IMG/VR virus record: IMGVR_UViG_3300042385_000144
Span: 1-31,486 of that record
Source of the DNA: a virus
Length of the DNA stretch: 31,486 nucleotides
Strand: one strand, 5' to 3'
A program made the translations under genes and the position numbers. Below are positions 1 to 31,486 of this stretch, one piece after another. Under the pieces are notes generated by a model. The model did not search any database, was not told where the DNA came from, and worked only from the letters and a program-made list of their open reading frames with translations. Each line of letters begins with the position of its first letter. Position 1 is the stretch's first letter.

Positions 1-134
1 GGTGCTGTAGTAGCGTTATTCTGATTGCTAGGATTAGATACCCGAGCAACCCAAGCAATCAACTCATTTGCAGTCTTGCATCCTGTATACTTTTCATTTG
101 GCTGTGTAATACCAACTAGATTTACTTCACTCAA
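1..134 (-). CDS. thyX: Thymidylate synthase ThyX, N-terminal part (cut by window edge)
   Basis: Only about 44 codons are visible. The reading frame contains VGITQPNEKY and then ELIAWVARVSNPSNQNN, which matches the conserved N-terminal pattern of flavin-dependent thymidylate synthases from T4-like marine phages (ARVSNP-x-NQ). ThyX methylates dUMP to dTMP using methylene-tetrahydrofolate and FADH2, supplying dTTP for phage replication. There is no ATG in position. The best start is a TTG at 134, preceded by AAGGAAT at good distance, and it overlaps the end of the 88-aa gene upstream. The rest of the protein, including the RHRxxSxxxxSxR motif, lies outside the window, so the call rests on N-terminal similarity alone. 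Confidence 0.72.
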   Translation of the reverse strand, partial: MSEVNLVGITQPNEKYTGCKTANELIAWVARVSNPSNQNNATTA

Positions 135-393
135 AATTAAATTCCTTCACTGTTTGGAAACGTGTCTTACTAATATATCCTAGACCGATCAGATGATCTA
201 CACGATTGGAGGCATCTGCGTACTCTGTATATGTGCCATCATCAAACCACCACCATCGATCAAGACCAAATAACCAGCGTGGTATACGACGATACTCTAC
301 TAACCACATTCCATTTGTTCTATGAATACGCAGCTTTGCAATTTGAATATTATCGTGTTCTACACCATACTCATTTGCGACTAACTCAGTCAT
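127..393 (-). CDS. Hypothetical 88-aa protein, tryptophan-rich
   Basis: I do not recognise this protein. It is 88 aa with a strikingly aromatic middle (WLVEYRRIPRWLFGLDRWWWF), no signal peptide and no clear membrane span. The ATG at 393 overlaps the stop of the 54-aa gene upstream in an ATGA arrangement, and its own end overlaps the thyX start. It therefore belongs to the primase to thyX operon. A role in nucleotide or DNA metabolism would be a guess from position only. Confidence 0.7.
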   Translation of the reverse strand: MTELVANEYGVEHDNIQIAKLRIHRTNGMWLVEYRRIPRWLFGLDRWWWFDDGTYTEYADASNRVDHLIGLGYISKTRFQTVKEFNFE

Positions 394-557
394 CAGTTAT
401 AGTTCCTTTCCTTTGTAATGAACGGATCTAACTTAGTCATCATAAAGTCACTCAGCGCGTCATAGTCTTCGTCTTCATTAGGAACTCGACCAAGTTGCAC
501 AAGAAAATCATGAAGTTCAAGAGTTAAGTTCATAATAGTATCTTCATCCATGTCCAT
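393..557 (-). CDS. Hypothetical 54-aa acidic protein
   Basis: This small gene fills the gap between the 93-aa and 88-aa genes. From the ATG at 557 it reads MDMDEDTIMNLTLELHDF and continues to a TGA that overlaps the next ATG (ATGA). A second ATG at 551 is possible. It is acidic in its first two thirds and predicted helical, with no recognisable domain. The 14-nt overlap with the upstream gene and the coupled downstream start make a real gene likely despite its size. Confidence 0.6.
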   Translation of the reverse strand: MDMDEDTIMNLTLELHDFLVQLGRVPNEDEDYDALSDFMMTKLDPFITKERNYN

Positions 558-825
558 TACCCATCAAATTAAATATATTTGGATCAAAGTAGAGCTTACC
601 ATGTGTACTGGTGCAATCTTGATCGCGGGAAACAACTCGAACATAATCATCAAAGAACTTAAGTCCTCGAAGGGCAATGATCAACATCTGTGCCAGACTG
701 ACCATGTTTGCGTTATAGACTACCCATGTCAGTTCTTCGTTGGGCATACTCAGAATAGTCTTAACGGTCTTTGCGCCATATCGCGAGATGTAGTTTTCCA
801 GTGGCTCCACTATAGGTACATTCAT
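544..825 (-). CDS. Hypothetical 93-aa protein
   Basis: Unknown function. The start chosen is the ATG at 825, because AAGGATATTATTG lies directly upstream, even though this makes the gene overlap the last 65 nt of the primase gene in another frame. The protein (MNVPIVEPLENYISRYGAKT...) is soluble. A segment near residue 40 (MVSLAQMLIIALRGL) is probably a buried helix rather than a membrane span. It is translationally linked to primase, which suggests a replication-associated accessory role, but no motif supports one. Confidence 0.65.
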   Translation of the reverse strand: MNVPIVEPLENYISRYGAKTVKTILSMPNEELTWVVYNANMVSLAQMLIIALRGLKFFDDYVRVVSRDQDCTSTHGKLYFDPNIFNLMGNGHG

Positions 826-1780
826 CAATAATATCCTTCACCTTATCAGTACTATAACCAGCCAGAACCATATCATTGATATCCTTCTGGTCTAACGTAG
901 TTGGCCAGATACACACACGGTATCCATTGTCTATGGCCTTCTCAATATGTTTTACAGTGTGTTTGTTCCTTGGTTCATTATCATATACTACAACAAATCT
1001 GTCTTTTTGTACATCTAATTGTTGCAGTGGTGTGATAAGATCTCCGCCGGCCGATGCGATACCATTAGGCAAGAATAGTGAATCCAGCGGTCCCTCTACT
1101 ACATATATATCCTTGCTGTCATCCATAGTATCTAGACCAAAGATCTTCGGTTGATCCTCGTTCAGCATAATGGTTATGTAGCGAATACCGGTCTTCTTGA
1201 ATGACCGGCCCTGAAAACCGAATAGGTTCTTGTCCTTATCCAGGAATGGAATGATCAGACGAGGTTCATCCTTGTCAAGATCGTCAAACTTATCAGGGAT
1301 CATAGTATTGACCCACGCCTTGAACTTCATGGCTAGGAATAGTTTGTAGTGGGTATCAGTAGGAATCAGTCGTTTGGCCACATACTCCTTGACAGGATGT
1401 TCAGCCCTGAGTTGTGATACCTTCTTGAGATCTTTCAGACCAGTATTCTTGACAAAGACAGGAGCCTTCATCTTATTGACAAACTCCTGCGTCTCATCCT
1501 TGTGACCGTTCTCTACCATCCTATCCTTAAGATACTCGGCATACAGAGTTGGGTCAAGTGTCTTGATAAACCATGGAAGGCCCATCGATGCATTACAGTT
1601 ATGACAGAAGAACTTTAGCGAACCCTTACGTGCATAGACGTACCCACGGGTCTTACGCTTATCCTTTTGGGAGTCACCACAGACTGGACACCTAAACTTG
1701 TAGGTGTTTGGATTGACACGTGAGAACAGTTCAAGCCTTGATGATAGTAGATTGATGTACTTGTGTTCTAACCAAAGCAT
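761..1780 (-). CDS. DNA primase, DnaG/T4 gp61-like
   Basis: Makes RNA primers for lagging-strand synthesis with the gp41-type helicase encoded at 21768-23180. The N-terminus has a zinc-ribbon pair, CPVC at residues 31-34 and CHNC at 59-62. The central part has a Toprim core: IYVVEGPLDSLF with Glu229, then FVVVYDNEP with Asp267, followed by DINDMV. The length of 339 aa fits phage gp61-type primases. The ATG at 1780 has GAGGAATAATAGTA upstream and an early-type promoter about 50 nt before it (1810-1837), so the gene probably starts a separate transcript. It lies about 20 kb from the helicase, unlike the adjacent 61/41 arrangement in T4. Confidence 0.93.
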   Translation of the reverse strand: MLWLEHKYINLLSSRLELFSRVNPNTYKFRCPVCGDSQKDKRKTRGYVYARKGSLKFFCHNCNASMGLPWFIKTLDPTLYAEYLKDRMVENGHKDETQEFVNKMKAPVFVKNTGLKDLKKVSQLRAEHPVKEYVAKRLIPTDTHYKLFLAMKFKAWVNTMIPDKFDDLDKDEPRLIIPFLDKDKNLFGFQGRSFKKTGIRYITIMLNEDQPKIFGLDTMDDSKDIYVVEGPLDSLFLPNGIASAGGDLITPLQQLDVQKDRFVVVYDNEPRNKHTVKHIEKAIDNGYRVCIWPTTLDQKDINDMVLAGYSTDKVKDIIDECTYSGATGKLHLAIWRKDR

Positions 1781-1809
1781 TACTATTATTCCTCACAACT
1801 GATATACTC

Positions 1810-1837
1810 ATTATACACAGTTATGGAATAATGTACA
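1810..1837 (-). promoter_or_regulatory. Early-type promoter before primase
   Basis: On the minus strand, TGTACA (1832-1837) is the -35 and TATAAT (1810-1815) the -10, separated by 16 nt. The -10 is a perfect sigma70 consensus. This is the best -10 of the TGTACA promoter family found in this window and sits in the only noncoding gap in this part, just upstream of primase. Confidence 0.7.
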
Positions 1838-1862
1838 TTAAATAATGCGGTTTCAGTAAATA

Positions 1863-2342
1863 TTAAATTGGAATAAATCTTATGGCAATAGTAATCAAAC
1901 CACCAACCACGGCAGATCCACCAACAACAGCCCACATCCACTTCTCCATGGTAGTAATACGGCCGGATAGTTTATTGTGTTGAGTAGTCGATTCTATACG
2001 CATCTCTTTGAGTTCGCGCATGATCTCATCATACTGCACATCGATTTTTTCTGACAACTCTTTTTCTCCAGATGAGATCCGTGCATGGATAGTTTGTATT
2101 TTGTCGTCAGTCTCGGCCCGTCTTTTTTCTATAAGGTCTACAGTTTGTTTTGTAATGATGTCATGTGTAGATAGTTTAGTTTCGTGTACAGCAAGAAGAC
2201 TTGATACGTTGTTAGAAATATCAGCCAGTTTATCGATCGTAGTATCCAGTCTATCTACAAGTAGACCTACCTTCGCCATATCTTGTTGGAGATACGACAC
2301 GTTATCGGCCAGCTTTTGTAGGTTTGGTTGAGTAACAGCCAC
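1863..2342 (-). CDS. Membrane-anchored coiled-coil protein (159 aa)
   Basis: A long heptad-rich helix (LQKLADNVSYLQQDM ... ISSGEKELSEKIDVQYDEIMRELKEM) is followed by one C-terminal membrane segment (WMWAVVGGSAVVGGLITIAI) and a short tail. The architecture recalls tail-anchored phage accessory proteins of lysis regions, but no family can be named. A longer frame exists upstream, but the start preferred is the GTG at 2342. It lies 4 nt past the stop of the 79-aa gene and has the same GGAATAAT ribosome site as its neighbours. It is the last gene of the lysis/membrane block. Confidence 0.75.
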   Translation of the reverse strand: MAVTQPNLQKLADNVSYLQQDMAKVGLLVDRLDTTIDKLADISNNVSSLLAVHETKLSTHDIITKQTVDLIEKRRAETDDKIQTIHARISSGEKELSEKIDVQYDEIMRELKEMRIESTTQHNKLSGRITTMEKWMWAVVGGSAVVGGLITIAIRFIPI

Positions 2343-2346
2343 GTTA

Positions 2347-2586
2347 TTATTCCGAATCTGTCGGCGGTTTTGGTGCAAACTTCTCTGCACCTGTGATGCC
2401 AAGACTTGCAATAACAATATACATTACAGCATCGAACATAAACTGATCGACTGTATAATCCCAAAATAGATTAGCCATGTAACCGACACACACAAGAACC
2501 ATAGCAACTGCAGCAATCCATCTCTTTGAGGATGGGTTGCCTTTACCGTCGGCCATCATACCTTTTACGTAACCGGTGATGTCCAT
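2347..2586 (-). CDS. Small two-helix membrane protein, holin-like
   Basis: 79 aa with two hydrophobic segments, WIAAVAMVLVCVGYMANLFW at about residues 23-42 and FDAVMYIVIASLGITGA at about 50-66, and a charged, proline-rich C-terminus. Size, two-span topology and position next to the spanins fit a holin or anti-holin, the protein that permeabilises the inner membrane at lysis time. This is inference from topology, since no specific holin family is recognised. The start at 2586 has CTAAGGAATAAACA upstream. Confidence 0.72.
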   Translation of the reverse strand: MDITGYVKGMMADGKGNPSSKRWIAAVAMVLVCVGYMANLFWDYTVDQFMFDAVMYIVIASLGITGAEKFAPKPPTDSE

Positions 2587-2596
2587 TGTTTATTCC

Positions 2597-3049
2597 TTAG
2601 AATGGTCCGTGATCTTCGTCCGAATCATGATATTTATCAATCGCCGCCATCATCTTAATTTCATTCTCAGTTTCAATAGTTTCTGCTTGAGCATTGATTA
2701 CATGAGCTTCAGCCAACACTTTATGGTCTGTCTTACCCAGTTCCTGAACCTTGACATTAGGATCGAACTCTGCAGTCTTCATTCCCATCATCGTTGCGAA
2801 TGCACCAACAAAGGCGCCGACAATCATTGAGAATGCAGGGCCGATGATCTTGAAGATCTCGTTGTTGTCAATAACATGGTTAGGTATAAACAAACCGATC
2901 ATCATAACAAGAACAACCGAGATCATGATCAGCCCAAGAACAAATGAGATTAGCTTCATCATGCTAAGCTGCACCTTGCCCTTAGCAATTTCAAGCTGCT
3001 CAAGAGAAGTTACAGGGATAGGATCGATCAATAGTGACAGAACATTCAT
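2597..3049 (-). CDS. Membrane protein, holin-region (150 aa)
   Basis: Two strong membrane segments (LISFVLGLIMISVVLVMMIGLFI at about residues 33-55 and IIGPAFSMIVGAFVGAFATMMG at about 68-89) lie between an amphipathic N-terminus and a charged acidic C-terminal tail ending in YHDSDEDHGPF. The start overlaps the stop of the EF-hand gene as ATGA. It could be a holin, an anti-holin or a superinfection-related membrane protein, and topology alone cannot choose. Confidence 0.75.
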   Translation of the reverse strand: MNVLSLLIDPIPVTSLEQLEIAKGKVQLSMMKLISFVLGLIMISVVLVMMIGLFIPNHVIDNNEIFKIIGPAFSMIVGAFVGAFATMMGMKTAEFDPNVKVQELGKTDHKVLAEAHVINAQAETIETENEIKMMAAIDKYHDSDEDHGPF

Positions 3050-3240
3050 TTTGGTTTTCTGCCTCTTTTAACAACTTTTTTAATCTTGTCGGCAGCAACT
3101 ACAACCTCGGTGACTACTTCTGTTGTCTTCTTGTACTCTGTCTCAGCAACTGCCTTAGCAAATTCCATATCTTCTATGGTTAGTTTACCATCTTTATTCA
3201 GATCAGCAAAACCTAACAATTTTTTAATCTTTTCCCACAT
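3046..3240 (-). CDS. Small EF-hand protein (64 aa)
   Basis: The first 25 residues carry a canonical 12-residue EF-hand loop: D13-L-N15-K-D17-G-K19-L-T-I-E-D24. The rest is a lysine/valine-rich helix ending KKVVKRGRKPK. A calcium-binding role is likely, because position 12 is Asp, which some EF-hands use. The ATG at 3240 is preferred because TGGAG lies 6 nt before it. The in-frame GTG four codons earlier overlaps that ribosome site. The gene sits between two small lysis-block genes, and one isolated EF-hand suggests a partner or dimer. Confidence 0.75.
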   Translation of the reverse strand: MWEKIKKLLGFADLNKDGKLTIEDMEFAKAVAETEYKKTTEVVTEVVVAADKIKKVVKRGRKPK

Positions 3241-3251
3241 AAATATCTCCA

Positions 3252-3476
3252 CTATTTTTTTGTTACATTTGCAAGTTTTCTTGCTACACTTAAAGCTAAA
3301 CCCTGATCCTTAGATGCATTGAGCAAACCTAATGCTGCAATCAACATCAGTATAGTCTTAGAATCTTCTTTACCACTCACACGATTTAATGAATTGGCAA
3401 TGATATTAACAAGATTATCTTTTGACGGAGTTTCTTCCTGGTCATCTACCTTGTCGAATTCTTTAAACTTCTTCAT
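3252..3476 (-). CDS. Hypothetical 74-aa protein with KFKEF N-terminus
   Basis: Starts MKKFKEFDKVDDQEE and continues with a helical region (NIIANSLNRVSG ... TILMLIAALGLLNASKDQGLAL). No family is recognised. Its ATG overlaps the stop of the Rz-like gene (ATGA), so it is cotranslated with the spanin. The opening FKEF segment resembles the start of several late proteins here (see findings), but the following residues do not give a clear I/L-x-E site. Confidence 0.65.
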   Translation of the reverse strand: MKKFKEFDKVDDQEETPSKDNLVNIIANSLNRVSGKEDSKTILMLIAALGLLNASKDQGLALSVARKLANVTKK

Positions 3477-3991
3477 TTCTTTTTCTTTTCTTCCTCAGCC
3501 ATCTTATCTACAGCCGCCTTGTTTTCAATAATCCACTTTTGTAGTTCAATCAGTTGGATTTGATTTCTTTGGCAGATGGCGTAGTTAGAGATGACGGAGA
3601 TAAGGGCTGTATTGTCTTTAATTCCAGAGGAGGACGCATCAGAAGCTCTGGAGGCGTCGGCATCACCGGATGTGGCACTAATGTCGTGCGTGTACACCCA
3701 ACCGTTGCTAAGATCAGACTGAGCAGGAACGCTTTTTGCAGCAATGTCACGGTATACATATTCCTTTTCCCTAATCGTATTTGTTCTGTCAACGTATTCA
3801 GTTATTACTTTATTACTTATCTCGGCATTCTTCTTCTCGAGCCCAGCAATCTGTTTGCTCTTCTCTGCAGAGAATTTAGCAAGTTCAGCTTCAGCATGTA
3901 CAGATCCCTTCATGTAACCATAGAAGAATACTCCAGCAATTAGTGCTACTAATGCGAGTAACTTATATGGCAAAGGAATCATGTTAAACAT
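3473..3991 (-). CDS. Rz-like inner-membrane spanin subunit (i-spanin)
   Basis: 172 aa: a short N-terminus, one membrane segment (KLLALVALIAGVFFYGYMKG, about residues 10-29), then a long periplasmic helical domain with coiled-coil character. It ends in AICQRNQIQLIELQKWI and a lysine-rich tail. A C-terminal C-x-x-N-x-x-Q-L-x-x-L-Q-x-W pattern is typical of Rz-type proteins. The call is strengthened by a complete Rz1-like lipoprotein gene nested inside it in another frame. Together they would fuse inner and outer membranes at the last step of lysis. The start is uncertain: ATG at 3991, with another at 3982. A longer frame exists but would overlap the upstream gene. Confidence 0.85.
   Translation of the reverse strand: MFNMIPLPYKLLALVALIAGVFFYGYMKGSVHAEAELAKFSAEKSKQIAGLEKKNAEISNKVITEYVDRTNTIREKEYVYRDIAAKSVPAQSDLSNGWVYTHDISATSGDADASRASDASSSGIKDNTALISVISNYAICQRNQIQLIELQKWIIENKAAVDKMAEEEKKKK
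3550..3759 (-). CDS. Rz1-like outer-membrane lipoprotein spanin (o-spanin), nested in Rz
   Basis: A 69-aa frame lies wholly inside the Rz-like gene, in a different phase. It has a lipoprotein signal (LLSLILATVGC, modified Cys22) followed by a short proline-rich mature part (VPHPVMPTPPELLMRPPLE), the hallmark of Rz1 proteins. AAAAGGAAT precedes the ATG at 3759. Mature Rz1 is anchored in the outer membrane and binds the periplasmic end of Rz. The embedded layout is the lambda arrangement, whereas T4 itself has separate overlapping genes (PseT.2/PseT.3). Confidence 0.85.
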   Translation of the reverse strand: MYTVTLLQKAFLLSLILATVGCTRTTLVPHPVMPTPPELLMRPPLELKTIQPLSPSSLTTPSAKEIKSN

Positions 3992-3992
3992 G

Positions 3993-4505
3993 TTATTTGC
4001 CGGCGAATGTCTTGAATGAAGGCATCTTACGTTTTGCAGGTTTAGCAAATAGTGGTTTGTTCTTTGGATCTGCTACATTAGCAGCGACGTTCACTGGACC
4101 GGTTCCCATCGCCATATCTTCATTCTTGGTAGCCCAAGCATATTTACCAGCTTTAGCTTCTCTTTGTGTAGGATATACGTCAGAGTAATCGTGTCTATCA
4201 GTAGTACTGCGAGATATCCAACCTTTAGTATGTTTAACGATTTCCCGCTTACCATCATTACTTGTATATCCAGAGCCGTGTTTATCTTTTACCCACTTTG
4301 TTTCTTCCTTCATCTCACCCTGCATATAGTTAGCAGAAGTTGAGATGTAGTCCTCGGCTAGCGTGATCTTTGACTGTACCCATTCAGGAATATTTGTGTC
4401 GCGCTCGAGCATATCATGGATACGCTGCGCGTTGGCAATAATAGACTTGAGTTGTGACATAGCCATGTCACCTTCATAGTCATACTCTTGTTTTTCTTTA
4501 GCCAT
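3993..4505 (-). CDS. Conserved myovirus protein (170 aa), probably virion-associated
   Basis: The N-terminal two fifths (EYDYEGDMAMSQLKSI, then NIPEWVQSKITLAEDYIS and ANYMQGEM) is a domain I recognise from many marine T4-like phage proteins, of unknown function. The C-terminal half is basic and repeat-poor, ending in KMPSFKTFAGK, which is the FK-x-F segment seen at the termini of other late proteins here. The start codon overlaps the stop of the 129-aa gene (TAATG). Expression with tail or head genes makes a structural or packaged role likely. Confidence 0.75.
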   Translation of the reverse strand: MAKEKQEYDYEGDMAMSQLKSIIANAQRIHDMLERDTNIPEWVQSKITLAEDYISTSANYMQGEMKEETKWVKDKHGSGYTSNDGKREIVKHTKGWISRSTTDRHDYSDVYPTQREAKAGKYAWATKNEDMAMGTGPVNVAANVADPKNKPLFAKPAKRKMPSFKTFAGK

Positions 4506-4894
4506 TAAATCTTCCTTAGAATCTGTACAATATTATCATCCATAGGGATATCAGAACTAATTATTGTTTTGTTCTCGACACCGACGCCAGATACTTTATC
4601 AGGCAAGAATCCCAACAAAAGAATGAACGGCTTCAATAAATGAAGATGGCCGTTCAACTTAAAGAATAACATTTTTGTAGTGGCTGCACCAAATACATTA
4701 TACAAGATAATGAGATGATTCAGAATCAATCTCTCTTTAAGTTCACCAGATTCCTCATAACGATTAAATAGTCTTTTGATATACTTAAACCGTGATAGAT
4801 CTTCGTAAAACTCTAAAGTATCAAAACATTGTGGGTTATCATAATTTTTCGCAGCGTACAACACGAAGTTGGACTCATCAAGTTTATCAATCAT
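4505..4894 (-). CDS. Conserved myovirus protein (129 aa)
   Basis: A compact soluble protein (MIDKLDESNFVLYAAKNYDN, DTLEFYEDLSRFKYIKRLF, LILNHLIILYNVFG). This pattern is common in T4-like marine phages, where it lies among structural genes, but no function is established that I know of. It is coupled on both sides: ATGA with the 83-aa gene and TAATG with the 170-aa gene. Confidence 0.8.
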   Translation of the reverse strand: MIDKLDESNFVLYAAKNYDNPQCFDTLEFYEDLSRFKYIKRLFNRYEESGELKERLILNHLIILYNVFGAATTKMLFFKLNGHLHLLKPFILLLGFLPDKVSGVGVENKTIISSDIPMDDNIVQILRKI

Positions 4895-5142
4895 GCAATT
4901 CTTACTTTGACAACCCCCGCAGCAGTATAATATAGTTGTCCTAATGCAACACCAGCTGTATTTGCTGCTGGATCATCTGCATACGGTCCCTGTACAATAG
5001 CTTTACGAAGTGTGGATAATGTACCGGACTTGGTTGTGTTAGCGGAGACGTCTTCGATAATGAAGAGGTCCCCGCTAGCGATCGACGTGTTGGCCGTGCC
5101 AATGGATGTTAATTCTGTAATCTTTTTAGCACGGTCAGACAT
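4891..5142 (-). CDS. Small virion-type protein (83 aa)
   Basis: Starts MSDRAKKITELTSIGT and has DLFIIEDVSANTTKSGTLSTL, a short beta-rich module that recurs at the head of tail or fibre proteins in many phages. Alone at 83 aa, it may be a fibre-attachment or decoration protein. AAGGAATAATTA precedes its ATG, 10 nt after the 288-aa gene ends. Function is inferred only from composition and context. Confidence 0.7.
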   Translation of the reverse strand: MSDRAKKITELTSIGTANTSIASGDLFIIEDVSANTTKSGTLSTLRKAIVQGPYADDPAANTAGVALGQLYYTAAGVVKVRIA

Positions 5143-5152
5143 TAATTATTCC

Positions 5153-6019
5153 TTATGCGTCATGAAGGATTGCGTCATCAGATCCGTCATTCGAGAAGTT
5201 GCCACCGAATGCAACCAATGTCTCGTACTGAACACGACCTGCACGACCACCTTCACCTACTGTACGAAGTACCCAACCGGTATGAGCAGCACCCTTTGTA
5301 TAACCGCGGCCTGTAAGAACAGCAGTTGCGGTTGCAGTTTCACCCGTAAGTGAGTGACCGGTTTCTGTCAGACCCTTGGTAAGATCGATTGTTGGAGCAT
5401 TAATTCCAGTTGCAAGTGTAACGGCTATTGTGTTCGATGTCTTGATGACATAAGTCGTACCCGATGTCAGGTTTGTCAGAGCAGTATTACCAGCAGCAAC
5501 AGTGTAAGTTACCTTATCACCTGGAAGGAAGAAGCTATTTGCAGTTGTGATTGCAATAGCGTCTGTTGCGTTTGTGACAGCCGAGTTAGCATTGAATGCC
5601 TGTGCAGCAGGTGCAGCAATTGTAATCGCAGGAATTGATGTATAACCGCGGATTAATGTGCCGTTTGCTGTTAGTGCAGTAATGCGACCGCCCGATGCAG
5701 TTGAGTTAGCGGCCAGTGTGTTTGCACCGCCTGTTGTATTAGCAACTGTAACTGCTGCGTTAGCATTGTAACCAGAACCTGGATTTGTAATAATATACTG
5801 TGCTACAGCCGTATTACCAATCTGAACTGAAATTTCATTGATATCTAGACCGAACTGACCAACTGCTTTGTTCATGGCAACGCCGTTGTTGTTCCATGCA
5901 TCAACTGTTGTATTGCCGAATAGTGCTGTTTGATTTACTGTGTTTGATGGTAGATTTACCTGCGTAGTCGCCCATAGGACGGAATTCGCAGCATCATCTG
6001 TATTACCCCATTGTGCCAT
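5153..6019 (-). CDS. Virion structural protein (288 aa)
   Basis: Low-complexity, Ala/Thr/Asn-rich beta protein with an IITNPGSGYNANAAVTV module, typical of phage surface proteins. It ends with HTGWVLRTVGEGGRAGRVQYETLVA, a C-terminal block I recognise from T4-like marine phage virion proteins. It has no Cys and no signal peptide. A perfect late promoter (TATAAATA) lies 26 nt upstream of its ATG, consistent with high late expression. Whether it belongs to tail, neck or head cannot be decided. Confidence 0.8.
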   Translation of the reverse strand: MAQWGNTDDAANSVLWATTQVNLPSNTVNQTALFGNTTVDAWNNNGVAMNKAVGQFGLDINEISVQIGNTAVAQYIITNPGSGYNANAAVTVANTTGGANTLAANSTASGGRITALTANGTLIRGYTSIPAITIAAPAAQAFNANSAVTNATDAIAITTANSFFLPGDKVTYTVAAGNTALTNLTSGTTYVIKTSNTIAVTLATGINAPTIDLTKGLTETGHSLTGETATATAVLTGRGYTKGAAHTGWVLRTVGEGGRAGRVQYETLVAFGGNFSNDGSDDAILHDA

Positions 6020-6044
6020 TAGTCTTCTCCTGTAAACTTTCTTT

Positions 6045-6052
6045 TATTTATA
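6045..6052 (-). promoter_or_regulatory. T4-type late promoter TATAAATA
   Basis: TATAAATA on the minus strand in the 38-nt gap between the 543-aa and 288-aa genes. It is identical to the T4 late consensus recognised by the gp55 sigma factor. It would drive the 288-aa virion gene and the following lysis block. Confidence 0.75.
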
Positions 6053-6057
6053 ATTGA

Positions 6058-7689
6058 TTAGAGTTCGCTCTTAAGATTAGCGTGTGAATGACTAATCTTC
6101 TTTTGGAATGCTTCTTTTTCATCTGGCTTCATGCCGGCATACTTAGTCAAAAGCTTTGCTGCATGTTCGCCAGGGACATGATGTGAATCACCATGAGTGA
6201 AGTGGACTGTTTCACCACCACGCATTGATAACTTAGCACGTTGAAGCTGCTGCATGACATGCTGATTGGCTTCAATCTTTGGTTCAGGGATGACACCATT
6301 TCTTTGAAGTGCTTCAATCTTCTTCATATGCTCAGGATTATCATGCATCAACTTTTCTTTTGTTCTTGGGTTGATTGTGAAATCCTTGCCACCGGCCTTC
6401 TTAGGACGGCCACGTGCTTCATCCAGAGTATCAATATTCAGCGAATCAACGAAGTCTTGTTCTTCCTTGGTCAGCTTATTAACTGCTCTCGAGATGCCCT
6501 TTTCGCGCTTGCCCATGTCCTTGAAGTTCTTGCTTGACTTTTCGTCAGCAGCAATCTTCAGACCAGCAGTAACACCTTGACTGCCCATTTTTGTGGCAGC
6601 CTTATTGATATAACGACCCATTGTTCCCTTTGAAAGTTCATCAATCTGTTCGGCTTCTTCATTGGTAGCTGCTACCTTAGGTGCTTCCATTCCATATTTG
6701 CCAGGATTCAATTTTTTAGTTGCAAGCTTTCTACCAGCATCCCGGTTCTTGTCACCTTTAAAAGTGCCACGCTGTTGATATGTGTCTAAGATTCCCCCGG
6801 GCTTCTTTGAGAGCTCATCAATCTGATCAGCTTCTTCTTTAACAGTAAATGACTTACCGATGATCTTTCCAGCTCTTTCGGCTCCCTTCATTTTATTACC
6901 TAGGAGTCTACCAGCTTCCTTTCGATCACCAGGATTATACCGAGTAGCTCTAGCTGAACGTTCTACAGCTGTTTCTCTAGGTGCAAACGATTTACTTAGG
7001 TAATCCATTGCTTTCTTTGCAGATGTTTCATCAAGATCTTCAGCTTCTTCTTTAATATTAATTCTTTTATTCTTACCATGATGCCATCTAATGCCAGATT
7101 TCCATTCATCAGCCGAAATACCCTTTGGGTGCTTTTCACTTTTCTTTGAACCGTGCATCTGAGAATGGGTATACCAACCATCATCCTCTTCATCGAGCAT
7201 ATTCTTGCCCAACTTAGTACGTACTGCTTTAGCCAACTTTGATGCATCGACACCAAAATCATTGGCAGCCGAACGAACGTGACTCTTACGAATGTTATCA
7301 CCATAACGCTTTTGAAGATGGGCAACGATCTTTGCAGTTTCATCGATCTGTTCAGGTGTATCGCACTGCCCGCAGCATTCAGGAGTTCCGCAATTATTAT
7401 GCTCAGTTTCTTCATTGGCTTTATCACTCATTGCCTTCTTCGCAAGATGTTTGGCAACATTTTTAATAATATTTCCATATTTGTCTTTGCGAACACCTGG
7501 CTTATCGTATGGACCTTCAAAAGGAACATCATTGTGGCTAGATTCCTTAACGCCGTTAGGTTCTTTCTTTTCCTTGGCTTCACGCTCACGCTTCAGTGTG
7601 TCGCCTAATGCAGTTGCCTCACCAAGAACACCTGAAACGGCATTCAGAAGACTGGCTGTAAATTGTGTTGATAGTTTCTTAGTAAACAT
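6058..7689 (-). CDS. Large internal-type protein with repeated IDE/LDE sites
   Basis: 543 aa, highly charged, with no globular enzyme motif. Short modules are separated by linkers of the form EEA-D/E-Q-I-D-E-LSK. I/L-D-E sites occur at about residues 115-117 (QIDE), 165-167 (LDE), 219-221 (LDE), 290-292, 349-351 and 422-424. There is a Cys cluster at 100-109 (C-GTPE-CC-GQ-C). The C-terminal module (GGETVHFTHGDSHHVPGEHA) is common in marine phage proteins. The N-terminal helix ends in VLGE. The pattern suggests a head-core polyprotein cut by a prohead protease (inference). AGGAGCAGAAGA precedes the start. It lies between the 195-aa gene and a late promoter. Confidence 0.8.
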   Translation of the reverse strand: MFTKKLSTQFTASLLNAVSGVLGEATALGDTLKREREAKEKKEPNGVKESSHNDVPFEGPYDKPGVRKDKYGNIIKNVAKHLAKKAMSDKANEETEHNNCGTPECCGQCDTPEQIDETAKIVAHLQKRYGDNIRKSHVRSAANDFGVDASKLAKAVRTKLGKNMLDEEDDGWYTHSQMHGSKKSEKHPKGISADEWKSGIRWHHGKNKRINIKEEAEDLDETSAKKAMDYLSKSFAPRETAVERSARATRYNPGDRKEAGRLLGNKMKGAERAGKIIGKSFTVKEEADQIDELSKKPGGILDTYQQRGTFKGDKNRDAGRKLATKKLNPGKYGMEAPKVAATNEEAEQIDELSKGTMGRYINKAATKMGSQGVTAGLKIAADEKSSKNFKDMGKREKGISRAVNKLTKEEQDFVDSLNIDTLDEARGRPKKAGGKDFTINPRTKEKLMHDNPEHMKKIEALQRNGVIPEPKIEANQHVMQQLQRAKLSMRGGETVHFTHGDSHHVPGEHAAKLLTKYAGMKPDEKEAFQKKISHSHANLKSEL

Positions 7690-7704
7690 TCTTCTGCTCC
7701 TATT

Positions 7705-8292
7705 TCAGTCGTTATCGATAAGTTTAAGTTTACGTTGTGCTGCTTTTGATCTTTTGATCAAATAGTTCTTTACATTATCTACATCGCGATCGCCCTGTGG
7801 TCCTGCAATCGGATCTGGTTTATTGCCAGATGGAGGACTGCGGAATCGCGGATCATCTGCTGGATGGTAGTCAGGACCAACTTCCTTTGTCTCATCCTTA
7901 AAATACTTTTTCAGATCATTATAATGGTCGTTTACAATCTTATCTATCTTAACAGATTGGTCCATACTGGCGGCTAGTGGTTTAAGTTTACCAACCAATT
8001 CCTCGGCTTTATCTAGATCAGCCTGTGATGCAGATTCTGCGGCAATGATATCTTTATGCAGATCAAATAGTTTATCAAGATGAATAGCAGTTTGTTCGGC
8101 CGAGTTTGTATCTGTTTCTTTTGGTAGATCGGCGAATATAATCTGAGCATCAGGTGACATATCAAAGGTCTTAGTTGTATAAGACCCGACAGCAATCTGA
8201 TCATTCTGGTCGGATTCCTTGCCAAGCAGATGCTTAGGCTGGAGTCCTTCCAGAACGTCTCTGATCTTAGATTCTACCGATCTGTAGTTCAT
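7705..8292 (-). CDS. Hypothetical virion-region protein (195 aa)
   Basis: Soluble, acidic to neutral and mostly helical. The N-terminus is MNYRSVESKIRDVLEGL. A central helical pair (LDKLFDLHKDIIAAE, then LDKAEELVGKLKPLAAS) is followed by a proline-rich linker (RFRSPPSGNKPDPIAGP) and a basic tail. I do not recognise a family. The start overlaps the Dps-like stop (ATGA). A structural or internal role is likely from context. Confidence 0.7.
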   Translation of the reverse strand: MNYRSVESKIRDVLEGLQPKHLLGKESDQNDQIAVGSYTTKTFDMSPDAQIIFADLPKETDTNSAEQTAIHLDKLFDLHKDIIAAESASQADLDKAEELVGKLKPLAASMDQSVKIDKIVNDHYNDLKKYFKDETKEVGPDYHPADDPRFRSPPSGNKPDPIAGPQGDRDVDNVKNYLIKRSKAAQRKLKLIDND

Positions 8293-8723
8293 TTCAGTGT
8301 TGACCTAAGCATCCAGTCATGCTTCTTGTGTGCATCAAGACGATCTTCTAAGAAGTTGACGAGGCCATTCTGTTCATATGTATCAGCCATGTCACGTGCC
8401 ATCTTAAGAGATGCATATACCTTCATGTTATCGGCATAAAGTGTAGCAACCATCTGCGATGCACCAATTACAAGAACTTCATCTTCAATGTTAGATAGTT
8501 CAGCAAATCTACGAAATGCTCCAGGAGCATATGCACCAGCCGCACGAATCTCTTCAGCAAACCGATCGATTGCACCACCGACCTCTTCATAAATGTTACC
8601 GAAAAACTCGTGGTACATAGGGAACATAGGCCCCTCTACATTCCAGTGATAGTTCTGTGCCTTCACATAAAAGGCATAGGTATCTGCAAATGCTACCTTA
8701 AGTGGGTTTGTAATCTCTTCCAT
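8289..8723 (-). CDS. Dps-like ferritin (DNA protection during starvation family)
   Basis: 144 aa, the size of a minimal Dps four-helix bundle. The ferroxidase signature is intact: H26 (NYHWNV), H38 (MYHEFF), D53 and E57 (GAIDRFAEE), with the 12/15/4 spacing of E. coli Dps. Dps dodecamers oxidise Fe(II) with hydrogen peroxide and can bind DNA. The start at 8723 is chosen because its ATG overlaps the previous stop (TAATG). It is embedded among head-type genes rather than early genes, so it could protect or compact phage DNA, or be packaged. The N-terminal basic DNA-binding tail of E. coli Dps is missing. Confidence 0.88.
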   Translation of the reverse strand: MEEITNPLKVAFADTYAFYVKAQNYHWNVEGPMFPMYHEFFGNIYEEVGGAIDRFAEEIRAAGAYAPGAFRRFAELSNIEDEVLVIGASQMVATLYADNMKVYASLKMARDMADTYEQNGLVNFLEDRLDAHKKHDWMLRSTLK

Positions 8724-9028
8724 TAGTTGCACTTCCATCTTCTTAATGACATTGCTTTGCGAGTTGGTCTGCCTTTTTCATCCTTCATAGGACCTTTCAT
8801 ACCACCCATACGTGCACAGAAGGACTTACGTCTTCCAGCAGCTTTAGATCCCGGCGCTACTTTACCTGTAACTGCAGTCTGTAGATTCGATCCTGGATTC
8901 TTAGCACGGAATGCCTTGACTCCTTTGCTAGTCATCCCTGCGCCTTTTTCAGTCGCAATGAAATGCCCCTTAGAATCTTCACCGCGTTCAGTGATGAATC
9001 TCTTGAACCCTACAATACTATTTTCCAT
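8723..9028 (-). CDS. Conserved basic phage protein with FKRFITE N-terminus (101 aa)
   Basis: From the ATG at 9028 it reads MENSIVGFKRFITERGEDSK, then a Gly/Lys-rich region and a conserved C-terminal block with RRKSFCARMGGMKG and LRRWKC. I recognise this block from many marine phage proteins annotated only as a domain of unknown function (possibly DUF6321). The RKSFCARM...RRWKC pairing, with two Cys and many basic residues, suggests nucleic acid or metal binding. The opening FKRF-ITE segment matches the proposed head-targeting and cleavage signal. The start overlaps the 590-aa gene by 11 nt. Confidence 0.75.
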   Translation of the reverse strand: MENSIVGFKRFITERGEDSKGHFIATEKGAGMTSKGVKAFRAKNPGSNLQTAVTGKVAPGSKAAGRRKSFCARMGGMKGPMKDEKGRPTRKAMSLRRWKCN

Positions 9029-10790
9029 CGTGCTCATCCGTATCTGCATCTGGATATTCTGGGACATCAATGATCTTCTTGCCGGTTTTTCTCATCATCG
9101 TTGATGCTTTGCCGTACGAACCATCTTTATGGCGACGGGGTGGGAGATACACTGGTCTCTTATCGGCTGCAACTACATCCTCTTCAATCTCCTCCATCTG
9201 TTTTATAACATCAGGATGGAGTTCAAACCCGGTCTTGATCTTGATACCACAGTCTGCAGCTGACAGGGTCACACCGATGCCAGATGTCCATGCCATGGTG
9301 AATGATTCATCCAATGAAGACTTTTGACCTGGTGTATCCTTCTTGTACTTCTTGACAAGTGAATCAGTACCAATCTCACGATCGGCTGCTGTATCTTCTC
9401 CGAAGGCATGCTTTTCTGCCGACTTCTTAAAGTCTTTGCCAAAATACTTTATCTTGCCCCACTTAGTAGATGCCTTGAAGCCTTTTTGTTCACCAGTATG
9501 TGGGTGATGATATGGCTCTACATATGCCTTACCAGGAGCACGTGCTTCATCAATGATCTTCTTTTGAATCTCAGCCTGTTTAGCTTTAACTGCCTGGTCA
9601 GCAGGTAGACGATCTACTAGTTCGATCTTCTTACGCTTTTCTGTAGCTACAGATTCTTGAGCACTCTTGAAGTTCTGTGTAGTAGGTGCACCTTCAGATC
9701 CTGGTTTACGCATACGTTCACCAGAACCGGCTTTAATTCTTTTACGCTTGGCATGGATATTATCCCACAATCCACGCTTTTCTTGGATCTCTAAGAATGA
9801 TGCAAATGACTCATCTAGTACAGCATCGATATTCTTATCTTCACGAATGTCTGCATCCATATGCCATGCCTTGCCCTTGGCAATGTAGGAGTTAACTCGT
9901 GTAAATGCATATTGTTCTTGACTCATTTTTTTGGATGAGTTCCAGTCATATTCACCACGCTCAAATACTTCCTTGAGTGTTGAGAACATGATACCAGTTT
10001 TATCTGACTTCTTAAGTAGTGTTTCTGTAATTGCATCCTCAGGCAGGACTACAGCCAACATCTTTCTAAGTTGTTCACCCATAGGGTCGTTATTATTTTT
10101 AAACTGTTCTATTGTATTCTCAATAATAGCAATCAATGATGTAGTATCTTGACTGTTTAAACTATTGAATAACTCTGACATTTCCTCTGTCACCTTGGGC
10201 ATGATGCCCTGTGCCTTAGGATTCTGTGTCGATAGATCCTTGAGTGGTGCACCGTCACGGAATGACTTAAGTCTCTCGAACTCTGCCTTGCGGATACGAG
10301 GAATTAGACGTGCAGCGATCTTTTGGATCAGCTTCGTCTTCTTTGACACTGCGGTATCTACTTGAATCTTTTCCGTCGTTGATAGCTCTGCGTAAGGTGT
10401 TCCCTTGCGAGCTGCAAATCTCTTCTTGACAATAGCACGGGCATGTGCCATAGCTCTTTGTTCAATCTTACCAGCCGGTGCTAACTTTGTTTTAGCAATC
10501 TCGCGTGCTCTCTCCATTGAGGTTTCACGAGCACGAAGCTGACGAGAACGTTTTTGACGCTGTGGTAATGTCAAGGCTTTACGCTCTTGAATTACAGGTG
10601 CGGTTAGATCTACGGAATCCTCTTTGCGTATTTTTAACTGGTTGCCATCGGTACTCACGTCATTTAGCTGAGGATTGATGTCGATACCATCTAATGGCTT
10701 GCCAGTTGCAGATTTCCCAGAAGGCTTCTTGAGGTTTTTCTCAGGTGCTTTATCCGGTACAGTCTTGTCGTTTACTTCTTTATCTTCCAT
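9018..10790 (-). CDS. Large virion/internal-type protein (590 aa)
   Basis: A very basic N-terminal half (residues 70-180, with QRQKRSRQLRARETSMERA and LIQKIAARLIPRIRKAEFER) resembles an Arg/Lys-rich domain common in T4-like marine phage virion-region proteins. Residues 280-310 (YDWNSSKKMSQEQYAFTRVN) are also a shared phage motif. Residues 325-370 contain LDESFASFLEIQEKRGLWDN followed by KPGSEGAPT, a module seen in many phages. Further I/L-D-E sites are at 413-415 and 493-495. It could be an internal head or DNA-binding structural protein, possibly processed. A late promoter lies 62 nt upstream. Confidence 0.8.
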   Translation of the reverse strand: MEDKEVNDKTVPDKAPEKNLKKPSGKSATGKPLDGIDINPQLNDVSTDGNQLKIRKEDSVDLTAPVIQERKALTLPQRQKRSRQLRARETSMERAREIAKTKLAPAGKIEQRAMAHARAIVKKRFAARKGTPYAELSTTEKIQVDTAVSKKTKLIQKIAARLIPRIRKAEFERLKSFRDGAPLKDLSTQNPKAQGIMPKVTEEMSELFNSLNSQDTTSLIAIIENTIEQFKNNNDPMGEQLRKMLAVVLPEDAITETLLKKSDKTGIMFSTLKEVFERGEYDWNSSKKMSQEQYAFTRVNSYIAKGKAWHMDADIREDKNIDAVLDESFASFLEIQEKRGLWDNIHAKRKRIKAGSGERMRKPGSEGAPTTQNFKSAQESVATEKRKKIELVDRLPADQAVKAKQAEIQKKIIDEARAPGKAYVEPYHHPHTGEQKGFKASTKWGKIKYFGKDFKKSAEKHAFGEDTAADREIGTDSLVKKYKKDTPGQKSSLDESFTMAWTSGIGVTLSAADCGIKIKTGFELHPDVIKQMEEIEEDVVAADKRPVYLPPRRHKDGSYGKASTMMRKTGKKIIDVPEYPDADTDEHDGK

Positions 10791-10851
10791 CAGAGTTTCC
10801 CTTGGGCTTATCTGTTACACAAACGGGATTGCCGTAGCCTAACCGCAAATC

Positions 10852-10859
10852 TATTTATA
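10852..10859 (-). promoter_or_regulatory. T4-type late promoter TATAAATA
   Basis: TATAAATA on the minus strand in the 80-nt gap between the 546-aa and 590-aa genes, 62 nt before the 590-aa start. It would begin a late transcript covering the 590-aa, 101-aa, Dps, 195-aa and 543-aa genes. Confidence 0.75.
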
Positions 10860-10870
10860 ATTGTTGTAAT

Positions 10871-12511
10871 TTAGTCTTCAGTCCACATCGTGCCTATTGT
10901 AATTCTTGAGATCGCAGCTGGGCTTGTTGCAGCAAAAGTTATAATGCTACCAGCAGGTTCTGAAATCAAAAGACTTGAAATGTCGATGTTATCATATCCG
11001 TTCACACCTACAACAAAGACTGCTATAGGAGTTTCTGTTGCGATATTCAAAGTAGCAGCGGTACTTGATTGCGTAGTAATACTATTTAGTACATCACTAA
11101 AAACTAATGGAACGTTCTGGGTCGTAGTATCTTGAAACAGATATATTGTGACAGGATCTGTTGACTGAACACCGATCGATAACTTTTTAAGATTAATACT
11201 GTTTGTGTTAATCTTATTATTATATGTGTATGAATTTCTTAAGCTTAACACGTGGTGTAGATCGTCTTTAGCTAGGGATGTTTTATTTACTGCTCTTGAC
11301 CGAGACGATCTAGATAGATTTAATACACCTTCTATAGCCATCATCATCGATGCGCCGATGACTGTCAAGTTTGTAGTATTACCCTTATTTGTTACAGTAT
11401 ACCCTATTCTAAAAGATGGGTTATCAAGGTGGGGAGTTGTGTGTTGATTGGTGTAGTGTTGTCGGTGAAACATGATAATTTCACCTGTTGCCTGATCTTC
11501 TATGGCATAGTTGATAACACCAACACCAAGCCATCTAAAGCTTATCTGGAATACATTTAGTTTTGTTGTATCTAGATCCATTCCCGATGGGTTATTTGCA
11601 TCACCAGATCCATCTAGTGTATCCATATTAAAATCGGCTTGCTTGGTCCAATAATCTATTTGCGCAACACCAGCTTGTACTGTGGCAAACGTTCCAGCTG
11701 CAGGTGTACCTGTTCCTGTGCTAGTAAAACTGAACGCACCAGTCATGACGCTTGGGTTTATACCTCTAAAAATAACGACATTATCAACCTGTTCCGTATA
11801 CCATCCCGGATAACCGCCAACGCCATCAATAGCTATTTGTGCAGCACATGCGGTAGTTGTACCTGCAGTTATTGTAACGTTTTTCGCTACACCATTTAAG
11901 GTAACAACACCAGTCTGTGCTCCTGTAGGTGCTGTATTGATTGTGAGCTTATAGATAGGAACTTTACCACCGGTAGATCTTAGAACGCCAAAGTCAACAC
12001 CATCATATCCAACACACAGTGCTACTTCTGAATCGGTCAGACCAGCACGTTGTGTTGAGTTGGCTACACCTAATGTAAACCCGGCAGTAAATCTTGACAG
12101 CGATCCTTGGCCCGGCCGATATTTCATGTATTTTTTAGAAAGTATATGTGCATAACCGGTAGAAGAAGTACCACTCTGAACTCTAAACACAGTAGCAGTA
12201 TTATCTGTATTTGCACTTGCACCGGTGCCGCTGGCATATGTCGTCATATCTAAAGGATCGATGCCGTACAAGGCATCCAACTGTACGATAGGAGTTGGAG
12301 TTACTGACAACAACTCACCAAATGCACTTCTTGCAGCTGCACCCAAATCGGCAGTTACAACATTGGTACCACCAGATCCAGCAATTGAAACCGGGAATGG
12401 ATTTGTGCTTGATACAACAAGACCATTATTGCCATTCGCAATCATGTTGACTTCAAATAGTGTCTTAGCCTGTGCTTGAAATGCATTATTCCCAGTATTA
12501 AATTGAGCCAT
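10871..12511 (-). CDS. Virion structural protein (546 aa), tail or fibre type
   Basis: Beta-rich, Thr/Ala/Gly/Asn-rich protein without enzyme motifs. The N-terminus is FNTGNNAFQAQAKTLFEVNM. Middle segments such as YRPGQGSLSRFTAGF and IDYWTKQADFNMDTLDGSG are typical of capsid- or fibre-associated proteins of large myoviruses. The region around residues 300-385 (FRWLGVGVINYAIEDQATGEI) looks like a jelly-roll-type domain by pattern (inference). It is coupled to the nucleotidyltransferase upstream (TAATG). The exact place in the particle is unknown. Confidence 0.8.
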   Translation of the reverse strand: MAQFNTGNNAFQAQAKTLFEVNMIANGNNGLVVSSTNPFPVSIAGSGGTNVVTADLGAAARSAFGELLSVTPTPIVQLDALYGIDPLDMTTYASGTGASANTDNTATVFRVQSGTSSTGYAHILSKKYMKYRPGQGSLSRFTAGFTLGVANSTQRAGLTDSEVALCVGYDGVDFGVLRSTGGKVPIYKLTINTAPTGAQTGVVTLNGVAKNVTITAGTTTACAAQIAIDGVGGYPGWYTEQVDNVVIFRGINPSVMTGAFSFTSTGTGTPAAGTFATVQAGVAQIDYWTKQADFNMDTLDGSGDANNPSGMDLDTTKLNVFQISFRWLGVGVINYAIEDQATGEIIMFHRQHYTNQHTTPHLDNPSFRIGYTVTNKGNTTNLTVIGASMMMAIEGVLNLSRSSRSRAVNKTSLAKDDLHHVLSLRNSYTYNNKINTNSINLKKLSIGVQSTDPVTIYLFQDTTTQNVPLVFSDVLNSITTQSSTAATLNIATETPIAVFVVGVNGYDNIDISSLLISEPAGSIITFAATSPAAISRITIGTMWTED

Positions 12512-13122
12512 TAACCAATCCAGTTCTTAAATCTTACGATAAAGGATTCGTTTGTACCCATGCCTTTACGGACATCATGGTATAACTCATCCTTGTGTGC
12601 TTTGCTCATACCTGATGGTGCCATCTTGTGGAAAGATTCTTTATCACCGGCAGTAGCATGCTTACGCATTGTAGTACCCGAAGCAGACTCAATACCGCCA
12701 CCACCTTCCTTACGTTCACCACCTACAGACTTGACCTTGATGCTATTGAAGTTGTAGTGACCGTGCTTACCTTCTGCACCATTGTATCTATGCAATAGAT
12801 CGTGGAAATCTTTGACACGATCAGATCCAACATGCATCGTTACATGAGTATACCCAGCTTTATGTAGTTTAGACATATGATGTAGTAGTGTAGGTGCATC
12901 CTTGCCCATAGCCTCTACATGAGAACCAGGCACGGCACGTTTAAGATGCTTGACCTTCTGTTCAGGAGTCAGTGGATTCTTCTTAGCATCATGTGTACCG
13001 GTAGTCAGGATCTTATGATCGGCACCTTCCTTCTTGGCGGCATCCATCACATGCTTGACAACCATGGCATGACCAGCATGCACAGGATTGAATCTGCCTT
13101 GGGTTATATGGATTGACTTCAT
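12511..13122 (-). CDS. HxGH nucleotidyltransferase (cytidylyltransferase-like fold)
   Basis: 203 aa of the HIGH-superfamily Rossmann nucleotidyltransferases. The nucleotide-binding motif is GRFNPVHAGHAMV (H15-A-G-H18), and the second conserved motif is SASGTTMR (residues 146-153). Relatives transfer NMP to small phosphorylated substrates (NMN, pantetheine phosphate, glycerol phosphate, sugars). The substrate here cannot be read. An NMN adenylyltransferase role would fit NAD supply or nucleic-acid ligation chemistry. It ends TNESFIVRFKNWIG, an FK-containing tail. ATGA overlap with the KxDG gene and TAATG with the 546-aa gene place it in the late block. Confidence 0.85.
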   Translation of the reverse strand: MKSIHITQGRFNPVHAGHAMVVKHVMDAAKKEGADHKILTTGTHDAKKNPLTPEQKVKHLKRAVPGSHVEAMGKDAPTLLHHMSKLHKAGYTHVTMHVGSDRVKDFHDLLHRYNGAEGKHGHYNFNSIKVKSVGGERKEGGGGIESASGTTMRKHATAGDKESFHKMAPSGMSKAHKDELYHDVRKGMGTNESFIVRFKNWIG

Positions 13123-14288
13123 AGTGATTTATCCTTATTGAAGTTCGCAGCCGAGAACTCGCGACGATCAACAAACTTAGTAGGACGATTGTGTCTTACT
13201 GCAACAAATCCCTCTGGCTTTGTTTTCTTACCATTAATTGTGTGTTCAAATTCAGAATTAGATGACAGCGTATTGGTTAATACATTCTTAGCCTTCTGAA
13301 GATGACGGTGCATCTGAAGAATACGATTGAAACCTTGGCGATTCTTTTGTACGTGATCTAAGTCTGCTTGGGCCAACGCAGTCTTTTGCGCCTTAGCCTT
13401 ATCAGACTTTACGGTATCAATCTTCTTTTGATGAGATGCAGCCAAATGTTGGTTATAACCACTGATACTAGGATTGGTGCCATTGCGAATCGTGCTATTG
13501 ATGTACGTCTTCAATGGAAGTTGATGTTGACCAACTGCACCAAATGCATCTTCCTTGGTCGCCTTATGCAACGTTGCTGCAGCTTTCATATGCTTAGCGA
13601 ACTTTTGCTGATCCTTTGGATCATAATCCATCTTATCAAGAGGGTGTTCAGTAGAGATCAGATGGACATCTTTGTGCTTTTTAAATGATTTTAATTCAGG
13701 TGCATATTGCGCTTTCATATCCTGCATGGTCTTACCCTTGTATGCAGTATGAACAGCAACACCAATGTGAGAATTTAATGCGGCCTTGCCATGTTCCGAG
13801 TTCTTATCTGCACCATATGTGATCGTATTTGGCGTAAACTTTACCTTGCTACCATGGACCTGAACATCACCCTTAGTATGCATGATGTCACCTTGGTAGA
13901 CACCCTTCTTAGGAGTCGTCTTAGGCAGGTGTTCCAGTGCAGCCTTCAGCTTCTCTACAAGACCAGGAGCGTGTCCATGGTTCTTCTCAATATCTTCAGG
14001 CGTGTAGTTGATCTTGGGATTCTTGTTGAATGCAGACTTAGTAGCAACGAAGAACTTACCATTCTCAGGATTAGTACCAAAGATAACCGAAGGCGAACCA
14101 TCATACTTCATGGTCACCTTGGTTGCATTCTCCTTGCCGGTTAGGCGGTCATGCACATCCTTCAGGTTATGGTAAGCATGTGAGAAACCAGCCGAACCAC
14201 CATGAATCACGTGGTCTTCGGCGTGTTCGAGATGCTTAAGCTTCTCTTCACTGGCTTCTTCTGCTAGGAAATCTTTAAATGTGGTCAT
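13119..14288 (-). CDS. KxDG nucleotidyltransferase / RNA-ligase-like protein
   Basis: 389 aa. Residues 61-66 are KYDGSP, the covalent nucleotidyltransferase motif I of DNA/RNA ligases and capping enzymes. It is followed by GKFFVATKSAF (motif Ia-like), GVYQGDIM and a KVKF segment possibly equivalent to motif V. I recognise the family from T4-like marine phages, usually annotated as unknown function (possibly DUF6267). Ligase activity is inferred from the motifs, not established. The start MTTFKDFLAEEASEE is a close match to T4 internal-protein targeting peptides with an L-x-E cleavage site, which suggests packaging in the head. The start overlaps the 55-aa stop (TAATG). Confidence 0.82.
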   Translation of the reverse strand: MTTFKDFLAEEASEEKLKHLEHAEDHVIHGGSAGFSHAYHNLKDVHDRLTGKENATKVTMKYDGSPSVIFGTNPENGKFFVATKSAFNKNPKINYTPEDIEKNHGHAPGLVEKLKAALEHLPKTTPKKGVYQGDIMHTKGDVQVHGSKVKFTPNTITYGADKNSEHGKAALNSHIGVAVHTAYKGKTMQDMKAQYAPELKSFKKHKDVHLISTEHPLDKMDYDPKDQQKFAKHMKAAATLHKATKEDAFGAVGQHQLPLKTYINSTIRNGTNPSISGYNQHLAASHQKKIDTVKSDKAKAQKTALAQADLDHVQKNRQGFNRILQMHRHLQKAKNVLTNTLSSNSEFEHTINGKKTKPEGFVAVRHNRPTKFVDRREFSAANFNKDKSL

Positions 14289-14455
14289 TATGGGTTTCTC
14301 TTCATGCGATGCTTTTTAATTACATCAATAGCTTGTTTAATAGTCCTTTTTAAAAGTTTTCCTTCACCAGCTATAAGACGGATGTCTTGCATAGTAATAG
14401 GATTGCCCTTGTGGTCTACATGCTGTTCAGAGACAAAATGTTTAAATGTTTTCAT
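14288..14455 (-). CDS. 55-aa protein with MKTFKHFVSE N-terminus
   Basis: Begins MKTFKHFVSEQHVDHKG and is basic in its second half (GKLLKRTIKQAIDVIKKHRM). No domain is recognised. The first ten residues match the T4 internal-protein leader type (MKTYQEFIAE in IPI/IPIII as I recall) with V-S-E at the expected cleavage position. After cleavage a 45-residue basic peptide would remain. The start overlaps the HAD stop (ATGA) and the stop overlaps the next start (TAATG), so it is firmly within this operon. Confidence 0.72.
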   Translation of the reverse strand: MKTFKHFVSEQHVDHKGNPITMQDIRLIAGEGKLLKRTIKQAIDVIKKHRMKRNP

Positions 14456-15057
14456 CGTACTGTTTTTACCGATCCATCAGAATTTACAAAATACGCCTCA
14501 AACGTAATATCAGGATATTCATTCTTCAATGAAAGGAATGCATGAAGATTGCTAGGAGCATCGTCAAACAACCTAAGCTTTACGTAGTTTTTAGTATTTA
14601 TATATTTCCGAAAGATGATCTTCTTGGCCTCAGCCGATGAGTCGATCTTGAGGTTGCCAGCCCGTTCAACATGGATCTGGTCGATAGGAAGACCATGGTC
14701 ACGGAACGTCTGTAGGAAGATATCCTTGTTATCAAAATCGGCACGAGCGGTGCAGATGATCACGCGACTGTGTGGATTCTTCTTAGAGTTGGCAAATATG
14801 ATCTTAGCCTTGGCAACCATGCGAGCAATCGGCGTCGATGTCTTACGAAACACCTCAGCGTTGGCAAACTCGCCATAGTCGTACGTTTCACCATCCTGCC
14901 GCTTGTAGGTATTGAACTCCTGGTTATCTAGCATACGGACAACCTTGCCATCCTTCATGACAGCAACCTTGGCCTTTGTATGGAACAGCGTCTCATCGAT
15001 ATCGAATATCGTAAGGGTACCTGCACCAATGAACTCTCTGAATCGTTTCTTTATCAT
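14452..15057 (-). CDS. HAD-superfamily phosphatase
   Basis: 201 aa with the full HAD set: motif I FDIDETLF (nucleophile D19, acid/base D21, T23), motif II T103 (ICTARAD), a Lys near 145, and motif IV FDDAPSN (D165, D166). A cap region lies between motifs I and II. The substrate is unknown. T4 Pnkp 3'-phosphatase belongs to the same superfamily, but no kinase P-loop is present here. The position upstream of the KxDG protein suggests a nucleic-acid end-processing pair (inference). The N-terminus MIKKRFREFIGAG recalls the FK-x-F leader but has no clear cleavage site. Confidence 0.88.
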   Translation of the reverse strand: MIKKRFREFIGAGTLTIFDIDETLFHTKAKVAVMKDGKVVRMLDNQEFNTYKRQDGETYDYGEFANAEVFRKTSTPIARMVAKAKIIFANSKKNPHSRVIICTARADFDNKDIFLQTFRDHGLPIDQIHVERAGNLKIDSSAEAKKIIFRKYINTKNYVKLRLFDDAPSNLHAFLSLKNEYPDITFEAYFVNSDGSVKTVR

Positions 15058-15091
15058 GGTTCATCCTACAACGTTTTCGAAATAATGTACA

Positions 15092-15841
15092 CTATAAAAA
15101 GCATGCCAGGTTCAAATTTTTTTCGATAATTTTAACCGACTTACCATCCACGGGAGCAATGTTGAACGGCGATTTTTTGGCAGATGGAATGCTAAATTGC
15201 ATTTCAAACGTAAACTGGTAATTACCACCGCCTTTGTACTGAACGCGGGCTCTGTAAGTTGCATTTGCTGCTGTACCGAATCTTGGAACATCTTTAAACT
15301 TGAGCGGATTGCTTCTACCCATAAGATAGAATCCATGGGTTCCTACGTTTACATAATAAGTATCTTTCTTTACATAATAGTCTTCAATCTTTGTAGCAGG
15401 TATAGATCCTTTAATGTCTTTGAATAGAACTTTATCTCTTTCATACATTTCTCTATTAGACATATTACCAAAAAAAGCTTTCCATTCATCATCTTTATCA
15501 CGTTTTGCTGGTTTTTCAGACCATTGTTTTTTAATAATATCAAATACACCTACTTCGTATGCTAGATCTTTAATGAATAATTTTTCATCATCAGTGGATT
15601 TAATATCTCCAAATTTCCATGGATTTTGTTTGTCTGAAGAATCATATTTTATGACAAGAGAACCTGCAGATGCTGCAGATATTTTAAGCTCGCAACCGGA
15701 TGTTTTTCCATTTTTAGAAATAATAAGATCTGGTTGATCGTGGCCTGCACCCGCTGGCACAAAATTTTTAGGGACTATATTATACTTTTTTAATAAATCA
15801 CTTGCATTTATCTCGTATTGAAAACCTTGTTGAGCGGCCAT
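15092..15841 (-). CDS. Putative PD-(D/E)xK nuclease (249 aa)
   Basis: N-terminal GFQYEINASDLLKKY with E10, then AGHDQPDLIIS (D38) and CELKIS (E51-x-K53) give the spacing of a PD-(D/E)xK nuclease core. The rest (FGNMSNREMYERD, HGFYLMGRSNPLKF) is not recognised. Such proteins include restriction-type, resolvase and repair nucleases. The gene is distinctly AT-rich (about 28% GC in a sampled 60-nt line, versus near 48% in uvsX), which suggests separate acquisition. AAAGGAGTTATTTT precedes the ATG. It sits just past a strong terminator. Confidence 0.65.
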   Translation of the reverse strand: MAAQQGFQYEINASDLLKKYNIVPKNFVPAGAGHDQPDLIISKNGKTSGCELKISAASAGSLVIKYDSSDKQNPWKFGDIKSTDDEKLFIKDLAYEVGVFDIIKKQWSEKPAKRDKDDEWKAFFGNMSNREMYERDKVLFKDIKGSIPATKIEDYYVKKDTYYVNVGTHGFYLMGRSNPLKFKDVPRFGTAANATYRARVQYKGGGNYQFTFEMQFSIPSAKKSPFNIAPVDGKSVKIIEKNLNLACFL

Positions 15842-15867
15842 AAAATAACTCCTTTCGTCTATTTATT

Positions 15868-15910
15868 AGACAAAAGAAAACCGGCCCAAGTATTGCTACC
15901 GGGCCGGTTT
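15868..15910 (-). terminator. Rho-independent terminator after the 115-aa gene
   Basis: A 10-bp stem, AAACCGGCCC (15878-15887 on the plus strand) with GGGCCGGTTT (15901-15910), and a 13-nt loop. On the minus strand it is followed by TTTTCTTTTG. It ends transcription of the 115-aa late gene and isolates the nuclease gene. Confidence 0.85.
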
Positions 15911-15932
15911 GTATCAAAACTATAACAAAAAT

Positions 15933-16280
15933 TTATTCATTAATTTTATGATTACTAAGATCTACATCTGGATTAATATGCTTTTTAGCATAGGCATGCA
16001 CAACTTTTGGATCTTTGTGGCTAAGATGAATTACTGGATTGCCGCCGCCTGGGCCATCGTAAGTATGGACCTTTGCTTTAATTCCTTTTGAATTAGCATG
16101 CTTTACAAGCTTGTCAACCGCAGCATTGCCATGTTCACCAGAAACGTCAAATTCATATTTTGATTCTTTTAGAGCTAGAGAAAGTTCTAGGCCCTCATTG
16201 ATTGAAATATTAGTAAACCCGCGCACTTTTTCTTTGTTGATTTGTTCAGAAATGTATTTTGCGTAGTTCTCAGTTGACAT
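15933..16280 (-). CDS. Conserved small late protein (115 aa)
   Basis: MSTENYAKYISEQINKEKV opens the protein. A compact alpha/beta part follows (KYEFDVSGEHGNAAVDKLV, GIKAKVHTYDGPGGGNPVI) and resembles small domains found inside larger marine-phage virion proteins. The YAKYISE segment has an I-S-E site like those proposed for prohead-protease cleavage. It is flanked by its own late promoter (16316-16323) and a terminator, so it is transcribed as a single-gene late unit, unusual in this dense genome. Function unknown. Confidence 0.75.
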   Translation of the reverse strand: MSTENYAKYISEQINKEKVRGFTNISINEGLELSLALKESKYEFDVSGEHGNAAVDKLVKHANSKGIKAKVHTYDGPGGGNPVIHLSHKDPKVVHAYAKKHINPDVDLSNHKINE

Positions 16281-16315
16281 TAGTAATCTCCATAGTGGTA
16301 GGCTTTAATATGTTT

Positions 16316-16323
16316 TATTTATA
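16316..16323 (-). promoter_or_regulatory. T4-type late promoter TATAAATA
   Basis: TATAAATA on the minus strand, 36 nt before the 115-aa gene. GGAGATTACTA is the ribosome site. The first base (16323) is 1 nt outside the stop codon of the 176-aa gene. Confidence 0.75.
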
Positions 16324-16854
16324 TTAAATCCAATCTGGAGTTTCACGGTTCTTCCACTTATGCATAGAGGCCTTACCATACCTATAGTAATTACGGTAGT
16401 TAGCAATAGGCTCATCGCCTATCTTGTATTGCACATCCATACACGAAGGCATAGGAGTCATATCCCACTCTTTAAGGTTCAGTGGAGGAGATGCAATGGG
16501 AACACCGAGCTTGGTTATAGTTGCGTGTTGCTTACCATAACGGTAAGTATACTCAGTGCCGAGAGCAAAGAGATGATCGACCAGCCAGTTATAGTTTTCC
16601 ACTGCCTGTCTTGCCCAAATAGCACTTGGATGATTGATATGAGTAGCACTATAGAGAATGAAATCACGGTCATCATTTAGTTTGTATACCTTTTTCTTGC
16701 GTGCGCCAGATGTATCGATAAACATGACACCGTCAAGTACGCGATGAGCAGTGGATAGTAGTTGAGCAGTCTCAAGAATCATCTTGACAACATGCTTGTC
16801 TACCATCCACTCCGCACACTGTCGGGGATCTTCATGTAGATAGAAAATATTCAA
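16324..16854 (-). CDS. Conserved myovirus protein, MNIFYLHED family (176 aa)
   Basis: The TTG at 16854 is chosen because it gives (M)NIFYLHEDPRQCAEW, the start typical of this phage family, and AAGGATTGGTT lies just upstream. It overlaps the 42-aa stop as TTGA. Conserved features include DKHVVKMILETAQLLSTAH, HINHPSAIWARQAVENYNWL and a C-terminal YRNYYRYGKASMHKWKNR. T4-like marine phages carry it widely. Some databases label it a pyrimidine-dimer glycosylase, which I cannot support from motifs. The basic, His/Trp-rich ends hint at nucleic-acid binding. Confidence 0.8.
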   Translation of the reverse strand: MNIFYLHEDPRQCAEWMVDKHVVKMILETAQLLSTAHRVLDGVMFIDTSGARKKKVYKLNDDRDFILYSATHINHPSAIWARQAVENYNWLVDHLFALGTEYTYRYGKQHATITKLGVPIASPPLNLKEWDMTPMPSCMDVQYKIGDEPIANYRNYYRYGKASMHKWKNRETPDWI

Positions 16855-16979
16855 AACCAATCCTTACCATTCAACATTTCATCACGTTCTTCATCAGTAC
16901 TCTTATTAGTTATAATCAAATAGCTAGTTAATGTACACAACAAAATGATGAAGATGAAAAGATAATTATGGCTTGACAT
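16851..16979 (-). CDS. Single-span small membrane protein (42 aa)
   Basis: MSSHNYLFIFIILLCTLTSY has one strong membrane segment, and the tail is charged (NKSTDEERDEMLNGKDWF). The start overlaps the 126-aa gene by 14 nt, and the end overlaps the TTG start of the 176-aa gene. Function unknown; small single-span phage proteins often modify the host envelope. The internal promoter means part of the coding sequence is also regulatory DNA. Confidence 0.6.
   Translation of the reverse strand: MSSHNYLFIFIILLCTLTSYLIITNKSTDEERDEMLNGKDWF
16909..16937 (-). promoter_or_regulatory. Early-type promoter inside the 42-aa gene
   Basis: TGTACA (16932-16937) and TATAAC (16909-16914) with a 17-nt spacer on the minus strand. 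The predicted start near 16902 would give the 176-aa gene a leader of about 48 nt. Confidence 0.6.
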
Positions 16980-17346
16980 AACGATCATTTGTGCCTTTCC
17001 AGACCTTGATACCGGCTCCATCATATTCCCAGTCACGTTGGCTAGGATCGATTTCCTTTAATTCCGGATTCGGTTTGTTGTAATCGATTACATTGACCCA
17101 TCCAAGTTTCTGTTCATCAGTCCAGTCTTTGAAGTGTGGGTTGTCCTCATCGTATAGACACAGATACTCTTTGGTATCAATCTCACGAGCAGATGTAATC
17201 ATCTCATCAATATGAAGTTGTGAAAACTCATGAAATTTGCCATCAAAGTTCATGCTAACTTCATCCTTAGCGTGTTCAGCACACTCTGCCTCAACGACAT
17301 AGCGCAGTCGGAATACGCTAATGGTTTCTACAAGATACTTAGGCAT
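16966..17346 (-). CDS. Hypothetical protein (126 aa)
   Basis: MPKYLVETISVFRLRYVVEAE is a beta-hairpin-like start, followed by an acidic, aromatic-rich body (EYLCLYDEDNPHFKDWTDEQ, RDWEYDGAGIKVWKG). The pattern recalls small T4-like early proteins that begin with an F-R-x-R-Y-V-V segment, of unknown function. The ATG at 17346 overlaps the stop of the 80-aa gene. Upstream in-frame codons would overlap much more and lack a ribosome site. Confidence 0.7.
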   Translation of the reverse strand: MPKYLVETISVFRLRYVVEAECAEHAKDEVSMNFDGKFHEFSQLHIDEMITSAREIDTKEYLCLYDEDNPHFKDWTDEQKLGWVNVIDYNKPNPELKEIDPSQRDWEYDGAGIKVWKGTNDRYVKP

Positions 17347-17581
17347 CGAAGGTGGGCAGTTCATCGAATTCTACGGTACCAGGAATCGAGTGCCAATCGA
17401 TGACCTTTTCAATCGCCTTGATCATTTCGCCAATCTGCTTGCGATCTTCAGTTGGGTTAAAGTCAAACACTGCAGTCGTGCCCTTAATGTAGTCCTCAAG
17501 CAAACCAGAGCGAGTCTGAAAGAGTGTATCGACTACAATCTGGTCGACAGTTTCGTGGTCAAGTTCAATAGTATGCTTCAT
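17339..17581 (-). CDS. Hypothetical protein (80 aa)
   Basis: Starts MKHTIELDHETVDQIVVDTL, with TAGGAG 7 nt before the ATG at 17581. The upstream frame is open for another 50 codons but would overlap the 82-aa gene completely, so it is rejected. Helical acidic protein ending VEFDELPTFDA. It resembles small early proteins of T4-like phages in composition only. Confidence 0.7.
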   Translation of the reverse strand: MKHTIELDHETVDQIVVDTLFQTRSGLLEDYIKGTTAVFDFNPTEDRKQIGEMIKAIEKVIDWHSIPGTVEFDELPTFDA

Positions 17582-17591
17582 ATTCATTCTC

Positions 17592-17840
17592 CTACCATTC
17601 AGGTCCAAAAGATTTGTCCGTTTTTTCATATACTTGAAACCAATCACATCCATATGCCGGACAAATATAGATGTTATCGGGAAGGTCATTGTCGTCTTTG
17701 GCGCCGCTTTCACCACAGATGAAGTAGATGCCACCAAGTTTTTCTATAAGGCCGATGTGCTTGACCATTGCGTAAACTTGACGCAGTTTACGCAACTCTC
17801 CTTCATATGCCTCAGTCTCAAGATTCACTGACATCTCCAT
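17592..17840 (-). CDS. Hypothetical protein with C-x6-C (82 aa)
   Basis: MEMSVNLETEAYEGELRKLR is a helix, followed by GGIYFICGESGAKDD and YICPAYGCDWFQVYEK. Three Cys residues (FIC and CPAYGC) may bind metal. The start is uncertain between the ATGs at 17840 and 17834; neither has a clear ribosome site, and it overlaps the 100-aa gene end. Function unknown. Confidence 0.65.
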   Translation of the reverse strand: MEMSVNLETEAYEGELRKLRQVYAMVKHIGLIEKLGGIYFICGESGAKDDNDLPDNIYICPAYGCDWFQVYEKTDKSFGPEW

Positions 17841-18127
17841 ATATAGATCGAGTTACGCGTCTTAAACCGAACATACTCTGCACCATCTTCCCTGGTGTGT
17901 TCTTCAAGGATCTCTGTGATAGGCGTAGTCATCCACCAGTCGTGATGATCGTAGCTACGAGCATAAATTGAGCCAACTCTCATCGCCGCACCTACTTTTG
18001 GCCGAGCGTTATTTTCGATAATTTTATCTATTAGTTTATGGTTTTCGTCCCAAATAGGAGTAATGGCATCACTCATGCCGCCTCGATCACCAGCACCATC
18101 GCCTTCGCGTTCTAAAGAGTATCGCAT
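17825..18127 (-). CDS. Hypothetical protein (100 aa)
   Basis: AAAGG lies 7 nt before the ATG at 18127, and the gene overlaps the 135-aa gene by 16 nt. The first 18 residues are Gly/Arg/Glu-rich. The remainder (GSIYARSYDHHDWWMTTPI, EYVRFKTRNSIYIW) looks like a small beta domain, possibly SH3-like. An internal start at 18076 with GAGG upstream is an alternative. No family recognised. Confidence 0.65.
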   Translation of the reverse strand: MRYSLEREGDGAGDRGGMSDAITPIWDENHKLIDKIIENNARPKVGAAMRVGSIYARSYDHHDWWMTTPITEILEEHTREDGAEYVRFKTRNSIYIWRCQ

Positions 18128-18519
18128 TCTACGACCTTTCTATAACGATTAAAAGTTCCATCTGCTTCTCCAACCATGATCTCATCGAGATGCTTGTTCT
18201 TGGCGAGGATATACTGCTCGTGCTCAGCAACCACACGAGCAGCTTCACGAAGCTTACGCATCACAGCATTGGCGATACCAAACTTATTGCGGTTGGTATT
18301 GATAGCATCTTCAACAGCCGCTGCACAAGCATTGTACAGTTCGTCAGGAAGCTCCCAGCTGAGTTCAGTAAAGTTATGGATAGCACCTACCCGACGTAGA
18401 TACTCCTGGCCACCATCAACCGAGATAGCACCACATGTACAAGTCACAAAGTCATGACGGTTCTTCGAGAAGATATCTTCTCCACACTTGTGGCATACTA
18501 CACGGTTCTCGATAATCAT
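18112..18519 (-). CDS. Zinc-ribbon-containing protein (135 aa)
   Basis: The N-terminal 40 residues contain CHKCGEDIFSKNRHDFVTC-T-C, a four-Cys ribbon (CxxC ... CxC) seen in small phage and bacterial proteins. The C-terminal two thirds is helical (DELYNACAAAVEDAINTNRN, AARVVAEHEQYILAKN). It may bind nucleic acid or act as a protein adaptor. The ATG overlaps the stop of the 46-aa gene (ATGA). Confidence 0.72.
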   Translation of the reverse strand: MIIENRVVCHKCGEDIFSKNRHDFVTCTCGAISVDGGQEYLRRVGAIHNFTELSWELPDELYNACAAAVEDAINTNRNKFGIANAVMRKLREAARVVAEHEQYILAKNKHLDEIMVGEADGTFNRYRKVVECDTL

Positions 18520-18656
18520 TGCACGACTCCAGAGGTCAGGAAGCTGTACAGTGCATCGTACAGATCCATCTTGTTGTCACCAAAGTTCCAGAACAGAATG
18601 AAGAACCAACCGATCCATCCCATACCTGCCTGTACGTTCACGTGCTTGTTTTCCAT
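18516..18656 (-). CDS. Small membrane protein (46 aa)
   Basis: MENKHVNVQAGMGWIGWFFILFWNFGDNK contains one short aromatic membrane segment, then a helical tail ending LTSGVVQ. It fills the gap between the LSm-like and zinc-ribbon genes with TAATG and ATGA overlaps at its two ends, which strongly favours a real gene despite its length. Confidence 0.62.
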   Translation of the reverse strand: MENKHVNVQAGMGWIGWFFILFWNFGDNKMDLYDALYSFLTSGVVQ

Positions 18657-18949
18657 TATACCAAAATCCCAGTAGTTTGCTTGATGTATTCCTTGGCAAC
18701 GGCATCGAAGGTTTTGACGACACAGATGACATGTGCATGGACGAACTCAATCTTATAGTCCGGACCAGCAGTCAGGACGTACGGTGCAAGACCAAAACCT
18801 TGCTGACCCATCATAACCGCATGCGGCTTGCTGATCGTGTACACGCCCTGTGAACGGTCCACATCGGAGAGTCGACCAACGACTTCATCTCCGCCAAGAA
18901 TCTTGAGAGTGACAATGTCACCGACCTTATAAGGTGTTTCAATAATCAT
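18656..18949 (-). CDS. LSm/Hfq-like small protein (97 aa)
   Basis: YKVGDIVTLKILGGDEVVGRLSDVDRSQG followed by VYTISKPHAVMM and VHAHVICVVKTFD matches the strand pattern of an Sm fold: a beta-strand with G-D/E-E-V-x-G turn, then a later V-x-x-V-x-I strand. Similar proteins are common in T4-like marine phages and end, as here, with YIKQTTGI-type tails. RNA binding in a ring is the expectation for the fold, but the Hfq/Sm RNA-contact residues cannot be verified here. It lies among early genes. Confidence 0.65.
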   Translation of the reverse strand: MIIETPYKVGDIVTLKILGGDEVVGRLSDVDRSQGVYTISKPHAVMMGQQGFGLAPYVLTAGPDYKIEFVHAHVICVVKTFDAVAKEYIKQTTGILV

Positions 18950-18958
18950 AATGTTTCC

Positions 18959-19183
18959 TTATAGACCAAGTGACTTGTACGTGAACGACAACGGTTTGGT
19001 TCCGTTTGCCACCTCGGTCCGAAGGAAGTCTTCGAACATTTCGAAATAATACGCCGCATCCTCATGGTCGGTTTCGTTGAGAGCAACTCGTGCATTCTTG
19101 ACATAATCGATAAGAGAGCGAAGAGGTACATTCTGACTATCACCGAGCGCAGCCGAATGAGTCTTGCCAGGACGTTGGTTCAT
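18959..19183 (-). CDS. Hypothetical protein (74 aa)
   Basis: MNQRPGKTHSAALGDSQNVP, then a helix (RSLIDYVKNARVALNETDHE) and YYFEMFEDFLRTEVANG. The ATG at 19183 is chosen because TGGAG lies 7 nt upstream; the longer GTG start would include that site. It is the first gene after the promoter at 19208-19236. Unknown function. Confidence 0.68.
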   Translation of the reverse strand: MNQRPGKTHSAALGDSQNVPLRSLIDYVKNARVALNETDHEDAAYYFEMFEDFLRTEVANGTKPLSFTYKSLGL

Positions 19184-19207
19184 AATAATCTCCACTTGTT
19201 ATTATTC

Positions 19208-19236
19208 ACAGTACGATATTTTGGATAATTTGTACA
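19208..19236 (-). promoter_or_regulatory. Early-type promoter
   Basis: TGTACA (19231-19236) and TACTGT (19208-19213) with a 17-nt spacer on the minus strand, in the 61-nt gap before the 74-aa gene. The upstream extension AAAATAGTTG is shared with the promoters at 19764, 20113 and 20792. Confidence 0.62.
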
Positions 19237-19244
19237 CAACTATT

Positions 19245-19649
19245 TTAGCCCCGGCGCATCTTAGCAATCTCTTCAGCATCCTCCTGACTGAAGACAGGAA
19301 CCATGTTGGACTTATGCATAGTGGCAATACCTAGCAACTTATCGCCTGTGTAGACGTTTGGCTTCTTGGCAAATGTGACACCAGTGTCGGTCTGTGATGG
19401 ATAGCGTTCACGGTGGTTGGATACATTATACTCTGGCAACGGTGTGCCACGGAGCTTTGGCTTGTACTTTCCCTGACAATACGCAATGTACTCGTCTAGA
19501 GTCTTTGGCGCTGTACCAAGCCGCTTGTTGAACTTGCAGTCATCACGCCAATCAATATAGTACTTATGGTACTGCGTGGCACTAGTCTTGGTCTTTCGTA
19601 CACGCGTATTAGTGGTGGTGTAAGCAGGACCTAAAAGATGCATTGTCAT
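19245..19649 (-). CDS. Conserved phage protein, MHLLGP type (134 aa)
   Basis: MTMHLLGPAYTTTNTRVRKTK is a start I recognise from small proteins of T4-like phages (MHLLGP-x-x-TTT). Basic residues and Tyr/Trp follow (YHKYYIDWRDDCKFNKR), and the tail is ...AEEIAKMRRG. Function unknown. The ATG at 19649 follows GTGGAGATTACT, and a candidate structured leader RNA precedes it (19666-19758). Confidence 0.72.
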   Translation of the reverse strand: MTMHLLGPAYTTTNTRVRKTKTSATQYHKYYIDWRDDCKFNKRLGTAPKTLDEYIAYCQGKYKPKLRGTPLPEYNVSNHRERYPSQTDTGVTFAKKPNVYTGDKLLGIATMHKSNMVPVFSQEDAEEIAKMRRG

Positions 19650-19665
19650 AGTAATCTCCACAAAG

Positions 19666-19758
19666 ATACGATGGTGGAAGGCGGTCCACTGAGGGAATTT
19701 ACAGAGCCGAAGCCCAACCCAATTTACGAAAGACCATTCGTGCCTTTCACCATCGTAT
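19666..19758 (-). ncRNA. Candidate structured 5' leader RNA
   Basis: The ends form a 17-bp stem with one mismatch: ATACGATGGTGAAAGGC (19758-19742) against the 3' arm 19682-19666. Inside are a 5-bp hairpin ACGAA/TTCGT (19726-19741) and a C(UUCG)G tetraloop hairpin (19704-19715). The loop of the first hairpin (GGUC) could pair with GACC near 19684. The predicted start from the promoter at 19764-19792 falls exactly at the stem's 5' end. It is followed by the ribosome site of the 134-aa gene. It could be a cis-regulator, a stabilising 5' cap or a small RNA. No T-arm or CCA end is present, so it is not a tRNA. Confidence 0.55.
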
Positions 19759-19763
19759 AAGCC

Positions 19764-19792
19764 AATGTACCATATATTTCATAATATGTACA
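19764..19792 (-). promoter_or_regulatory. Early-type promoter for the structured leader
   Basis: TGTACA (19787-19792) and TACATT (19764-19769), 17-nt spacer, with TGG before the -10. A better-looking TATACGAT nearby is not at the family's spacing and lies within the leader stem. Confidence 0.62.
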
Positions 19793-19820
19793 CAACTATT
19801 TTAGCTATGCACGCATTAAA

Positions 19821-20087
19821 TTACATTGCTGCCACTTTATTCATTATAGCCAGAACCTTTTCAGGTGACTGCCAACCGACAACCGTATCGCCATGACCCA
19901 GTTGAACCCAGTTGCCATCAGCATCCCATGCAGCGACTTCAACAGAGGTAAAACCGTCTTCCGAATTACCATCGCTATAAGTGCCGTCACCCATAGCCAC
20001 AGAGACACTGTAGCCATTAGCGAACGTCATAGAGAAGTTACCGTTAGCTACTTTGTTACCAAACTTATTCATTCGAACATTAAACAT
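19821..20087 (-). CDS. Conserved phage protein, NGNFSMTFANGY type (88 aa)
   Basis: The core VANGNFSMTFANGYSVSVAMGDGTY ... SVEVAAWDADGNWVQLGHG and the end DTVVGWQSPEKVLAIM match a small beta protein found in many T4-like phages, of unknown function. The ATG at 20087 has AAGGAGATTGAAA upstream. Longer in-frame starts would run across the promoter at 20113-20141. Confidence 0.78.
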   Translation of the reverse strand: MFNVRMNKFGNKVANGNFSMTFANGYSVSVAMGDGTYSDGNSEDGFTSVEVAAWDADGNWVQLGHGDTVVGWQSPEKVLAIMNKVAAM

Positions 20088-20090
20088 TTT

Positions 20091-20121
20091 CAATCTCCTT
20101 AGCTTATTATTCATATTAGCA
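20091..20121 (-). repeat. 31-bp promoter/leader repeat, copy 1
   Basis: 31 bp identical to 20770-20800. It covers the -10 region, the untranslated leader and the AAGGAGATTG ribosome site. Together with the shared TGTACA part it makes a mobile-looking expression cassette in front of two unrelated genes. Confidence 0.85.
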
Positions 20122-20141
20122 TACTTTTGATAATATGTACA
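20113..20141 (-). promoter_or_regulatory. Early-type promoter
   Basis: TGTACA (20136-20141) and TAATAT (20113-20118), 17-nt spacer, TGC before the -10 (extended -10). Drives the 88-aa gene. Confidence 0.68.
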
Positions 20142-20144
20142 CAA

Positions 20145-20456
20145 CTATTTTGAGTAGGAGTAAAATTCTTTGAGTTCGTCGGTCATCTCGACGTAGACAG
20201 GAATAGTCTGGTATCCACGATTCTCCCAGTACTCGGTCAAACCTTCTGTCTCGAAGGTTTGACCGAAGATCTTGAATCCGAACTTGCCGTCACCGACGAC
20301 TGCGTATGCAATCTGTTGCATTAGATAACCTTTCCGTCCAGAACGAGTCACCACACTGTAGTTAGGGTGAATGCCACTCGTGGCATTTGTGAGAGGTATA
20401 ACCTTAGGACCGTCTGGCCTTTCAGTTTGGAGCTTAACGTTTCGACAACCTTCCAT
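20145..20456 (-). CDS. Hypothetical protein (103 aa)
   Basis: MEGCRNVKLQTERPDGPKVI, then HPNYSVVTRSGRKGYLMQQI and DGKFGFKIFGQTFETEGLTEYW. No family recognised. It starts in a TGATG overlap with the other 103-aa gene. Part of it (encoding SGRKGYL) is a 24-bp DNA repeat of the end of that neighbour, read in another frame (see findings). Confidence 0.7.
   Translation of the reverse strand: MEGCRNVKLQTERPDGPKVIPLTNATSGIHPNYSVVTRSGRKGYLMQQIAYAVVGDGKFGFKIFGQTFETEGLTEYWENRGYQTIPVYVEMTDELKEFYSYSK
20323..20346. repeat. 24-bp direct repeat, copy 1
   Basis: Identical to 20458-20481, 135 bp apart. Here it is read as SGRKGYL inside the 103-aa gene. Confidence 0.85.
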
Positions 20457-20767
20457 CAGATAACCTTTCCGTCCAGAACGAAGTAACCGCCAAACTTCTC
20501 ATCAGCATGAAACACCAGGATACCGTCATTCATGAGGATCTGCAGAGGAGCTTCACCCTGAGCATTTGCAGAACCACCGAGGCGTGCAAAGTACTCTTCG
20601 ACCGTGTAGTGCTTGATCAGGGCCTTGACGAACTTCGCTTTGGTGACCGGACCACGATGCTTGAAGCGAGCAACGAACTTACGACCTTCGTAGTAGTTAT
20701 CAGCGTGCGGCTGATAGTGGAGGTAGCCGCCGTGGTAGCTGAGAGTTTCCTTGGTGAACTTGGTCAT
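20456..20767 (-). CDS. Hypothetical protein (103 aa)
   Basis: MTKFTKETLSYHGGYLHYQP, then KFVARFKHRGPVTKAKFVKAL, YFARLGGSANAQGEAPLQIL and a C-terminal FGGYFVLDGKVI. Soluble alpha/beta, no family recognised. It is the first gene after promoter 20792-20820, with AAGGAGATTGTC before the ATG. Confidence 0.72.
   Translation of the reverse strand: MTKFTKETLSYHGGYLHYQPHADNYYEGRKFVARFKHRGPVTKAKFVKALIKHYTVEEYFARLGGSANAQGEAPLQILMNDGILVFHADEKFGGYFVLDGKVI
20458..20481. repeat. 24-bp direct repeat, copy 2
   Basis: Identical to 20323-20346. Here it encodes the last residues VLDGKVI and the stop of the 103-aa gene, in a different phase from copy 1. Confidence 0.85.
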
Positions 20768-20769
20768 GA

Positions 20770-20800
20770 CAATCTCCTTAGCTTATTATTCATATTAGCA
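20770..20800 (-). repeat. 31-bp promoter/leader repeat, copy 2
   Basis: Identical to 20091-20121. Covers the -10, the leader and the ribosome site of the 103-aa gene at 20456-20767. Confidence 0.85.
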
Positions 20801-20820
20801 CATAACGCATAATATGTACA
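20792..20820 (-). promoter_or_regulatory. Early-type promoter
   Basis: TGTACA (20815-20820) and TAATAT (20792-20797), 17-nt spacer, TGC before the -10. Only the 17-nt spacer region differs from the copy at 20113-20141. Confidence 0.68.
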
Positions 20821-20843
20821 CAACTATTTTCAAAAGAATGAAA

Positions 20844-21131
20844 TTAGTTTTTAGGGTATTTTGGTTTCCATTGGATTTGATCGGGGATAGATTCGATATA
20901 TTCGGCCATTTGTTTGACGAATTTCCGGCGAGGTTTTCCGTTGAGGATAACGTCGGCAATTCGGGCGGCGACGAGTGTGTCGCGGTGGTTGTAGTTGTTT
21001 TGATGGAAAACAACCGCGTCGATTTCGGGGTGTTGGTTGATATAGTTGACCAGGGTTTGAATGTCGGGGAATTGTGGTGAGATAGTGGAGATATTGTTGT
21101 TATTGATATCGAAATAATGAAGGGTGTACAT
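20844..21131 (-). CDS. Hypothetical protein (95 aa)
   Basis: MYTLHYFDINNNNISTISPQ, then a helix (DIQTLVNYINQHPEIDAVVF) and HRDTLVAARIADVILNGKPRRKF. It is Asn- and Ile-rich. AGGAGAAAAAAC precedes the ATG. Flanked by its own promoter. No family recognised. Confidence 0.7.
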   Translation of the reverse strand: MYTLHYFDINNNNISTISPQFPDIQTLVNYINQHPEIDAVVFHQNNYNHRDTLVAARIADVILNGKPRRKFVKQMAEYIESIPDQIQWKPKYPKN

Positions 21132-21157
21132 GTTTTTTCTCCTTGGCTAACTATACC

Positions 21158-21186
21158 AAGGTACACCTATTTCGATATATTGTACA
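21158..21186 (-). promoter_or_regulatory. Early-type promoter
   Basis: TGTACA (21181-21186) and TACCTT (21158-21163), 17-nt spacer. It follows directly on the terminator at 21188-21217, so a new transcript begins here. A TATAGT further downstream (21150-21155) is not at family spacing. Confidence 0.55.
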
Positions 21187-21187
21187 T

Positions 21188-21217
21188 AAAAAAGGGGATG
21201 ACCCGAAAGTCATCCCC
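21188..21217 (-). terminator. Rho-independent terminator
   Basis: A perfect 9-bp stem GGGGATGAC/GTCATCCCC (21194-21202 with 21209-21217) and 6-nt loop, followed on the minus strand by six T (21193-21188). It ends the candidate RNA at 21218-21319 and separates the replication operon from the small-gene block. Confidence 0.88.
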
Positions 21218-21319
21218 AAATGCGTGTGACAGGAGGAACCCCACCTGTAATCCCGTCTATTCCATTCGTCAATTAAGACTCTTGCCTACTTACACAGTTG
21301 AAACTGTATATCCACGCAC
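21218..21319 (-). ncRNA. Candidate structured noncoding RNA with own terminator
   Basis: No gene fits the 215-nt gap between the 78-aa and 95-aa genes. On the minus strand the ends pair as TGCGTG (21318-21313) with CACGCA (21226-21221). Inside are a perfect ACAGT-TTCA-ACTGT hairpin (21307-21294) and an ACAGG...CCTGT hairpin (21248-21229) extended by two G-C pairs. A strong terminator follows immediately and a TATAAATA late promoter lies just upstream. This is the layout of a stand-alone small RNA. It is not a tRNA: there is no GTTCGANNC loop and no CCA. No known RNA family recognised. Confidence 0.55.
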
Positions 21320-21334
21320 CACATAGTGTACAGT

Positions 21335-21342
21335 TATTTATA
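21335..21342 (-). promoter_or_regulatory. T4-type late promoter before the candidate RNA
   Basis: TATAAATA on the minus strand, 4 nt past the end of the 78-aa gene. A TGTACA (21327-21332) with TATACA (21305-21310) and 16-nt spacer also lies here, so the RNA could be served by an early promoter, a late promoter, or both. The early one would start inside the first hairpin. Confidence 0.6.
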
Positions 21343-21346
21343 CAAG

Positions 21347-21583
21347 TTAATAACTGGAAGTTAGTATTTTTGCAGTATTAACTAAAAAAAATGTTGGGGT
21401 TTCACCATCGAATCCACCACCAAAGTTGAGATGCCGAACCAGTTCCTTGGCTTCCTTCATCCCCAAACCACATTTGATAATCTGGTTTGTCTTGGTCTCG
21501 ACGATATCACCACCGATCTCAACGTAGCCGACAAGAGTGTCTGCCATTACCATATGTTCATTTACGATTTTGTAGTTAACCAT
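21347..21583 (-). CDS. Hypothetical protein (78 aa)
   Basis: MVNYKIVNEHMVMADTLVGYVEIGGDIVET, then KCGLGMKEAKELVRHLNFGGGFDG. This looks like a small alpha/beta early protein. The ATG at 21583 follows GGGAGAAGATCA and overlaps the 63-aa stop. Last gene of the replication operon. Function unknown. Confidence 0.72.
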   Translation of the reverse strand: MVNYKIVNEHMVMADTLVGYVEIGGDIVETKTNQIIKCGLGMKEAKELVRHLNFGGGFDGETPTFFLVNTAKILTSSY

Positions 21584-21767
21584 TGATCTTCTCCCATACA
21601 ATACCAAAACAAAGCTCTTGCATCTTACGATGAAACCGATTAGGAACCCGGTGATCCTCGACCATCCAGTAGGTACCAGGATGGAGTTGACATCTCCACT
21701 TGTATACCGGCTGTTTTATGACCGACCACTGTGGCTCGGGTTTGACAGATATCTTCTCCCAATCCAT
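21576..21767 (-). CDS. Hypothetical protein (63 aa)
   Basis: MDWEKISVKPEPQWSVIKQP, then YKWRCQLHPGTYWMVEDHRV and RFHRKMQELCFGIVWEKING. Aromatic and basic. The start codon abuts the helicase stop (TAG-ATG) with no gap, so it is cotranslated with the helicase. No family recognised. Confidence 0.68.
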   Translation of the reverse strand: MDWEKISVKPEPQWSVIKQPVYKWRCQLHPGTYWMVEDHRVPNRFHRKMQELCFGIVWEKING

Positions 21768-23180
21768 CTACTTGAATCCTGCAAATTTTATCTTATCAAA
21801 CTTGGTTGCAGGCTTGTAGTCGTTCTCATACCGCTGGCCGGTCGTTGACTTATCGAAGATAGGTGTATCATCCATAAGATCGGTCTGTGCAGACTCCTCA
21901 GTGTTGTACAACTTCATCTTAGAGTAGTCAACACCGATAACGAACCGTTTGTGCATCTCAGGATCGCCGTAACGGTTCTTCAGCTGCTTGACCATGATCT
22001 GGCCGAGTTGTTTCAGTTCGTCACTCGAGATAAGTGCAAACATGAAGTCGGCCGTAGCTGGCAGACCGAACGACTCAGAGGTATCCTCTAGACCAACATC
22101 GGATGATGAGAAGCCCGTACGAGTTGTCTGAGTAGCCGACATGATAGGAACGTTACACTCTACAGCCAAACCACGAAGCTCCTCAGCGATCGCCTTGATC
22201 ATCGTGTACGAGTTGACGTTAGAACCTGCCTTGATACGTGACGAGGTGCAGATGTTCAGATAGTCGATGTAGATCATGTCAGGTACAAAGTTCTTCTTGA
22301 TCTTCAACTCATTGATGAGGTGACGGAAGTTAGCCGAACCTGCACATGCAGTAGGATACTCCTTGACGATCAGCTTGCCTTTGGCGCGTTGTTTGACACG
22401 ACTCATGTGTTTGTCATACGATGGCTTAGTAAGCTCACGGAGATCGTCTGTGGTCATACCAAGGAGGTTGGTATCAATACGTTCAGCAATCTTCTCCTCA
22501 GCCATTTCCATGGTGATGTATAGGACGTTGAGACCAGCCATAAGGTTGCCAGCAGCGCAGTGACACATGAACAGAGACTTACCTACACCAGTACCGGCAA
22601 GAGCAATGTTCAGAGTCTTACGCGGAAGGCCACCCTTCGTGATCTTGTTGAAGAAGTCCAGATCGAACGGGATCTTCACCTCGGTACGATGGTAGAACTC
22701 GTATCGATCATCAGAGTCATCTAGAAAGTCATGGCCGATACTCTGATCGAATGACACAGCCAGTGCATCTGTAAGGATCTGAGGAATAGAACCAACCGAG
22801 ATGCCATCCTTGCTGCGATTGTCATCAACTAGCTTGATCGACTCCATGAGAGCATTATAAAGAGCCTTGTCCTTACAGAACTTCTCAGTGGAGTCGATCA
22901 ACCATGCCACATCACGATCATCACTCTTGGCCAGTTCAGAGATAATGCCTTCGGCACTCTTGAACTGGTCATCGGTTAGTCCAGTCTTGTTGCCAAGATC
23001 AATACTCAACGCCTCCTTAGAGGGGAAGGTACTGTACTTGGCAACATAAGACTCGACGAGTTCGAAAATGGTACGATCAACGTTATCAGTGAAATAGTCA
23101 GACTTCAAGAATGGAATTACTTTGCGAGCATACTCCTCATTGTTTACAAGATTTCCAAAGATAACGTTTTCGATTTTCAT
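21768..23180 (-). CDS. Replicative DNA helicase, DnaB/T4 gp41-like
   Basis: 470 aa, close to T4 gp41 in size. Walker A is AGTGVGKS (K201) in a RecA-type core that begins LPRKTLNIALAG. Walker B is MIYIDYLNI (D306), and SATQTTRTGF is the later sensor region. The N-terminal about 170 residues match the helical primase-interacting domain. It unwinds DNA 5' to 3' on the lagging strand as a hexamer and works with the primase at 761-1780. The start overlaps the UvsX stop (TGATG). Confidence 0.95.
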   Translation of the reverse strand: MKIENVIFGNLVNNEEYARKVIPFLKSDYFTDNVDRTIFELVESYVAKYSTFPSKEALSIDLGNKTGLTDDQFKSAEGIISELAKSDDRDVAWLIDSTEKFCKDKALYNALMESIKLVDDNRSKDGISVGSIPQILTDALAVSFDQSIGHDFLDDSDDRYEFYHRTEVKIPFDLDFFNKITKGGLPRKTLNIALAGTGVGKSLFMCHCAAGNLMAGLNVLYITMEMAEEKIAERIDTNLLGMTTDDLRELTKPSYDKHMSRVKQRAKGKLIVKEYPTACAGSANFRHLINELKIKKNFVPDMIYIDYLNICTSSRIKAGSNVNSYTMIKAIAEELRGLAVECNVPIMSATQTTRTGFSSSDVGLEDTSESFGLPATADFMFALISSDELKQLGQIMVKQLKNRYGDPEMHKRFVIGVDYSKMKLYNTEESAQTDLMDDTPIFDKSTTGQRYENDYKPATKFDKIKFAGFK

Positions 23181-24250
23181 CAGTCGTCTTCCTCCAGTTC
23201 CAGATCTTCAATAACATCTTCACTCTGCATGATAGAACCAGCAGCTACAGCATACTTTTTCTCAATGAACTCATTGAACTTTGGGCACAGCAGGATAGGA
23301 TGCCAGAAGCCGAACGCATATGTATCGGCCATACGATAGTTCTTAGCATCAATCTCACCGGTTTCCATATCGACCTTCTGGAACCAGCCAACCTTTGGCT
23401 TGATCACATGACCAGACTCGATAGCCATGTCCATAAGACCAGACCACTTACTGATACCCTTGTCCCATGATACCTCGATAGGAATCTTGGACTTCTCCTT
23501 GACGAACCGGCTCTTCTCGACGTTGATGATGAAGTTGTATCCGGTAACTTCCTTACCGTCCTTCTCCTGTTGACGGCCGATGATAAAGATGTTGTCAGCT
23601 GAGTAGTAGATGCCAGTACCACCGCTCACGACCGCCTTAGAGTACATCTCCTGAGTCTGGTAGGTGTGGTTGACCACGACCAAAGGAATGTCCTTTAGGT
23701 TGAGGTGTGGGGTGACCATACGGAACAGAGACTTGAGTTGCTTGGCACGAGTCATGTCGGCAGCAGAGTTCTGCTTCAGAGCATCCTCGACTTCCTTCTT
23801 AGATGCAAGGTTGCCAACCGAATCGATCACGATGATGACATGATCACCACGCTTGATCTCCTCGAACTGATGCATGATGTCAAACTTAAGCTGTTCAACG
23901 TCGGTGATAGGCGTGTGAAGGACACGAGAGGTATCGATACCGAACGAGTCGAAGTATGACTGTGGAGTACCGAACTCAGAGTCATAGAAGAGCATGACTG
24001 CATCTGCATACTTGTCCATGTATGCCTTGGCCATGAGCAGACTGAACGAGGTCTTGAAGTGCTTCGATGGACCTGCCCAGATAGTGAGACCTGGCACAAA
24101 ACCGCCATTGATCTTACCACTCAGAGCGATGTTGATGGCAGGAACCGTAGTTGCAACCATATCCTTGGCATTGAAGAACTTAGAGTCCGCTAGGATATCT
24201 GAGTCCTTGATAGTTGTATTCTTGCGAAGTTTATTTAGTAGATCCGACAT
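23180..24250 (-). CDS. uvsX: UvsX RecA-like recombinase
   Basis: 356 aa. Walker A is the T4-type variant GPSKHFKTS (residues 60-68), which lacks the usual Gly before Lys and is diagnostic of UvsX. Walker B is VIIVIDSVG (D143). The C-terminus is acidic (EDVIEDLELEEDD), as in RecA/UvsX tails. It forms filaments on single-stranded DNA, drives strand exchange and recombination-dependent replication. AGGAGAACAT precedes the start, and an early promoter lies at 24270-24298. It is coupled to the helicase. Confidence 0.95.
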   Translation of the reverse strand: MSDLLNKLRKNTTIKDSDILADSKFFNAKDMVATTVPAINIALSGKINGGFVPGLTIWAGPSKHFKTSFSLLMAKAYMDKYADAVMLFYDSEFGTPQSYFDSFGIDTSRVLHTPITDVEQLKFDIMHQFEEIKRGDHVIIVIDSVGNLASKKEVEDALKQNSAADMTRAKQLKSLFRMVTPHLNLKDIPLVVVNHTYQTQEMYSKAVVSGGTGIYYSADNIFIIGRQQEKDGKEVTGYNFIINVEKSRFVKEKSKIPIEVSWDKGISKWSGLMDMAIESGHVIKPKVGWFQKVDMETGEIDAKNYRMADTYAFGFWHPILLCPKFNEFIEKKYAVAAGSIMQSEDVIEDLELEEDD

Positions 24251-24269
24251 ATGTTCTCCTTATATTCTC

Positions 24270-24298
24270 AGTATAACACGAATTACGAATAATGTACA
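24270..24298 (-). promoter_or_regulatory. Early-type promoter for uvsX-gp41
   Basis: TGTACA (24293-24298) and TATACT (24270-24275), 17-nt spacer, with TGT before the -10 (extended -10). It lies in the metK-uvsX gap. Confidence 0.72.
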
Positions 24299-24302
24299 TC
24301 AG

Positions 24303-25400
24303 TTATTTAAAAAGATCACATTTTTCCCAAGGCAGATAGGATTTGCCAAAGTGACCGTAATTAGTAGTAGATGTATAGATTGGTCTAAATAAGTCAAAAT
24401 GTTTAATAATTCCCTTTGGAGTTAGATCAACATTTTTGATAATCCATTCTGTTAATTCCCTGCTGTGCCTATCGCTCTCGACATATACAGACATAGGTTG
24501 CGCAATCCCGATTGCATAACTTAATTGTACTGTTGCCCAATTTGCTTTATTACTTGCTACGATATTTTTAGCAAGATACCGAGCCATATACGCAGCCGAT
24601 CTATCTACTTTAGTAGGATCCTTGCCGCTAAACGCACCTCCACCATGAGGTGCATAACCGCCATATGTATCAACAATGATCTTACGGCCTGTCAGTCCGG
24701 TATCTCCATCTGGTCCACCAATTACAAACCGCCCGGTTGGATTGATTAAAAACTTAGTTTTATCGTCAATCAAATCTTTTGGAAACAACTCTCTAATAAG
24801 ATTTTCAATTGCGAACCGTAATTCGTTAAGTTGTACATCACGGTGATGTTGAGTAGAACAAACAATCTTGTCAATTCTTTTGACTGTAGCATCATTATTA
24901 TATTCTATAGTGACTTGACTTTTTGCGTCAGGCTCAAGCCAATCAATTGTTCCTAATTTTCGAGCATTTGATAATGCATCAACAATTTTATGACTATAAT
25001 AAAGTGCAGCTGGCATATAGTTGTCAGTTTCGTTACATGCATATCCAAACATCAGTCCTTGATCGCCAGCACCAAAATTATCAGTTCCTAGTGCAATATC
25101 AGGACTTTGACCGTGCATTAAGTTAGTAATTTTTACATTTCGCCAATCAAATCCTTCTTGTTCATAACCAATATTTTTGATAACTTCGCGTACAACATTA
25201 TCTACATCTAAAGAATTTAGTTCTCCTTTATACTCGCCAGCAACAATCACCTGGTTAGTAGTAACTAATGTTTCACATGCACACCTATATGAAGTGTCTT
25301 GATTACTCATGAGTAAATCTAATATGCTATCGCTAATAAGATCTGCAACTTTATCCGGGTGACCTTCTGACACGGATTCACTAGTAAATAAATATGACAT
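24303..25400 (-). CDS. metK: S-adenosylmethionine synthetase
   Basis: 365 aa against about 384 in E. coli. Active-site blocks are present: EGHPDK (H14, D16, K17), CETLVTTNQ (E43), GPDGDTGLTGRK, and the P-loop-like GGGAFSGKDPTKVDRS. It forms SAM from ATP and methionine. Full length and intact motifs argue for an active enzyme. Possible uses are feeding phage DNA methylation or replacing SAM destroyed by other phages. Base composition is lower in GC than flanking replication genes (about 33% versus 48% in sampled lines), which suggests recent acquisition. It is inserted between the 76-aa gene and uvsX. Confidence 0.95.
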   Translation of the reverse strand: MSYLFTSESVSEGHPDKVADLISDSILDLLMSNQDTSYRCACETLVTTNQVIVAGEYKGELNSLDVDNVVREVIKNIGYEQEGFDWRNVKITNLMHGQSPDIALGTDNFGAGDQGLMFGYACNETDNYMPAALYYSHKIVDALSNARKLGTIDWLEPDAKSQVTIEYNNDATVKRIDKIVCSTQHHRDVQLNELRFAIENLIRELFPKDLIDDKTKFLINPTGRFVIGGPDGDTGLTGRKIIVDTYGGYAPHGGGAFSGKDPTKVDRSAAYMARYLAKNIVASNKANWATVQLSYAIGIAQPMSVYVESDRHSRELTEWIIKNVDLTPKGIIKHFDLFRPIYTSTTNYGHFGKSYLPWEKCDLFK

Positions 25401-25412
25401 ATGTTCTCCTTA

Positions 25413-25643
25413 TTATGATGCAAGAATCTTATTTAGTTTTGCAATAAACATGTCAATCTTCTTGCCACGATCTGGCCAATTGATGATAGGATTCTTGTCT
25501 GCATCCTTCTTCAAATTAGTAAGAAGTGGCATAATTGCATTGTACATTGCCGTTGCCTTATCATTACCTTCTTGTTTGATCTCCTCCTCTGAGGAGGTGG
25601 TAAATCCAAAGTCAAAGTCATCTAGTTCTGTAATATCACTCAT
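25413..25643 (-). CDS. Small acidic protein following DNA polymerase (76 aa)
   Basis: MSDITELDDFDFGFTTSSEEE is a very acidic start. A helical part follows (AMYNAIMPLLTNLKKDADKN, INWPDRGKKIDMFIAKLNKI). This small protein accompanies DNA polymerase in many T4-like marine phages. Its function is not known to me. The ATG overlaps the polymerase stop (ATGA). Confidence 0.8.
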   Translation of the reverse strand: MSDITELDDFDFGFTTSSEEEIKQEGNDKATAMYNAIMPLLTNLKKDADKNPIINWPDRGKKIDMFIAKLNKILAS

Positions 25644-28135
25644 GAAAACCAGTCCTCCAATGTTGCACGTTTCTCTACGTGCCAGCCGATAGTGTTGATG
25701 ATTGACTCAATAGGCTTGATGTACGCCTTGTCAAATTGCAGTTCACGGTCGATGAACGGACCAATACCGAACTCCTTAGGAAGTGTTGATGGGCAAGAGA
25801 TGACATGCTCCTTGGACGGATTTGGCTTCTTAAGGTAGGCGTACTTGATCTTTTCACCTGAACCAATGGTTTCATATTTATTCTGAAGCTTGAGGTCCTT
25901 GATAATTTTATTGTAGACCACTGCACCACGGACGTGGATTGGACAACCAGACTGGAATTGACCGGCAATGAAGTACTTGTCCATGTCCTTGACCGAACTG
26001 GTGAATGCAATCTCCTCGAAAGGAAGCGTATTGAACAGGTTGCGGAAGTCAGCAACATACTTGTGCAGTACCTGTTCACTTTCGTTCATGATGATCTCAA
26101 GGGACTTCTTAATGGCATCACGGCAAGATGGAGGAGTCGATGAACGAACCGCCTCGATGCCCATCATCTTCAGCTTCGGCTTGTCGTACTGAACACCCTC
26201 AGAGTTCCAGACATTGAGGATGTACATCTTCTTTGCCTTCCAGATACCCTTGTTGGCGATGTTCTCACGCTTCATCTGCATCTTCTGTGCATAGGCATGC
26301 ATGTTGTCGGCAAGTTCCTGATAGGCACGGTCGATGAACGGCTCGATCTTCTGCTTACATGCCTCATCGATGAACTTCACAAGTTCTACATCAGGTGCAC
26401 CGTTAGGATACATCATATGGACAAGATAGTCTAGTGTAATGTAGATTGAGTCGGTATCAGATGCGATCACATAGTCCATGTTCTCGGTCTTGAAGAGACG
26501 GTTGAGGTACTCATTCATCTTCTTCTCAATCCAACGGATGGACAACTGACCGGACATGGTGATGGCCTCGGCGTGGTTGATATCGAACCAGCGGAAGTAC
26601 TTGTTACCAAGTGCACCGTAAGCTGAGTTCAACTGGATCTTCTTGGCCATCTGCATGTTATCAAGACGTGCAATCTCCTTGAGTAGATCTTTGTTCTTAG
26701 TCTTTTCATACTCCTTCTTGACCTCGATCATCTCCTTCTTGTAACGGACACGATCGTTGTACATACGTTCCATAAGAGATGGAAGGAACCCACGCTTGTC
26801 CTTTGAATACAAACAAAGGTTGGCGGCGAGAGCACAGTTCGTCTTATCAAGATAGTCACCGAACTTCTCTGCGCCGCCAACAAGTAGGTCGTCAACCGTC
26901 ACCTTATCGTTCAAACGAGTAACAAACGTCTCCGGAGAGATGTTGTACTGCATAATAAGGTGGGGATAAAGGGAATTAAGATCGAACGACACAACCCACT
27001 TACTCAAACCGGTCTTTGGCTCCTTGACATGGCCGCCGACAAGTATAGAATCATTTGTCTTACCGAATGGGTTGACAACAATTTTACGATCCATGAGATA
27101 GTTGTGGGTGATAACATCCCACTGCTTCACGGATGCCAGACAGTCATTGTAGTTGATCTTAGCATCGTATGCCATGGCATAGACCAGTTCGATCAGCTTC
27201 AGTTTGTCCTCTAGCTTCTCCACAATCTCAACGTCGTGGATGTTGTACTCCATGTACTTTTGAAAGTTCTTCAACCGAAGGTCATCGAGACCTTCGTACT
27301 CGGAGTAGTCAAGCTTGGGCATATCAAGTTCAACGGAACCGATATGATCGAGCTTGTACGACTCACGAGTAACGTATGTGAACTTCTTATAAAGTTGCAT
27401 GTAGTCGAGGACAGCAACACCTACTGGTGTGTATGCTACATTGGTGCGGCCGCGGATCTCGACTTTATAGTCCCTGAGGATTCCCCAAGGGCTAAGACGA
27501 TTGGCTGCATCATCGCCGAGAACACGCTTGATACGGTTGATAATGTACGGGATGTCGAAGAACTCGATGTTCCAGCCGGTGACAACGTCAGGATTAAACT
27601 CTGGTCCTGACCAGACACCGAGGAAAGACTCCAGGAGTGCAGACTCGTCTTTGCATTTGAAGTATGTGACATTAGATTTGTGCTCCTTATATTCACCGCA
27701 ACCAAAGGAAATCTTGTTACCATTGCGGCCGATGGTAATAGCTGTAATCTCATTCTGAGCTATAGAGATATCAGGGAAACCACCATCAATGGCCGTCTCA
27801 ATATCGATAGAACAAACAGAAACCTGGGCCGGATCATAGTTGATCTGCCCTCGATAGTTATCATATATGTACAGGTATGCAAAGTCGCTGAGACCATAGA
27901 TCTTCATGCCACTCACATTATCGTACTGGTTGAGGAACTCACGCGCCTCATACATAGAGTCAAAGTCTACGCGCCCGACATACTCACCCTTCAGGTTGGT
28001 ATAGTCGGTAGATTTATTAGAAGGAATAAATAGATACGGCTTATACTTGGTGGAAAACTTGTACGGCGTACCGTCCTTGATTCCACGGACCAGAATATTA
28101 CCCTTGTGCCGTGTGATATTGGTGTAAAAATTCAT
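25640..28135 (-). CDS. DNA polymerase, family B (T4 gp43-like)
   Basis: 831 aa. Exonuclease motifs: ExoI SIDIETA (D111, E113), ExoII GWNIEFFDIPYI (D194), ExoIII YNIHDV (D301). Polymerase motifs: A SFDLNSLYP (D385), B KKIQLNSAYGALGN (around 499-511), and C ASDTDSIY (D560, D562). It is therefore a complete replicative enzyme with proofreading and no intein or intron in the usual insertion sites near motifs A-C. AGGAGACATC precedes the ATG, and an early promoter lies at 28158-28186. Confidence 0.97.
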   Translation of the reverse strand: MNFYTNITRHKGNILVRGIKDGTPYKFSTKYKPYLFIPSNKSTDYTNLKGEYVGRVDFDSMYEAREFLNQYDNVSGMKIYGLSDFAYLYIYDNYRGQINYDPAQVSVCSIDIETAIDGGFPDISIAQNEITAITIGRNGNKISFGCGEYKEHKSNVTYFKCKDESALLESFLGVWSGPEFNPDVVTGWNIEFFDIPYIINRIKRVLGDDAANRLSPWGILRDYKVEIRGRTNVAYTPVGVAVLDYMQLYKKFTYVTRESYKLDHIGSVELDMPKLDYSEYEGLDDLRLKNFQKYMEYNIHDVEIVEKLEDKLKLIELVYAMAYDAKINYNDCLASVKQWDVITHNYLMDRKIVVNPFGKTNDSILVGGHVKEPKTGLSKWVVSFDLNSLYPHLIMQYNISPETFVTRLNDKVTVDDLLVGGAEKFGDYLDKTNCALAANLCLYSKDKRGFLPSLMERMYNDRVRYKKEMIEVKKEYEKTKNKDLLKEIARLDNMQMAKKIQLNSAYGALGNKYFRWFDINHAEAITMSGQLSIRWIEKKMNEYLNRLFKTENMDYVIASDTDSIYITLDYLVHMMYPNGAPDVELVKFIDEACKQKIEPFIDRAYQELADNMHAYAQKMQMKRENIANKGIWKAKKMYILNVWNSEGVQYDKPKLKMMGIEAVRSSTPPSCRDAIKKSLEIIMNESEQVLHKYVADFRNLFNTLPFEEIAFTSSVKDMDKYFIAGQFQSGCPIHVRGAVVYNKIIKDLKLQNKYETIGSGEKIKYAYLKKPNPSKEHVISCPSTLPKEFGIGPFIDRELQFDKAYIKPIESIINTIGWHVEKRATLEDWFS

Positions 28136-28157
28136 GATGTCTCCTTGACCAATATTA

Positions 28158-28186
28158 AGTATAGCACAGGTATGAATATATGTACA
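28158..28186 (-). promoter_or_regulatory. Early-type promoter for DNA polymerase
   Basis: TGTACA (28181-28186) and TATACT (28158-28163), 17-nt spacer, TGC before the -10. The 69-nt gap is shared with the divergent endolysin. On the plus strand TATGAATA (28171-28178) could be a weak late promoter for that gene. Confidence 0.7.
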
Positions 28187-28204
28187 TACATAAAGGAATA
28201 AAAG

Positions 28205-29383
28205 ATGAAGTTGACTGATAATTTTTCTCTAGAAGAAATGATTGTTTCTCCTACAGCTAAGAGACTAGGTCTTAGCAACACACCTACACCAGAACACGTC
28301 GAGAACATGAGATATTGTTGTGAAAAGATTCTGGAACCAGTTCGTGCACACTTTGGTGCAGTAACAATCAACTCTTCGTACCGTGCACCACTAGTCAACA
28401 AGGCGGTTGGTGGGTCAAAGACATCACAGCATGTCAATGGACAGGCAATTGACTTCGAAGTCAAGGGTGTTGACAATAAGAAGGTTGCTGACTGGGTTGC
28501 CGATAACCTAGAGTTTGACCAGGTAATCTTAGAGTTCTATACGAGTGGTGATAAGAATTCTGGTTGGGTCCATGCCTCGATTAAGAAGGCCGGCGGAAAC
28601 CGCAAGATGCGTATGATTGCCAGTAAGTCTAAGGCCGGTGGTACTACGTACACTCAGGTGAAGGATTTTGATCCCTCGACGCTTCCAGGTCGAACTGGCG
28701 CAGCGTCTCCTGCAACAACTGGTCAAGTAACTGTTGTGCAGACTGCTCAAAAGGCAACTCCATCTGGTCTTGGTCCATTGGCTTCTCTCCAAACTAAGTG
28801 TGGTGTGTCTGCTGACGGTAAGTGGGGACCTGGTACTTATAAGGCGGCTAGAAACTACTTCAAACTAACCAACGGCCAGGCAGCACACTTCTTCGGTCAG
28901 TGTGCTCATGAATCAGGCAACTTCAAGGTGTTCTCGGAGAACCTCAACTACTCAGCTGAAGGCCTATCGACAATCTTCAAGAAGTACTTTACAAGTGTTG
29001 CTGTAGCACAGCCATATGCTCGTAAGCCTGAGAAGATTGCCAATAAGGTATATGCTAATCGGATGGGGAACGGGGCAGAAGCCTCTGGAGATGGCTGGAA
29101 GTTTCGTGGTCGAGGCCCGATCCAACTGACCGGGAAAGACAACTATACAGCTTTTGCCGCCTCAGTTCAACGGCCTGACGTTTTAACAAATCCTGATTTG
29201 CTTCTTGGTGAATTGGCATTTGAGTCGGCCCTCTGGTTCTTTAAAAAGAATAATTTGTTTGCGATTGCAGACAAAGGAGTTACCGACGTTGTCATCACAC
29301 AGATTACAAAACGTGTGAATGGTGGAACGCACGGCTTAGATGATCGACTTAAGAAGACCAAACAGTTTTTTGCTTGGGGATAA
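28205..29383 (+). CDS. Two-domain endolysin: M15 peptidase plus GH19 glycosidase
   Basis: The only plus-strand gene. Residues 1-130 are an M15A-type D-Ala-D-Ala carboxypeptidase-like domain: SSYRAPLVNKAVGG, SQHVNGQAIDFEV and WVHAS give zinc ligands H76, D83 and H123. A Ser/Thr/Pro linker follows (about 155-190). Residues 195-392 are a GH19 (chitinase/lysozyme) domain with HFFGQCAHESGNF (catalytic E236), a second acid near E245, and FRGRGPIQLTGKDNY. Together they would cut both the peptide and glycan parts of peptidoglycan. There is no signal peptide, so a holin must release it. AAAGGAATAAAAG precedes the ATG. Confidence 0.92.
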   Translation: MKLTDNFSLEEMIVSPTAKRLGLSNTPTPEHVENMRYCCEKILEPVRAHFGAVTINSSYRAPLVNKAVGGSKTSQHVNGQAIDFEVKGVDNKKVADWVADNLEFDQVILEFYTSGDKNSGWVHASIKKAGGNRKMRMIASKSKAGGTTYTQVKDFDPSTLPGRTGAASPATTGQVTVVQTAQKATPSGLGPLASLQTKCGVSADGKWGPGTYKAARNYFKLTNGQAAHFFGQCAHESGNFKVFSENLNYSAEGLSTIFKKYFTSVAVAQPYARKPEKIANKVYANRMGNGAEASGDGWKFRGRGPIQLTGKDNYTAFAASVQRPDVLTNPDLLLGELAFESALWFFKKNNLFAIADKGVTDVVITQITKRVNGGTHGLDDRLKKTKQFFAWG

Positions 29384-29387
29384 GTTG

Positions 29388-29417
29388 AAGGGGGAGTTTC
29401 GGCTCCCCCTTCTTTTT
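29388..29417 (+). terminator. Rho-independent terminator after endolysin
   Basis: A perfect 9-bp stem AAGGGGGAG/CTCCCCCTT with loop TTTCGG, then CTTTTT on the plus strand. It separates the convergent endolysin and Hsp20 genes. The minus strand has no T-tract, so it acts mainly on the plus strand. Confidence 0.88.
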
Positions 29418-29419
29418 AG

Positions 29420-29932
29420 TTACTTGTCCTTGCGTTCTGCTAAAAATTCAGCAGTCGAAGGTGTAGACACATCATCTTCTACCTCATCAATTTTGATCTT
29501 CTTTGGCTTCTTATGTTCTGGGATAATTGATTCCAGAGCAATCTTGAGAATGCCATTGAGCAGCGAGGCGCCGCAGATCTCTACGTTATCAGCAAGATTG
29601 AACGTACGCGTGAATGGACGCATTGCAAGGCCCTGATATAGCATAGCTGGCCAGGTCCATTCGCCATCCGAATCCTGCTGAGCAGGCTCACCCTGGTGGA
29701 CATTGCTGCCCTTGATGATGAGCTTGTCATCAACCAGTTCGATCTCAAGATCCTGCTTACCAAAACCAGCCACAGCCATTTCGATAACGTACTTGTTCTC
29801 ATCAATCTTCTTGATATTGTACGGAGGATAGTTTTGAGCAATCTTTAGTGACTGCTCGGTTGCTTCGGCGAACCTCTTCATGATAGGATCAAATCCTACA
29901 AAGAAACGGTCGAAAGGCTTTGTATCAAACAT
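29420..29932 (-). CDS. Small heat-shock protein Hsp20
   Basis: 170 aa with an alpha-crystallin domain: YPPYNIKKIDENKYVIEMAV, GFGKQDLEIELVDDKLIIKG, then FTRTFNLADNVEICGASLLNGILKIAL and an IIPEH tail. ATP-independent holdase. Many T4-like marine phages encode one, presumably to help capsid folding. The ATG at 29932 is preferred over 29938 because GGGAG is 8 nt away. A late promoter upstream at 30251 would cover it and the EF-hand gene. Confidence 0.92.
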   Translation of the reverse strand: MFDTKPFDRFFVGFDPIMKRFAEATEQSLKIAQNYPPYNIKKIDENKYVIEMAVAGFGKQDLEIELVDDKLIIKGSNVHQGEPAQQDSDGEWTWPAMLYQGLAMRPFTRTFNLADNVEICGASLLNGILKIALESIIPEHKKPKKIKIDEVEDDVSTPSTAEFLAERKDK

Positions 29933-29943
29933 ATTCATTCTCC

Positions 29944-30195
29944 CTACTTGCAGCGACCAAGCAGATCACGGTTTGTGAAATACTCAGATGGAGTCAGAAC
30001 CAGGTCATGATTCTTGTCTGCATACTTGAACATCTTAGTATCGGTCTTGCACTCGGCAAGACGAAGTTCTTCAAGTGTGAGGGTTGCATTGCTGTCAGCA
30101 TCGAGACGGTCGAAGAGATCTACCTTCCACGAGGTAGCTGCTGCTGGCGTTGTCATGAGAGTTGCGGCCACGAGACCGAGAATTACACTTTTCAT
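29944..30195 (-). CDS. Secreted EF-hand protein (83 aa)
   Basis: A cleavable signal peptide (VILGLVAATLMTTPAAA, cut near residue 20) is followed by two EF-hand loops: D32-A-D34-S-N36-A-T38 ... E43, and D60-K-N62-H-D64 ... E71. Two Cys (49, 82) could form a disulfide in the periplasm. It resembles bacterial periplasmic EF-hand proteins. Export to the periplasm of a calcium-binding phage protein is unusual. Roles in lysis or superinfection are possible but unproven. It lies directly upstream of hsp20 and after a late promoter. Confidence 0.85.
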   Translation of the reverse strand: MKSVILGLVAATLMTTPAAATSWKVDLFDRLDADSNATLTLEELRLAECKTDTKMFKYADKNHDLVLTPSEYFTNRDLLGRCK

Positions 30196-30250
30196 ATATG
30201 CTCCTATTAAGCGAGTTTAGATTTGGCCACCCATTAGGCGTGACCGGTAG

Positions 30251-30258
30251 TATTTATA
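30251..30258 (-). promoter_or_regulatory. T4-type late promoter TATAAATA
   Basis: TATAAATA on the minus strand in the 107-nt gap before the EF-hand gene (ATG at 30195). No long gene fits this gap. It also holds a short frame ending ...SSTDLRERIKKAK (about 30268-30315), discussed as a possible gene relic. Confidence 0.7.
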
Positions 30259-30302
30259 CGAGTTACTTAGCTTTCTTGATACGTTCGCGAAGATCGGTTG
30301 AA

Positions 30303-30410
30303 CTAAAATCTCCATAACAAAAAAAACAGTAGGGCAAAGAAAATTACAAAACCAAGACAACCCACTTTAGGCATGCCATCAAACGGTTCACGTTGATGAG
30401 GGTGATTCAT
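30303..30410 (-). CDS. Single-span small membrane protein (35 aa)
   Basis: MNHPHQREPFDGMPKVGCLG is followed by a hydrophobic segment (FVIFFALLFFLLWRF) that runs to the C-terminus. The ATG at 30410 is chosen for AAAGG 7 nt upstream; the ATG at 30425 would overlap that site. A run of eight T lies in the last codons. Unknown function. Confidence 0.6.
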   Translation of the reverse strand: MNHPHQREPFDGMPKVGCLGFVIFFALLFFLLWRF

Positions 30411-30426
30411 AATATAACCTTTCATA

Positions 30427-30912
30427 TTAGACGTTGTAAGCATTCCACTTATAGAAGAGGCCGACTTCACGGCCATACGCCTCGATCTCCCAAGGAGAAT
30501 CGAAGTAGGCATCTTCCTTAGCCTTCGGCTTCCAGATCGTACCCTGCCAGCGGTTGTGCATATTGTGGCCACCACGTGAGGCAACGAAAATACCTGTCTG
30601 AAGTTCGTTCTTGGCATGCTGCTTGACATGCACCATCTCGTGACCGAGAGTCTTGATCATCTCGTTGATGTCTTGATACTTGAGGCCGATGGTGAACCAT
30701 CGTGGGTTGCGAATACCGTCCTCATTGACGCACTCACCGTCGATGTCAATGCCTTTGCGGACCTCGATGTTGATCTTGAGGTTGCGAACCATCCTAGGAT
30801 CCATGAGCTGCTCAGCGAAGAACCTGGCGGCCGCATCAAGCATGGCCTTTTCGTTCCGCTTGCCGACCATACCGGTGATACTGATTTCCACGTTGTCATC
30901 CTTCATCATCAT
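30427..30912 (-). CDS. HExxH zinc metallopeptidase-like protein
   Basis: 161 aa. IKTLGHEMVHVKQHAKNEL contains HEMVH (H91, E92, H95), and a downstream PWEIEAYGRE gives a plausible third ligand Glu. This H-E-x-x-H plus E-x-E-A-x layout resembles SprT-like or small zincin proteins carried by many phages. The target is unknown and could be host or phage protein. The N-terminal 60 residues are a separate alpha/beta part. An early-type promoter lies so close (-10 at 30919) that the message would be nearly leaderless. Confidence 0.8.
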   Translation of the reverse strand: MMMKDDNVEISITGMVGKRNEKAMLDAAARFFAEQLMDPRMVRNLKINIEVRKGIDIDGECVNEDGIRNPRWFTIGLKYQDINEMIKTLGHEMVHVKQHAKNELQTGIFVASRGGHNMHNRWQGTIWKPKAKEDAYFDSPWEIEAYGREVGLFYKWNAYNV

Positions 30913-30918
30913 AGGTTA

Positions 30919-30947
30919 ACCCTATCATGCTTTGGGATTATTGTACA
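30919..30947 (-). promoter_or_regulatory. Early-type promoter for the metallopeptidase gene
   Basis: TGTACA (30942-30947) and TAGGGT (30919-30924), 17-nt spacer, TGA before the -10. The -10 is poor and only 6 nt from the ATG, so the exact start is doubtful. Confidence 0.5.
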
Positions 30948-30970
30948 CAACTAATTTGCGGTGATGGAAA

Positions 30971-31096
30971 CTATTTTGCCTTCGGTCCGTCGGTATCGGC
31001 CGTAGATTCCTTCTTCTTCAGAATCTTATCAAAACCACCCATCTCGAACTCGAGTTTGAAAACCTTAAGAATTTCAATCTTTAGACTTATAATCAC
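30971..31096 (-). CDS. Small basic protein with GTG start (41 aa)
   Basis: The GTG at 31096 follows a perfect AAGGAGG with 6-nt spacing, the strongest Shine-Dalgarno seen in the window. The product starts MIISLKIEILKVFKLEFEMG and ends KKKESTADTDGPKAK: an amphipathic helix and a charged tail. It overlaps the 87-aa gene by 23 nt. Function unknown. Confidence 0.6.
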   Translation of the reverse strand: MIISLKIEILKVFKLEFEMGGFDKILKKKESTADTDGPKAK

Positions 31097-31337
31097 TGTG
31101 ATCCTCCTTGATCTGCAACACGACGATAACCTTCTGGTTCAACCGAATGAGATCGTTGTCCAGCATGCGGACACGATCGATCAATGCAATCAGAATGACA
31201 TTGGTTTCGCCTATCAGTGGCATCAGTCTATCGGTGACAAATTTATAGATGAACCACACGAAGTAGCCCATGCCGACAGCGGCAACGATAGGGAATCCGT
31301 AAAGCTTTACGAACCCCGTAATTAACTGCAAATCCAT
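31074..31337 (-). CDS. Membrane protein with coiled coil, holin-like (87 aa)
   Basis: One membrane segment (LYGFPIVAAVGMGYFVWFIYKF, about 12-33), then IGETNVILIALIDRVRMLDNDLIRLNQ, an amphipathic helix with heptad pattern, and a charged end. I recognise similar small proteins in T4-like and other phages, sometimes listed as holins of the single-span type. Start overlaps the upstream stop (TGATG). Confidence 0.75.
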   Translation of the reverse strand: MDLQLITGFVKLYGFPIVAAVGMGYFVWFIYKFVTDRLMPLIGETNVILIALIDRVRMLDNDLIRLNQKVIVVLQIKEDHSDYKSKD

Positions 31338-31477
31338 CAGTCCCTCCGAGCATCGTTCTTCCCGTCTGCTCGTGCGATTCGGTCTAGGTCTGGTTTAAGA
31401 CCTAAAGCTGAACTTACAACTGCATCCACCCGGATTATATCATGGTTCATTGTCTTGACTCTGTTGTCAAGTCCCAT
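31337..31477 (-). CDS. Hypothetical protein (46 aa), possibly cut by window edge
   Basis: MGLDNRVKTMNHDIIRVDAVVS then ALGLKPDLDRIARADGKNDARRD. The ATG at 31477 is 9 nt from the window end. The frame stays open to the edge, so the true start may lie outside. Soluble, charged, coupled to the 87-aa gene by a TGATG overlap. No family recognised. Confidence 0.55.
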   Translation of the reverse strand: MGLDNRVKTMNHDIIRVDAVVSSALGLKPDLDRIARADGKNDARRD

Positions 31478-31486
31478 AATAATACC

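Follow-up and report, generated by a model that had tools for sequence, protein, structure and literature searches.

The leaders closest in layout to the one described here are the ROSE-like RNA thermometers of Pseudomonas ibpA genes which, according to the available portion of PMC3669281, are 61-62 nt long, form two hairpins and place a U(U/C)GCU sequence opposite the Shine-Dalgarno (SD) sequence. The IbpA protein of E. coli acts through the 5' UTR of its own mRNA as a repressor, as stated in the accessible part of PMC10474464. The phage RNA thermometer named in the accessible sections of PMC4166951 and PMC8917201 is lambda cIII, and in the accessible text of PMC11936213 the term thermometer occurs in the reference list only. 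A thermometer of a phage hsp20 gene was not found among the papers listed in literature searches, as judged from titles and the beginnings of abstracts. A phage small heat shock protein has been described, namely Hsp20 of cyanophage S-ShM2 (PMC5028025, PMC3827213), the gene of which has the same leader as reported here; in term searches of the main texts of these two papers, thermometer, untranslated and ROSE were all absent. On the protein side, CaBP of Caulobacter vibrioides, as described in the accessible part of PMC13171946, has a Sec signal peptide and EF-hands, is periplasmic and is linked to stress.

The analysis covered an IMG/VR virus contig, 31,486 bases long, hereafter the window. 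UvsX, gp41 and primase, identified by eye, are T4-like replication proteins, and the DNA polymerase reaches no more than about 50% identity with those of cyanophages. In a near-identity search, matches to cultured phages covered only 3% of the length of the final 5.5 kb. Between UvsX and the DNA polymerase lies a gene (24303-25400, minus strand) which by eye encodes an S-adenosylmethionine synthetase (MetK); it matches phrog_1569, where the function is unknown, and had no match in the examined part of the contig L006. An Rz-like spanin is encoded at 3473-4048 on the minus strand (best match phrog_4952; phrog_8821, E 4.8e-7; signal peptide motif), with a small Rz1-like frame nested in it at 3550-3792, minus strand (phrog_3198, E 0.0018). 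The Rz-like spanin suggests a Gram-negative host for this phage. Beside the spanin-like genes, at 3046-3252 on the minus strand, lies the gene of a protein of 68 aa; this protein has a single canonical EF-hand-like loop, DLNKDGKLTIED, shows no signal peptide on inspection and matches the Pfam EF-hand below threshold.

The gene under study occupies 29944-30195 on the minus strand (ORF limits exact, 83 aa, stop included) and is predicted to encode an exported EF-hand protein, hereafter EF. Its N-terminus, MKSVILGLVAATLMTTPAAA|T, shows a positive residue, a hydrophobic stretch (mean Kyte-Doolittle value of residues 3-16, 1.89) and an A-x-A site. A signal peptide is therefore predicted at residues 1-20 (30136-30195, minus strand) with an A-A-A cleavage site, a call made by inspection and hydropathy only, with Ala20 invariant in 15/15 aligned members of the family. 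EF-hand loop 1, DADSNATLTLEE, spans residues 32-43 (30067-30102, minus strand) and loop 2, DKNHDLVLTPSE, residues 60-71 (29983-30018, minus strand). When the mature sequence was shuffled 200,000 times, two relaxed-pattern loops arose in 13 cases. Ligand positions 1, 3, 5, 9 and 12 are all kept in the window protein. Gly is the usual residue at position 6 of an EF-hand loop; as this position is Ala in loop 1 and Leu in loop 2, both loops fail the strict EF-hand pattern. In Pfam, EF-hand_1 scored best (E=1.3e-4), its 21.7 bits lying under the cut-off of 25.4, and the best E value in a PDB sequence search was 0.061. AlphaFold2 modelled the protein with modest confidence (mean pLDDT 65, pTM 0.49) and with helices flanking both loops, and in a Foldseek search with this model the majority of the 50 matches listed were EF-hand proteins, all with E>0.1.

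An initial search yielded five viral loci with two distinct EF proteins, between which the late promoter and the leader were conserved. With the query rebuilt from diverged members, the family grew to 25 viral loci out of 104 pattern-matching stretches. We aligned 15 members (alignment A9), the other 14 being 29-93% identical to the window protein. In both loops of all 15, position 1 is D, position 3 D/N, position 5 D/N/S and position 12 E, while position 6 varies and position 9 of loop 1 is Ala or Val, not T/S/N, in 5/15. Cys49 (30049-30051, minus strand) is present in 15/15 and Cys82 (29950-29952, minus strand) is aligned in 14/15, the Cys of the member L218 being shifted in the alignment; the two are candidate disulfide partners. 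All 15 matched EF-hand_1 at E<=0.01, and among four relatives scored singly against the 25.4-bit cut-off, L217 (27.4) and L218 (36.3) were above it and L136 (24.9) and L202 (23.4) below. By the Nei-Gojobori method, dN/dS was 0.098 between the window gene and that of L006, its nearest distinct relative, and 0.157-0.358 in seven further pairs; two of the ten pairs, drawn from five members, were saturated.

No relative was found when four family members were searched by tblastn against 50,697 phage records, nor in plasmids at the sensitivity used. One peptide pattern gave 51 matching stretches in bacterial and archaeal genomes, none of them an EF relative, a pattern search that distant homologues may escape. 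The A9 profile gave 0/9 matches in nine cultured phages, in a run without a positive control, and an EF-family match was not found in S-ShM2. The sequence-only reading had taken this for a phage gene, rare in phages, behind a late promoter, encoding an exported protein with two EF-hand loops and two cysteines. The gene is real (exact ORF, family dN/dS of 0.098-0.358), its rarity (empty tblastn search), the late-promoter motif and, as a probability, the export are borne out, and the ligand positions of the loops are not degenerate in the relatives. The anatomy of the protein is thus well supported; from its sequence features, EF is probably exported and probably binds Ca2+, and its molecular function is inferred. 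The altered position 6 and the sub-threshold Pfam score of the window member would also fit a passenger gene that has kept its fold but binds little Ca2+ here, with lowered affinity. Against such a passenger stand the dN/dS of 0.098 and the retained ligand positions, and we consider it unlikely.

As compared by description, EF resembles the C. vibrioides CaBP in its predicted Sec signal peptide, EF-hands, predicted periplasmic location and proposed stress link, and differs from it in that CaBP has 133 aa and three EF-hands, is bacterial and is paired with an ECF sigma factor (PMC13171946, accessible part). EF is also like lanmodulin in being a small EF-hand protein, with weak matches to it (PDB, E 0.57; Foldseek, E 0.81). 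The hallmark of lanmodulin is a proline at loop position 2. This proline was absent in 15/15 EF members, and a relation to lanmodulin was rejected. T4 RI-type lysis regulators have a signal-anchor-release domain and bind holin; the predicted EF signal peptide is, by inspection, of the cleavable type.

Upstream of EF lies a T4-type late promoter, TATAAATA, at 30251-30258 on the minus strand; six such sites occur in the window as against 1.5 ± 1.3 in simulated sequence. It is followed by a two-hairpin leader RNA (30194-30247, minus strand), which is the sole match in the window, at E<=10, to R1, a covariance model built from 50 aligned leaders (E 6.3e-17); the same leader type (as L087) is in the R1 training set. 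Hairpin I (30225-30245, minus strand) consists of a 6-bp stem with a bulged G at 30239 and the tip CC-UAAU-GG. The proposed hairpin II (30201-30215, minus strand), C-UCGCU-UAAU-AGGA-G, would join a ROSE-like anti-SD motif to the SD sequence, although ViennaRNA favours a shifted pairing there.

The structure was examined in an alignment, A8, of 50 leaders less than 86% identical to one another, out of 108, the 58 more similar ones having been dropped. In hairpin I, 91.8% of cells were paired and changes on both sides were seen in 6/8 pairs; the share of paired cells was partly selected, because a stem of at least 4 bp had been required in collecting the A8 leaders. Over the whole leader structure, 116 cells were changed on both sides, as compared to 37.9 ± 5.4 in shuffles. 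The covariation score was 0.472 against 0.147 in shuffles, and fell to at most 0.114 when partners were slid by 1-3 columns. Two of the five covariation measures lay within the shuffles: the level seen for pairs with double changes was reached in 165 of 500 shuffles, and that for further pair types in 86. The bulged G was present in 50/50 aligned leaders, some of which had been found by a pattern requiring that G. A DNA pattern free of any stem requirement gave 108 loci, all 108 with a stem of 5-9 bp, in 51 distinct arm pairs. Hairpin I is the strongly covarying part of the leader. In hairpin II, 84.8% of cells were paired and double changes were absent, which is expected where the SD is invariant. 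In 17 of the 50 A8 rows one hairpin II pair fails, partly through loop-length misalignment. The presence of U(C/U)GCU in all 50 rows is no test, because the motif had served to collect them.

With the Hsp20 protein as the query, 80 loci were obtained, of which 73 have motif and hairpin, and 5 the motif only, no more than 450 nt before the Hsp20 match; in all, U(C/U)GCU preceded AGGA in 78/80, the other two having too little upstream sequence. Collection by the SD motif alone gave 122 distinct matches, classed via sequence motifs and not Pfam, of which 100 preceded hsp20, 8 EF, 5 a phasin-like gene and 9 other genes (one of these nine, L065, actually precedes a phasin-like gene). Hairpin I was present in 108/113 of those preceding hsp20, EF or a phasin-like gene (the 108 from which A8 was drawn) and in 0/9 of the others; L089, an hsp20-class match without the hairpin, is a chance match at an EF/hsp20 junction. 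The strict DNA pattern, the one free of a stem requirement, matched 108 viral stretches, 100 before hsp20 and 8 before EF, with 28 of the loci assigned to hsp20 by eye (MAVAGF replacing LAVAGF) and two, L161 and L173, truncated. It gave zero matches in the bacterial and archaeal genome collection.

R1 was found directly before EF in 13 of the 14 loci in which hsp20 follows EF, the fourteenth, L219, starting inside the gene; several of these 13 leaders are identical, and four (L087, L092, L213, L217) belong to the R1 training set. It was found before EF in none of the other 11 EF loci (ten EF-phasin loci and L218). From 492 records with an hsp20 match we chose 14 cultured phages for having hsp20. 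In whole-genome searches R1 lay immediately upstream of hsp20 in 12 of them, i.e. S-ShM2, Melnitz-3 and ten cyanophages (E 2.4e-9 to 6.2e-4), and the pelagiphages HTVC008M and HTVC103P gave no significant match at hsp20. By eye, U(C/U)GCU preceded the SD of hsp20 in 14/14, including both pelagiphages. T4, phiM12 and Aeh1, which are not known to have hsp20, gave no R1 match at E<=10.

The phage leaders share with the Pseudomonas ibpA thermometers the two-hairpin layout and the U(C/U)GCU opposite the SD (PMC3669281, available portion). ROSE elements are placed in the 5' UTR of small heat shock genes; the 108 pattern loci all lie before hsp20 or EF, and hsp20 comes after EF in the 14 EF-hsp20 loci. 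The ROSE motif U(U/C)GCU, placed where it could pair with the SD, was present in the 78/80 Hsp20-fetched loci and, by eye, in the 14/14 cultured phages. Unlike the Pseudomonas thermometers, the phage leader has a late promoter, a bulged G, usually a CC-N4-GG tip and no Rfam match, and may precede an EF-hand or phasin-like gene. Rfam 15, ROSE included, gave nothing above the gathering score at 11 leaders, and the leader of L044 showed only chance-level overlaps of 12.6 and 13.1 bits. With the ViennaRNA energy model, which has no non-canonical pairs, the SD of three EF leaders was about 40% unpaired (75% in L028) throughout 5-50 °C, without melting, and in five hsp20 leaders the unpaired share rose weakly over the same range, from 3-24% to 22-36%. 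Because there is no Rfam match and little or no predicted melting, we term these leaders ROSE-like in layout and not members of ROSE.

The same data bear on whether the leader is a thermometer at all. It could be an autoregulatory or mRNA-stabilising element. Hairpin I, being close to the 5' end, would then shield the late mRNA, or it would bind phage Hsp20, which would keep its own operon repressed until titrated away by aggregates. Such self-repression is known for IbpA of E. coli, through the 5' UTR (PMC10474464, accessible part), and both the covariation shown for hairpin I, with the bulged G in 50/50 (some selected for G), and the lack of in silico melting in the EF leaders fit it. Stabilisation alone, however, needs no U(C/U)GCU, and yet the motif is found in 78/80 loci and 14/14 cultured phages. 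We regard a leader of this kind as plausible, though clearly short of probable.

Downstream, the gene for an Hsp20 small heat shock protein (29420-29938, minus strand; PF00011, E 1.2e-15; phrog_432, E 1e-35) begins 5 nt past the EF stop, and in the ten EF-hsp20 loci examined the distance from EF stop to hsp20 start was 5-15 nt. A second ROSE-like element at this junction was sought by folding three loci (z -0.07 to -1.72) and was rejected. Over the 25 loci, the gene after EF is hsp20 in 14, phasin-like in 10 and other in one; Hsp20 was identified by Pfam in four loci only (the window, L015, L217 and L203). The naming of the phasin-like genes is weak, Phasin_2 reaching E=6e-5 and 23.6 bits (cut-off 24.9) for the gene of L202, the remainder being named by likeness to that gene, and the gene of L058 having no Pfam match.

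In eight relatives with the same flanks (L012-L019), EF is absent and a deaminase gene directly precedes hsp20 in 8/8; in one of these, L015, the deaminase gene (PF00383, E 1.9e-22) is followed in turn by late-promoter-like sequence, hairpin, SD motif and hsp20. In close relatives without EF the late-promoter-like sequence, TATAAATA in some and TGATAAATAA in others, lies within the last codons of the deaminase gene. Because related phages have the leader directly before hsp20, EF occupies a slot between leader and hsp20. In L006 (9527-9970) the 3' end of the deaminase gene (PF00383; codons for LINKPVTPNG) contains both the late promoter and hairpin I, and at about 30230-30258 (minus strand) of the window promoter and hairpin I are kept while the deaminase gene is absent there. 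In L058, L059, L068, L072, L083 and L086, small phasin-like genes fill the slot between leader and hsp20. In L093, L202 and L204-L211, the gene after EF is phasin-like, and EF itself is preceded by another late-type promoter, GCATAAATA, and by a simple hairpin that lacks U(C/U)GCU. In the phage contig L046, 23 tRNA matches are densely clustered around hsp20 (798-8383).

The remaining locus, L218, is a 250-kb viral contig in which EF lies between cytochrome c and a plastocyanin/azurin-family gene. At 2500-3746 of L218 cytochrome c, the distant EF-hand gene and the plastocyanin/azurin-family gene stand in a row, with a ferredoxin-like gene behind, seen by eye; these are possibly phage electron-transfer genes, or the contig is a misassigned one of the host.

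A small, predicted exported accessory protein in a variable slot, missing from the same-flank relatives (L012-L019, 8/8), might act on the host surface or in the periplasm, blocking superinfection or altering a host envelope protein. Late expression and stress-gene neighbours are atypical of exclusion genes and no target is known, and we hold such a role to be improbable.

The gene neighbourhood bears also on the role near lysis suggested by the sequence-only reading, whereby EF would sequester Ca2+ to weaken the outer membrane, or would time lysis. An M15/GH19 endolysin gene, convergent with the EF-hsp20 operon, adjoins it in the window; with the late promoter and the Gram-negative host suggested by the spanin at 3473-4048, it would suit such a role. 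An intrinsic-terminator-like hairpin (29387-29412, plus strand) lies between the operon and the endolysin gene, four such sites occurring in the region as compared to 2.8 ± 1.7 expected. Of the 80 hsp20 loci, 32 have such an endolysin gene downstream of hsp20, 6 with EF and 26 without; because these 26 have the same arrangement, the endolysin is tied to hsp20 and not to EF. Moreover, EF is followed by hsp20 or a phasin-like gene in 24/25 loci, the leader that precedes EF in the EF-hsp20 group is that of hsp20, the spanin genes are elsewhere in the window, and at most two Ca2+ per protein would count for little in a periplasm open to the medium. On neighbourhood and stoichiometry, Ca2+ sequestration for lysis was rejected, and a lysis function in general appears very unlikely. 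An exported Ca2+ protein that is made late and coupled to stress fits this neighbourhood better than a lysis factor does.

We propose, tentatively and as a reading a little short of probable, that EF binds Ca2+, is exported, is made late and in a stress-coupled manner, and is expressed together with the phage chaperone from a leader-gated operon. EF and hsp20 would form a two-gene late operon, EF first, the order read from the sequence being late-promoter motif, covarying hairpin I, U(C/U)GCU able to pair with the SD, EF and hsp20. The leader would limit translation until hairpin II opens, via heat or via titration of a repressor such as Hsp20, and the small gap between the genes may couple translation of hsp20 to that of EF. 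Export of EF would go through Sec and leave a mature protein of about 63 residues, which would bind one or two Ca2+ as it folds and be closed by one Cys49-Cys82 disulfide. On the envelope side it might act as a Ca2+-stabilised partner or sensor that keeps the infected cell productive under stress, Hsp20 meanwhile acting in the cytoplasm. Counted against this proposal are the 10/25 EF loci that precede a phasin-like gene without this leader, the weak or absent melting in ViennaRNA, the lack of an Rfam match and the atypical position 6 of the window loops.

More broadly, T4-like phages, from marine cyanophages to the uncultured members of this clade, may share an undescribed family of leaders of late mRNAs that sense heat or protein aggregation and gate hsp20, with an exported Ca2+ protein inserted in some of them so that the same signal releases both; at this breadth the proposal is possible but rather doubtful. 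If true, one signal would free both the chaperone in the cytoplasm and the Ca2+ protein in the periplasm. The results place an unknown phage protein in a testable context. The strongly covarying RNA element before hsp20 in cultured cyanophages offers a direct test ground for temperature control of a phage gene. A leader common to chaperone, EF-hand and phasin-like genes would show one regulatory slot reused for accessory genes.
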